In this document: piece by piece, positions 1 through 46,198 of the stretch
Position numbering within the stretch: position 1 is the stretch's first letter
Layout: each line of letters starts with the position of its first letter
Source: Verrucomicrobium sp.
GTDB taxonomy: Bacteria > Verrucomicrobiota > Verrucomicrobiia > Limisphaerales > UBA9464
Length of the DNA: 46,198 nt
Assembly: GCA_021298285.1 (NCBI GenBank)
Contig: JAJTFN010000020.1
Location: 1 to 46,198 of the forward strand
Direction of reading: 5' to 3'
Program-made: the position numbers and the translations under genes
The notes under the pieces: model-generated
The model's input: only the letters and a program-made list of their open reading frames with translations
The model's database searches: none
What the model was told of the DNA's origin: nothing

Positions 1-52
1 CGATCGCAATTCCCGAGGAGGGATGCGGGTCGGGGCCGCAGCATCCGAAACC

Positions 53-670
53 ATGTCCATGCCGACCACCGACCAGATCGCCGCCGAATTCTCCGCGCTG
101 AATCTCCAGTGGAAGCATGCATTGACCTCGCTCGGGGAGCACTACCTCCACCGACTTCTGTTCTCCTACTTCTCTGGCGCGGGCCCCAAGGAGAAGGCGA
201 GGGTCGAACTCAATGCGATCCTGAGCGGCCTGATCCCCGGGTTCGGAACCATCGAAAGCCACACCATGAGCGACATCAACCGAATCATCGAACAGCAGAA
301 GCGTGATCTGGAGGCCAAGCTGGCCCGCATCTCGGGAAACGATCTCGCGGCGATGATCGCGGAGCGGCGGTCCCACGAGACCCGGATCGAGGCGATCGAC
401 GCCAGGCTCCGGCAGCTGTGTGGTGACTTGGGGATCGATGTCGGCTTGGGCGCATCGCCGAGGGAAGACCGGCGCCCCAAGCTGAGCGACTCGGAACTCG
501 ACGCGAAGATCCTCGAGGTGCTCCGGAACGCGCCGAAGGGACTGAGTCAGGTGGGCATCAGCGAGGCCGTCGGGGTCTCCTATGGCGCGGTGGTCAAGTG
601 GTTGAAGGAGAATCCGGACAAGGTGCGCGCCGAGGGCGAGCGCCGGGGCCGCCGGGTCTACCTCCGGTGA
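53..670 (+). CDS. Hypothetical protein with C-terminal winged-helix/HTH domain
   Basis: I do not recognise the family. The middle (about residues 75-125) is charged, heptad-like and probably coiled coil (IIEQQKRDLEAKLARI). The last 60 residues form a helix-turn-helix or winged-helix module: DAKILEVLRNAPKGLS, then ISEAVGVSYGAVVKWLKE, and a basic wing-like end GRRVYLR. This suggests a DNA-binding protein that oligomerises through its coiled coil. The start is uncertain. An ATG at 23 has GAGGAGG only one base upstream, which is too close, and the frame is open to the left window edge, so the gene could begin outside. The ATG at 53 (or 59) gives a natural-looking N-terminus of about 205 residues. 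It is convergent with the prepilin gene that follows. Neither target nor function can be inferred. Confidence 0.7.
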   Translation: MSMPTTDQIAAEFSALNLQWKHALTSLGEHYLHRLLFSYFSGAGPKEKARVELNAILSGLIPGFGTIESHTMSDINRIIEQQKRDLEAKLARISGNDLAAMIAERRSHETRIEAIDARLRQLCGDLGIDVGLGASPREDRRPKLSDSELDAKILEVLRNAPKGLSQVGISEAVGVSYGAVVKWLKENPDKVRAEGERRGRRVYLR

Positions 671-724
671 CCGGTCGGCCGGGGCCACCGGGGCCACCCA
701 ACGGTCCGGGCGCGCCCACGGCCC

Positions 725-1474
725 TCACGGCAGGATGGCCTCGGCAGGCAGGCGGGCGACGTGGGCGCCGGGAAGGCGGCGGTCCTCGGTGCCCGGGGCG
801 GGGAGGCTTGCGGCGACATGGCCGTCCACGAACCACGCCTCCGCCCGCAGGGCATGCCGGAAATGGACGGTCGGTCCCTCGAGGTCGAAGTAGTAGAACT
901 CCTCCAGCAGCGGATGGTCGGGTGACGCGGGCGCCTGAAAGTCGTTGATCTGGGCGCAATCGGCGAACACGGCGCACCCCGCCGGGGAGCGCACCGTCGA
1001 GATCGCGATGCCCGTGCCGCCCCGGGTGCCGATGCGCAGGTTGTAGCCATACCCGAAGGCCGCCCCGCGGGCCTTGCTCTTGAAGCGCGCGTGACTGCGG
1101 TCCAGGGCCGGGCACACCTCCACCCCGCGGGACCGAAGGTAGGGCCACAATGCCCCGGCGGCCGGATCGAAGCGGCGATCACCCTCGGCCCCGTCCTCCA
1201 GCCAGCCGAACCAGTAGTTCCATCCGTTGTTGGTGCGGGCGCCCCTCTCGACAAAGGCCACGCCTCCGTGATCGTCCCAGTAGAGCTGCGTGGCCAGGCC
1301 CACCTGCCGGAGATTGGACGTGCACACGGTTGCCCGGGCCGCCGAGCGGGAGCGTGCCAGCGCCGGCAGGAGGAGCGCCGCGAGGATGGAGACGACGGCG
1401 ACGACCACCAGCAACTCGACCAGCGTGAATCCGGCGGCCCGGGATGGTTGGTCGATGGATCGCGTCGATGTCAT
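725..1474 (-). CDS. Prepilin-type N-terminal methylation / H-X9-DG domain protein
   Basis: This is a 249-residue type II secretion/type IV pilin-like protein of the kind greatly expanded in PVC bacteria. Residues 15-40 carry the class III prepilin signal: [20 protein letters not shown], with cleavage expected after Gly15, Glu at mature position 5 and a long hydrophobic helix. The C-terminal part holds the H-X9-DG processing-associated motif ([15 protein letters not shown]). These proteins are thought to be processed by a PilD-like peptidase and inserted in the envelope; individual roles are unknown. The ATG overlaps the stop of the upstream secreted-protein gene in an ATGA arrangement, so translation is probably coupled. 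This start was chosen over longer in-frame options because only it places the prepilin leader at the N-terminus. Confidence 0.88.
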
Positions 1475-2439
1475 GGCGCGTGGACCACCACCCGGTAGAA
1501 CTGCGTCGCCAGCCGCCCGTCGCGAGGGTCCCGCAGTTCGAGTTCCCCCGACAGATCCGCGCGGACTTCGGCGACCGGATTCCACTCGGCCAGGTTGCCC
1601 GAGGCCTCCAGCCGGTAGCGCCGTCCGGCCATGGCGTCGAACACCACCCCTCCATCCCGGGCCCTCAGGCGCAAGGGTGTTCCGGCCGGATCCGGGAGGG
1701 TCAGTGCGACCTGGTCGATCCAGCCACGCGCCAAGACCGACCCGGCGTAGAGCGGGTGCTGGCCAGCCCCTGAGTAGTTGCAGATGGCGAACTCGAGCCG
1801 TGGGCCGGGCTGGCCGTCGATGGCCAGGCGCAGGCGCGCGGTGCGATCGGCGGCCGTGTACGCCAGCTCGAAGCGGTAACGGCGCCCCGGCTCGAGCGTG
1901 ACAAAGCTGTCGGCATAGCCCCAGGGCAGGCGCCCGTCGGCCGGGATGACCACCGGGGACACCGAGGCCGCGACCGCGCCCGCCTCGCCGAACCAGGTCC
2001 ACTCGACGGTGTTCCGCGGACCGGGGAAGGCTCCCCGGGAGTAATTCGTGGCCAGCACGTCGGCCCGACGGACCAAACCGGCCGCGATCTGGAACGTGCC
2101 GGGCTGGCCGGGATGCACACCGACCGCATGCGACTCGAGGGTCAGGTCGAAGGCGAAGCCGAAGTCCTGGGCTGCCGTCAGCGGCGAGGGCAGCGGGAGG
2201 GCGAAGAATCCGTTCGGCCGGCTGGAATCCCAGCCCACCTCCAGGCGCCGGCCCGACGGGTCCCACCTGAACGGGGAGCCGTCGCCCCAGGCGTTCCAGC
2301 CCCGGGCCTCGGGCGGTGTGTCGAAGGTCTCCTCGACGGTCGCCGCCCGGACCCGGCCGGCCAATGCGCCGTGCGCCGTCAGGGCCAGGGCCGTGGCGGC
2401 AACGAGCGATCGGATGCGGTCGGGGAGCAGGGGGGGCAT
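1471..2439 (-). CDS. Secreted lectin-like protein with C-terminal Tyr-Arg/Trp/FYRV module
   Basis: This exported protein of 322 residues has no assigned function. An N-terminal signal peptide ([18 protein letters not shown]) is followed by a beta-rich domain opening with [20 protein letters not shown], which resembles concanavalin A/laminin-G-like jelly-roll domains. The last 65 residues form a small module ([16 protein letters not shown], ending TQFYRVVV) also seen at the end of the giant CotH protein at 21306-26585 and common on verrucomicrobial exoproteins. AGGAG lies 10 bases upstream of the ATG, one of the few clear ribosome-binding sites here. It lies 31 bases downstream of the CWC/DUF5522 gene and overlaps the prepilin gene by 4 bases. 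Longer in-frame extensions upstream are GC-driven and lack a signal peptide at the start. Carbohydrate binding is an inference from fold resemblance only. Confidence 0.72.
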
Positions 2440-2470
2440 CGACGGGAAACTCCTGGGTGGGGATGGGCGC

Positions 2471-2866
2471 CTAGAATGGGCAGTGCCGGCAACCGCTGCC
2501 ACAGCAATGGCCCCGGCGCAGGTGGAAGGCACGGGTGAAGACGACCCGCCCGTCCTCGGTGAAGTAGGTGTCCGGCTCGGTGTCAGCGGCTGGGCCGTCC
2601 GGGACCGCCAGGCCCCCGGAGGCGCAGGTGGCGCACAGGCAGTGCAGTCCCCGGAGGGCGAGCGGAATGCGCTCCAGCACCTCGCCCGGAATGGAAACCG
2701 ACTCGCACCAGCACTGTCCCGGCGAGGGATCGGCCCCGCCGGCTCGCGCGCAGGCGTTGGCGCCGCCGCACAACGGACAGACCGACTCGGCGCCGGTTCG
2801 CCCAGCCGCCGGATCGATCGGCTCAGACCCACGGAGACCAGGGCTTTGGACAACGCGGTCGCTCAC
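2471..2866 (-). CDS. Cysteine-rich CWC domain + DUF5522 fusion protein
   Basis: This small cytosolic protein of about 131 residues has two cysteine-rich modules. The first matches the CWC family (CPLCGGANACARA, then GQCWCES and HCLCATCA). The second matches DUF5522 (DTYFTEDGRVVFTRAFHLRRG then HCCGSGCRHCPF at the extreme C-terminus). The spaced CxxC pairs suggest zinc or another metal; no activity is known. The start is taken as GTG at 2866: it has GGAGG five bases upstream and overlaps the stop of the PEP-CTERM gene as GTGA, indicating coupled translation. An ATG at 2899 would add 11 residues inside the upstream gene and has no such signal. The two modules are often separate neighbouring genes in other bacteria, as far as I recall, so the fusion is worth noting. 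Confidence 0.82.
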   Translation of the reverse strand: MSDRVVQSPGLRGSEPIDPAAGRTGAESVCPLCGGANACARAGGADPSPGQCWCESVSIPGEVLERIPLALRGLHCLCATCASGGLAVPDGPAADTEPDTYFTEDGRVVFTRAFHLRRGHCCGSGCRHCPF

Positions 2867-3774
2867 GGTTGCCTCCGGGAAATCCGGCGACCCAGCCATC
2901 CGGCGGCCAATGCCGAAGCCATCAACCCCCAGGTGGTGGGTTCGGGAACGGTGCTCACCAGCGACAAGCCGTCGATGTCGGCCTTGCCGGTCAGGACGTC
3001 GATGCGGATGAACGAGGCCTCGTTCAGCGCCACGGCCTTGCCGGTGGCGTCCAGGGCCCAGTCGAGGTCGAAGGCCGCGCCGCCGGCCGATCCCCGGTAC
3101 AGTTCACGGATCTGCTCCAGGGTCTTGCCGGCGAAGTCCGCCGGCTGGAGGGACAGGCTCATCGGGATGCCGAAGTCCCCGGAACCGTCGGTCGGGTGGT
3201 AGTGGTCCACCTTCGGCGCCCGGGCCGGGTCGAGGACATACCAGGTGGAGCCGTCCGCACTGACGCTGATGCGCTGGGTCCCCGGGTTCGGGTTGAAGAG
3301 CGATCCGTCGGTGGCCGGCGCGCCGATGGGGTTCCAGTTGGCGTCGAACTCGTTGGTCATCAGGAAGCCCGTGCTGCCGAAGACCGTGAAGTCGAGGCCG
3401 AACGGATTGCCTGCGGCGTTGCGGATCGGGGTGTCCCACCGAAGGGTCAACGAGCCCCCGGTGCCGATGCTCACCAGTTGGTCGCGGGTGTAGGGCGGGG
3501 CGAAGGGGGTCACCGGGCCGCCGAAGTCACCGGGGGTCACACGGGAGGGCGCGCCCAGGGCGGCGGCGGCGTTGGTGTAGCCCGGGGAGAATCCGGCACC
3601 CGGTCGGTAATCGACCACGGTCGGGGGATGCTGAGCCTGGAGGTCGGCGGCGGCGAGGATCAGCCCGAGGCTGGCGGTGGAGGCGGCGAGGCGGGGCCTC
3701 GGGGTCGGGGATGCGGGCACGGGCCCGCTTGATCGGGGTCGGATGGGCGACGGACGGATGGATGGTTTCGGCAT
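2863..3774 (-). CDS. PEP-CTERM sorting domain-containing exported protein
   Basis: This 303-residue secreted protein ends in a textbook PEP-CTERM tripartite signal: VPEP, a hydrophobic stretch (TTWGLMASALAAGWLG) and a basic tail (RRISRRQP). The family is recognised by an exosortase (EpsH/XrtA type), which cleaves near the PEP motif and anchors or releases the protein; such proteins are tied to exopolysaccharide or biofilm matrices. The N-terminus has an unusually long Pro/Arg-rich n-region (about 30 residues) before the hydrophobic ASTASLGLILAAADLQA signal core. The body (about residues 50-270) is beta-rich with no catalytic motif I recognise. No exosortase gene is in this window. Its stop overlaps the GTG of the CWC/DUF5522 gene. 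It is divergent from the Rieske gene across a 438-base spacer. Confidence 0.87.
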   Translation of the reverse strand: MPKPSIRPSPIRPRSSGPVPASPTPRPRLAASTASLGLILAAADLQAQHPPTVVDYRPGAGFSPGYTNAAAALGAPSRVTPGDFGGPVTPFAPPYTRDQLVSIGTGGSLTLRWDTPIRNAAGNPFGLDFTVFGSTGFLMTNEFDANWNPIGAPATDGSLFNPNPGTQRISVSADGSTWYVLDPARAPKVDHYHPTDGSGDFGIPMSLSLQPADFAGKTLEQIRELYRGSAGGAAFDLDWALDATGKAVALNEASFIRIDVLTGKADIDGLSLVSTVPEPTTWGLMASALAAGWLGRRISRRQP

Positions 3775-4212
3775 GGTCTCTGGTCACGGCAATCGCCCGC
3801 CGGGTTCCACGGCGGACGGGTTGGGTCAATGGAGACCAGGCCGGAAACGGGGGCGCGCCCGCCCCGGACCTCCGGCGAAACACCGGGTGCCTGAAACGAA
3901 AACGACGCCATCCATCCACCGGCGAAACAGGGAATGAAGGCGTCAGACATTCTGGAATGTTTCCACGCCGGCAAACCGGCCGGCATGGCTGGCCTCATCC
4001 TTCGCTTGGCGGCGAAGCGGTCCCGGCACGAGGCAGGGACCCGACGAGCACCCTTGGCGCGATATCCTGACTCCAGGCTTCGATCCTCTCCCCCGCCTTC
4101 CCGGACTCGCGTCCAGTGGCTGTCTTGTCCGACCAGGGGGTTTGTTGCCTGATACAGTGGCGCAACCGTCGCCGATTCCCACGGCGTTCCCGCACTTCCA
4201 AAGGTGTTTTGA
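3775..4212. other. 438-bp divergent intergenic region
   Basis: This is the longest gene-free stretch in the window, between the divergent PEP-CTERM and Rieske genes, so both promoters should lie here. I see no convincing sigma-70 promoter pair. It contains an inverted repeat with 6-base arms (ACATTC-TG-GAATGT, 3947-3960) and a small hairpin (CTTCGC-TTGGCG-GCGAAG, 4000-4017). Open frames crossing it have no recognisable protein features. Confidence 0.6.
3947..3960. promoter_or_regulatory. Candidate operator palindrome
   Basis: ACATTC and GAATGT form a perfect 6-base inverted repeat with a 2-base spacer, in an AT-richer patch of a GC-rich genome and in a divergent intergenic region. It is about 170 bases upstream of the PEP-CTERM gene and 250 bases upstream of the Rieske gene. 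The size and symmetry fit a dimeric regulator half-site pair. No regulator can be assigned, and a single occurrence is weak evidence. Confidence 0.25.
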
Positions 4213-4815
4213 TTGGTGGGCCCGACCGGTGAGGGTCGACCCATTCAAAGAACGGCGCCTAAAGACCCGAATCATTCCGGCAAATCAAGTGCCAATGCGG
4301 CCCGACTCAGAAATGCTGCGCTCCGACTGGAAAACACCGTCGGTGCCTGCTGCGCGGCCGTCCCGATGCTGTCCGGCCTGGTCGCCTGGCTGGATCCGCT
4401 GGCCCGGGGCGCGGGCGGTGGCGGTTGGATCCAGGTCGCCGACCTGCCGAGCGTGCCTGCCGATGGCACACCGGTGCGGGTCTCGGTCGTCACTGCCCGG
4501 ACGGATGCCTGGACCCGGGAGGCGGCCGTGCCGGTCGGGGTCGTGTACCTGCGGCGCACCGGTCCGTCGGAGGTCGTCGCGCTTCACTCGGTGTGCCCGC
4601 ATGCCGGGTGCTTTGTCGACTACCAGGGGGACCGGAAGGCGTTCTTCTGCCCCTGCCATGACAGCACCTTCGCCGTCGACGGCTCCATCAACGACCCCCG
4701 GTCCCCGAGCCCCAGGCCCATGGACACGCTGGCCGTCGAGGTCCGGGGCCAGGCGGTTTGGCTGCGCTTCCAGAATTTCCGTCCGGGGATCCAGGCGAAG
4801 GTGGCGTTGGCATGA
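4213..4815 (+). CDS. Rieske [2Fe-2S] iron-sulfur protein of a cytochrome bc/b6f-type complex
   Basis: This is the electron-transfer subunit of quinol:cytochrome c oxidoreductase (complex III/b6f type), carrying electrons from quinol at the Qo site to cytochrome c. With the TTG start used here the product is 200 residues. Both cluster boxes are intact: C128-P-H130-A-G-C133 and C146-P-C148-H149, so the two Cys and two His ligands and the disulfide pair are all present. The usual Gly after the second His is Asp (CPCHDS). A moderately hydrophobic N-terminal stretch (about residues 43-65) could anchor it to the membrane, but I see no clear twin-arginine signal. The start is uncertain (TTG 4213 or GTG 4216). 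The stop overlaps the cytochrome b start as ATGA, indicating coupled synthesis. Confidence 0.88.
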   Translation: MVGPTGEGRPIQRTAPKDPNHSGKSSANAARLRNAALRLENTVGACCAAVPMLSGLVAWLDPLARGAGGGGWIQVADLPSVPADGTPVRVSVVTARTDAWTREAAVPVGVVYLRRTGPSEVVALHSVCPHAGCFVDYQGDRKAFFCPCHDSTFAVDGSINDPRSPSPRPMDTLAVEVRGQAVWLRFQNFRPGIQAKVALA

Positions 4816-6665
4816 AGAAACTCATCGACTGGATCGACCAGCGGACCGGCCTGCAAGGCCTGCTGCACGAGGTGCTCTTCGAGCGGATCCCGGGCGGGGC
4901 GCGATGGCGCTACGTGTGGGGTAGCACGCTGAGCTTCTGCTTCTTCGTCCAGATCGTCACCGGGGTGGTGCTCTGGATGGCCTACAGTCCCAGCGCCCAC
5001 TCGGCCTGGGAGAGCGTGTACTACATCCAGCACGAGATGACCGGCGGATGGTTCCTGCGGGGCCTCCACCATTTCGTGGCGCAGGCCATGCATGTGCTGC
5101 TCGTGCTCCACCTGCTGCAGGTGATCATCGACGGCGCGTACAAGGCGCCGCGGGAGGTGAACTACTGGTTCGGCATCGTGCTGCTGATGCTCACCCTCGG
5201 GCTCGGCCTGACCGGCTACCTGCTGCCCTGGGACCAGAAGGGCTTCGGGGCGACCAAGGTGGCCACGAGCCTCATGGGCATCGTCCCGGTCATCGGCCCG
5301 TCGCTCCAGAAGCTGGTGGTCGGCGGCTCGGACTATGGCCACCACACGCTCACCCGCTTCTTCGCGCTGCATGCCGGGGTGCTTCCCGGCCTGATGATCG
5401 CGGCCATCGCCGCCCACGTGGCGTTGTTCCGGCGCCACGGCATCACCGCCAAGCAGCCCTACCGGAAGCCGGAGGCTCGGTTCTGGCCCGACCAGGTCCT
5501 GATGGACGGGGTGGCCTGCCTGGCGGTGCTCGCGACGGTCGTCTACCTCACGGTACGCCATCACGGCGCCGAGTTGCATGCCCCGGCCGACCCCACCCAA
5601 CCGTTCAATGCGGCCCGCCCCGAGTGGTACTTCCTCTTCCTGTTCGAGTTCCTGAAACTCGATTTCCTCACCCAGTGGTTCGGTCATCACGGCGAACTGG
5701 TGGGCGCGATCATCATCCCGGGCCTGGTGATGGGGGTGCTGGCGGCCATGCCCATCCTCGGCAATTGGCGGCTTGGACATCGGTTCAACCTCGGTTTCCT
5801 GGGGGCGATCCTCGTCGGGGCCGTCCTCCTGACCGTCCAATCCCTGCGGAGCGACGCCGGGAACCCGGGCTTCCAGGCGGCCGTGGCGCAGGCGCACGCC
5901 GAAGCCGACCGGATGGTCACCCTGATCCGGGCCGCCGGGGGCATTCCCCGGGATGGCGCGGCCTCGTTGCTCAAGCAGGACCCGGCGACGGTCGGTCCGC
6001 GGCTCTTCGCCCAGCACTGCGCCTCGTGCCACCGCTACGGGGGGCATGACGGCTTGGGGGTCGTCTCCGCCGAGGCCCCGAGCGCCCCGGACCTCCGGGG
6101 ATTCGGCTCCGCCGGGTGGCTGCGGGGCCTGCTCCAGGCCGACACCATCACCAACAGCGCCTATTACGGCGGGACGAAGTTCCGGACCGGCAAGATGGTG
6201 CGGTACGTTCGCGAGAAGTTGCCGAAGCTGCAGGCCTCCGAGCCCGGGGCGCTGGAGTCGATGATCGCAGCCGTGGTCGCCGAGGCCGACCTTCCGGCGG
6301 ATCGGGCGGGCGCCGGCGATCGCGCTGGCACGGTGGAGGCGGGCCGCCGGCATGTGGCGACCACCTTCGGCTGCACCGATTGCCACGCCTTCCGGAAGCC
6401 CGACGAGGAGGCCACCGCGCCGACCCTCACCGGCTGGGCCTCGCGCGACTGGATGGTTCGGTTGGTCGGCGACCCGACGCACGCCGACTTCTACGGCGCG
6501 AGGAACGACCGGATGCCGTCCTACCTGAAGGAAGGCCGCCTTTCCGAGCGGGACATCGGCCTCATCGTCGACTGGATCCGCGGTGACACCGACCCGGCCC
6601 GTTGGCTCCAGGCCCCGGTGGCGACCAAGCCGTCGTCCTCCGGGGTGGCTGGCGCCCGCCCCTGA
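4812..6665 (+). CDS. Cytochrome b6/subunit IV fused to two cytochrome c domains
   Basis: This 617-residue membrane protein combines the cytochrome b core of a bc complex with its own c-type cytochromes. Residues 1-210 are the heme-b binding part. The helix B His pair is 14 apart (LHHFVAQAMHVLLVLH) and the helix D pair is 15 apart (LHAGVLPGLMIAAIAAH), the b6-type rather than mitochondrial spacing. The Qo-site PEWY motif follows in the subunit IV-like half (RPEWYFLFLFEFLKL). After the last membrane segments come two heme c sites, CASCH at 403-407 and CTDCH at 521-525. It can therefore pass electrons from quinol through Rieske to its own hemes. It overlaps the Rieske gene by 4 bases. No separate cytochrome c1/f gene is nearby. 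Fused b-c forms are known in several phyla; the double-c form here may be self-sufficient. Confidence 0.93.
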   Translation: MKKLIDWIDQRTGLQGLLHEVLFERIPGGARWRYVWGSTLSFCFFVQIVTGVVLWMAYSPSAHSAWESVYYIQHEMTGGWFLRGLHHFVAQAMHVLLVLHLLQVIIDGAYKAPREVNYWFGIVLLMLTLGLGLTGYLLPWDQKGFGATKVATSLMGIVPVIGPSLQKLVVGGSDYGHHTLTRFFALHAGVLPGLMIAAIAAHVALFRRHGITAKQPYRKPEARFWPDQVLMDGVACLAVLATVVYLTVRHHGAELHAPADPTQPFNAARPEWYFLFLFEFLKLDFLTQWFGHHGELVGAIIIPGLVMGVLAAMPILGNWRLGHRFNLGFLGAILVGAVLLTVQSLRSDAGNPGFQAAVAQAHAEADRMVTLIRAAGGIPRDGAASLLKQDPATVGPRLFAQHCASCHRYGGHDGLGVVSAEAPSAPDLRGFGSAGWLRGLLQADTITNSAYYGGTKFRTGKMVRYVREKLPKLQASEPGALESMIAAVVAEADLPADRAGAGDRAGTVEAGRRHVATTFGCTDCHAFRKPDEEATAPTLTGWASRDWMVRLVGDPTHADFYGARNDRMPSYLKEGRLSERDIGLIVDWIRGDTDPARWLQAPVATKPSSSGVAGARP

Positions 6666-6776
6666 GGGGGAGGGCAGCACCAGCCCCGGGTTCCCACCGG
6701 CCGGCGGCTCCTCGGCGGAGTCCGGAGCCCATGCTTGGAGCTTCCGTTGCGGCCCGCCATCGCCCAGCGTTGGCCC

Positions 6777-7553
6777 ATGCGCTCCCGCGGCTTCACCCTC
6801 ATCGAACTGCTGGTGGTCATCGCCATCATCGCGATCCTCGCCGCCCTGCTGCTCCCGGCGCTGGCCCGGGCCAAGTCCAAGGCGGCAGGCATGGTGTGCC
6901 TCAACAACGCCAAGCAGCTCCAGACGGCCCTCCAGCTCTACTCCGACGACCACCGCGATCGGTACGTGAACAACCACGGCGTCGGCGAGACCCGGGCCCG
7001 CACCAACAGTTGGGCCAACAACGTCATGGATTGGACCGGCAGTGAGGGGAACACCAACCTCGCGCTCCTGGCCAGCGGACTGCTGTCGAGGCATCTCTCG
7101 AGCACGGCGGTGTTCCGATGCCCGTCCGACCAGTCGCGTGCCGACAACGGGTTGCGCATCCGCAGCTATGCGCTGAATTCCCTCGTGGGCGATCCCGGGG
7201 AGCTGACCAACCGGTTCAATCCGTCCTACCGGCAGATTTTCAAGGATTCCGACGCGGGATCACCGGCCACGATCTTCGCCTTCCTGGACGAGCACCCGGA
7301 CACGATCAATGACGGCTTCTTCATGAACCGCCTCGAGGAGGCCCCGAAATGGGGCAACCTGCCCGCGTCCTACCACTCGGGATCGGCCTTCTTCACCTAC
7401 CTCGACGGGCATGCCGAGGGCCACCGGTGGCAGGTGCTCGGGCCGGATGGCACGGTGCGGCCCAACGTGCGGGGCGGGGCGGGGGGCATCTTCGCCGCCA
7501 ACCCGACGACCGACTGGGATTGGCTCAAGGCCCGCAGCGGCGAGCCCCGCTGA
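6777..7553 (+). CDS. Prepilin-type N-terminal methylation / H-X9-DG domain protein
   Basis: This 258-residue prepilin-like protein is the second of its kind in the window. It starts almost directly with the class III leader: [20 protein letters not shown], giving a five-residue leader ending in Gly, Phe+1 and Glu+5. The C-terminal H-X9-DG motif is [14 protein letters not shown]. The protein should be membrane-anchored by the N-terminal helix, with a globular extracytoplasmic part. The ATG at 6777 gives the shortest standard leader; a TTG at 6735 would add 14 residues and cannot be excluded. It follows the cytochrome b fusion by 111 bases on the same strand but is functionally unlike it. The role of H-X9-DG prepilins in PVC bacteria is unresolved. 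Confidence 0.87.
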
Positions 7554-7654
7554 CACCGGGGGCGACGGCCTGCAGACGGCCCGGTCCCGGTTGGAGACGC
7601 GCGGGTGATTTTCCCATGTCCGCCCCCTGCGGTGACTGATAGGAAGACCGGCAC

Positions 7655-8464
7655 ATGAAACCTGTTTCAATCGGCTTCCTCGGGGCGGGCAAGATGGCGA
7701 CGGCGTTGGCCCGGGGGGTGATCCAGGCCGGTGTGGTGCCTGCGGCACAGGTGATCGCCAGCGACCCGGTGCCGGCCGCCCGCGAGGCGTTCGCCCAGGC
7801 CACCGGCGCCCGGGTCACCGACCGCAACGCCGAGGTGGTCGCCGCCTCCGACCTGGTGGTGGTTGCGGTGAAGCCCGATCAGGTCGTCGGCCTGCTTTCC
7901 GAATTGTCTGCCGTCTGGGAGGTCCCGCGCCACCTGGTGGTCAGCATCGCCGCCGGGGTGACCTTGGCCCGCATGGAGGCGGCCGGCCCTGCCGGCCTCC
8001 GGATCATCCGCGTGATGCCCAACACGCCCGCCCTGGTCGGGGCCAGCGCCTCGGCCTTCGCGGTCGGGACCAGCGCGACCCGGGCCGACGCCGGCCAGGT
8101 GCAGGGCGTGCTTGGATCGGTGGGGCTGGCCCTCGAGGTGAAGGAGAAGCTCCTCGACGCGGTGACCGGCGTCAGCGGCAGCGGCCCTGCCTACGGGTTC
8201 CTCATGATCGAGGCGCTGGCCGACGGGGGGGTCGCTGCCGGCCTGCCCCGGGATGTCGCCCAGCGCCTGGCGGCGCAGACCCTGCTGGGAGCCGCCAAGA
8301 TGGTGCTGGAGACCGGGCAGCATCCGGGAGCCCTCAAGGACGCGGTGTGCAGCCCCGGTGGCACCACCATCGAGGCCATCCACACGCTGGAGAAGGGGGG
8401 CGTCCTGGCGGCGTTGATCGGGGCCGTCCGTGCCGCGGCCGACAAGGCCCGGGCAATGGCCTGA
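7655..8464 (+). CDS. proC: Pyrroline-5-carboxylate reductase
   Basis: It catalyses NAD(P)H-dependent reduction of 1-pyrroline-5-carboxylate to L-proline, the last step of proline synthesis, in the cytosol. At 269 residues it has the normal family length. The N-terminal Rossmann fold opens with IGFLGAGKMATALARG. The conserved MPNTPALVG segment lies mid-protein. The C-terminal helical dimerisation domain has VSGSGPAYGFLMIEAL and the signature DAVCSPGGTTIEAI. The ATG is preceded by AGGA about 12 bases upstream. The AI-2E-type permease gene begins 36 bases after its stop, so the two are likely co-transcribed, though no functional tie is obvious. Every expected motif is present. Confidence 0.96.
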   Translation: MKPVSIGFLGAGKMATALARGVIQAGVVPAAQVIASDPVPAAREAFAQATGARVTDRNAEVVAASDLVVVAVKPDQVVGLLSELSAVWEVPRHLVVSIAAGVTLARMEAAGPAGLRIIRVMPNTPALVGASASAFAVGTSATRADAGQVQGVLGSVGLALEVKEKLLDAVTGVSGSGPAYGFLMIEALADGGVAAGLPRDVAQRLAAQTLLGAAKMVLETGQHPGALKDAVCSPGGTTIEAIHTLEKGGVLAALIGAVRAAADKARAMA

Positions 8465-8500
8465 ATCCGACCTTGCCCGACCCCGATCGCCATCCACCCG

Positions 8501-9634
8501 ATGAATCCTCCTCCGCCTCCCCCGCACCCCACCCAGGTCCGTATCCTCTGGGGCACCTTGACCGCCCTGGCCGTGGCGGTGCTCGTGGGCCTGATCGCCG
8601 GGGCCATCTGGGGGATTGGCCAGGTGCTGAGGGTGCTCTCGCCCGTCCTCTGGCCGCTGGCGCTGGCAGGCGTGCTCGCCTACCTGCTGGATCCGCTGGT
8701 CGATCTCATCGAGCGGCGGGGACTCCCGAGGACGCGGGCCATCACGCTGGTCTTTGCGACGGCCCTGGTGCTGGTCGGCGGCCTCTTCGCCAGCGTCATC
8801 CCGCAGGTCTTCCGAGAGACCCGGCAATTTGCCGAGCGGGTGCCCCAATACCGGCAGCGCTTCCAGCACGAGGTCGAGTCCTGGTCCACCAACCCTCCGG
8901 TGCTGGTCCGCAAGCTGTTGGAATTGCGCTCGGCCTTGCCGCCGATGGGGGCCTCGACCTGGCTGGTCAACCTCCTGCCGGCGGGAGGATCCTGGCTGCT
9001 GGAGCAGGCGGGCAAGGTGAGCGGCGGATTCGGGATGCTCGCGGGCCTGTTTCTGGTCCCGGTCTACGCATTCTACTTCCTGCTTGAAAAGCGCGGGATC
9101 GAGCGTGAATGGACCGATTACCTGCCGGTGCGCAACTCGGAGTTCAAGGACGAGCTGGTGTTCATCCTCCGATCCATCAACGACTACCTGATCGTGTTCT
9201 TCCGGAGCCAGCTTCTGGTCGCCATCTGCGACGGAGCGCTCTACACGCTGGGATTCCTGCTCATCGGGCTGCCCTACGCCTTCATCATCGGCCTGATGGC
9301 CACCGTGCTGACCATGATCCCGTTCCTCGGGGCCATCACCACCTGCGTCGCCGCACTGGTCGTCGGTTTCGCCAGCTCGGGCGACTGGGTGCTGCCGGCT
9401 CAGGTGTTGGCCGTCTTCGCGGTCGTCCAGACCCTCGAGGGCCTGGTCATCTCACCGAAGATCATGGGCGATCGGGTGGGACTGCACCCGCTGACCATCA
9501 TCATCGCCGTCATGGTGGGCACCACGCTCCTGGGCGGGCTGCTGGGTGGCATCCTCGCCATCCCCCTCACGGCGGCGCTGCGGGTGCTGATGTTCCGGTA
9601 TGTCTGGAAGCGCCAGGGACCGGCCGTCGGGTGA
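8501..9634 (+). CDS. AI-2E family transporter (permease, PF01594)
   Basis: This 377-residue inner-membrane protein has about eight predicted hydrophobic segments, beginning with TLTALAVAVLVGLIAGAIWG and ending with the family's C-terminal block (GLVISPKIMGDRVGLHPL followed by glycine-rich helices). The segment FLGAITTCVAALVVGF also fits. The family includes E. coli TqsA (autoinducer-2 export) and Na+/H+ antiporters, so the substrate cannot be named from sequence. A Pro-rich N-terminus precedes the first helix. No Shine-Dalgarno sequence is visible before the ATG. It lies 36 bases after proC on the same strand. Confidence 0.9.
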   Translation: MNPPPPPPHPTQVRILWGTLTALAVAVLVGLIAGAIWGIGQVLRVLSPVLWPLALAGVLAYLLDPLVDLIERRGLPRTRAITLVFATALVLVGGLFASVIPQVFRETRQFAERVPQYRQRFQHEVESWSTNPPVLVRKLLELRSALPPMGASTWLVNLLPAGGSWLLEQAGKVSGGFGMLAGLFLVPVYAFYFLLEKRGIEREWTDYLPVRNSEFKDELVFILRSINDYLIVFFRSQLLVAICDGALYTLGFLLIGLPYAFIIGLMATVLTMIPFLGAITTCVAALVVGFASSGDWVLPAQVLAVFAVVQTLEGLVISPKIMGDRVGLHPLTIIIAVMVGTTLLGGLLGGILAIPLTAALRVLMFRYVWKRQGPAVG

Positions 9635-9748
9635 GGTTCCCGGCACCGGCGGCTTCCTTGAACGGGAAACCGGGTTGACGGTCTGAGGGAGCATCGCCGG
9701 GATTCCGGTCGGTCCCGGGTCGGTGATCGAAGGCGACCGCAACTTCGG

Positions 9749-9777
9749 TTGGCAAACCACCGGTCTCAAACCATAGT
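9749..9777 (+). promoter_or_regulatory. Candidate sigma-70 promoter for the tail-specific protease
   Basis: TTGGCA (9749-9754, five of six to the -35 consensus) and CATAGT (9772-9777, four of six to the -10) are separated by exactly 17 bases. Transcription would start around 9784-9785, at or next to the ATG at 9785, which would give a leaderless or near-leaderless mRNA. There is also no Shine-Dalgarno sequence before that ATG. Sequence match only. Confidence 0.4.
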
Positions 9778-9784
9778 CCTTCCA

Positions 9785-12439
9785 ATGAATCATCGGGTGC
9801 TGTTGCTCGTGGGATGCCTCTGGCTGCAGGTCGGCGTCCTGGCCAAGGAGTCCCCGCCGGTCAAACCCCGCGCCGAGGCGACGCAAGCCCCGACACCGGG
9901 CGTCGCGGCCACCCCCGACACCGGGGTGCTGCCCTCGAAGTTCACCGATCCGAAGACCCTCGCGCCGGAGGAGTCCAGTGGCGAGATCGCCCGGTTGGCG
10001 GCACGGATGATCGAGCGGTCCCATTTCCTCCGGAAGGAGTTCGACGATCGCGTCTCGGAGCGGTTCTTCGAGCGGTACCTCGAATCGCTCGACCCGCAGC
10101 GGATGTACTTCACCCAGGCCGACTACGAGGAATTCGCCACCTACCGACACCAGCTCGACGACCTGACGCTGCGGCGTGGGGATACCCGGCCGGCCTTCGA
10201 GATCTTCAACCGCTACCTCCAGCACATCGACCAGCAGTACGCGCTCGTGCAGGGGGTGCTCAAGAACGGCAAGTTCTCGTTCGACGCAGATTCCCGCATC
10301 CTGCTCAACCGCAAGGAGGCTTCCCGACCGAAGGACCTCGCGGAACTTCAGTCGCTCTGGAACGACCGGCTTCGCTTCGAGTATCTCTCCGAGAAGCTCA
10401 ACCGCGACTTCGCCACCATGGCCACCAACGTGTGGACGCTCATGACCCAACCGCCCGAGGCAGACGCGGGCGGAACATCGACCAACGGCGCCGCCTCGAC
10501 CGCGGTCAGCGGCAGCACCACAAAGACCTCCGCGGCCAAGTCGGCCACCAAGCCGATCCTTTCCGGGGGCAAGAAGGTGGCCGACCTGTACCTGGCCGAC
10601 CTCGAGACCCGGTTGCAGGCGCACCTGTCCACCAACCGAGCTCCGGTGGTGGCCAAGATGGCCGAGTCTGGCAAGTTCAAGGGCCCGGCCGACCTGCGCA
10701 CCTACTTCGAGGCCAACCTGCAGGGCGATCGGCATGACGACATCGTGAAGACGCTCACCCGCCGCTACAACCGGGTGATGCGCAACCTCAAGCAGTTCGA
10801 GTCCAAGGAGGTGCTGCAGTGGTACCTCGATTCGCTGGCCCATTCCTACGACCCGCATACCAACTACTTCGGCCCGCGCGAGGAGGAGGCCTTCAGCATG
10901 TCGATGACGCTGTCGTTCGTGGGTATCGGGGCCGTGCTGACCAGCGAGGACGGCTATGCCACCATCACCGAGATCAAGCCCGGCAGCCCGGCCGAGAAGA
11001 GCAAAAGCCTCAAGGCGGGCGACAAGATCGTGGCGGTGGCCCAGGACCGGCAGCCGCCGGTCGACGTGATCGACGAGAAGCTCCAGAAGGTCGTCGAGCA
11101 GATCCGGGGCCCGAAGGGCTCCAAGGTGACCCTCACCTACATCCCGAACGGAGCCGACCTGAGCACCCGCAAGACCATCACGATCGTGCGCGACACCATC
11201 CCGCTCGAGGAGCAGGAGGCCAAGGCCAAGCTGGTGCTCTTGCCCAACGGCCAGGGCCGGACCAACCGCATTGGCGTCATCGACCTGCCGGCCTTCTACA
11301 GCGGGGCCATCGGGGGCAACGGGGCGACCAAGAGCCCGACGGCCGACGTGGCCAGGCTGCTCCGCAAACTGATGTCCGAGGGGGTCGACGGCGTGGTGCT
11401 CGACCTGCGTCGCAACGGCGGCGGTTCACTGGAGGAATGCGTCAGCCTGACCGGCCTCTTCATCAAGACCGGCCCCGTGGTCCAGGTGGTCAACTCGCTG
11501 GGGCAGCAGCGGATCCTCGAGGACGAGGACTCCAACGTGCTCTATGACGGCCCGCTGGTGGTGCTCACCAGCCGCCTGAGCGCCTCGGCCTCCGAGATCC
11601 TTGCCGGCGCCCTGCAGGACTACGGCCGTGCGGTGGTGGTCGGCGACAGTTCGACCCACGGCAAGGGCACCGTGCAGAACCTCCAGAGCCTCGAGCCGTT
11701 CTACCGTGGCGCCGGCAAACCTGGCCAGGTCAAGGTCACCATCAGCAAGTTCTACCGGCCTTCGGGCTCCTCGACCCAGCTCAAGGGGGTGGTGCCCGAC
11801 GTGATCCTCCCGAGCATCAACAACTTCGCGGACATCGGCGAATCGGCCCTGAGCAATGCGCTGCCCTGGAACACCATCCCGCCGATCCGCTTCGAGAAGG
11901 TGGACCGGGTCACCCGGGCGCTGCCCGAGCTGCAACGGCGTTCGGGCGAACGGGTCTCCAAGGACAAGGACTACGCCTACATCGGCGAGGACATCGAGCG
12001 CTACCGGAAGCAGCTGGCCGACCGCACGGTGTCCCTGAACGAGAAGAAACGGCGTCAGGAGATGGACGCCGACCGCGACCGCGCCGCGATCCGCAAGGCC
12101 GAGATCAAGTCGCGCAACGAAAGCGAGCCGCTCACCTACGAAATCACCCTCAAGAACGCCTCCCAACCGGGCCTGCCCGAGCCCAAGGCCGCCAAGCCGG
12201 TCGTGGCCGCGACGGCCCGGGATGCCCGCGCCCTGAAGGCGGGCAATGGCAAGGACGCGGCCGCCGAGCGCCGCCGCCTGCGGGAGGCGGGTCAGGAGGA
12301 CGGTGAGGAGGAGGAAGAGGGGGTTGCCGCCGACGTGAATCTTCGGGAAGCTGAGCGCGTTCTTCTCGACCTCCTTGAGCTCTCCTCTCCGCGGGGCAAC
12401 CCCTCGGGGGTGACCGCCGGTGTGCGCAACGAGCGTTGA
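9785..12439 (+). CDS. prc: Tail-specific (carboxy-terminal processing) protease, S41 family
   Basis: This periplasmic serine protease degrades or trims proteins from exposed C-termini. At 884 residues it is larger than E. coli Prc (about 680). A signal peptide (MNHRVLLLVGCLWLQVGVLA) is followed by the Prc N-terminal helical domain (about 60-380), a PDZ domain (about 378-465, starting LSFVGIGAVLTSEDGYATI) and the S41 core. The Ser/Lys dyad is present: Ser601 in RLSASASEILAGALQDYG and Lys627 in HGKGTVQ. Two additions stand out: a Ser/Thr/Ala-rich insert (about 235-265) and a charged acidic C-terminal tail with a Glu run. The ATG at 9785 was chosen over the in-frame start at 9749 because it begins the signal peptide. 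A promoter sits immediately upstream. Confidence 0.94.
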   Translation: MNHRVLLLVGCLWLQVGVLAKESPPVKPRAEATQAPTPGVAATPDTGVLPSKFTDPKTLAPEESSGEIARLAARMIERSHFLRKEFDDRVSERFFERYLESLDPQRMYFTQADYEEFATYRHQLDDLTLRRGDTRPAFEIFNRYLQHIDQQYALVQGVLKNGKFSFDADSRILLNRKEASRPKDLAELQSLWNDRLRFEYLSEKLNRDFATMATNVWTLMTQPPEADAGGTSTNGAASTAVSGSTTKTSAAKSATKPILSGGKKVADLYLADLETRLQAHLSTNRAPVVAKMAESGKFKGPADLRTYFEANLQGDRHDDIVKTLTRRYNRVMRNLKQFESKEVLQWYLDSLAHSYDPHTNYFGPREEEAFSMSMTLSFVGIGAVLTSEDGYATITEIKPGSPAEKSKSLKAGDKIVAVAQDRQPPVDVIDEKLQKVVEQIRGPKGSKVTLTYIPNGADLSTRKTITIVRDTIPLEEQEAKAKLVLLPNGQGRTNRIGVIDLPAFYSGAIGGNGATKSPTADVARLLRKLMSEGVDGVVLDLRRNGGGSLEECVSLTGLFIKTGPVVQVVNSLGQQRILEDEDSNVLYDGPLVVLTSRLSASASEILAGALQDYGRAVVVGDSSTHGKGTVQNLQSLEPFYRGAGKPGQVKVTISKFYRPSGSSTQLKGVVPDVILPSINNFADIGESALSNALPWNTIPPIRFEKVDRVTRALPELQRRSGERVSKDKDYAYIGEDIERYRKQLADRTVSLNEKKRRQEMDADRDRAAIRKAEIKSRNESEPLTYEITLKNASQPGLPEPKAAKPVVAATARDARALKAGNGKDAAAERRRLREAGQEDGEEEEEGVAADVNLREAERVLLDLLELSSPRGNPSGVTAGVRNER

Positions 12440-12492
12440 GGTACGTCGACGGGAAATCGACGCGGACTCCAAGGTTCACCAGCAACAACATC

Positions 12493-13446
12493 ATGAGCAT
12501 CAGAATCGCCTGCGTGGGTGTCGGTCGGATGGGAGCCAACATGGCCAGGCGCCTCAAGGAAACCGGCTTCACGGTGACCGCAGTCCACGACGTGCGCCAC
12601 AAGCAGGCGCTGGCCCTGGCCGCCGAACTGGGGTGCGAGGCTCCGCGGAAGCTCTCCGCCGTGACGGCGGTCGCCGACGTGATCATCACCGTGGTCACCG
12701 ACGACGCCGCGATGGAGTCCCTGTTCGCGACCCGGGGCGACAGCCTCCTCAAGGGGGCGACGGGCAGGCTCTTCATCAACTGCGCGACCGTGAGCCCGGC
12801 GACCCATGTCCTGGTGGAGACCCGTGCGAAGTCCGTCGGGGCCCAGAGCGTCGAGGCCTGCATGGCCTCGAGCATCACCCAGGCCCGGCAAGGAACCCTG
12901 TACCTCATGATCGGCGGGGAGCAGGCCGCCTGTGACCGGGCCGAGCCTGTGCTGGCGGTCCTGTCGACATCCCGCCGGCGCATCGGACCGGCGGGAACGG
13001 CCGCGCAGGTCAAGGCGCTGGTCAACATGGTCATGAACATCAACACGGCCGGTCTGGCCGAGGGGCTCGGCCTGGGGGCCGCGCTGGGCCTCGACCTGGC
13101 CATGCTCCGCGAGGTGTTCTCCCAGACCGGGGCCAACTCGCGCGTGCTCGAGACCGACGGCGAGGACATGCAGAAGCGCGACCACGCCTGCTTCTTCAGC
13201 GCCGCCCATGCGGCCAAGGATTCCGGGATCGCGGTCGGGTTGGCCAAGCAGGCCAAGGTGAAGCTGCCGCTGGCCTTGGCCGCCCTCGGTCAATACACCC
13301 GCATGGTGACCTCCGGTCTCGGTGAGTTGGACAAGTCCGGCGTGGCCGAACTGACCTTTCCGGGGCGCGGTCCCCAGCGGCCCCGGGCGTCGAAGGGGCG
13401 CAAGCCGTCGAAGACCACCACGAAGGGGCGGTCGTCCTCGCGTTGA
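12493..13446 (+). CDS. Atypical beta-hydroxyacid dehydrogenase (3-hydroxyisobutyrate dehydrogenase family)
   Basis: This NAD(P)-dependent oxidoreductase of the 3-HIBADH/6-phosphogluconate dehydrogenase superfamily has 317 residues. The N-terminal Rossmann motif is canonical (IACVGVGRMGANMARRL), and the catalytic Lys is retained at 174 (AAQVKALVNMVMNIN). However, the substrate-recognition segment, usually D-A-P-V-S-G-G, reads EACMASS here (121-127), so the substrate probably differs from 3-hydroxyisobutyrate. A basic Ser/Lys/Arg-rich tail of about 30 residues ends the protein (KGRKPSKTTTKGRSSSR). The ATG at 12493 begins directly at the Rossmann strand; an earlier GTG at 12436 would overlap the protease end and adds nothing recognisable. 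It is convergent with the truncated prfC. Confidence 0.87.
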   Translation: MSIRIACVGVGRMGANMARRLKETGFTVTAVHDVRHKQALALAAELGCEAPRKLSAVTAVADVIITVVTDDAAMESLFATRGDSLLKGATGRLFINCATVSPATHVLVETRAKSVGAQSVEACMASSITQARQGTLYLMIGGEQAACDRAEPVLAVLSTSRRRIGPAGTAAQVKALVNMVMNINTAGLAEGLGLGAALGLDLAMLREVFSQTGANSRVLETDGEDMQKRDHACFFSAAHAAKDSGIAVGLAKQAKVKLPLALAALGQYTRMVTSGLGELDKSGVAELTFPGRGPQRPRASKGRKPSKTTTKGRSSSR

Positions 13447-13550
13447 GGCGGGCCCCGGTCCGAAAGGCCCAGGTCCGAAAAAACCCCGGGGCCTTGCGCT
13501 CAGACCCCTGCGCTCGATCCGGGGTCGCCACTCGAAGGCCTCGGCAGGGT

Positions 13551-14405
13551 CTAGTCCTGGGCCACGGTTCGGCCTCGGGGTGAGGCTGAGTACTGCAGGA
13601 AGCGATCCAGCAGCAGCTGGACGCCGAAATTGTTGACGCCGGAACCGAAGAACACCGGCGTCAGCTTGCCCGCCAGCACCTCGGCGTGGTCGAAGGCGGC
13701 CCCGGCCAATTCCACCATCTCGATCTGCTCGCGCACCGTGGCGTACGTCAGGTCGTCGAGCTTCTCGCGGACGATCGGGTCCTCAAGCCCGGTCACGTTG
13801 ACCGGGGCCCGGTACATGCCGCCGACCACGCGCTCGAAGAGGTGGACCTTCTTTTCGGCGCGATCGTAGATCCCCCGGAACTCCGGTCCGTTGCCCAGCG
13901 GCCAGTTCATGGCGCAGGAGCGGATGCCCAGCACGGCCTCGAGCTCATCCATCAGCAGGATGGGATCGCGGGATGGCCGGTCGAGCTTGTTGATGAAGGT
14001 GAAGATCGGCACGCCGCGCCGCGCGCAGACCTCGAAGAGCTTCCGGGTCTGCGACTCCACGCCTTTGCCGGCGTCGATGACCATGATGACGGCGTCGACG
14101 GCCGTGAGCACCCGGTACGTGTCCTCGGAGAAGTCTTTGTGGCCCGGGGTGTCGAGAAGATTGATCCGGTAGCCGGCGTACTCGAACTGCAGGACGGTGG
14201 AACTGATGGAGATGCCGCGCTTCTTCTCCAGTTCCATCCAGTCGGAGGTGGTGGCGCGCTGGTTCTTGCGGGCCGTCACCGAGCCGGCCAGCTGGACGGC
14301 GCCGCCATAGAGCAGGAGCTTCTCGGTGAGCGTCGTCTTGCCGGCGTCGGGATGGGAGATGATCGCGAAGGTGCGCCGGCGTTGGATTTCCTCCTGCTGG
14401 GTCAC
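13551..14405 (-). CDS. prfC: C-terminally truncated peptide chain release factor 3 (GTPase domain only)
   Basis: RF3 is a translational GTPase that removes RF1/RF2 from ribosomes after termination. Here the product is 284 residues, against about 530 for full-length RF3. The G domain is complete and RF3-specific: P-loop [14 protein letters not shown] (16-29), switch region [22 protein letters not shown] (85-89) and NKLD (139-142). It ends just after the [20 protein letters not shown] block with a short new tail and a TAG stop. The beta-barrel domain II and domain III are absent, and the 104 bases to the convergent neighbour encode no remainder in any frame. GTG is the start. It could be a functional mini-RF3 or a decaying gene. 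The RG-repeat gene lies upstream on the same strand, separated by a terminator. Confidence 0.9.
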
Positions 14406-14439
14406 GCTGGATGGTCCGGGTTCGGGGGCTTCGGGGCTC

Positions 14440-14474
14440 CAAGGAAAACGGCACCCGGGAGGGGTGCCGTTTCC
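14440..14474 (-). terminator. Rho-independent terminator after the RG-repeat protein gene
   Basis: An 11-bp perfect stem (AAACGGCACCC, 14446-14456, pairing with GGGTGCCGTTT, 14462-14472) encloses a 5-base loop. Two further G-C pairs lie at its base across a bulged A. Read on the minus strand it ends in TTTTCCTT. It lies about 20 bases past the stop of the 14494-16239 gene and 35 bases before the prfC start, so it should separate these two transcription units. Confidence 0.85.
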
Positions 14475-14493
14475 GGTGGATCATTGTCCCGGC

Positions 14494-16239
14494 TCAGGCC
14501 GCCTGGGGCGGGTGATCCGGGGCGGCAGGCGACTCGGCCGGGGCGGAGGCTGCGGCAGGTTCGGCGCTGGCGGCTGGGGACTCCCCGGCGGTGACGTCGG
14601 TCGCCTCGGCGGGAGCCTCCTGAGCCAGCGATGCCGCCACGTCCGCCGCCGAAACGGCGTCGTCCGAAGCTGGTGCCGGGGCCGTGCTGGCCTCGGCGGC
14701 GGGCTTGTCGCCCTTCTTCGGGGGCTTCGGAGCCGGAGCCGGCCGCGGGGCGGGCTTCTTGGCCGTCTCGAGCATGCCACTGGCGAACTCGATGACATGT
14801 CCCTGATGGATCAGCCAGTGCAGGTCGTTGAGCACGGTCTGCTGTTCGGCCGTGAGCGGCGAAGGGGCGGGGGCCGCCGCGCCCTCGACCGGGGCCTCGG
14901 CCGGTGCCGGGCTGGGTGCGAGGGTCTCCACCAGCCGCTTGCGGTTGGTGCCGGCGTTGGTGTTGATGTGCTCGATGATCTTCTTGGTGGTCTCCGACAC
15001 CACGCTGTTCTCGATGTCGAGGTAGTGCGGGCGGGCCACGGCCACGTGCACCACGGTCTTGTCGCGCTTGAAGAACTGGAGGCCCATCGAGGCGAAGGTC
15101 CCGCTCAGGGCCGTCGCGATGCGGATCGGGAAGCGCTTCTCCTTGTCCAGGGAGACACGCATCAGCGTTTGCAGCGGGGCGGGCAGCTTGGCGTCGGCCT
15201 TCGGGACGAAGGAGTCGACCTGTCGGATGATGGTCGGCTGATGCACCTCGATGAAGTGGGCACGAACCTCGTCCATCGACGCGAACACCTTCGGCTCCGG
15301 CACGTTGAGGGCGGTGTACTCGAAGCGGAAGCTGACCGATTCGGTCCACTGCTTCACCACGGCCTCGTCCTTCACGATCTTCACGCGGCTCTTGTACGCA
15401 TCGAAGTTCATGCGGGAGAACCTCTCGCTATGCAGTTTGCGAAGCTTCTCTTGATACCCGTGGAAGTTCGGGGGCCCGAGAAGTTCACCGGTCATCCCGC
15501 ACTGCGCCACCAGGGTCCAGACGCCCTTGGGGGGATCGCAGGGCAGCTTCTGGGTCTGGTAGAAGGTCTCGAAGTGGGCCTTCAGCGCGTGGTCGGTCGC
15601 GGCGGCCTCGCTCAGCCAGAGCGTGTCGTCCAGGCTGCAAACGAAGAGGGGTTGGACGGGCACGTCCTTCTTGGTCGCCTCGTCGCGTCGCTTGATGACC
15701 TTGAAGCCGACCGTGTAGCGGTCGGGCTTCTGCATCACGAGCCCGGCCACCTCGAAGAGGGGGTAGGCGCGGCCGCTGAGCTTGATCTGCCGGGCCAGCG
15801 AGCTGACGCCGCCGGCCTCCGGCGTGAGCGTGAGCTCGACCGGGATCAACGGCTCGGGCCTGAAGTCGGGACGGCGAGGTCCACGGCCCGGTCCTTCCCG
15901 GCGGGGAGGCCCCTTCGGATCCCAGGCAATGCCCGGGGCACCGCCACCCTGCGGGCGGGGTCCGCGATCGCCACCCGGGCGCGGTCCACGATCGCCGCCC
16001 GGACGGGGGCCACCGAAGCCCCCGGGACGGGGTCCGCGATCGCCGCCGCCCCCACGAGGCCCGCCGAAACCGCCGCCCGGACGAGGCGGGCGGTCACCGC
16101 GACCGAAGCGCCGGTCTCCGCGGGACTCTCCCTCCGTTCCGTCGTACCGGGCGTACTTGTTGGGGTCCGACGGTGAGGTGGCCCAGGCAGGCTGGAACAG
16201 TTTGTCGAGGTCGAGGTTGATCTCCAGTGGTTCGCTCAT
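14494..16239 (-). CDS. RG/RGG-repeat hypothetical protein, possibly RNA-binding
   Basis: This 581-residue protein belongs to no family I can name. Residues 40-125 are an Arg/Gly/Pro-rich low-complexity region with repeated GPRPGGDRG units, like RGG boxes that bind RNA. Residues 130-450 look folded, with conserved-looking blocks such as LIPVELTLTPEAGGVSSLAR, VGFKVIKRRDEATKKDV, PCDPPKGVWTLVAQCGMTG and LGPPNFHGYQEKLRKLH. A final 150 residues are Ala/Pro/Glu-rich linker-like sequence around a short helix (DLHWLIHQGHVIEFASGML). There is no signal peptide or membrane segment, so it should be cytosolic. The ATG at 16239 begins MSEPLEINLDLDKLFQPAW, a likely native N-terminus. A strong terminator follows. 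RNA binding is inferred from composition and the prfC neighbour only. Confidence 0.75.
   Translation of the reverse strand: MSEPLEINLDLDKLFQPAWATSPSDPNKYARYDGTEGESRGDRRFGRGDRPPRPGGGFGGPRGGGGDRGPRPGGFGGPRPGGDRGPRPGGDRGPRPQGGGAPGIAWDPKGPPRREGPGRGPRRPDFRPEPLIPVELTLTPEAGGVSSLARQIKLSGRAYPLFEVAGLVMQKPDRYTVGFKVIKRRDEATKKDVPVQPLFVCSLDDTLWLSEAAATDHALKAHFETFYQTQKLPCDPPKGVWTLVAQCGMTGELLGPPNFHGYQEKLRKLHSERFSRMNFDAYKSRVKIVKDEAVVKQWTESVSFRFEYTALNVPEPKVFASMDEVRAHFIEVHQPTIIRQVDSFVPKADAKLPAPLQTLMRVSLDKEKRFPIRIATALSGTFASMGLQFFKRDKTVVHVAVARPHYLDIENSVVSETTKKIIEHINTNAGTNRKRLVETLAPSPAPAEAPVEGAAAPAPSPLTAEQQTVLNDLHWLIHQGHVIEFASGMLETAKKPAPRPAPAPKPPKKGDKPAAEASTAPAPASDDAVSAADVAASLAQEAPAEATDVTAGESPAASAEPAAASAPAESPAAPDHPPQAA
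15940..16122 (-). repeat. In-gene degenerate tandem repeat encoding GPRPGGDRG units
   Basis: Short, imperfect tandem units read on the minus strand as PRPGG(D/F)(R/G)G. Three to four copies are nearly identical around 15950-16040. They make up the RG-rich region of the 14494-16239 gene. Such tracts can vary in copy number by slippage. Confidence 0.75.
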
Positions 16240-16420
16240 GGCTAAAAGGCCGCAATTCTGCGGGTGTTCCCGAATCGGCCCTTCACCATGCGACCCGCCG
16301 TGGGCGAAAGCAAGTGCCGTTGTCCCCGCATATCGGGGCCATCGGACCTGCAGGTGCCGGGCTCGGCGAGTCGTTCGCGCCTTCCCGGCCGGAGGAAGCC
16401 CGGGCATCCTCTCGGGCATC

Positions 16421-18040
16421 ATGCCTTGGCCGCAACCCCTCGATCCCCTGGGAAATCCATGGCTGTCCACGCTGGTGGCGGCCATCCCCGTGGTGCTGCT
16501 CCTCGGCCTCGTGGCCTCCGGCCGGGTGAAGGTGGGACTTGCGGCGGTGCTGTCGCTGGGGTCGGCGCTCGGCGTGGCCCTGCTGGCCTTCCGCATGCCG
16601 GTGCCCGCCGCGCTGGGGGCCGCGGCCTACGGCACCGCCTACGGCCTGTTCCCGATCGGGTGGATCGTCCTGAACGTGATGTTCCTGCACGCGCTGACCG
16701 TGCGGTCCGGCCGCTTCCAGGACCTCAAGGGGCAGTTGCTCCGCCTGGCACCCGACCCGCGCGTGCAGGTGATCCTGATCGCGTTCTGCTTCGGTGCCTT
16801 CATCGAGGGTGCGGCCGGGTTCGGCGCCCCGGTGGCCATCACCGCGGCGCTGCTCATCGAACTGGGGTTCTCGCCGATCCACGCCAGCGGGCTTTCGCTG
16901 ATCGCCAACACGGCCCCGGTGGCCTTCGGCAGCATCGGCATCCCGATCACCACGCTGGCGCAGGTGACCGACCTGGACGTGCTCAAGCTCTCGGCGATGG
17001 CCGGTCGCCAGTTGCCGGTCTTCTCGGCGATCATCCCGCTCTGGATCGTCGGGGCCATGTCGGGCTGGCGCGGGATCCGGGAGGTGTGGCCGGTGGCCCT
17101 CGTGGCCGGAGGAAGCTTCGCCGGGATGCAGTATCTGGTGAGCAACCACCATGGACCGTGGCTGGTGGATTCGATCTCGGCCCTGGTGAGCCTCGCGGCG
17201 GTCCTGGTGCTGCTCCGGTGGCGGCGGCGCCGCGGCTCTCCGACGGTGCCGGCGACGACCGGAACCCCGGCCGTCGCCGGGCCGTGGTGGCGTCCCTGGG
17301 TCCCCTGGTTGCTCCTGACGGCGGCGATCTTCCTCTGGGGCACCCGACCGGTGAAGGAGGCCATGGATCGGGTGGCGTCCCCGGTGTTCCAGGTGCCTGG
17401 CATCCACCAGCAGGTGATGCGGACACCCCCGGTCGTGCCGGTCGCCAAGCCCGAGAAGGTCGAATGGCGCGGCAACGTCCTGTCGGCGACGGGCACCGGC
17501 ATCCTCGTCGCCGCGGTCGCCAGCGGGTTCCTGATGGGATTCTCGCCGAGCCGGATGCTGCGGATCTGGTGGGAGACCCTCCTGGCGGTGCGGCAATCGC
17601 TGGTGACCATCGCGGCGATGCTGGCCCTGGGCAACGTCACGAAGTTGTCCGGGGCCGATGCGACGCTGGGCGTGGCCCTCGCCAAGACGGGCGTCCTGTA
17701 CCCGTTCTTCGGCACGCTCCTGGGATGGCTGGGCGTGGCCCTGACCGGCTCGGACACCGCCTCGAACGTGCTGTTCGGGTCGCTCCAGCGGATCACGGCC
17801 GAGCAGTTGGGGTTGAGCCCCTACCTCATGTGCGCGGCCAACTCGACCGGCGGAGTCATGGGCAAGATGGTCGATGCCCAGAGCATCGTGGTGGCCGGTG
17901 TGTCCGCACGGGCCGAGGGGCAGGAGGCCGGCATCCTGCGGTTCGTCTTCTGGCACTCCCTGGTGCTGGCCGCGCTCATCAGCGCCTGGGTGGCCGCCCA
18001 AGCCTATTGGCCTCCGCTCCAGGCCACGGTGGTTCGTTGA
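16421..18040 (+). CDS. lctP: L-lactate permease (LctP family)
   Basis: This lactate/glycolate:proton symporter of the inner membrane imports lactate for oxidation. Its 539 residues match the usual length for the family (about 530-560). The N-terminus MPWPQPLDPLGNPWLSTLV is typical and supports the ATG at 16421, although no ribosome-binding site is near. Family blocks include FCFGAFIEGAAGFGAPVAIT, the SLIANTAPVAFGSIGIPI segment and, near the C-terminus, LTGSDTASNVLFGSLQ and NSTGGVMGKMVDAQSIVVA. There are about 12-13 hydrophobic helices, with a charged cytoplasmic loop near residues 260-285 (RWRRRRGS). No lactate dehydrogenase gene lies nearby. It is convergent with msrP. Confidence 0.95.
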   Translation: MPWPQPLDPLGNPWLSTLVAAIPVVLLLGLVASGRVKVGLAAVLSLGSALGVALLAFRMPVPAALGAAAYGTAYGLFPIGWIVLNVMFLHALTVRSGRFQDLKGQLLRLAPDPRVQVILIAFCFGAFIEGAAGFGAPVAITAALLIELGFSPIHASGLSLIANTAPVAFGSIGIPITTLAQVTDLDVLKLSAMAGRQLPVFSAIIPLWIVGAMSGWRGIREVWPVALVAGGSFAGMQYLVSNHHGPWLVDSISALVSLAAVLVLLRWRRRRGSPTVPATTGTPAVAGPWWRPWVPWLLLTAAIFLWGTRPVKEAMDRVASPVFQVPGIHQQVMRTPPVVPVAKPEKVEWRGNVLSATGTGILVAAVASGFLMGFSPSRMLRIWWETLLAVRQSLVTIAAMLALGNVTKLSGADATLGVALAKTGVLYPFFGTLLGWLGVALTGSDTASNVLFGSLQRITAEQLGLSPYLMCAANSTGGVMGKMVDAQSIVVAGVSARAEGQEAGILRFVFWHSLVLAALISAWVAAQAYWPPLQATVVR

Positions 18041-18070
18041 GGCCGTCCGGTGGCCGGCGTGAGGTGCCGG

Positions 18071-18109
18071 ACTGGTGTGCCGGTTCGATGGTCCGGCATG
18101 ACCACCAGT
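18071..18109. terminator. Possible bidirectional terminator hairpin between lctP and msrP
   Basis: ACTGGTG-TGCCGG (18071-18083) pairs with CCGGCA-CACCAGT (18093-18109) apart from a 4-base bulge, around a 9-base loop, in the short gap between two convergent genes. The position and stem favour a transcription end. There is no U-run on either strand, so a classical intrinsic terminator is not shown. Confidence 0.35.
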
Positions 18110-18124
18110 CGCCGCGCCTCGGGC

Positions 18125-19093
18125 TCAGACCTTCCGGTTGGGATACAGCTTGCCAACCAACGGGGCGTAGCCGTTGAGGTACAAGGTCGGGATGCGTTCC
18201 CCGGTGTCCACGACCCGCTCGGTGGCCTGGCTCCAGCGGGGGTGGGGCACCTGCGGATCGACGTTGGACTCGAAGGGGTACTCCCGCGGGTTGAGCGTCT
18301 CCCAGAGGGTCGAGGGCTGCTTGCTGGTGAATTCGATGCGGACGATGCTCTTGATGCTCTTGTAGCCGTACTTCCAGGGCACGACCAGGCGCACCGGCGC
18401 CCCGTTCTGCTTGGGCAGGGCCTTGCCGTAGATCCCGGTGGCCACGAAGGACAAGGGGTGCATCGCCTCGTCCAGCCGGAGGCCCTCGGTGTAGGGCCAC
18501 GGATAGTCGGGCATGCGGGCGATCCCGGGCATCTCCTCGGGCCGCAGCACGGTGGTGAAGGCCACGAACCGGGCCTCGGGCTTCGGCTTGGCCCGGGTGA
18601 TGAGCTCGGCCAGCGGGAAGCCGTTCCATGGAACCACCATCGACCAGGCCTCGACGCAGCGGAACCGGTACACCCGCTCCTCCTGTGGGAAGCCCGCCAG
18701 CAGGTCCGGGAGTCCGAGCTTCATGGGTTTCTCGCACAGGCCGCCAACGTCGATGGTCCAGGGGTCGGTGCGGAACTTCCCAACCAACTCGCGGACGCGG
18801 GTCTTGGTGGTGCTGAACTCGTAGTAGTTGTTGTACCCGATGGCCACCGACTCGTCCGACAGCCGCAGGGTCGGGTTGTGCTCCGGGTTCCGGGAACCTG
18901 GGTTGAACGCCGGCCCCTTGGGGGATGATCCCGCCTGGGGAGCCGCCTGGGATAGGGCCGGGAGGCCGACCGCCAGGCCTCCGCCGACGAAGCCGAGGGC
19001 CCGGAGGAACTCCCGTCGGCGGTGGTAGACGGACTCCGGGGTGATGGCACTTTCGGGCAGGTGCCATGGGGGACGCACGATCACATGGGCCAT
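18125..19093 (-). CDS. msrP: Protein-methionine-sulfoxide reductase catalytic subunit MsrP (YedY)
   Basis: This periplasmic molybdopterin enzyme repairs oxidised methionine residues in envelope proteins. Its 322 residues compare with 334 in E. coli. A twin-arginine signal (RRREFLRALG, Arg25-27) fits export of a folded Mo-cofactor enzyme. The Mo-ligand cysteine is C146 in YRFRCVEAWSMVVPW. Other family segments are the Asn/Tyr-rich NNYYEFSTTK block, TDPWTIDVGGLCEKP and PWKYGYKSIKSIV. The normal membrane heme partner MsrQ is not adjacent, so electrons must come from elsewhere. The symporter gene lies 120 bases upstream on the same strand. Assignment is secure from motif order. Confidence 0.95.
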   Translation of the reverse strand: MAHVIVRPPWHLPESAITPESVYHRRREFLRALGFVGGGLAVGLPALSQAAPQAGSSPKGPAFNPGSRNPEHNPTLRLSDESVAIGYNNYYEFSTTKTRVRELVGKFRTDPWTIDVGGLCEKPMKLGLPDLLAGFPQEERVYRFRCVEAWSMVVPWNGFPLAELITRAKPKPEARFVAFTTVLRPEEMPGIARMPDYPWPYTEGLRLDEAMHPLSFVATGIYGKALPKQNGAPVRLVVPWKYGYKSIKSIVRIEFTSKQPSTLWETLNPREYPFESNVDPQVPHPRWSQATERVVDTGERIPTLYLNGYAPLVGKLYPNRKV

Positions 19094-19213
19094 GGGGGGA
19101 AGATGGCGTCCCGGGACGGTTTTGCACGTCTCTTTCTGGGCCGATCGGGCCGGCGCGCTCGCCGGTCACCCGGGCGCGCCAACGCCGCGGTCGGCTCCGG
19201 GGGGCACGGCCCA

Positions 19214-20695
19214 TCAGGCCGGGGACCCGGCCGTGGATCCGTCGGTGGCCACGCGGGCCACGGTGACGGCGCCCAGGCCGGTCAGCAGGGCGTTGAGCAG
19301 CAGCAACTCGAAGCCGAAGCGATACCCGCCGAACCACCGGGTCGACTGGTGGTCGAGGATCGCACAGAGGGCGATGGCCCCGGCACCCACCCACGGCAAC
19401 CGGTCGCCGCGCAGGCGCACCCGGGTTGCCAGACCGAGCGTGAAGAGGCCCAGGAGCGGGCCGTAGGTGTAGCTGGCGAGCTTGAGCACCAGATCGATGA
19501 CCGCGTAGCGCGCGGCGAGGGTCTGCAGCAGGCAAAGCGTCAGGAACAGGACACCGGCAAAGATCACGTGGACGCGGCGCCGGGTGTGGGCGATGGCCTC
19601 CTGCGACAGGTCGCGTCGGCGCTCGAAGCCGAGGAAGTCCACGCAGACGCTCGTGGTGAGGGAGGTGAGCACCGAATCGGCGCTGTTGAACGTGGCCGCC
19701 GTCAGCCCAAGCACGAAGACGATCGCCGCCGGGGTGCCCAGATGGCCCAGCGCGATGCGTGGGAACAATTCGTCGGTGCGGGCGGGCAGGGGGATGCCGC
19801 GAGTCTCGGCAAAGCGGAGGAGCAGCGCCCCGAGGACAAGGATCGCGAGGGTCACCAGGACCATGACGGGCGTGAAGAGCCAGAGGTTCCGTCGTGCCTC
19901 GGGCAGGGTGCGGCAGGAGAGCGTCTTCTGCATGTTGTTCTGGTCGAGGCCGGTCATGACCACCGCCAGCGCCGCGCCGCTGACCAACTGCTTCCAGAAG
20001 AAGCCCGGGGAGCGCCAGTCCCCGTTGAACACGGTGGTCTCCGGGCCTGCGGCGAGATTGCGGATCATCTCGGACGGGCCCCAGTCCAGGGCCGACAGGA
20101 GGGCGCCGATGCTCAGCATCACGCCCAGCACCAGGAAGCCGCTCTGGAAGAGGTCGGTCCAGACCAGGGTCTGGATGCCGCCTCGCAGCGTGTAGACCAG
20201 GATCAGCAGCACGGCCGTGCCCGAGGTGATCCAGAAAGGGACGCCCCATCCCTGGAAGACGAAGGTCTGGAAGACCGTCACCGCCAGGTAGAGACGGGCC
20301 GCCGACCCCAGCACCCGGGAGACCAGAAAGAAGCCGGAGCCGGTCCGTTGGGCCATGCCGTCGAAACGCTGGCCGAGGAACTCGTAGATGGAGGTCAGGC
20401 GCAGGCGGTAGTACTGGGGCAGGAGCACCCCGCCGATCACCGCGTAACCGACGCAATAGCCCAGGACCAGCTGCAGGTAGCCGAACCGGTCGCTGGCCAC
20501 CTTGCCGGGCACCGAGAGGTAGCTCACCCCGGAGAGTGTGTCCCCGATCAGTCCGAGCGCCACCCAGACCCAAGGTGAGCGTCGGTTGCCGGTGAAATAC
20601 CCGGCGTTGTCGGCACGGCGCCCGGTCCACCAGGCCAGCGTCAGCAGGCCCGCGAAGTAGGCGCCGACGCAGGCGAGGATGGCGGCCGGTTGCAT
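19214..20695 (-). CDS. Sodium:solute symporter (SSS/SLC5 family)
   Basis: This 493-residue inner-membrane Na+-coupled transporter has about 13 hydrophobic helices. N-terminal features fit the family: TGRRADNAGYFTGNRRSPWV followed by GLIGDTLSGVSYLSVPG. A central block (GVMLSIGALLSALDW, then FNGDWRSPGFFWKQLV and MTGLDQNNMQKTLSCRT) and the Na+-site region AATFNSADSVLTSLTTSV are also conserved. The substrate cannot be assigned; PVC genomes carry many such paralogues, often for sugars or carboxylates. It is divergent from the CII-like gene and lies upstream of msrP. No regulatory gene of its own is evident except possibly that CII-like neighbour. Confidence 0.92.
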   Translation of the reverse strand: MQPAAILACVGAYFAGLLTLAWWTGRRADNAGYFTGNRRSPWVWVALGLIGDTLSGVSYLSVPGKVASDRFGYLQLVLGYCVGYAVIGGVLLPQYYRLRLTSIYEFLGQRFDGMAQRTGSGFFLVSRVLGSAARLYLAVTVFQTFVFQGWGVPFWITSGTAVLLILVYTLRGGIQTLVWTDLFQSGFLVLGVMLSIGALLSALDWGPSEMIRNLAAGPETTVFNGDWRSPGFFWKQLVSGAALAVVMTGLDQNNMQKTLSCRTLPEARRNLWLFTPVMVLVTLAILVLGALLLRFAETRGIPLPARTDELFPRIALGHLGTPAAIVFVLGLTAATFNSADSVLTSLTTSVCVDFLGFERRRDLSQEAIAHTRRRVHVIFAGVLFLTLCLLQTLAARYAVIDLVLKLASYTYGPLLGLFTLGLATRVRLRGDRLPWVGAGAIALCAILDHQSTRWFGGYRFGFELLLLNALLTGLGAVTVARVATDGSTAGSPA

Positions 20696-20780
20696 GGAGT
20701 CCAGACAACCACGGGCGAAGCCCGCCGGGCACGCCGAAAGTCGGGCCCATCTTTCCCGGCTTCCCAGGCGAGGCGCCCGG

Positions 20781-20791
20781 CTGGTAACCAG
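20781..20791. promoter_or_regulatory. Palindrome directly upstream of the CII-like regulator gene
   Basis: CTGGT-A-ACCAG is a perfect inverted repeat with 5-base arms, ending 5 bases before the ATG at 20797, in the 101-base divergent spacer between the symporter gene and the HTH gene. Its place suggests an autoregulatory operator. It is short enough to arise by chance. Confidence 0.25.
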
Positions 20792-20796
20792 ACGTC

Positions 20797-21267
20797 ATGC
20801 ACTCCTATCAGGTGATCCGGGAAGTCCTGCAGTCCACCAGCGCGAAGCAGATCGCCGCCGACCTGGGGCTGTCGTTGTCGCTGATCTACAAGTGGGCCGA
20901 GAAGCCGGACCCGGACGCGGCGACGGCGTCGCACAACCCGCTGGACCGGATGGATCAACTGGTCAAGAGCACCCGCGACCTGCGGCTCGTCCACTGGCTT
21001 TGCCAGCGGGCGGGTGGGTTCTTCATCCGCAACCCGAAGAACCACCACACCCACCCCGAGCACCTGATCCCGGCCACCAACGGCGTCGTGCAGGAGTTCG
21101 CCGACCTCCTGGCCGTCATCGCCAGCGCGGCGTCCGACAACCGCATCGACCCCGAGGAGGCCGTGAAGATCCGCAGGCGGTGGGAGGAGCTGAAGCGCTC
21201 GACCGAGACCTTCGTGGCCTGCTGCGAGGCCGGCAATTTCCACGACCTCGGCAAGGACGCGGCCTGA
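20797..21267 (+). CDS. HTH protein resembling phage CII-type regulators
   Basis: This 156-residue soluble protein has an N-terminal helix-turn-helix, STSAKQIAADLGLSLSLIYKW (about 14-34), followed by a stretch resembling phage regulatory CII proteins (PF06892-like): ASHNPLDRMDQLV, VHWLCQRAGGFFI. The C-terminal half is helical and charged (EAVKIRRRWEELKRSTETF). There is no other phage gene around, so it is probably a domesticated or chromosomal regulator rather than part of a prophage. It is divergently transcribed from the sodium:solute symporter, which it might control. A palindrome lies immediately before its start. It is convergent with the giant exoprotein gene. The family call is moderate; the DNA-binding fold is more secure. 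Confidence 0.72.
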   Translation: MHSYQVIREVLQSTSAKQIAADLGLSLSLIYKWAEKPDPDAATASHNPLDRMDQLVKSTRDLRLVHWLCQRAGGFFIRNPKNHHTHPEHLIPATNGVVQEFADLLAVIASAASDNRIDPEEAVKIRRRWEELKRSTETFVACCEAGNFHDLGKDAA

Positions 21268-21305
21268 TCCCGGGGCAGCCCGTGTGGCCCGGAACGGGTC
21301 GCGGA

Positions 21306-24300
21306 TCACCGGACCCAGAGCACGCGGTAGAAGCGCGTGAGGTCGGGGAGCGGTTCCGGGGGTGCGGGGGACGGGGGCACCCGGGGAGGTGCCAGCGGTC
21401 GACGGCGGACTTCGTCGCGGGGAGCCGGTCCCTGCTCGAGGACCGTCCAGACGGGATCGCCCAGGCGTTCGGTGGCCTCCACGCGGTAGGTCTCGCCGGA
21501 AATGGTGCTCCACTCGAGCATCGGTCCGTCGGGCGTCGCCGCGACCGAGGCCCGGAACGGATCCGCCCAGCCGGGAGTTCCATGGTCGGACAGGCTCGGC
21601 AGCCAGCGTCGTCCCTCGCCGAGGTAGGCGTTGACCGCCTCCCGCCCCACCGGAGGGCTGGCCGGTTCGGACAGCACCAGGGACCTTCCTCCCCCATCGG
21701 CCCGCACCGGCCATGGGGACCGGGTGCCGAAGGTGAACGCCCAGAGTTCCGCGCCATCGGCTCCGAGCAACGCGATGCGTTCGCCCGCATTGTCCAGCGC
21801 CCCGACCCACGGTCCGAGGGTGCGGATGCCCGCCCGGGCGCCGGCGGAACCGGGTGCCAGGTAGCGGGCGGCGAAGCCGATCGGATCACGCACCGCCACC
21901 AGGGATGCTCCCGGGGCCAGCATCAGGCCTTCGGGGAAGACCAATCCGATGCCGCCGGACAGGGCGCAGCGCGAGAGGTCGAGCGGATCGTTGCTGAGGT
22001 TGCGCAATTCGATGAACTCCGACTCGCCTCCCGTTGACGGGTTGTAGTGGATCTCGACGGGCAGCAGGTCCCCGGGTGCGGGTCGACGCGGCGCCTGCAG
22101 GCGGAAGGTCGCGGCATCCACGGCCGACCAGGCCCCTGCGGCAGACCGGACCCGGGTGGTGAGGGTCACCTCCGAGGCGACGGTCACCGCGTCGGGGATC
22201 CATGGCTTGGCGGCCGGAGAGACGGCCCCGCCGGGCAGGCGCGGGTCGCTGCCGTCGAGGGTGTAGAAGATGGTGCCGGCGGGGGCGCTCAACCGGGGAC
22301 GGTAACCTGCGGCCACCGTGCCTCCCCGCACCTCGAACTTTGGCGGATCGAAGCTCGGGTAGAGGCCCCGGGAGCGCCATTGGCCCAACAACGTGGCCGT
22401 GCGCCTCGGGAACAACTGGCTGCGGATGGTGGCCGCAGCCCCTTCCCAGGTGGCCGGGGTGCGCTGGTTCCAGCGGGCGGACTCGGCCACCAGGCTGTCG
22501 GCGATCTCGCGCATCCGGAGGTCCAGTCGCCTGTCCAGCGCACCGGGGGTGAGCGCGCCGTCGTTGAAGAAATGCCGGTGGATCCGGTCGGCCAGCAGGG
22601 TGCGGAAGTCCGGATGCCCCTCGCGGACCAGCGCCCCGAAGAACCCGCCGGGCCCCTCGCGATCGGTCCGGTTCAGCGTGAGCGCGCTGGTGCGCAGGAA
22701 TCCGTCGGCGTCGGCGATCCAGAACTTGAAGCCGCTGCCCGGTTCCAGCGGTCCGCAACTGCGGAACTCCGATTCGCAGTCGCCGTAGGTCCACAGCAGC
22801 ATGAAGTCGATGAGGTGGGCCACGTCGAGGCGGGCGCGCACCCGCTCGTAGCTGTTGCGGTCGCCCCGGGCGCGTTCCCACGGATCCAGATTCGGCGGCT
22901 CCGGCGCGCCGATGACGAAATCGTCGGTCACGTTGTCGTTGCCCATGACCGCCCCGTAATCGTCGCGGGATCCGCCGAGGTAGACGGCCAGGAAGCGTTC
23001 CGAGAGCAGTTCCCGGCAGTCGTACTGCCCCCAGTAGGCCCCGTTGACGTACACGTGGACGAAGCGGCCGTGGGGATTGAGGCTGCCCATGTCGAGCATG
23101 CTGTCCTCGACGAAACGACCGGCCATGTAGAAGCCGCGCTCGGACATGTCGTGGGATCCGGATCGCAGGTCGAGCTGGTCGAAGGAACGCACCGGTGTCC
23201 GTCCGTGGTCGAAGCCGTCGAAGAGCGGGGTCCGGATGGCGTCGTCGCCATACCGGTTGCGGCATTTGACCCGGAAGCTGCGCTTGGCGAACGACGTCCA
23301 GGCGTTGCCGAAGCGCGAGAGTCCGCAGTTGACGTGCACCGATTCCCGGCCGTCGGGCCAGAGGATCTCGAACGACCCGGGCTTCTCCTCGTATTCGGGC
23401 TGCCCCGGCAGCGACAGGGCGATGGTGGGGATCGCCCGAAGGCCGGTCCGGAGCCGTGCGGCCAGCGCGGCGTTCTGGGTGATCGTGCGGTTCATCGACG
23501 GCGAGGCGACCACGTCCTCGACGAACACGAAGGTGCGGGTCTGCAGCGGCGAGGGGCGGGCACCGGCTCGGACGGCCCGGGCCCGGACGGACATCGTCCG
23601 CGCCACGTCGAGCCCGTTGGAGTAGACGAGGCTCGGTTCGGTGCCGTTGGTCGAATAGAGGATGGTCGACCCCGGGTCGGGGGCGGTCAGCACCAGGCGG
23701 AAGGCTTGGTTGTGGAAGCCCCGGGGGTGGCTCCACTCGGGGGCACGGACCCAGCCCTCATGGGACGCCGCCACGTTCGGGCGGCCGGGCGTCGGGTCGA
23801 GCATCCGCCACTGGCCGGCCAGATCGCGGCCGTATGCCAGGTCGTCGCCCAGCGCGGGGTAGTCGACCCGCTGGGTGGGTTCGCCCGAGGCGGCGGGCGG
23901 CACCAGCAGCAGGACGCCGCCGGCGCGGGACAGGCGGAAGCCCACATGGAGGTCTCCCGAGGAGTCGAGGCCGCGGTCGCTGCCCGATGCGAAGAGCACC
24001 CGGGACTGGTGGGGCTCGAGGACCCACCGGGGGAAGGTCCATTTGCGGGGCCTGGCCAGATCGTCGCTCAGGCTCCAGCCCGCGAGGTCCACCGGCTGGT
24101 TGCCCGGGTTGCGCAGTTCGATCCAGTCGGTGGCGTCGCCCGAGGCGGTGGCCATCGAGAAGCGGTTGGCCGCGACCAACTCGTCCAGGCGCACCGGCAG
24201 CGGAGAGCCGGGCACCTCCACGGAGGCGGCGCGGATGAACATCCCGGCGGTGTTGGAAGCCACCAGCAGGTATTCGGTGGAGGTTGCGGGCGTGAGCCGG

Positions 24301-26585
24301 ATGGAACCCCGCCCGTCCGCCGCGGTGAGCGAGCCCACCGAGCCCGCGCCGGGATGGAGTTCCAGACGCAGCACGTCCTCGACCTGCCACGACAGCGTGC
24401 GGCCGGCCGGGCCGGCGGCAGCGGGGTCGGCCTCGAACGTCAGGATGCCCACCTCGTTGGTCGGGCGGCCGAAGACGGCCACCTCGCGGAAGCCGATGTA
24501 CCACTCGATGCCGCCGCCGGGATCGGTGCGGCGCTTGTCCTCGAGGCCGACCCGCACGTAGCGTGCGAAGACCGGGCCCCCGAAGTCGGTGTCGAAGGTG
24601 TCCGGGCGTCCGGTGATCCGGCGGGCGAAGACCGAATCGTGCCGATCATCATAGAGCCGGACCGTGGCATTGGTGAGCCGGCCGCCGATGCCGGAGGCGG
24701 CGATGGTGCGGATGCCATGCAGGGCGAAGGTGCCCCCCAGGTCGACCTCCCAATAGCCGTCGACGGTCCGCTCGGTCGTCTTGGTCTCGGTGGAGGCCTT
24801 GTCGTCGTTGGCCCGGGAGGCCGGGGACAGGCCGTCGGTGAGGCGCAGCATCGTGCTGCGCTTGAAGGACGCGAGGTTGTTCGACACCACCAGACGGTCG
24901 AGGGCGGTTCCCGCCACCGGGGGCGGAGGACCGAACGGGATGTCCGGCACCCCGGACACGCGCACCTCGGCGACGGCGACCTGGCGGGTGCCGCGGGCGT
25001 TGGTCCGGTCGCCGGGAAGGCCGATCCACACCGTGCGGGCCGCGACGCCGGCGGGCAGGTCGACCGCCCAGGCCCCGTTGGCGTCCGCCGGGGGCACGTC
25101 CTGCTCGAACACCACCTGGTCGTCCATGCGCAACAACCGCAGCACCAGGCCGCGGCCCAGGGCGTCCTCCGGTGCGGCGGGCAGGACGCCCTCGACGCGT
25201 TGCAACCGGTGGATGCGCGACAGGCGTCCCCACCAGTGGCTGCCCGGTTGGTCGGCCGTCCGGCTGCTGGTGGACTCGCGGTTGTCGGCGCCGAGGGTCG
25301 CGGGGGTGTCGGCGGAGGCGTCGCTCGACTGGCCCACCGAGGCGAAGGGCAGCCGGGTGGGCTGGATCACCGGGCCGACCGGGTTCGAGAAACTGCGGGT
25401 GTCGAGGCGGTTGGCCCCGGCCGACCGGTCGGTGATGCCGGGGTCGGCCGACCAGGCGAGGTTCACGGAACCCGCCGGGGCCGTGGTGAACTCGAAGGCG
25501 TAGCGGTCGGGGGCCAGCTCGGTCACTGCGGTGGCCGGTTGACCGTTGAGCCGGAGGGCCGGGGCGGTGACGCCGCGGACCGGTTCGGTGAACTGGACCT
25601 CGATGCGGGCCGCGGCCCCGACGGCCGCTCCCGGAGGCGGGGTGGTCAAGGCGACCTTGGGCGCGACGGTATCCCGGACCCGCTCCCTCCAGACCGCATC
25701 CAGCAGGAGACTCCAGACCAGGTCCGAACTGGCGGTGCCGGATTGGTGAACCTCGACGGCGAGGGTGTTGGTCCCGGGTTTCAGGCCGGTGGTCGCCCAA
25801 GGGAAGGGACCCTCCCAGGCGGCGTTGCCCACGCCCCGGTTGGCCTGGGTGGTCGGCAACACCGTGCCTTCGTCCAGGCCCAGGCGCTGCACCTCCGAGC
25901 CGTTGAGGAAGACCAGGGCGCCGTCGTCCACGAGCACGCTGGCGAGCAGTTCGACGGAGTGGGCGTTGGTGATCGGGTTGAGGAAGGTGGACAGGAAGTA
26001 CGCCGTCTGGGGCAGCTTGCCGGCCGTCGCGGGCAACGGGGTGGTCTTGGGTCCCGGAAGCTCGGAGTCCTCGACGTACAGCACCCCGCCACCGGTCGAC
26101 CATCCCGTGCGGTCATCGACCAGTCCGGGCCATTGGGGCAGCGGCAACACCCCGTCCACGCGGTAACGCCAGGGGTGGACAACCTCCACCAGGCGGTTGG
26201 TCCGATACTCACCCGGGAGCCCGGGGTCGATGGTGAGCCGTGCCGGGACGCTGGTGATCCGCGATGGCCCATCGATGACCTCCGCGGTGATCGACACCTC
26301 GTGGTCCGCGGCCGACGTGATGAAGGTGAGGTCCGGACCGGAGGCTCCATCGACGGGCTTTCCGTTGCGGAGCCAACGGTACTGGATCGCCGGGCCGCCC
26401 CGGGCCTCGACGCGGAAACTCACCGGGTCGCCGATGAAGATCGTCTGCGAGACCGGAGGGCGCAGGATCTCCAGCGCCGACGCCCGTGCGCCGACCCCCA
26501 AGGCCAACCCGATCCCGACGACGACGGCCAGCCAGTTTCGGATGAGACGGGCCGCGGGGGCCAGCAGGGGAATCGATGGGTGCAT
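21306..26585 (-). CDS. Giant secreted multidomain protein: Ig-like, discoidin-like, lamin-tail, CotH kinase-like
   Basis: This is a 1759-residue exported protein. Visible parts in order: a hydrophobic N-terminal signal (WLAVVVGIGLALGVGARASA); an Ig-like domain (about 40-125); beta-sandwich regions; two discoidin (F5/8 type C)-like segments (about 410-545 and 555-685, e.g. YWEVDLGGTFALHGIRTI); a lamin-tail domain (about 790-850, TDWIELRNPGNQPVDLAGWS); a chitobiase C-terminal-like repeat (STILYSTNGTEPSL); a CotH-like kinase region (about 1060-1320, VHVYVNGAYWGQYDCRELLS); a second chitobiase-like repeat (TIFYTLDGSDPRLPGG); a second lamin-tail (about 1508-1562); and a C-terminal Tyr-Arg...FYRV module. 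CotH proteins can phosphorylate secreted proteins; activity here is unproven. Downstream of RNase D on the same strand. Confidence 0.88.
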   Translation of the reverse strand: MHPSIPLLAPAARLIRNWLAVVVGIGLALGVGARASALEILRPPVSQTIFIGDPVSFRVEARGGPAIQYRWLRNGKPVDGASGPDLTFITSAADHEVSITAEVIDGPSRITSVPARLTIDPGLPGEYRTNRLVEVVHPWRYRVDGVLPLPQWPGLVDDRTGWSTGGGVLYVEDSELPGPKTTPLPATAGKLPQTAYFLSTFLNPITNAHSVELLASVLVDDGALVFLNGSEVQRLGLDEGTVLPTTQANRGVGNAAWEGPFPWATTGLKPGTNTLAVEVHQSGTASSDLVWSLLLDAVWRERVRDTVAPKVALTTPPPGAAVGAAARIEVQFTEPVRGVTAPALRLNGQPATAVTELAPDRYAFEFTTAPAGSVNLAWSADPGITDRSAGANRLDTRSFSNPVGPVIQPTRLPFASVGQSSDASADTPATLGADNRESTSSRTADQPGSHWWGRLSRIHRLQRVEGVLPAAPEDALGRGLVLRLLRMDDQVVFEQDVPPADANGAWAVDLPAGVAARTVWIGLPGDRTNARGTRQVAVAEVRVSGVPDIPFGPPPPVAGTALDRLVVSNNLASFKRSTMLRLTDGLSPASRANDDKASTETKTTERTVDGYWEVDLGGTFALHGIRTIAASGIGGRLTNATVRLYDDRHDSVFARRITGRPDTFDTDFGGPVFARYVRVGLEDKRRTDPGGGIEWYIGFREVAVFGRPTNEVGILTFEADPAAAGPAGRTLSWQVEDVLRLELHPGAGSVGSLTAADGRGSIRLTPATSTEYLLVASNTAGMFIRAASVEVPGSPLPVRLDELVAANRFSMATASGDATDWIELRNPGNQPVDLAGWSLSDDLARPRKWTFPRWVLEPHQSRVLFASGSDRGLDSSGDLHVGFRLSRAGGVLLLVPPAASGEPTQRVDYPALGDDLAYGRDLAGQWRMLDPTPGRPNVAASHEGWVRAPEWSHPRGFHNQAFRLVLTAPDPGSTILYSTNGTEPSLVYSNGLDVARTMSVRARAVRAGARPSPLQTRTFVFVEDVVASPSMNRTITQNAALAARLRTGLRAIPTIALSLPGQPEYEEKPGSFEILWPDGRESVHVNCGLSRFGNAWTSFAKRSFRVKCRNRYGDDAIRTPLFDGFDHGRTPVRSFDQLDLRSGSHDMSERGFYMAGRFVEDSMLDMGSLNPHGRFVHVYVNGAYWGQYDCRELLSERFLAVYLGGSRDDYGAVMGNDNVTDDFVIGAPEPPNLDPWERARGDRNSYERVRARLDVAHLIDFMLLWTYGDCESEFRSCGPLEPGSGFKFWIADADGFLRTSALTLNRTDREGPGGFFGALVREGHPDFRTLLADRIHRHFFNDGALTPGALDRRLDLRMREIADSLVAESARWNQRTPATWEGAAATIRSQLFPRRTATLLGQWRSRGLYPSFDPPKFEVRGGTVAAGYRPRLSAPAGTIFYTLDGSDPRLPGGAVSPAAKPWIPDAVTVASEVTLTTRVRSAAGAWSAVDAATFRLQAPRRPAPGDLLPVEIHYNPSTGGESEFIELRNLSNDPLDLSRCALSGGIGLVFPEGLMLAPGASLVAVRDPIGFAARYLAPGSAGARAGIRTLGPWVGALDNAGERIALLGADGAELWAFTFGTRSPWPVRADGGGRSLVLSEPASPPVGREAVNAYLGEGRRWLPSLSDHGTPGWADPFRASVAATPDGPMLEWSTISGETYRVEATERLGDPVWTVLEQGPAPRDEVRRRPLAPPRVPPSPAPPEPLPDLTRFYRVLWVR

Positions 26586-26739
26586 GGAAGGGGGAAAGGG
26601 CTCGCGCGCCGTAAAGCTCGTTCCCCCGACGGGCGGATCAACTCGAAAACGCGGATGTCGACGCCTCCGGGTGCCGTGACATGGCGGGTTTCCGGGTTCC
26701 GAGGCCGGCCCGCAGCGCCTTGCCGGCGCCCTGGACCGC

Positions 26740-27930
26740 TCAGTCGAGCCCGTAGACCGGGGTCGATGGGTCCTCGTCGTCCCCGCGGACGTCCTTGGGA
26801 GGCTCGGCGTTCGGAGCGCCCCCCCGTGCGGGCAGGGGATGGGACCCCGCGGCAGGGCGTTTGGCCGGCGGTTTCTCGAGAAGCTCGCGCTGCCAGGGCA
26901 TCAGGTCGGCCCAGGCCTCGGGGTCGTGCCGGCCGAGCGCGAAGAGGGTTGCCTTGGAGGCGATGAGCGTGGGATCGATGCCCAACTCCTGGGCGTTGAG
27001 ATCGCGGACCCGGGCCAACCGGTCGGAGACGTCAAGCTCGGCACGGGTCATCCGCCGCGAATGCACCCGGATCGGACGCGGGAGGCTGTCCTCGGGCACC
27101 TCGAGGCCTCGCTGGACCGCGTCCAGCAGGCCGGCGCGCCGTTTCGAGGTGAGGAAGTGCGGCAGGTTGAGGCCCCGCGTCGTGCGGGTCTCGGATGCGG
27201 CGGCCGCCAGTTCGGCCAACTGCTCGTGCTTGAGGACGAAGAACGGCGGTCGGCCCGTGCGCAAGGCGTCCTTCTCGCGCCAGTGCCAAAGTTCGCGCAG
27301 GACGGCCAGACCCAGCGGATCGAGCTTGTCGTGGCCCTTGGTGCGCCAGATGGCATCCTCGTCGACCTGTTCGGGTTGGCAGCAGTCGCGGATGAGACGC
27401 TCGCAGGACTGTCGGTGCCACTCGACCCGGCCCAGTTCCTCCAGCCGGCGCTGGAGGGATTGCCGCAGCGGGTGCAGATGACGCACGTCGTTCAGCGCGT
27501 AGTCGACCATCGCCGGGGTGAGTGGCCGGCGGCCCCAGTTGGCCTTCTGCGAACCCTTCTCGAGGGTGATGCCGAGATGGGCGTTGAGCACATCGTTGAG
27601 GCCGAAACGGGGTTCCCCGACGATGCGGGCGGCAAGCATCGTGTCGAAGATGCCGGCCGGCTGGAAGTGGTGGCCCCGGAAGAGCAGACGCAGGTCGTAG
27701 TCGGCCGCGTGGAAGATGATGCAGTGGTGGTCCATGGCCTCCCACAGCGGCTCGAGGTGCAGGTCGGCCAGGGGATCGACCAGGAATTCCGCCCCGGGGA
27801 TGCCCACCTGGAGGAGGCACAGCTTCTCCGGGTACGCATGCAACGAGTCGGCCTCGGTGTCGAGGGCGACCCAGTCGGCCTCGCGCACGCGTGCCGCGAG
27901 CTCCCGCAGTTCGGCGGTGGTGCTGATCAC
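26740..27930 (-). CDS. rnd: Ribonuclease D
   Basis: This is a 3'-5' exoribonuclease of the DEDDy class that trims tRNA and other stable RNA 3' ends. The 396 residues begin at GTG. Exonuclease motifs are complete: D24-T-E26 in WVALDTEADSL, D79 in FHAADYDLRLL, and Y144/D148 in MVDYALNDVRHL. After the catalytic domain (about 1-170) comes an HRDC-like helical region (about 210-350, e.g. PFFVLKHEQLAELA and ELGIDPTLIASKATL). The C-terminal 40 residues are Pro/Ala-rich and probably disordered. It lies 58 bases downstream of mntR on the same strand, and the giant exoprotein follows it. Length and motif spacing match the E. coli enzyme. Confidence 0.95.
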   Translation of the reverse strand: MISTTAELRELAARVREADWVALDTEADSLHAYPEKLCLLQVGIPGAEFLVDPLADLHLEPLWEAMDHHCIIFHAADYDLRLLFRGHHFQPAGIFDTMLAARIVGEPRFGLNDVLNAHLGITLEKGSQKANWGRRPLTPAMVDYALNDVRHLHPLRQSLQRRLEELGRVEWHRQSCERLIRDCCQPEQVDEDAIWRTKGHDKLDPLGLAVLRELWHWREKDALRTGRPPFFVLKHEQLAELAAAASETRTTRGLNLPHFLTSKRRAGLLDAVQRGLEVPEDSLPRPIRVHSRRMTRAELDVSDRLARVRDLNAQELGIDPTLIASKATLFALGRHDPEAWADLMPWQRELLEKPPAKRPAAGSHPLPARGGAPNAEPPKDVRGDDEDPSTPVYGLD

Positions 27931-27988
27931 AGACGGCCAATTTGGCCCATGCCAAAACCGAGGTGAAGCCGGAACTGTCGGCCCGGGA

Positions 27989-28474
27989 TCAGATTTTGAG
28001 GCAATCCGTCGACGCGTTCCGGGCCGGGGTCCGGGACTGGAAGCGCCGGAAGGCCCTCAGCTCCGCCGGGTGGTTCTTCCAGTAGCCCACCAGCGCGGTG
28101 AGGGCCGCGAGGGTCTGCGGCGTGAGGTGATGCTCGATGTCCTCGACCTCCCGCTCGACGGTCTCGGGTCCGAGTCCCAGCAGGGTCAGGAGCTCGGTCA
28201 GGGTGCGGTGTCGGTCCTTGACGTGGGCCGCGACGGCCGCCCCCTCGGTGGTGAGGGTGAATCCCCGGTAGCGCTGGTAGTTGACGTACCCCCGCTTGGC
28301 CAGCCGCCTCACCATGTTGGACACCGTCGACGAGCTCAGGCCCAGCGCCTCGGCCAGGTCGCTGACGCGCGCGTACCCGTTGCGATCGACCAGTTCCTGG
28401 ATGCGCTCGAGGTGGTCCTCGGTCGATTCCGAACGCGACGGGGTCCTCCGGGCGGCATCCTTGCGGGGCGTCAT
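27989..28474 (-). CDS. mntR: Manganese transport regulator MntR (DtxR family)
   Basis: This Mn2+-responsive transcription repressor has 161 residues. A winged-helix N-terminal domain (ARVSDLAEALGLSSSTVSNM) is followed by the metal-binding/dimer domain. Every metal ligand known from B. subtilis MntR aligns: D20 and E23 (EDHLE), H89 (KDRHRT), and E111, E114 and H115 (VEDIEHHL). This is the MntR pattern rather than the Cys-containing DtxR/IdeR pattern, so manganese is the likely effector. There is no SH3-like C-terminal domain. The ATG lies 25 bases after the stop of the PVC-type dehydrogenase. No manganese transporter gene is in the window. The start at 28474 excludes long in-frame upstream sequence that is antisense-like and featureless. 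Confidence 0.93.
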   Translation of the reverse strand: MTPRKDAARRTPSRSESTEDHLERIQELVDRNGYARVSDLAEALGLSSSTVSNMVRRLAKRGYVNYQRYRGFTLTTEGAAVAAHVKDRHRTLTELLTLLGLGPETVEREVEDIEHHLTPQTLAALTALVGYWKNHPAELRAFRRFQSRTPARNASTDCLKI

Positions 28475-28499
28475 GGGTGCGGCTCCGATGACGATCCCA

Positions 28500-30905
28500 T
28501 CAATGGCTCCACTGCCGGGCGGCGGCCGTCCGCAGGCGGGGATCGCCGGACGCGGTGAGCTGGCCCAGCCACGGACCGCCCTGCCGACCGAAGGCCTGGT
28601 GCAACCAGGCCACCTCCAGCGCCGACCGGGGATCCTTCTGGGTCTTGCCCCACGCATTGGCGGCCTCGAGCACCTCGCCGGCATCCCGCTGGCGGAGGAC
28701 CAGCCGGGACTGCTCCTGCTCCCAGCCGTTGGCCGACAAGGTGCGGTCGAGGAGCTGCACCGTCGGCAGTCGGGTGAGGTCGGTGGCCTTCCGGCCCGCG
28801 GCCCGACCGGAGGCGTTGGCGGTGACCCGCCAGATGCGGCCGTGCTCCTTGTCCCGGCGCGGATCCCGGAAATCCACCTCGCCATGCTGGATGATCGGGT
28901 TGCTCCAGTCGGCGATGTACAGGGCGCCGTCGGGCCCCAGGCGAAGATCGATCGGGCGGAAGGTCACATTGGTGGACCGCAGGAGGTCCGGCTGTTCCCG
29001 GGTCTGGAAGGACGAACCGGAATCGTTCACCGAGAAACGCACGACGCGGTGCGCCCGGAAGTCGCAGGTGATGACGTTCTCCTGCCAGTCCTTGGGGAAG
29101 GCCGGGCTGTGCACGACCTCGAGGCTGGCGAACTTGGGGTAGTTGCCCGGGCTGATGCTGTCGGCCTCACGGCGCATGTCCGAGTAGGTGAAGTAGGTCG
29201 CCCCGTCCATGGCGTGGTAGATGCCCTTGCCGCCGGCGCCGTCGGTGAAGAACGAATTGCCGTACTGGTCCCAGTGGTGGCCCCAGGGATTGCAGCCTCC
29301 GCGGGTGAAGACCGACAGCGTCCAGGAGTCGGGATTGAAACGCCAGATGCCGCCCGAATTGAGGCGGCGCACCCCGTGGGCCGTCTCGATGTGGGTGTGG
29401 GTGTAGATCGACTGGTTCATGTACAGGTGACCGTCGTACCCCCAGCGCAGCGTGTGCAGGTTGTGGTGCGTGTCCTCGGTGCCGAAGCTCGACAGGGTGA
29501 CCGTCCGGCGATCGGCCTTGCCGTCGCCATCGGTGTCCTCCAGGTGCAGCAGTTGGTGGCTGGCGGCCACATAGCAGCCTCCCTTGCCATCGGGCACCAC
29601 GCCGGTGGGGATGAGCAGGCCGTCGGCGAAGACCGTGTGCCGGTCGGCCTTGCCGTCGCCGTCGGTGTCCTCGACCACCACGACCGAGTCCACGGCGGGT
29701 TGGCCGGGTTTGATCTGGGGGTAGACCTCGGACGACGCCACCCAGAGCCGTCCCTGGGGGTCCCAGTTCATGTGGATGGGCTTGTGGAGCAGCGGGTTCT
29801 CGGCCCAGAGGTTCACCTCGATGTCCTTTTCGTGGTCGAAGGTGGGCAACGGCTGCTTGGAGACCTTGGCGCGGGAATCGGCGGCCGAGGCCGACTGGGC
29901 CGCGTGTCGCGCCAGCAGCGCACGCACCTCGGCCGCGACCTTCGGGTCGGGCTGCTCCGACGGGCGGAGGCCGGCGATGCGGGCATCCCACTCGGCGACC
30001 ATCGGGTCGAATTGCGGGATCTCGACGCTGTTGCGTCCCTGCTCGTGCTTGCGGAAGCCGAAGAGGTAGGTCCAGTTGGCCGGGCGCCAGCGGTGGAAGA
30101 ACAGCTCGTTCTTGTGCCGGATGGCCGAGCGCAGGAGTGCCGTGTCCGTGCCCTTGGCCGGGGCCTGGATGCCGAGCAGTTCGGGCAGGCGGTCCGCCAG
30201 CATCCGGTAGCCGGTTTCGTTGAGGATCACCGGGCTCTCGTAGGTGACCATGCGCAGCATCGAGATGCGGCGGGTGGCCCCGAGGATGTCCACCACCGGG
30301 CTGCCGGAGGATTTGCCAAGGGCCGTCAGCGCCTCGGCCACCTCGTTCAGGGCCTTGGACCGGTTCGAGTCGGGGCGCTCGCCCTGCTGCTGGACCGGGG
30401 TGAAGAGGACGAAACGGACGGGCTGGCCACTGGCCTCGCCGATGGCGGTCATCAGCCGGCCGGTGTCGGCGATGAATTTCGAGAGGTAGGCCGCGCGGGC
30501 ATCCGGCGACGGCGTGTCGGCCAATTCGAGGGCCGCGGTCATTCCGTAGCTGAGGATGGCGACCGACGGTTTGGCGATGGCGACCTGTTCCTGGACGCGC
30601 TTGAGCCAACCCTCCTCCGACTTGTTCCAGTCGAAGCTGGCGCGCGCCTTGCCCATCGGGGTGTCGGCCGCCCAGCCCAGGTTGCGGAAGGTCACCCGAC
30701 GGTCGGCGTAGGCGGTCGTCAGCGAGGTCTCCAGGTGCCCGTAGTCGACCTCCCGCTCGAAGAACGTGTCGCCGATGAAGAGGACGCGATCCCCGTCGTT
30801 GAGGGAGAACCTCGCCGCTTCGGCGGCGGACAGCGCGAGAACGCCCCGGCCCAGGCCGAGGATCAGGACGCAAAGCCAGAGGCGGAGACGTTGGCCGAGG
30901 AACAT
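28500..30905 (-). CDS. PVC-type membrane-bound dehydrogenase/SGNH protein lacking C-terminal cytochrome
   Basis: This 801-residue exported protein has an N-terminal signal (LWLCVLILGLGRGVLALSAAE), an SGNH-hydrolase-like domain (about 35-245) and a six-bladed beta-propeller of the PVC 'putative membrane-bound dehydrogenase' type (about 365-690; VVVVEDTDGDGKADRHTVF and HLEDTDGDGKADRRTV repeats, then GCNPWGHHWDQYGNSF). In the SGNH part the GDS nucleophile is GDT and no Asp-x-x-His is evident before LNETGYRML, so it is probably not an active esterase. Relatives usually continue into HEAT repeats and a CxxCH cytochrome c; here the protein ends after one HEAT-like stretch (DPRLRTAAARQWSH), 25 bases before mntR. 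It is divergent from tatD. The natural substrate is unknown. Confidence 0.87.
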   Translation of the reverse strand: MFLGQRLRLWLCVLILGLGRGVLALSAAEAARFSLNDGDRVLFIGDTFFEREVDYGHLETSLTTAYADRRVTFRNLGWAADTPMGKARASFDWNKSEEGWLKRVQEQVAIAKPSVAILSYGMTAALELADTPSPDARAAYLSKFIADTGRLMTAIGEASGQPVRFVLFTPVQQQGERPDSNRSKALNEVAEALTALGKSSGSPVVDILGATRRISMLRMVTYESPVILNETGYRMLADRLPELLGIQAPAKGTDTALLRSAIRHKNELFFHRWRPANWTYLFGFRKHEQGRNSVEIPQFDPMVAEWDARIAGLRPSEQPDPKVAAEVRALLARHAAQSASAADSRAKVSKQPLPTFDHEKDIEVNLWAENPLLHKPIHMNWDPQGRLWVASSEVYPQIKPGQPAVDSVVVVEDTDGDGKADRHTVFADGLLIPTGVVPDGKGGCYVAASHQLLHLEDTDGDGKADRRTVTLSSFGTEDTHHNLHTLRWGYDGHLYMNQSIYTHTHIETAHGVRRLNSGGIWRFNPDSWTLSVFTRGGCNPWGHHWDQYGNSFFTDGAGGKGIYHAMDGATYFTYSDMRREADSISPGNYPKFASLEVVHSPAFPKDWQENVITCDFRAHRVVRFSVNDSGSSFQTREQPDLLRSTNVTFRPIDLRLGPDGALYIADWSNPIIQHGEVDFRDPRRDKEHGRIWRVTANASGRAAGRKATDLTRLPTVQLLDRTLSANGWEQEQSRLVLRQRDAGEVLEAANAWGKTQKDPRSALEVAWLHQAFGRQGGPWLGQLTASGDPRLRTAAARQWSH

Positions 30906-31073
30906 GGTTCAAGGATGCCGGGAAACCTCCGGTGCGGGGAAGCAGGAAAGCGGGTGGAACCACCGTGAACTCCCGGCGATCGGCCAGGTGCCGAGGCGGA
31001 ACCTGATCGCCCGGTCGACCGGCCTCGGGCCTCCTTGATCCACCCCGAGCCTTCCGGGCACCCTCAGGCCCAC

Positions 31074-31880
31074 ATGACCGAGTTCTTCGACACGCACGCG
31101 CACCTGGATTTCCCGGACTACGCGGGGGACCTGGAGGCGGTGGTGCAGCGTGCCACGGCCGCTGGGATCACCCGGATCGTGACCATCGGGACCACCCTGG
31201 ACGGCAGCGCGCGGGCCGTGGCGATCGCCGAGCGCTTCCCTTCGGTGTTTGCGGCGGTCGGGGTGCATCCAGGCCATGTGGACGAATCGCCCGACGAGAT
31301 CCGGCCGGCGCTGCGCGACCTGGCCCGGCACCCGAAGGTGGTCGCCATCGGAGAGACGGGCCTCGATTTCTTCCGGCGGCCCGGGGAGCCCGCGCCGGAA
31401 CCGGTCGCCGATGCGGCCAACCGCCGGAAGCAGGCATCGCTGTTCGCACAGCAGCTGGAGATCGCCTCCGAGGCCGGCCTGAATGTCATCATCCACACCC
31501 GCGATTCCTTCGCGCCGACCCTTGAGATCTTCCGGCCCCACGCGGCGCGGGTGAAGGGGGTCTTCCACTGCTGGGTGGGAACCTTGGCAGAACTCCGCGA
31601 GGTCGAGGCCTTGGGATCGCTGGTCAGTTTCACCGGCATCGCCACCTTCAAGAATGGGGCGAATGTGCGCGAGGCGGCCGCCGCCGTGGCTCCCGGGCAC
31701 TGCATGCTCGAGACCGACTGCCCGTTCCTCGCCCCGGTCCCGTTCCGCGGCAAGCGTTGCGAGCCCGCCCACGTCGGCCAGGTCGCCGTCGCCGTCGCTG
31801 AGGCCCGCGGCCTCAGCCTCGAGGCCCTTTCCGCCGAGACCTGCGCCACCGCCCGCCGCTTCTTCCCGAAGCTGACCTGA
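31074..31880 (+). CDS. tatD: TatD family metal-dependent hydrolase (DNase)
   Basis: This cytosolic TIM-barrel metallohydrolase has 268 residues, in the usual size range for TatD/YcfH enzymes, which act as 3'-5' DNA exonucleases or deoxyribonucleases. The metal site is complete: THAHLD at the N-terminus, GETGLDF (Glu), NVIIHTRD (His), FHCW (His) and ETDCPFLAPVPFRG (Asp). The ATG at 31074 begins directly before the HxH strand; an earlier in-frame ATG at 31035 adds 13 featureless residues. It is divergent from the PVC-type dehydrogenase across 168 bases and convergent with the WD40 gene. The family assignment is secure, but the exact member (TatD, YcfH, YjjV) is not resolved. Confidence 0.93.
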   Translation: MTEFFDTHAHLDFPDYAGDLEAVVQRATAAGITRIVTIGTTLDGSARAVAIAERFPSVFAAVGVHPGHVDESPDEIRPALRDLARHPKVVAIGETGLDFFRRPGEPAPEPVADAANRRKQASLFAQQLEIASEAGLNVIIHTRDSFAPTLEIFRPHAARVKGVFHCWVGTLAELREVEALGSLVSFTGIATFKNGANVREAAAAVAPGHCMLETDCPFLAPVPFRGKRCEPAHVGQVAVAVAEARGLSLEALSAETCATARRFFPKLT

Positions 31881-31956
31881 GTGCGACCGGCCCGGCTCCG
31901 GCCCGGGGTTGGTGCCGCCGAACCGGCGTCCAAGGTTGCCGCGTCTGGAACCCGGC

Positions 31957-33420
31957 TCACCGTCCCGCCGTCTGGCGGGCAGGCGTGAGGGGGACGGGGT
32001 AGAGGATGGCCTCCAGCGCCCCCGAGGCGGGGTCGAAGGCACGGACGATGCCCTCGAATCCGGCGGTGTAGAGCCGCTTTCCATCAGGCGAGAAGCGCAG
32101 GGCGAAGATCGGCCCGGCATGACCCCGGAGGGTCGCGCGGCGCTTCCCGGTGGCCGTCTCGTACACGCGGACCTCGCTGCCGGTGCCGCCGGCCGCCAGC
32201 AGCGCGCCATCCGGGCTGAAGGCGACCGCATGCACCGGACCGGGCTGGCGCTCGTAGTCGCGCACCAGGTTGACGTCGTTGTTCCCGGCGGTGCGGTCCT
32301 GGTTCTCCTTGGCGCGGTAGACCCGCAGGCCGCCCTCGGCGCCACCGTAGGCGGCGGCGTCCTCGCGTGGATGGCGCGCCATGCAATCGATGGGCTCGAG
32401 GAGTTTGTTGATGTCGTCGATGAACTGGCCGCTGCCGGCGTCGATCAGCTTGATGGCCCGGTCACGGCTGGCGCTCAGGAACCTGGACCCGTCGGGCAGC
32501 CAGGCGGTGCGGAAAACCCAGTCGCTGTGGTTCTCGAATTTCACCAGTTCCTTGCCGTCGCTCACCCGGGTCACGCGCACGACCTTGTCGGCACCGCCGG
32601 TGGCCACCCGCGTGCCGTCGGGCGACCACGACAGGCCGAAGAGCGAGTCGGTGGCCAGTCGGAATCCCTGGGTCTGCCGGGATCCGGCGATGTCCCAGAC
32701 CTGGATCTCGCCGAAGCGGGCAGGGGCTCCGCCGCTCACGCCGAGGGACTTGCCGTCCGGGGAGAAGGCGACCGACTCGATGCGTGGCGATTCGCCCACG
32801 AGGCGCGCGGTGAGCGACCAGTTGCCGGTGTCGAGCAGCAGCACCTCATGGTAGCCGGCCACGGCGATGGCCCTGCCGTCGGGCGACACGTCAAGCGCGC
32901 TGACCACCGGGGGCAGGGCGGAGGTCGGGGGTTCCTTGAGCTTGGTCGAGTAGGCGTCGGCCGGGGTGTCGTCCTTGGCCCCTTCCTGGATCCACCGGGA
33001 GATGAGCGCCACCTCCTGCGGGGACAGCGCGTCGCCTTCCTTGGGCATGTCGGGCTCCTTGCCCGAGACGGAGGCGATGAGCAACGACTTGGCCGGGTCG
33101 CCCGCCACGAGGTTCGGGCCTTCCTTCCCGGGCTTCATGAGGCCGGCGAAGGTGGAGGTATCCACCTCGCCCTTGAGCTTGTTGGGATTGTGGCAGCCGT
33201 TGCAGGAACGCTTGAAGATGGGCGTCACGTCGCGCCACCACGACACGGGTTTCTCGGCGGCCGAAAGGGCTTCCGGGGCACCGGCGACGGCCATCAGCCC
33301 GGCGACCAGCAGGGCGGGCCAACGGTGGCCTGGAACGACCTGGCCGGTGGGAGCGATCGGTTGGGCGGCAGCGGTCCGGGCGATTCCCGGGGGGCGGGCG
33401 ACGGTGGGGTGGGAGGTCAT
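31957..33420 (-). CDS. Exported PSCyt1 cytochrome c + WD40 beta-propeller protein
   Basis: This 487-residue exported protein is last in the four-gene operon. After a signal region (PALLVAGLMAVAGAPEALSA) comes a planctomycete-type cytochrome c (PSCyt1) domain at about 60-150, with a single heme site CNGCH and distal DMPKEGDALSPQEVALISRW. The remainder is a propeller of about seven WD40-like blades (SPDGRAIAVAGYHEVLLLD, SWSPDGTRVATGGADKVV, FSPDGKRLYTAGFEGIV). The pairing suggests a heme protein docked to a protein-interaction scaffold outside the cytoplasm. Its ATG overlaps the stop of the PPC-domain gene (ATGA). Operon partners carry further cytochrome-like and exported domains. The redox partner and function are unknown for the family. 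Confidence 0.92.
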   Translation of the reverse strand: MTSHPTVARPPGIARTAAAQPIAPTGQVVPGHRWPALLVAGLMAVAGAPEALSAAEKPVSWWRDVTPIFKRSCNGCHNPNKLKGEVDTSTFAGLMKPGKEGPNLVAGDPAKSLLIASVSGKEPDMPKEGDALSPQEVALISRWIQEGAKDDTPADAYSTKLKEPPTSALPPVVSALDVSPDGRAIAVAGYHEVLLLDTGNWSLTARLVGESPRIESVAFSPDGKSLGVSGGAPARFGEIQVWDIAGSRQTQGFRLATDSLFGLSWSPDGTRVATGGADKVVRVTRVSDGKELVKFENHSDWVFRTAWLPDGSRFLSASRDRAIKLIDAGSGQFIDDINKLLEPIDCMARHPREDAAAYGGAEGGLRVYRAKENQDRTAGNNDVNLVRDYERQPGPVHAVAFSPDGALLAAGGTGSEVRVYETATGKRRATLRGHAGPIFALRFSPDGKRLYTAGFEGIVRAFDPASGALEAILYPVPLTPARQTAGR

Positions 33421-35876
33421 GTCTTGGCCGGTGGGGCGGCGGGCTTCGGTTCGGCGGGCTGGGCCTGGGCCTTGGCCGGCTCGGGCTTGCCGGGAGCGGG
33501 CTTCAGGGGTTCCGGCTTCGAGGCCTCCGGTTCAGGCGCGGTGAGGGTGAGGTGGATGGGCTGGGTTTTCTGACGCCAGATCCGGTCCTGATGCGTGGCC
33601 GTGGCGGCGACACGGAACTGGTGCTCCTTGCCGGTCTGCGCCTTGGACGAGACCTTGAGCTGGATGGTGGCCTCGTTCTTGTTGGTGCGGATGGGCGACA
33701 CCGTGGCCTCGACGCCGGTTGGAAGGTCCTCCAGGCGCAGGTCGATCTCTCCGCCCACGCCGCGCCGGTCCACCTTGACCACGAATTGGGTCTGGTTGGC
33801 CTCGGAGGTGGTGCCATCGGGGAGCGCCACGGCCGACAGGCGGACGGGGTCGGTGCGGAAGAACGGCGACCCCGGCAGCATGGCGGTGAGGAACATGGGG
33901 ATCGGCTGGATGGTCAGCGGCACCGGTGCGGGTGCGTGGGTGACCACGGCACGCCCCTTCGCCGTCGCCTCGGCGCGGACCATCACCGGGCGGGTGCCCA
34001 CCTCGGCGTTCTGGGCCACCTGCAGCGCCAGGCGGGCGCGGGTCTGCCCGGCGGGCACGGTGACGGCGGGAATCGAGACGCCGGAAAGGTCCTCGGCCAC
34101 GATCCGTACCTCGCCGTCGAATCCCTCCCGGCGCTGGACCCGGACTTCCAGGCTCGTGGCCGCGTTCTGCTCGGCCAGCAGGCTGGAGGGTGCGACGCTC
34201 AGGTCGAACGGCACGGCGGGCAACACCGTCAGCCAGGCCATCTCGGAGAACGTGACCGGATGGGAGACGCCCTTGCCCTGATGGTCACCGTGGGCGATGG
34301 CCTTGAGCGGGAGATACTCCAGGGCGGCATCGGCGTTGGCGGAGATCACCCACCATCCGGTGGAGGCCCCCGGAGCCAGGACCAGCGGCGCGGCCCAGAC
34401 GCCCGGGGGGAGGCCGACGGGTTCGATGCGGACCATGCCGTCAAAACCATTGCGCCGATCCACCTCGCACCGCACGGCCACCGAACCTCCCCGGGCCACC
34501 CGGAAGCGCCCGGCTCCGACGCGGACGCCGAAATCCGGGGTGCGGTCCGCCGGTTGCAGGGTCATCCGGTAGCCGAAGCGGTCCCCGCCGCGTTGGGTGA
34601 GGTCGCGCAGGGTGAGGCGGTATTCGGCGTCCTTCTTGGCGTCGAACTCGATGCGCGCATCCGGGCCGGCGGCGTCGTCGTTGCGCTGGAGCACCGTGCC
34701 GTTGGTGTCCGAGAGGGTCAGGAGGGCGTCGAGGCGCGAACCGAACGGTCGGGCCTGCACCTCGATGATCCAGCGCTGGTCGGCCGGCGCCTTGAAGCGG
34801 AAGATGTCCGCATCCTTCTCGGCGCCGATGCGGCCCTGGACGACGCGTGGCAGGGTGAGGACCTGCGCCTGCTGCGGGGTGTCGTTGGGTTCCGTGTCGG
34901 CGGATTCCTCCAGGTCACCCACCTCGAAGGCCACGGGGTTGGAGAATCCCAGCGGCGTGCGGGCCCGGACCTCCTGGCGGCCCAGCGGGGCCGTCGGTGC
35001 GACCTGGAGAGGCAGCGTCTCGACGCCCTCGAGGTTCCTGCCGACCCACTGGAGGTTCACGGACGCGCCGCGCCGGCCACCAAAGGGAAACAACGACTCG
35101 AGGTAGGGCAGGTGTCCCGCCACGAGGCGGTAGCGGTAGTCGGCGCCGCCCTGGTAGCGCAGGTCGTGGACCTCGAGCACGAGGTCAGTGTCGACCGTCG
35201 ACGTGTATTCGAGGAACGGATCGAGGCCGTGGGCATCCTCGCTGCGGGCCAGTTCCTTGCCCGCGGCATCCCGGAGGATGAGGTTGGCGTCCAGCGGCGA
35301 ACCGGTGCGGTTGGCCTGCAGGTCGAAGATCAGCGCCTTGCCGGCACCCGCCTTGAACCGGAAGAAGTCCGACTCGGTGTTCGTGCCCAGCACGCCCGAG
35401 ATGGCCACCGGCAGCGTCAACGGGGCGGCCTTGGCGAGCGTGACGTTCGTGCGCGGGTCGGTCAGTTCAGGCAGGTCGCTGAGCTGGAGTGTGAGCGGAT
35501 TGGACACCCCGTGGGGTCCGGCCACCCGGACCTCGCGCGCGCCGAGCGCCGCCTCCGGGACCGAAACCCAGTGGAGGGTGAGGGCCTGCTGCGAATTGGC
35601 CGCACCGCTCGAGAGCCCTCCCGCCGATCCCTCCAGGACCACGGTGGCCGCCTTCGGGACTCCCGGTCGTGCAGAGACCCCACCGCCCTGGACCAGCACC
35701 TGCGTGATGCCCTCGAGGGCGTCTCCCTTGAGGGTGATCTCCTGGGTGGTACCGCGCTGGAGCCAGGTGACGGAGGCCGAATCGAGTCGGGGAGGGGCCT
35801 GTGCCAGCACGCCGGGCAGGCAGGTCCAGAGCAGGGACAGGGCCGACAGGGCGATCAGGGCCGAGGGGACTCTCAT
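33417..35876 (-). CDS. Exported protein with pre-peptidase C-terminal (PPC) domains
   Basis: This 819-residue secreted beta-rich protein has a signal peptide (LIALSALSLLWTCLPGVLAQA) and two clear PPC domains, at about 165-250 (SDFFRFKAGAGKALIFDLQA) and 350-440 (ADIFRFKAPADQRWIIEVQA). Further Ig-like/beta-sandwich repeats fill 450-770. The end is a low-complexity Lys/Pro/Glu/Ala tail (about 40 residues, SKPEPLKPAPGKPEPAKAQA), perhaps a flexible linker or cell-wall contact. PPC domains are usually attached to secreted proteases, but no protease domain is here, as is common for the PVC copies that travel with DUF1501 and DUF1553 genes. Its stop overlaps the WD40 gene (ATGA), and it lies 94 bases after the DUF1501 gene. 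Probably a structural or binding component. Confidence 0.87.
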   Translation of the reverse strand: MRVPSALIALSALSLLWTCLPGVLAQAPPRLDSASVTWLQRGTTQEITLKGDALEGITQVLVQGGGVSARPGVPKAATVVLEGSAGGLSSGAANSQQALTLHWVSVPEAALGAREVRVAGPHGVSNPLTLQLSDLPELTDPRTNVTLAKAAPLTLPVAISGVLGTNTESDFFRFKAGAGKALIFDLQANRTGSPLDANLILRDAAGKELARSEDAHGLDPFLEYTSTVDTDLVLEVHDLRYQGGADYRYRLVAGHLPYLESLFPFGGRRGASVNLQWVGRNLEGVETLPLQVAPTAPLGRQEVRARTPLGFSNPVAFEVGDLEESADTEPNDTPQQAQVLTLPRVVQGRIGAEKDADIFRFKAPADQRWIIEVQARPFGSRLDALLTLSDTNGTVLQRNDDAAGPDARIEFDAKKDAEYRLTLRDLTQRGGDRFGYRMTLQPADRTPDFGVRVGAGRFRVARGGSVAVRCEVDRRNGFDGMVRIEPVGLPPGVWAAPLVLAPGASTGWWVISANADAALEYLPLKAIAHGDHQGKGVSHPVTFSEMAWLTVLPAVPFDLSVAPSSLLAEQNAATSLEVRVQRREGFDGEVRIVAEDLSGVSIPAVTVPAGQTRARLALQVAQNAEVGTRPVMVRAEATAKGRAVVTHAPAPVPLTIQPIPMFLTAMLPGSPFFRTDPVRLSAVALPDGTTSEANQTQFVVKVDRRGVGGEIDLRLEDLPTGVEATVSPIRTNKNEATIQLKVSSKAQTGKEHQFRVAATATHQDRIWRQKTQPIHLTLTAPEPEASKPEPLKPAPGKPEPAKAQAQPAEPKPAAPPAKT

Positions 35877-35970
35877 GGGGAGGAGGTGGGGCGTCCGGTC
35901 GTCGGAGGCACCGGGTCGATTCGGTCGTGGGGCGTCGGGAGCGCGCGGTTGGAAGGGAAGGGCGCCGGGC

Positions 35971-37425
35971 TCAGCCGAAGAGGGCGGTGACGGGCTCGGC
36001 CTGCACCAGTTCGCGCGGTTGGTTCAGGTGGTTCATCACGATGGTGTGCGGGTCGATCCCCAGCGCGTGGTACACCGTGGCGACGATCTGGGTCGGGTGC
36101 ACCGGGGTCTCGATGGGTGACGATCCGGTCGCATCGGACTTGCCATAGAGGGCTCCGCGCCGGATGCCCGCCCCGGCGATCAGGGCCGTGTAGCAATAGG
36201 GCCAATGGTCGCGGCCGTCCGGACTGTTGGTGTTGCCGCTGGTGCTCACGCCGAGGCGTGGGCTGCGGCCGAATTCGCCCAAGGCCACCACCAGGGTCTC
36301 CTTCAGCAGGCCCCGCTCGTCGAGGTCCTCCAGCAGCGCGCTGAGCCCCGAGTCGAGCTTCGGGCAATGCAGGTTGCGCAGCGGGCCGAAGTTGGCGGCA
36401 TGGGTGTCCCAGGCGTCGACGGTCGGGTCGCCGTTGGCGACCGCTGGCCAGTTCATCTGCACGAAGCGGGTGCCGGACTCGAGGAGCCGCCGGGCCAGCA
36501 GCAGGCCCTGGCCGAAGGTGTGGCGCCCGTACTTGTCGCGCAGGCCGTCCTTCTCCTTGGACAAGTCGAAGGCGTCGCGCGCGCGGCCGCTGCTGACGAG
36601 GTCGAAGGCCTTCTGATAGTAGCGGTCGAGGGCGTACTTCTCGACGGCCTTCTCCATCTCGGGCATGGCGTCGTTCACGGCCTTGAGCAGCGTGGATCGG
36701 CGGTCGAGGCGCTCCTTGGTGACGTCCTTGCGCAGGGTCAGGTCGTCCAGGTTGATGCCGGTGGCCGGGTCCTGGTAGAAATAATAGGGGTCGTAGGCGG
36801 CCCCGAGGAAGCCGGCCGTGCCCCCCTTGCCGATGACGTTCGATTCCTGGAGCGGGCGCGGCAGCATCACGAAGGGAAGCATCGGGATGTCCAGCGGCTT
36901 GAGGCGCGAGATCTGGGCCCCCATGTGGGGGAAGTCGTTGGGCGCCGGGGGCTCCAGCTGGCCCGAGGGCGACACGCGGTCGGGCGTGTAGCCCGTCATG
37001 ATCTGGTAGATCGCCGCCGTGTGGTTGAAAAGACCCGCCGGCGTGTAGCTCATCGAGCGGATGAGGGTGGCCCGGTCGATTTGCTGGGCCAGCTTGGGCA
37101 TGACCTCGCTGAGCTGGATGCCGGGCACCTTGGTGCGGATGGGCTTGAAGTCGCCGCGCACGTTGGACGGCGCGTCGGGCTTCGGATCCCAGATGTCGAT
37201 GTGGCTCGGGCCCCCCTGCAGGTAGATCATCAGCACCTGTTTGGCCGAGCCCCAGCCGTTCTTGGGCTGTCCCGGCGCCGGCCCGGTGGTCTTGGGCTGC
37301 TCGGCCTGAAGGCGCAGGATGTCCGCCAGGCTGAGGCCGAGCAGGCCGGCGCCGCCGAGGCGCATGAATTCGCGGCGGTTGAACCCGTCGCAGGTGGCGC
37401 CGGAGAGGCCGGGGATGGAGATCAT
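35971..37425 (-). CDS. DUF1501 domain protein (Tat-exported, alkaline-phosphatase-like fold)
   Basis: This 484-residue protein belongs to the DUF1501 family, typical of Planctomycetes and Verrucomicrobia and related to the sulfatase/alkaline phosphatase superfamily. A twin-arginine signal is visible ([18 protein letters not shown], 16-33). Family hallmarks follow: [75 protein letters not shown] and [18 protein letters not shown]. The catalytic reaction is not established. It lies 49 bases downstream of the DUF1549/DUF1553 gene, its usual partner, and upstream of the PPC gene on the same strand, so the four genes are almost certainly one operon. Tat export fits a cofactor-containing or prefolded protein. 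Confidence 0.93.
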
Positions 37426-37474
37426 GGTGGGTTGGGGTGCGGGTACAGGGTTGCGGGGGGCGGGGAGCGGCGGG

Positions 37475-40003
37475 TCAGCGGTTGAAGAGGAATGCCGGGC
37501 TGTTGATGAGGGCCCAGGCGAGGTCTTGCGCGCCCTCGAGGCGCTGGGCTCCCTGACCGAGGCGGATGCCGGACAATTCCTTGTCGGTGGGCGGCCGATT
37601 CAGGCAGCTCAGGTAGATCTCCTCGATGACCTTTCGGTCGTCCGTCTGCTCGGAGACGAGCTTGGCGAAGCGGTTGTCGGGCCGGCTCACGCACTCGCCC
37701 AGGGTCTTGCCGTTGATGAGGTTGAGGGCGTGGGACAGGGTCACATTGCTGCTGCGCTCGCACTCGCAGGCGCTCTGCCGCTTGGGCCTGCCGAAGAGGC
37801 TCAGGAAGTCGTTGCCCGGCACCAGTCCGTCGGGCAGTTGCGCGGCCCGCATGCCCTCGGGCAGGTTGGAGAACTGCAGCGGCCTCCCGGTGGCCACCGC
37901 GATGGAGTCGAGCATCTGCTCGGCGCTGAGCCGGCGGGGCAGGGCATGCGAGAAGTTGACCTGGTCGTCCTCGTTCCAGCGGTTCGGCACGATGCTGAGC
38001 TGGTAGGTCCGGGAGGTGACGATGTGGCGCATGAGCTTGCGCACGTCATGGCCATCGGCCACGAAGCGGGCGGTGAGCGCCTCCAGCAGCGCGGGATTGC
38101 TCGGCGGGTTGCCCGCCCGGATGTCGTCGACCGGGTCGATGATGCCGCGGCCGAAGAAATAGCTCCAGAAGCGGTTCACCGTCGACTTGGCGAAGTAGGG
38201 GTTTTCCGGGGACGTGAGCCAGGCGGCGAAGGCCTCGCGGCGATCCTCACCGGGGACCACCGCCCGGCTCGTGCCGTAGGGGACCTTTGGCGGCACGACC
38301 GCATCGTTCTTGGGATGCCGGACCTCGCCGCCCTGGTCGTTGGGATAGACGATCTCCTCGGACACCTGCTCATGGGCGTAGGTCTCGCCGGAGCGGATGA
38401 TGTGGTCCCGGCCCAGCGTGCCCCGCTTGAAGGCCACCTGGGCGAAGAACGCCCCGAACTCGTAATACTGGTTCTGGGTCCAGCGCTCGAAGGGGTGGTC
38501 GTGGCACTTGTTGCAGTTGAAGCGGACCCCCAGGAAGGTCTGCGAGATGTCCTCGGTCATCTTGCCGGAATCGCGCAAGGCCCTCAGGTAGTTGCCGGCC
38601 GGGTTCTCGAAGGTGCTGCCCTTGGCCAGCAGCAGGTCCCGGGTGAAACGGTCGAACGGCCGGTTGGCGGCGAACTGGTCACGGATCCAGTTGCGGAAGA
38701 CCCAGACCCCCTTCTTGCCAAGGATCTCCGAGTTGCACTGGAGGAGATCGGCGAACTTGTTGGCCCAGAACTCCGAGGAGGCACTGGAGCCGATGAGGGT
38801 GTCGACCAAGGCCTCGCGCTTCTTGCGGGATTCGGCGGGGTCGGACAGGAAGGCCCGGACCGCCTCGGCCGTGGGCGGCTGGCCCGTGATGTCGAGGGAG
38901 ACCCGGCGGATGAACTCGGCATCGGTGCACAGGTCGCTGGGGTTGATCTTGAGGCTCTCCAGCTTCGCATTCACCGCCGTGTCGATGAAGTTGTACGCGG
39001 GCATCGCGGCGAAGCGGAATCCGGTCCGGTCGCCCATGACCGTCACCTCGCGCGCGTCGTACTGGCCCTCGTAACGCACGAGCACGGCCATCTCGCCCCG
39101 CCTCAGGGGGATCACGGTGTTGCCCTGGACGAGGCCCACCTCCTCGTTGTTGCTGCTCAGGACGGCCTCACGGGTGACGTCGCGGCTGGAGCCGTCGGGG
39201 TAGGTGGCGATCACCAGCAATTGCTGTCGCCGTCCCGGCAGGTCGAGCTTCACCTGGGCCGGCAGGACTTCGATGCGGGTCGGCCGGTTGGGGGCGATCT
39301 CCTGGAAGCGGGCCCCCTCGGAGATCCATTGCCGGAGGGTCTGGTGGTAACGCGATCCCGGCACGAGGGCCTGGCGTCCCTCATGCGGGATGTCGCCCAG
39401 CGGTTTCTGCAGCATCAGCGATTCGTCGACGTGCACCCGGTTGAACCGGCGACCACTGAGGTCGTTCACCAGCGCCTGGTAGTCGTAGTCCGGGTCGTAG
39501 CCGCGCAGGGCGAGCTTGAAGCCGTTCTTGCCCTTTGCCGAACCGTGGCAGGGGCCCGAGTTGCAGCCCGCACGGCTGAGGATGGGCTCGATGTCGCGGA
39601 CGAACCCGACCTCGGGGGAGGCGACGCTTTTCACCTCGACCTCAAGGCGGGCGGTCCTGCCCGCTGCGGAGACCGCGACGGATGTCCTGCCGGCCTTCCT
39701 TCCGATCAGGTAGCCCTCGGCATCCACGGCCACATCCGCCGACTCCGGCTTGAGGACGGCGCTCGGGCCCAAGTCGACCCAGGAACCGTCCGGCGTCTCG
39801 CCGAGGACCAGGACCTTCCGGGAGTCCCGACCGTCGAGCAGCGTGAGTCTGGCCGGCTCCAGCCGCAGCGCGCGGATCGCGGGCAGCGGCGGTGCTGGCG
39901 GGATGGGCTTGTCGGGGCCGCGTTCGGCCGACCATGCGGTGGGTTGGAACGCGGAAGCACCCCAACAGAGGGCGGCCATCCAGAGGGACTGGTTCAATCG
40001 CAT
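37475..40003 (-). CDS. DUF1549/DUF1553 (PSCyt2/PSD1) cytochrome-like exported protein with N-terminal Ig-like domain
   Basis: First gene of the operon; 842 residues. Signal peptide [20 protein letters not shown], then a Big_2-type Ig-like domain (about 43-125), then a cytochrome-like segment with the family's odd spacing, C147-N-S-G-P-C152-H153 ([20 protein letters not shown]), and a second Ig-like domain. DUF1549 (about 335-560) carries a regular C497-N-K-C500-H501 site inside [16 protein letters not shown]1553 (about 620-840) includes [20 protein letters not shown] and ends SPAFLFNR. Function is unknown; the context argues for an envelope redox or polysaccharide-linked complex. The ATG at 40003 was chosen because it begins the signal peptide; an earlier in-frame start at 40057 adds a Cys-rich, unlikely leader. 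Divergent from the PfkB kinase gene, with 235 bases between the starts. Confidence 0.93.
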
Positions 40004-40238
40004 AAGCCGGCAGGGAAACTTGCAGGAACAGTATCCGGACGAAGCCTCCCGACACAAGAAGCCTTCCCTTCAGGTGATGTTTTTCGCGAGGTCCGGCGAC
40101 CGGCTCCCGGTGGTGGGCTGGGGAGGATCGATCCGTTGGGACGGAGAGCCCCTGCAAATCCTTGGAGACAACGGGACGGTGCCCGGTGTACCGTGCCACC
40201 GTTCAATTGCGCAGTCCGTATTGTCGTTTGCATTTCCG

Positions 40239-41288
40239 ATGAAGAGCCATTCCGTCTCCAAGCGCTCCGGCATCCTCGCCGGCGGCAACTGGATCATCGA
40301 TCGGGTCAAGATGGTCGATGCCTACCCGGGTCTCGAACAGTTGGCCAACATCAAGAGCCAACACCTGGGAACCGGAGGCTCCCCCTACAACGTGCTCCTC
40401 GACCTGGCCAAGCTCGGGGTCGAGTTCCCGCTGCTCGGGGCCGGGCTCGTGGGCAAGGATGCCCTCGGGAATGCGATCCTCGAAGATTGCGCCAAGCACA
40501 AGGTCGACACCCGCCTCCTGAAGGCCACCGCGGAGGCCGACACGAGCTACACCGACGTCTTCACGGTTCAGTCGACCGGCAAGCGCACCTTCTTCCATTA
40601 CCGGGGTGCCAACGCCCTGTGGGACGGCAAGGATCTCGACTTCTCCAAGATCAAGGCCCGCATCTTCCACCTCGGCTACCTGCTGCTCCTGGACAAGCTG
40701 GACGTCGTGGGCAAGGACGGGACGACGGCCGCGGCCAAGCTCCTTGCGGCGGCCCAGGCCGCGGGTCTCAAGACCAGCATCGACGTGGTCAGCGAGGCCA
40801 GCGACCGCTTCAAGACGGTGGTGACTCCGGCGCTCAAGCACTGCGATTACGCCATCATCAACGAGTACGAGGCCGGCATGGTCACCGGCTTCCGGATCCG
40901 CAAGGAAGGCGTGCTGGACACGGTCTCCCTGCGGCACGCCGCCGGGGCAATCCTCCAGTTCGGGGTCAAGGAACTGGTCGTGATCCACTTTCCCGAGGGC
41001 TGTTTCGCCCGGACCCGCGACGGCAAGGACCACTGGCAGCCCTCGCTCAAGGTGCCGGCCAAGGCCATCGCGGGATCGGCCGGTGCGGGCGACGCGTTCT
41101 GCGCGGGCGTCCTGCTGGGCCTGCACGAGGGTTGGGACCTGCAGAAGTCGCTGCTGACGGGCGTCTGCGCGGCCGCCGCGTCCCTGTCCGACCCGACCTG
41201 CACCGGCGGCATGAAACCCCTGGCCCAGGTCGAGGCCCTCAAGAAGAAGTACGGGGTCCGTCCGCCGCTCGAGCCCGGCGAGGATTGA
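40239..41288 (+). CDS. PfkB-family carbohydrate/nucleoside kinase
   Basis: This cytosolic ATP-dependent sugar or nucleoside kinase of the ribokinase fold has 349 residues. The N-terminal glycine pair region is HLGTGGSPYNVLLDLAKLG (42-60). The C-terminal signature with the catalytic base is present: GSAGAGDAFCAGVLLGLH, Asp285. Mid-protein VQSTGKRTFFHYRGAN forms part of the substrate pocket. The usual NxxE metal motif appears as IINEYEAGMVTG. The substrate (fructose, ribose, adenosine or another) cannot be told. An intrinsic terminator follows about 77 bases after the stop. It is divergent from the DUF1549/1553 operon. The ATG at 40239 gives a normal N-terminus; upstream open sequence overlaps that operon antisense and is not coding. 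Confidence 0.9.
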   Translation: MKSHSVSKRSGILAGGNWIIDRVKMVDAYPGLEQLANIKSQHLGTGGSPYNVLLDLAKLGVEFPLLGAGLVGKDALGNAILEDCAKHKVDTRLLKATAEADTSYTDVFTVQSTGKRTFFHYRGANALWDGKDLDFSKIKARIFHLGYLLLLDKLDVVGKDGTTAAAKLLAAAQAAGLKTSIDVVSEASDRFKTVVTPALKHCDYAIINEYEAGMVTGFRIRKEGVLDTVSLRHAAGAILQFGVKELVVIHFPEGCFARTRDGKDHWQPSLKVPAKAIAGSAGAGDAFCAGVLLGLHEGWDLQKSLLTGVCAAAASLSDPTCTGGMKPLAQVEALKKKYGVRPPLEPGED

Positions 41289-41364
41289 GGGGTCGCGGGG
41301 TGATCCAGGTTCTTCTGAGGGTCTTCTCCCCCGTCCCGACGGTCCCGACAGACCCATCCACGGC

Positions 41365-41403
41365 AAGGCCGCAGGGGTTTCCCTCCTGCGGCCTGTTGGT
41401 TGT
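41365..41403 (+). terminator. Intrinsic terminator downstream of the PfkB kinase gene
   Basis: A perfect 9-bp stem, GGCCGCAGG (41367-41375) and CCTGCGGCC (41385-41393), encloses a 9-base loop that can pair further (GG/CC) and is followed by the T-rich TGTTGGTTGT. It lies between the convergent kinase and DUF1080 genes. Confidence 0.75.
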
Positions 41404-41475
41404 CTGGGGATGAGGCGCGCGGGGTGCCTCTCCCGCGCCCGTGATCCATCCCCTCTTCCCGGGGCTTTCCCAGGT

Positions 41476-42099
41476 TCAGGGCAGTTCCTCGACGGTGATG
41501 TCCTTGAACTGGACGCGGGTCTTCCCGTCCCCGTGGATCTGGACGGCGATCCGACCGTGAGGGACCACCTTCGGGTCCTTTTCGGTGTAGTCCACGGTCT
41601 GGGCGCCGTTGATCTTCAACACGACCCGGTCGCCATCGGCGCGGATCTCGTAGTGGTTCCACTGGCCCGGTTTCACCGCCTTCTTGACGACCTCCGGGTC
41701 GGGTTTGGCCAGGATCGTGTTGCGGCGGGACTCGTCATACAGCGCCCCGTACCAGCCTTCGCCGATGTCGGCCTGGTAGCCGACCATCTCGTGGTGGTTG
41801 GGGACGCGTTCGCTGCGGATCTGGACCCCCGAGTTCACGAAGCCTTCGGTGCCCTCGATCTTGAAGCGCAGTCGCAGCACGAAGTTGGTGTAGCCGCGGG
41901 TGGTGGCGAGGAACTCGTTGCGCTTGGCCCGCTCATCGACGCGGCCGGCGGTGATGGCACCCTCCTGCACGGACCAGATCTTCGGATCGCCCTCCCAGCC
42001 GGCAAGGGTCTTGCCGTCGAAGAGGGCCTTGGGTTCGCCCGCCTGGAGGGGGAGCGCGAGGAGGGCGGGGGTGATCACCAGGAACCGGAGGGGATGCAT
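41476..42099 (-). CDS. DUF1080 protein (3-keto-disaccharide hydrolase family)
   Basis: This exported 207-residue single-domain protein is of the DUF1080 (PF06439) family, a concanavalin A-like beta-sandwich abundant in PVC bacteria and Bacteroidota; some members cleave 3-keto-disaccharides. A short signal peptide (MHPLRFLVITPALLALPLQAG) is followed by the hallmark ALFDGKTLAGWEGDP, then FVLRLRFKIEGTEGFVNSGV, EMVGYQADIGEGWYGALYDE, QWNHYEIRADGDRVVLKING and the terminal GRIAVQIHGDGKTRVQFKDI. It covers just the one domain at its usual size. No 3-ketoglucoside dehydrogenase lies nearby, so the substrate is unassigned. It lies downstream of coaD on the same strand with a 123-base gap. Confidence 0.92.
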   Translation of the reverse strand: MHPLRFLVITPALLALPLQAGEPKALFDGKTLAGWEGDPKIWSVQEGAITAGRVDERAKRNEFLATTRGYTNFVLRLRFKIEGTEGFVNSGVQIRSERVPNHHEMVGYQADIGEGWYGALYDESRRNTILAKPDPEVVKKAVKPGQWNHYEIRADGDRVVLKINGAQTVDYTEKDPKVVPHGRIAVQIHGDGKTRVQFKDITVEELP

Positions 42100-42222
42100 G
42101 GGGCGGAGAGTGTCGGAGCGGATTCCTCGAGTCCAGCATCGGGGGGCGCCTTTGCCGGGCCGGCCATGGGTCCCGGGGCATGGGCTGACCCCGAGGCAAC
42201 GCCGGGTCGCCCGGGTCGGGGC

Positions 42223-42702
42223 TCAGGTGCCGAGCTTGTCCCGGAGCGCTTGCACGACCTCGGGTGCCACGAACGGGGAGACGTCGCCCCGCAGCCGGGC
42301 CACCTCCTTCACGAGCCTGGAGCTCAGGAACGAGTAGGAGTCCTTCGGCATCAGGAAGACCGTCTCGACGTTCTCGTTGAGTCGCCGGTTCATGAGGGCG
42401 AGCTGGAACTCGAACTCGAAGTCGCTGACAGCCCGGAGCCCCCGCACGACCGCGCAGGCACCGTGGCGGACCACGTAGTCCACCAGCAGGCCCTCGAAGG
42501 TCTCGACCACCACGTTGCCGAGGCCGGAAACAGCCGAGAGGGCCAGCCGCTTGCGCTCCTCCAGGCTGAAGAGGGGTTGCTTCCCCTCGTTCCGTGCGAC
42601 GGCCAGGATGACCCGGTCGAACATCTTGGCCGCCCGCTGGACCACGTCCAGGTGGCCGTTGGTGATCGGGTCGAAGCTTCCCGGGTAGACGACGGTTCGC
42701 AT
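42223..42702 (-). CDS. coaD: Phosphopantetheine adenylyltransferase
   Basis: It transfers AMP from ATP to 4'-phosphopantetheine, forming dephospho-CoA in coenzyme A biosynthesis. The 159 residues match the standard length (about 160). The nucleotidyltransferase signature is present: VVYPGSFDPITNGHLDVVQR with T/NxGH. The middle has VVRGLRAVSDFEFEFQLALM, and the C-terminal ATP motif is SFLSSRLVKEVARLRGDVS. The ATG at 42702 starts exactly before the first beta-strand; an in-frame ATG at 42753 adds 17 unneeded residues. It is divergent from the first DUF21-CBS gene with 93 bases between the starts. Assignment is secure. Confidence 0.97.
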   Translation of the reverse strand: MRTVVYPGSFDPITNGHLDVVQRAAKMFDRVILAVARNEGKQPLFSLEERKRLALSAVSGLGNVVVETFEGLLVDYVVRHGACAVVRGLRAVSDFEFEFQLALMNRRLNENVETVFLMPKDSYSFLSSRLVKEVARLRGDVSPFVAPEVVQALRDKLGT

Positions 42703-42795
42703 GGCGCGCAGCGTACGGCATTCCCCGGGATTGGAAAGCGGGCGCAGGGTCATCGAGCGCCTCCGGGATTGAATCCGGAAGGGTTTTCGGAGTCG

Positions 42796-44055
42796 ATGGA
42801 TGTGTTGGCCGCCTTGCCCACCACCCCGCTGCTGGTCCTGTTGACCCTGGTCGTCGCGAGCTTCTTCTTCGCGCTGGCCGAGTCGGCATTGTTCTCATTG
42901 GGGACCTGGCGCGCCCGCAGGCTCGTCGAGTCCGGACGCCGGGGCAGCGAACGGGTCGGGGAACTCCTGGCGCAACCGGCCGATGTCATCGCGGCGATCG
43001 CCCTCGGCAACACCCTGGCCAACGCGTTGCTGGTGGCCATGACGGTGACGGCCAGTCTCGCCCTCGACCGAGGGATGTCCGGCGTCGGCTGGGCGGCCCT
43101 TGGGCTGTTCCTCCTGCTGCTGGGCTGCGAGGTCACCCCCAAGGCGCTCGGCGTGCGGAGCCCGGAGACCTGGGCCCTCCGTGTCGCCGAGCCGCTGTGG
43201 ATCTTCGTCAGCCTCACCCGGCCGGTGAGGCGCATCGCCCAGGCCTGCGTCGACGCCATCGTCGAGCGCCTGGTGCCCCGATCGGTGAAGTTGCAGGCCG
43301 GCGTGTCGGATGACGAGTACGCCGACCTCATCGAACTGGCCCACCAGCAGGGCACCCTCGGGGCCGGCGAGAAGGAGATCCTGCTCCAGGTGCTTTCGCT
43401 GGACCAGCGCACCGCCGGGGACGTCATGCAGCCGAGGGCCCGGATGGTGCTGCTGCCCGACGACCTGCCCATGGACCGCATGGTCGCCGAGGCCAGGCGC
43501 TCCGGCCGGCACTGGATCCCCCTGTACGACGAGACCCCCGACAACGTGGTGGGCGTGCTGAACACCCGGACCCTCCTGCTCGATCCGAGCCCGACGCCCG
43601 ACCTGTTCATGGCGATGGAATTCCCGTCGTTCATCCCGGAGAGCATGAACCTGCTGAAGCTCTTCGAGTCGATGCAGCGACAGCACCGGGGGGTGGCCAT
43701 CGTGCTGGACGAGTATGGTGGAACCGCCGGGCTCCTGACGCTCCAGGACATCCTCGCCTCGGTGGTCGGGACGATCCGACGCGAGGGGGAGCCCCAGGGG
43801 TTCGTCTTCGAGCGGCTGGCGCCGGGACGTTGGCGGGTGCATGGCGCGATGCGGGTCGAGGATTTCCGTCGCGAGTATCCGGGCCTGAATCCCCCGGGGG
43901 ATGTGGAGACGATGGCTGGCCTGGTGCTGTGGCTGGCCGACGTCGTCCCCGGCCCGGGTGAGACGTTCCATCACCAGGGACTCCGGATCACCGTCCGCCA
44001 GGCGGACGAGCGCCGCATCCGCGAGCTGCTGGTGGAGACGGAGGGCCAGTCATGA
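42796..44055 (+). CDS. DUF21/CBS-pair/CorC domain membrane protein (HlyC/CorC family), copy 1
   Basis: This integral membrane protein of the CNNM/CorC type, linked in other bacteria to Mg2+/Co2+ or polyamine export and resistance, has 419 residues. The N-terminal DUF21 domain has hydrophobic helices (LLVLLTLVVASFFFALAESA and GNTLANALLVAMTVTASLAL, then LGCEVTPKALGVRSPE). A CBS pair follows (DVMQPRARMVLLPDD and IVLDEYGGTAGLLTLQDIL), then a complete CorC C-terminal domain (RVHGAMRVEDFRREYPG). The ATG at 42796 has GGAG seven bases upstream. It is the first of three related genes overlapping by ATGA. The substrate is unknown. Confidence 0.92.
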   Translation: MDVLAALPTTPLLVLLTLVVASFFFALAESALFSLGTWRARRLVESGRRGSERVGELLAQPADVIAAIALGNTLANALLVAMTVTASLALDRGMSGVGWAALGLFLLLLGCEVTPKALGVRSPETWALRVAEPLWIFVSLTRPVRRIAQACVDAIVERLVPRSVKLQAGVSDDEYADLIELAHQQGTLGAGEKEILLQVLSLDQRTAGDVMQPRARMVLLPDDLPMDRMVAEARRSGRHWIPLYDETPDNVVGVLNTRTLLLDPSPTPDLFMAMEFPSFIPESMNLLKLFESMQRQHRGVAIVLDEYGGTAGLLTLQDILASVVGTIRREGEPQGFVFERLAPGRWRVHGAMRVEDFRREYPGLNPPGDVETMAGLVLWLADVVPGPGETFHHQGLRITVRQADERRIRELLVETEGQS

Positions 44056-45041
44056 GCCACGACGCGATGCATTGGCTCTCCATCGTCGGCTGGTTGCTCG
44101 TGTCGTTCTTCCTCTCGGGCATGGAGGCCGGGGTGTTCGCCCTGAGCCGCCTGCGCGTGCGTCAGCGGGCGCGCGCCGGCAGCGGCAACGCCCGGAGGCT
44201 CCTGGCGTACATGGACCGCCCGGAGGACTTCCTCTGGACCATCCTCGTCGGCAACACGGTGGCCAACTTCGCCGCCGTGGCGCTCATCCTCCAGGACCTC
44301 CAGGTGTGGGCCGGGGGGCGTCCCTGGGCGCTGTGGCCGATGCTGCTGGGCACGGGCCTGGTGATCTACCTGGCCTGCGAGCTCCTGCCCAAGAGGCTGT
44401 TTCAGCGCATGCCGAACCGCCTGTGTCTGCTGCTGCTGCCGGTCTTCGCGGCGCTGCACTGGGTGCTCGCACCGGCGGTGTTCCTCGTCGGGCGCTTTGC
44501 CCAGGGCCTGCTCTGGGTGACCGGGGACCGGGCCCTGAGCGGCCGGCTCTTCGCCAACCGCGACGAGCTCAAGGCGCTCATCCAGTCGAGCACCGGCGCG
44601 CTCTCGAAGACCGAGAGGTCGCTCATCAACCGGGTGCTGGACGCCCAGAACCTGACGCTGTCCCGCGTGGCCCGGCCGATGGACTCGGTCCAGACGGTTC
44701 CCGTCACCGCCACCGTCGCCGAGATCCGCGGGCTCTGCCGGAGCCGGGGCCACACCCGGATGCCCGTGTGGAGCGGCACCCGCACGGCCCGGCGCATCGA
44801 GGGGATCGTCAGCCTCAAGGACCTGTTGCATGCCGAGCCCGAGGCGGGGGGTGCGACGGCCCGCGACTGGCTGCGACCGGCGCTCTTCCTTGACGACTCG
44901 TTGCGGATCGAGGAGGCCCTGCGGGCGTTCCAGCGATCGGGGGAGCATCTGGCCATCGTCCGGGGCCCCGGGGGCGTCGAGGTGGGGATCGTGACCCTCT
45001 CCGACGTCCTCGGCGCCCTGTTCCTGGAGGTGTCGCCATGA
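44052..45041 (+). CDS. DUF21/CBS membrane protein (HlyC/CorC family), copy 2, lacking CorC domain
   Basis: This is the second member of the triplet, 329 residues. DUF21 helices are present (IVGWLLVSFFLSGMEAGVFAL, ILVGNTVANFAAVALILQDL, YLACELLPKRLFQRMPNRL), followed by a CBS pair (LSRVARPMDSVQTVPVTAT ... EGIVSLKDLLHAEP ... AIVRGPGGVEVGIVTLSDVL). The protein stops right after the second CBS motif, so the CorC/HlyC C-terminal domain found in copy 1 is missing. The usual VDEYG before that motif is VRGPGG, so nucleotide binding may differ. Both ends overlap its neighbours by four bases (ATGA), so the three are translationally coupled and may form a hetero-oligomer. Confidence 0.9.
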   Translation: MSHDAMHWLSIVGWLLVSFFLSGMEAGVFALSRLRVRQRARAGSGNARRLLAYMDRPEDFLWTILVGNTVANFAAVALILQDLQVWAGGRPWALWPMLLGTGLVIYLACELLPKRLFQRMPNRLCLLLLPVFAALHWVLAPAVFLVGRFAQGLLWVTGDRALSGRLFANRDELKALIQSSTGALSKTERSLINRVLDAQNLTLSRVARPMDSVQTVPVTATVAEIRGLCRSRGHTRMPVWSGTRTARRIEGIVSLKDLLHAEPEAGGATARDWLRPALFLDDSLRIEEALRAFQRSGEHLAIVRGPGGVEVGIVTLSDVLGALFLEVSP

Positions 45042-46198
45042 ACGAGCCGGCGTCGATGCTGCAGATCGCGGCCAAGCTGTCGCTGGCCCTGGCCCTCGTG
45101 GCCTTCAACGGGTTCTTCGTCGCCGCCGAGTTCGCGCTGGTGAAGATCCGCGACACCCAGCTCGAGGCCCACATCCGGCGCCGTCACCGCCGCGCGGGCA
45201 TGGTCCGCCACATCCTCGCCAACCTCGACGGGTACCTGAGCGCCTGCCAGTTGGGGATCACGCTGGCCAGCCTCGCGCTGGGCTGGGTGGCGGAGCCGGT
45301 CTTCGCCGCGCTCCTCGAGCCGGTGTTCGGATGGTTCCGCATCGAATCGGCGCAGGTTCGCCATTTCCTGTCGGCCTCGGTGGGCATCATGGTGGTGACC
45401 TTCTTCCATGTCGTGGTCGGGGAACAGGCCCCCAAGTTCATCGCCATCAAACGCCCGCTGCCCTCGTCCCTCTGGGTGGGTTACCCGCTCCACTGGTTCT
45501 ACCTGGTGACCTATCCGCTGATCTGGGTGCTCAACCGGACCTCGCTGTGGGTGCTCGAGCGCCTGGGGATCGATTCGGCCGGGCATGGGGAGGAGCACTC
45601 CGAGGACGAACTGCGCCTGATGCTGGGGTCGACCCTGGCCGCCGGCGGGAGCTCGGTGCTGGCCCGCGAGATCGTCCAGAACTCCCTCGATCTGGGCAGA
45701 CGCCGGGTCCGGGAGGTGATGCGCCCGCGCCGCGAGATCGTGGCCCTCGACCAGCGCCGCCCCATCGCCGACTGCCTCCGGGTCGCCGACGAGACCCGCT
45801 ACTCGCGATTTCCCCTCAGCGAGGACGGCGACCTCGACCGCCTGGTCGGGGTGGTGCACGTCAAGGACATCTACCTGCGCCGGGACGCCGCAGGGCCGGC
45901 CTCGGGACTCCGGTCCACCTGCAAGCCGGTCATCTACGTGCCGGAGACCGCCCGCCTCGACCGCCTGCTCCAGCTCTTCCTCGACCGCCGCCTGCACCTC
46001 GCCGTGGTGGTCGACGAGTACGGCAGCACCACCGGCATGGTCACGCTCGAGAACGTGCTCGAGGAGCTGGTCGGCCAGATCCAGGACGAGTTCGACCAGG
46101 AGAAGGCCCGCATCGAACCGCTGGCCGAGGGCCAATGGCGGCTGGACGGCGCCCTGCCGTTGTTCGAGCTGGCGGAACTGGTGAGGGAACCGGTGGAG
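45038..46198 (+). CDS. DUF21/CBS-pair/CorC domain membrane protein, copy 3 (runs off window end)
   Basis: The third related gene starts at the ATG that overlaps copy 2 (ATGA) and is open to the right window edge (387 codons, no stop), so its C-terminus is missing here. It has the same architecture: DUF21 helices (AFNGFFVAAEFALVKIRDTQ, LGITLASLALGWVAEPVFAA and IMVVTFFHVVVGEQAPKFIA), a CBS pair (REVMRPRREIVALDQ and VVVDEYGSTTGMVTLENVL) and the beginning of the CorC domain (GQWRLDGALPLFELAEL). The sequence between the helices and the CBS pair (HGEEHSEDELRLMLGS) is typical of the family. It resembles the YfjD/TlyC-type group more closely than copy 1 does. The family call is firm; the substrate is unknown. 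Confidence 0.92.
   Translation, partial: MNEPASMLQIAAKLSLALALVAFNGFFVAAEFALVKIRDTQLEAHIRRRHRRAGMVRHILANLDGYLSACQLGITLASLALGWVAEPVFAALLEPVFGWFRIESAQVRHFLSASVGIMVVTFFHVVVGEQAPKFIAIKRPLPSSLWVGYPLHWFYLVTYPLIWVLNRTSLWVLERLGIDSAGHGEEHSEDELRLMLGSTLAAGGSSVLAREIVQNSLDLGRRRVREVMRPRREIVALDQRRPIADCLRVADETRYSRFPLSEDGDLDRLVGVVHVKDIYLRRDAAGPASGLRSTCKPVIYVPETARLDRLLQLFLDRRLHLAVVVDEYGSTTGMVTLENVLEELVGQIQDEFDQEKARIEPLAEGQWRLDGALPLFELAELVREPVE

Follow-up and report, generated by a model that had tools for sequence, protein, structure and literature searches.

Analysis of the window, a stretch of 46,198 nucleotides at positions 1 to 46,198 of contig JAJTFN010000020.1 from a Verrucomicrobium sp. (assembly GCA_021298285.1), revealed a two-gene operon on the forward strand. 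Our analysis makes it probable, with room for doubt, that this operon belongs to a family of fused two-gene menaquinol:cytochrome c reductases, that the copy in the window was damaged by a deletion and that the operon is being lost in the genus. The source genome, a draft assembly whose 244 contigs total 3.37 Mb, is 89% complete. An earlier interpretation made without database searches (the sequence-only reading) had described a two-gene cytochrome bc complex with built-in cytochromes c, and this description is right for the family.

The second gene of the operon (4812..6665, + strand) encodes a chain of 617 amino acids in which a cytochrome b is fused to two cytochrome c domains, as identified by Pfam and by comparison with orthologues. 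This open reading frame agrees with the sequence-only reading of a single chain carrying a cytochrome b core and two CxxCH motifs. The Pfam matches in the window were Cytochrome_B (1.7e-40), Cytochrom_C (1.3e-8) and, for the gene upstream, Rieske (1.6e-9). The two genes overlap at ATGA (4812-4815), where the Rieske stop codon overlaps the start of cytochrome b, as had been noted. A subunit IV half had also been assigned to the chain, and this part stands less firmly: the Pfam model for the subunit IV-like C-terminal part scored 16 bits in the window against a cut-off of 20.7 and passed the cut-off in some relatives. The top NCBIfam family was cytochrome b6, with 191 bits, far under its cut-off of 325.

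An AlphaFold2 model of the protein (m1affe8862868; mean pLDDT 78, pTM 0.73) consists of seven long helices followed by two small helical domains. The helices lie in the cytochrome b core, approximately residues 1-350 (4812..5861, +), and the best Foldseek match was 1zrt_C, the cytochrome b of the Rhodobacter capsulatus bc1 complex (E 9.5e-13, TM 0.65 by target length). Conservation was assessed in 81 fused rows, namely the window and the best 80 of at least 580 encoding stretches. Histidines 86, 87, 100, 187 and 202 occur in all 81 of these best rows; His187 and His202, the heme b ligands of helix D (5370..5417, +), are separated by 14 residues and are also invariant in an alignment of 22 rows, which bears out the earlier statement that the pair is 15 apart. 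The Qo motif (residues 270-273; 5619..5630, +) is PEWY in the window, and in the best rows of at least 580 it is PEWY in 73/81 and PDWY in 8/81, so that one or the other is found in every row. The first c-heme site is CASCH (residues 403-407; 6018..6032, +) and the second is CTDCH (residues 521-525; 6372..6386, +); both cysteines and the histidine of each site are present in 81/81 of the best rows. Met462 (6195-6197, +), conserved in 80/81, and Met568 (6513-6515, +), conserved in 81/81 of these same rows (best of at least 580), are candidates for the sixth ligands of the first and second c heme, respectively.

Comparative analysis of 59 relatives, the genome itself included, found a match of any kind in 34 and the fused form in 30 (E < 1e-100, rows counted by hand; two of the 30 are shortened, apparently by contig ends). 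A scan of named genomes gave at least 580 encoding stretches, of which the best 80 were retained. These best 80 come from Verrucomicrobiota, Gemmatimonadota and one member of Planctomycetota (Phycisphaeraceae). The same fused layout was found in all 80, with two CxxCH motifs in 79 loci and three in one, and this recurrence rules out a sequencing error that joined two genes, which the sequence-only reading had named as what would refute it. Among the same best 80 of at least 580, a Rieske gene is adjacent in 74, and a hand count gave the four-base overlap in 39 of these 74. In a sample of 387 genomes from the phylum, matches occurred in 49; the full-length form was found in the window's own genome only, and the other matches were mainly to the b core or to a c domain. 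Neighbour clustering of the loci revealed no common neighbour besides the Rieske and cytochrome b genes, the third largest cluster being taken as an antisense frame of cytochrome b.

Several observations concern individual loci. The Gemmatimonadota copies (L113-L116, L119, L120, L126, L127 and L129-L132) lie in two separate places among the Verrucomicrobiota copies and need two changes on the tree, a placement as after two transfers between the phyla. The gene also occurs under record titles such as Klebsiella pneumoniae (L109 and a number of loci filed as Akkermansia muciniphila); these copies are nested among Verrucomicrobiota in the tree, and the labels look wrong. L135-L139, L144-L147 and L153 are other cytochromes b of Verrucomicrobiota with a single in-frame CxxCH downstream, which form a related but separate set. 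The cytochrome b matches L154 (G104) and L157 (G327), from two genomes of the phylum, contain 6-7 in-frame TGA codons and are likely to be mitochondrial-type DNA (code 4) contaminating those assemblies.

In L065, L069, L073, L088, L101, L111, L117 and L118 approximately 45 extra residues are present directly after the first CxxCH. This insert of LysM length occurs in 8/80 loci (best 80 of at least 580) and is absent from the window. Pfam LysM scored above its cut-off in six of the eight inserts, below it in L088 and gave no match in L073; in a model of L065 the insert shows the strand-helix-helix-strand order of a LysM-like domain. At least four changes on the tree are needed to explain its occurrence. 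A LysM domain inside the first cytochrome c domain might tie complex III, or its electron exit, to peptidoglycan, a suggestion that we make tentatively and hold to be somewhat doubtful. If true, complex III itself would bear a peptidoglycan-binding hook to the cell wall in some relatives.

The probable damage lies in the Rieske gene. The sequence-only reading had called this gene from a TTG at 4213 (4213..4815, +; Pfam Rieske 1.6e-9). Alignment with four congeners placed this in-frame TTG in former non-coding leader sequence, upstream of a 138-bp deletion relative to the sister genome G016, the junction of which is at 4334..4335 (+). The 138 bp are absent against L003 with flanks aligning well, and pairwise alignments with L004, L006 and L007 each place a gap of much the same size there; the missing sequence is retained in 4/4 congeners compared. 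The Rieske proteins of these four congeners start with a leader in which a twin-arginine motif and a complete membrane helix are present. The window lacks the end of the 5' leader, the start codon of the Rieske gene and approximately 21 codons, and with them the RRxFL twin-arginine motif and the beginning of the membrane helix. The only in-frame ATG ahead of the cluster boxes, at 4366, lies inside the membrane helix. The surviving part (4335..4815, +; by homology to the congeners) comprises the 2Fe-2S domain together with what is left of the membrane helix. Both cluster boxes are present, namely CPHAGC (4594..4611, +), which is CPHAGC or CPHLGC in 74/74 Rieske relatives, and CPCHDS followed by T-F (4648..4665, +), which conforms to CPCHxSxF in 74/74 (both among the best of at least 580). 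The start codon and the twin-arginine motif are intact in relatives. The motif is present in 72/72 Rieske relatives with complete ends, of the 74 in the best 80 loci of at least 580: 71 were counted by pattern and L113 (RRSY) by eye, and the two others, L117 and L118, are truncated at a contig end. Rieske proteins are described as dependent on the Tat system (PMC5449189). With the start codon and the twin-arginine signal deleted, neither normal synthesis nor normal export of the iron-sulfur subunit is to be expected. The operon copy of the window is thus probably damaged. The sequence-only reading had assumed a working complex; in this assembly the Rieske subunit is without its start codon and export signal, and the genome contains an alternative complex III with an oxidase next to it.

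A divergent neighbour outside the operon, a cobalamin riboswitch (4039..4217, - strand; Rfam RF00174, 67.5 bits against a gathering score of 31.5), lies at the 5' side of the Rieske gene and faces a PEP-CTERM-like open reading frame (2863-3774, -). This riboswitch explains why, in some congeners, conservation is higher in the DNA 5' of the Rieske gene than in the gene itself. It was the only match above the curated threshold in the Rfam scan, and weaker matches were taken as chance.

The strongest alternative is that the complex is fully working, the 138-bp gap being an error of the draft assembly and the real Rieske start and signal being normal. We give it roughly one chance in three in our judgement. 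It is favoured by the state of the genome (a draft in 244 contigs) and by selection on both genes. Against G016, the remaining coding part of the Rieske gene gave a pN of 0.063, a pS of 0.36 and a dN/dS of 0.132; cytochrome b gave a dN/dS of 0.078, with one change specific to the window and nine specific to G016. On these dN/dS values neither cytochrome b nor the remaining Rieske coding sequence of the window shows signs of relaxed selection, so either the deletion happened very recently or the draft assembly is wrong at this point. The junction itself speaks against an artefact: it is clean, both sides match G016 at 86-88% and no short repeat that could explain a collapse is visible there by eye.

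The preferred reading is that the operon as a whole is being lost in the genus. Among 18 congeners the operon was found in six, and 12 gave no match. The empty-site comparison covered nine of these 12, with G005, G011 and G012 left out. In four genomes (G014, G017, G010 and G001) the side with the riboswitch and the PEP-CTERM gene is joined to the side with the prepilin and ProC genes by a short operon-free stretch; in the other five (G013, G006, G004, G009 and G008) the stretch compared, no longer than about 2 kb in the case of G006, contains no PEP-CTERM gene and no prepilin gene. Decayed remnants of cytochrome b were detected in two of the short stretches. Compared with the 3' end of the cytochrome b gene of G007, the stretch of G001 scored 89 and that of G010 scored 54, where the highest scores in 1000 shuffles were 41 and 37, respectively; scores were at chance level in G014, in G017 and, against some references, in G010. 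In a flank tree without an outgroup, the operon-free genomes form one clade (99.6/100) beside G007 and G002. With an outgroup as root this clade was not recovered, and G007, which has the operon, stands beside G010, which lacks it; the root is weak (54/43). As the rooted tree is weak and does not recover the operon-free clade, the case for loss rests mainly on the remnants. From these sequence comparisons we conclude that deletion removed the operon from a set of closely related genomes. With its empty sites and decayed remnants, this single genus provides a testable case of how bacteria with two types of complex III drop one of them.

The proposed function of an intact member of the family would be as follows. 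Menaquinol would be oxidised at the PEWY Qo site of cytochrome b. One electron would pass from the 2Fe-2S head of the Rieske protein to the first fused c heme and from there to the second, which would hand it to an oxidase or a periplasmic carrier, and the second electron would cross the membrane via hemes bL and bH. The operon probably belongs to the two-subunit quinol:cytochrome c reductase (complex III) family. As regards the quinone, the genome contains two members of the MqnA/MqnD gene family (PF02621), and MenD gave a sub-threshold match only, so menaquinone is likely to be made by the futalosine route. As a rule, high-potential Rieske proteins have tyrosine at the position where CPCHxSxF has phenylalanine. 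The phenylalanine found in 74/74 relatives (best of at least 580) fits a lowered potential, and hence menaquinol as substrate.

Analysis of the other respiratory genes found one cytochrome b and two Rieske proteins in the genome. The second Rieske match (on C138) is an open reading frame of 158 residues without an obvious export signal; it was read as ferredoxin-like and rejected as a replacement Rieske gene. Cytochrome c1 (PF02167) was not found above the cut-off in the genome, the best score being 20.8 against 22.8 bits in a large open reading frame elsewhere, in agreement with the claim that no separate c1 is present. The genome search also found what the sequence-only reading had proposed to look for, an alternative complex III and terminal oxidases: an alternative complex III cluster (ActD, 3.5e-64) with an adjacent COX1 gene, a separate set for an aa3-type oxidase and a fusion of CcoN and CcoO of a cbb3 oxidase in one open reading frame (L050:9942-12428, on C120). 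Open frames of like size are present at the CcoO matches of many relatives. ActD was found in 55/59 relatives, the genome itself included, in 27/30 with the operon and in 28/29 without it, which shows no link between the two (Fisher p 0.61), and the operon is read as an optional addition to alternative complex III.

The presence of the CcoN-CcoO fusion raises the possibility that the complex serves a cbb3 oxidase as its fixed partner, which we hold to be unlikely. CcoO is not linked to the operon: full-length matches (E <= 1.5e-46; CcoO and ActD were both tallied by hand across the 59 relatives) occur in 16/30 genomes with the operon and 18/29 without it (Fisher p 0.60), and G016 has the operon with no full-length CcoO match. 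A fixed neighbour or oxidase partner was therefore rejected, there being none in the neighbour clustering and no association with cbb3. Still less probable, and very improbable in our estimate, is that the cytochrome b-c-c protein of the window acts alone as a non-bifurcating quinol dehydrogenase without a working Rieske protein. Strong constraint on cytochrome b beside a Rieske gene that has no start would suit this idea, but conservation extends to the Rieske coding part, and we know of no precedent for a lone protein of this kind.

The sequence-only reading had called the complex b6-type from the spacing of the helix D histidines. The spacing is indeed present; as a criterion for the type it is weak, since 14 residues separate the histidines in 111/111 rows other than bc1 (the fused ones drawn from the best 80 of at least 580), the bc1 reference having 13, so that spacing alone does not make a complex b6f. 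The cysteine that binds heme ci in b6 is present in 3/3 b6 references and is replaced by V, I or A in 81/81 fused rows, with no cysteine near this column in any of the 81 (best of at least 580). The b core aligns with b6 and bc1 of solved structures, and against b6 the alignment is ungapped over residues 1-212. The phylogeny of the b core that the sequence-only reading had called for, run against b6 and bc1 references on 112 cores, placed the 81 fused rows (best of at least 580) in one clade of their own (100/100) on a long stem, with the three b6 references and 27 further cytochromes b from the phylum lying outside it; long branches in this tree drew a warning from the program. A b6f-type complex with heme ci, which the helix D spacing, the ungapped b6 alignment and the seven long helices of the model might suggest, is rejected as highly implausible because the heme ci cysteine is missing, the spacing is widespread, a single chain forms the core and the fused rows do not cluster with b6; the earlier emphasis on b6f is accordingly not supported. 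The family instead represents a compact two-gene complex III, present across two phyla, that combines b6-like helix D spacing with a bc1-like lack of heme ci.

In the literature, screened by titles and the beginnings of abstracts, no paper on the fused clade was found, nor any on its biochemistry. The probable damage to the operon by deletion of the Rieske start and signal is, within that literature, unreported. Comparison with known systems showed partial likeness to each. Alternative complex III, present in the same genome, has the same task of passing electrons from quinol to cytochrome c or an oxidase; its subunits are unrelated and include no Rieske protein or cytochrome b. Cytochrome b6f of cyanobacteria and plants (PDB 6rqf, 2zt9 and 7r0w) shares the helix D spacing and aligns without gaps over the b6 part, whereas the family described here has no heme ci cysteine, has a fused core and forms its own clade. 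Proteobacterial bc1 (PDB 1zrt) is the top structural match of the b core and likewise has PEWY at Qo and no heme ci cysteine, but here 14 and not 13 residues separate the helix D histidines and the c hemes are fused. A split b6-type cytochrome b is described for Nitrospina (PMC3578206). Fusion of cytochrome b to c1 is described for Bradyrhizobium and for Planctomycetes (PMC4013037); the Bradyrhizobium type resembles our protein in that a single chain contains both cytochrome b and a c domain, and its c part is described as a cytochrome c1, whereas here two CxxCH domains are present and the genome has no c1 match above the cut-off. The closest description is that of Kuste3096-3097 of Kuenenia stuttgartiensis, in which the c1 equivalent is diheme and fused to cytochrome b (PMC12954380). 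As described there, this system also consists of two genes, with cytochrome b and a two-heme c part in one chain; it comes from a planctomycete anammox bacterium, and the likeness is by description and not by sequence. A Rieske protein with a diheme-c-fused cytochrome b is hence already described in Kuenenia, and the clade reported here is a further member of this type.

Follow-up and report, generated by a model that had tools for sequence, protein, structure and literature searches.

A single-copy Verrucomicrobiota protein with an arginine-rich disordered tract, C2H2-like modules and a winged helix as a probable nucleic-acid binder

The gene at positions 14494-16239 on the minus strand of the window, the 46,198-nucleotide stretch of contig JAJTFN010000020.1 from Verrucomicrobium sp. 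analysed here, is a genuine, single-copy gene present across most of Verrucomicrobiota. Its product of 581 residues combines a basic disordered tract with a core that is predicted to contain three C2H2-like beta-beta-alpha modules and a winged helix. Together, the tract, the modules and the winged helix suggest that the protein probably binds nucleic acid of one kind or the other. RNA is slightly likelier than DNA, a lean that comes from the R/G-rich tail. That RNA is the main ligand of a Verrucomicrobiota-wide single-copy binder is, based on the sequences and the model, a tentative reading to which we give somewhat less than an even chance.

The reading frame starts with an ATG at 16239 and ends with a stop codon at 14494-14496, and the encoded protein begins with MSEPLEINLDLDKLFQPAWA. 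The frame stays open upstream of the ATG; the alignment of the orthologues begins at that Met. The preliminary description had proposed an open reading frame of these coordinates and strand, with an Ala/Pro-rich C-terminal tail, and both proposals hold. The protein is laid out as an N-terminal motif (residues 1-36), the tract (37-125), the core (126-495) and the Ala/Pro tail (496-581). The features of the gene and its surroundings are:

16132..16239, minus strand: conserved N-terminal linear motif (INLDLDKLFQPAWA...), residues 1-36, a candidate docking motif (77/82 orthologues)
15865..16131, minus strand: R/G/P-rich basic disordered tract, residues 37-125 (from composition; Arg-rich and basic in 80/82 orthologues)
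15655..15864, minus strand: alpha/beta N-terminal part of the core, residues 126-195 (beta-alpha-alpha-beta in the AlphaFold2 model, pLDDT about 95)
15574..15639, minus strand: finger 1, C-x2-D-x12-H-x4-H, residues 201-222 (beta-beta-alpha in the model; CDHH in 71/76 members of the order)
15418..15501, minus strand: finger-like module 2 (CGMTGELLGPPNFHGYQEKLRKLHSERF), residues 247-274 (beta-beta-alpha in the model; LGPPN-H-YQ near-invariant)
15241..15312, minus strand: finger-like module 3, Cys pair gone and both His kept, residues 310-333 (beta-beta-alpha in the model)
15040..15180, minus strand: two helices and a beta hairpin, residues 354-400, possibly a first winged-helix-like module (AlphaFold2)
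14755..15018, minus strand: winged-helix domain, residues 408-495, whose helices 2 and 3 are separated by a variable Ala/Pro insert (VIA-align)
14497..14754, minus strand: Ala/Pro-rich, acidic, fast-evolving tail, residues 496-581 (36% A, 21% P, net charge -7; dN/dS 0.19-0.38)
14444..14474, minus strand: terminator-like hairpin 3' of the gene, with a short U run (13-bp stem, z -4.6)
13551..14405, minus strand: downstream neighbour, the G domain only of RF3, 284 aa, half of a split RF3 (TIGR00503 positions 6-282 of 527)

The gene is real because its core evolves under strong purifying selection and sister genomes hold orthologues that are 86-90% identical. In comparisons with close congeners, the core has a dN/dS of about 0.06-0.09, residues 1-36 have 0.01-0.06 and the tract has 0.02-0.05, a value flattered by the alignment of repeats; several of these pairs approach saturation at synonymous sites. 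Whole-genome searches found orthologues in 54/59 relatives, 111/141 genomes of the class and 119/194 of the phylum. A genome has one orthologue as a rule; in many, the single locus is matched in several pieces. An orthologue also turned up in 45 of 79 genomes searched with a profile. This fraction is similar, so that lineages lacking a match probably do lack the gene. Across all GTDB species genomes, 411 related stretches were detected, and nearly all of the 80 that were retained are titled Verrucomicrobiota MAGs. The PVC-specific distribution supposed in the preliminary description was tested within Verrucomicrobiota and in collections of plasmids and phages; these collections held no match to the protein, and a mobile origin was rejected on that ground.

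The core, which had been described as matching no known family, indeed has none in our searches. No whole-protein match was found in NCBIfam, Pfam or PDB sequences, profile searches against PDB gave nothing better than E = 0.2, and no family unrelated to RNA emerged. An AlphaFold2 model of the core built from 78 sequences (pLDDT 89.9, pTM 0.70) has three beta-beta-alpha units, near residues 198-221, 244-273 and 304-337, and further on a winged helix at 408-495. With these modules the predicted structure resembles nucleic-acid-binding folds. The association with RNA or the ribosome that the preliminary description had supposed may be correct, with DNA as a live alternative. Residues 126-195 have no convincing match in PDB. 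The winged helix has three helices and a beta wing in the model; VIA-align ranks RPA32C first (Z 8.4, rmsd 1.6 over 61 residues), and the other top matches are mostly winged helices, including DtxR/IdeR, LexA and linker histones. Weak Foldseek rows (ESCRT-II, Rpc5) suggested a tandem winged helix over residues 354-495; with an rmsd over 10 it is not established. The finger half modelled alone reached a pLDDT of 87, and its first two VIA rows are C2H2 fingers. The scores are 4.9 for 6skg_Bo, 4.3 for AFV1p06 (2lvh) and near 3 for Kaiso, all below Z 5. CTCF finger arrays recur among the Foldseek rows for the finger half, and 6skg_Bo also appears in an independent sequence-profile search at E = 1. 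Foldseek returned no E below 0.001 for either the whole core or the finger half, and its proteasome and haemagglutinin rows were set aside as noise. Taken by themselves, the structure scores of the finger half would be weak.

Orthologues from a divergent family, f36 (six genomes; L075, L094, L179-L184), provided further insight into the modules. They carry complete C2H2 fingers of the form C-x2-C-x12-H-x4-H at modules 1 and 3, and the exact PS00028 pattern, C-x(2,4)-C-x3-[LIVMFYWC]-x8-H-x(3,5)-H, is found at module 1 in 6/6 and at module 3 in 4/6. At module 2, C-x2-C is present and an extra, last His is added. Two or more PS00028 matches arose in 1 of 20,000 shuffles, and a reciprocal search from f36 recovers the window protein at 5e-18. 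PS00028 does not match the window protein; outside f36 it occurs once, in L096. Gathering thresholds of PF00096 and related Pfam models are likewise not reached by the window protein; in four orthologues, which come from two families, finger 1 has sub-threshold matches (E 0.002-0.15) to several C2H2 families. In the window's order, the His residues of module 3 are nearly invariant (H328 in 76/76, H333 in 75/76). Module 2 belongs to the best-conserved parts of the core. Based on these data we infer that the core is a degenerate C2H2-like array, partly independent of zinc, followed by a winged helix. The tree is compatible with either gain or loss of the zinc ligands, as Cys2His2 occurs in two separate clades, f36 and f34, and the branch leading to f36 is very long. 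The f36 orthologues have no Arg tail, suggesting that the tail is dispensable for the role of the core.

In the reading that we prefer, a binder of nucleic acid with RNA as its main ligand, the three C2H2-like modules and the winged helix would form the surface that reads the nucleic acid. Finger 1 probably binds zinc through Cys-Asp-His-His, and modules 2 and 3 would fold mostly without zinc. The disordered Arg-rich tail would raise affinity by holding the phosphate backbone non-specifically, and it may bring RNA-protein assemblies together. The conserved N-terminal motif, L-x-L...P-x-W, is probably the docking site of a constant partner. Against this reading, two of the three modules are without most of their zinc ligands, the structure matches of the finger half stay below Z 5, the f36 lineage has no Arg tail, no conserved neighbour points to a pathway, and the core is only slightly basic, with a net charge of +5.

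A DNA-binding role, as a nucleoid-associated protein or a global transcription regulator somewhat like MucR, is a possible though less likely explanation. The fingers and the winged helix would read DNA and the Arg tail would add affinity for the backbone. Most winged-helix and C2H2-finger folds bind DNA, the winged-helix rows include the DtxR/IdeR, LexA and linker histone domains, and fingers of the Ros/MucR type still bind DNA when their site is Cys-Asp-His2 or free of zinc (PMC9779718, PMC5745721). However, a long R/G/P tail is unusual among bacterial DNA regulators, and RPA32C, the best match of the winged helix, is a protein-interaction domain. The invariant LGPPN-H loop of module 2 is not known to have a precedent in DNA reading.

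It is more doubtful that the protein is a scaffold, its degenerate fingers and winged helix no longer binding nucleic acid but docking partners, and its tail serving phase separation or electrostatic tethering. The eroded zinc ligands of modules 2 and 3 and the protein-binding nature of RPA32C would fit such a role, and so would the docking-like motif at the N-terminus. The pattern hydrophobic-x(2-6)-hydrophobic-x(0-2)-[PGS]-x-W is found there in 77/82 orthologues and in 5% of shuffled N-termini. Speaking against a scaffold, modules 1 and 3 each keep a conserved pair of His, and the Arg charge is maintained across the phylum.

The tract at residues 37-125 consists of 36% G, 21% R and 21% P and has a net charge of +11. 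It had been described as an RG/PRPGG repeat of the RGG-box type, spanning residues 40-125. The Arg-rich PRPGG/RG tract is present and conserved, not missing from all homologues. However, it is not an RGG box, for which several closely spaced RGG triplets are needed; the window protein has one. The tract holds 7 RG and 6 PRP, and a shuffled tract gives 6.7 RG, an equal number. At least one RGG is found in 50/82 orthologues. The conserved property of the tract appears to be charge and disorder, not RGG, because arginine fraction and net charge are uncorrelated with GC (rho 0.08 and 0.11) and glycine content rises with it (rho 0.39). The glycine trend lends partial truth, for the glycines, to the very improbable idea that high GC alone produced the tract in an otherwise ordinary protein; the charge contradicts it, as a relative at 40% GC keeps a net charge of +12 with Lys substituting for part of the Arg.

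No neighbour is conserved beyond the genus, the neighbours at 24 loci are mixed, and the large apparent clusters of neighbours seem to be shadow ORFs that overlie the gene. The gene has no sigma-70 promoter match. The hairpin behind it, which the preliminary description had called a strong terminator, is indeed strong (-33.5 kcal/mol for a 66-nt stretch), but its U run lies within the stem and a scan for terminator consensus and patterns does not list it. The divergent neighbour is an L-lactate permease gene (16403-18040, plus strand; PF02652, E 9e-145), and a cobalamin riboswitch is found at 4039-4217 on the minus strand (Rfam RF00174, 67.5 bits). The adjacent RF3 had been taken as a functional clue, a use of the linkage that fails because RF3 adjoins the gene only in part of genus g1 and no neighbour is conserved elsewhere. 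A partner in translation termination encoded with RF3 has next to no chance of being correct: the two genes share a strand across an 88 bp gap in the window, an arrangement repeated in several genus members, but RF3 lies elsewhere in other members (e.g. G004 and G008) and in practically every other genus, and the gene occurs in genomes with no RF3 match (G045, G048 and G049), so that this reading is largely refuted by the missing linkage.

RF3 itself is split in the window's genus and in two further genomes of the family (G020 and G023). Domains II-III are encoded by a separate, unlinked ORF, G000:C144:2330-3064(-), covering TIGR00503 positions 282-523. In G004 the two halves lie 173 kb apart on one 275-kb contig; in G023 they lie about 4.8 kb apart on one contig in reversed order. 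The breakpoint falls in the linker that joins domain I to domain II, and there is no intein-sized extension. Both halves are under purifying selection (dN/dS 0.04-0.06 for the N half; dN 0.02-0.12 against dS 0.28-1.1 for the C half). RF3 is a full-length single gene in sister genera (G019, G022) and in much of the order. An apparent split in G037 is a contig break. In four genomes of the order (G039, G045, G048 and G049) the RF3 search matches only other translational GTPases (EF-G-like). A limited literature search found no report of a split RF3, which is weak evidence of novelty.

Retention of an unnamed single-copy protein by most of a phylum points to a basic function. A bolder proposal, drawn from the model and the alignments and unlikely as it stands, is a phylum-wide RNA-binding hub with a eukaryote-like layout, in which an Arg-rich disordered tail is joined to three C2H2-type modules and a winged helix, and the fingers have become largely independent of zinc yet keep their fold. 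If true, canonical Cys2His2, Cys-Asp-His2 and zinc-free fingers would be seen side by side in one family. To our knowledge, multi-finger C2H2-like proteins are rare in bacteria. The family is a concrete target for study in a cultivated verrucomicrobium.

Among known systems, RPA32C and the winged helix of archaeal Rpa2 share the fold of residues 408-495 (Z 8.4 and 7.8). They differ in having 13-16% identity to it and in the Ala/Pro insert of the window protein, in which no OB fold is recognised. The best structural row for the finger half is 6skg chain Bo, a C2H2 zinc-finger protein from the 70S ribosome of Thermococcus kodakarensis (Z 4.9); this chain has 47 residues and one finger, and its sequence resemblance is at noise level. 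Eukaryotic RGG-box proteins such as FUS and nucleolin also place an Arg/Gly-rich disordered segment beside folded modules. Unlike them, the window protein has one RGG and PRPGG repeats, and its glycine is partly driven by GC. In the Ros/MucR family, which includes Ml1-Ml5 of Mesorhizobium loti, Cys-Asp-His2 sites and functional variants lacking zinc are found together (PMC9779718, PMC5745721), and finger 1 has such a Cys-Asp-His2 site. Ros has a single finger in which 9 residues separate Cys from His (PMC9779718), whereas the window protein has three modules and a 12-residue spacer; Pfam scans gave no Ros/MucR family. Classical C2H2 arrays (PS00028/PF00096; CTCF, Kaiso) resemble the window protein in the 12-residue spacer and in the three beta-beta-alpha modules that are predicted for it. 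The window protein departs from them in its C-D-H-H at finger 1, the His pair only at module 3, the long linkers between modules, the winged helix, the Arg tail and its scores below the Pfam threshold. Modules 1 and 3 of f36, in contrast, match C-x2-C-x3-[hydrophobic]-x8-H-x4-H exactly. The family forms a natural series, with complete zinc fingers at one end and eroded ones at the other.
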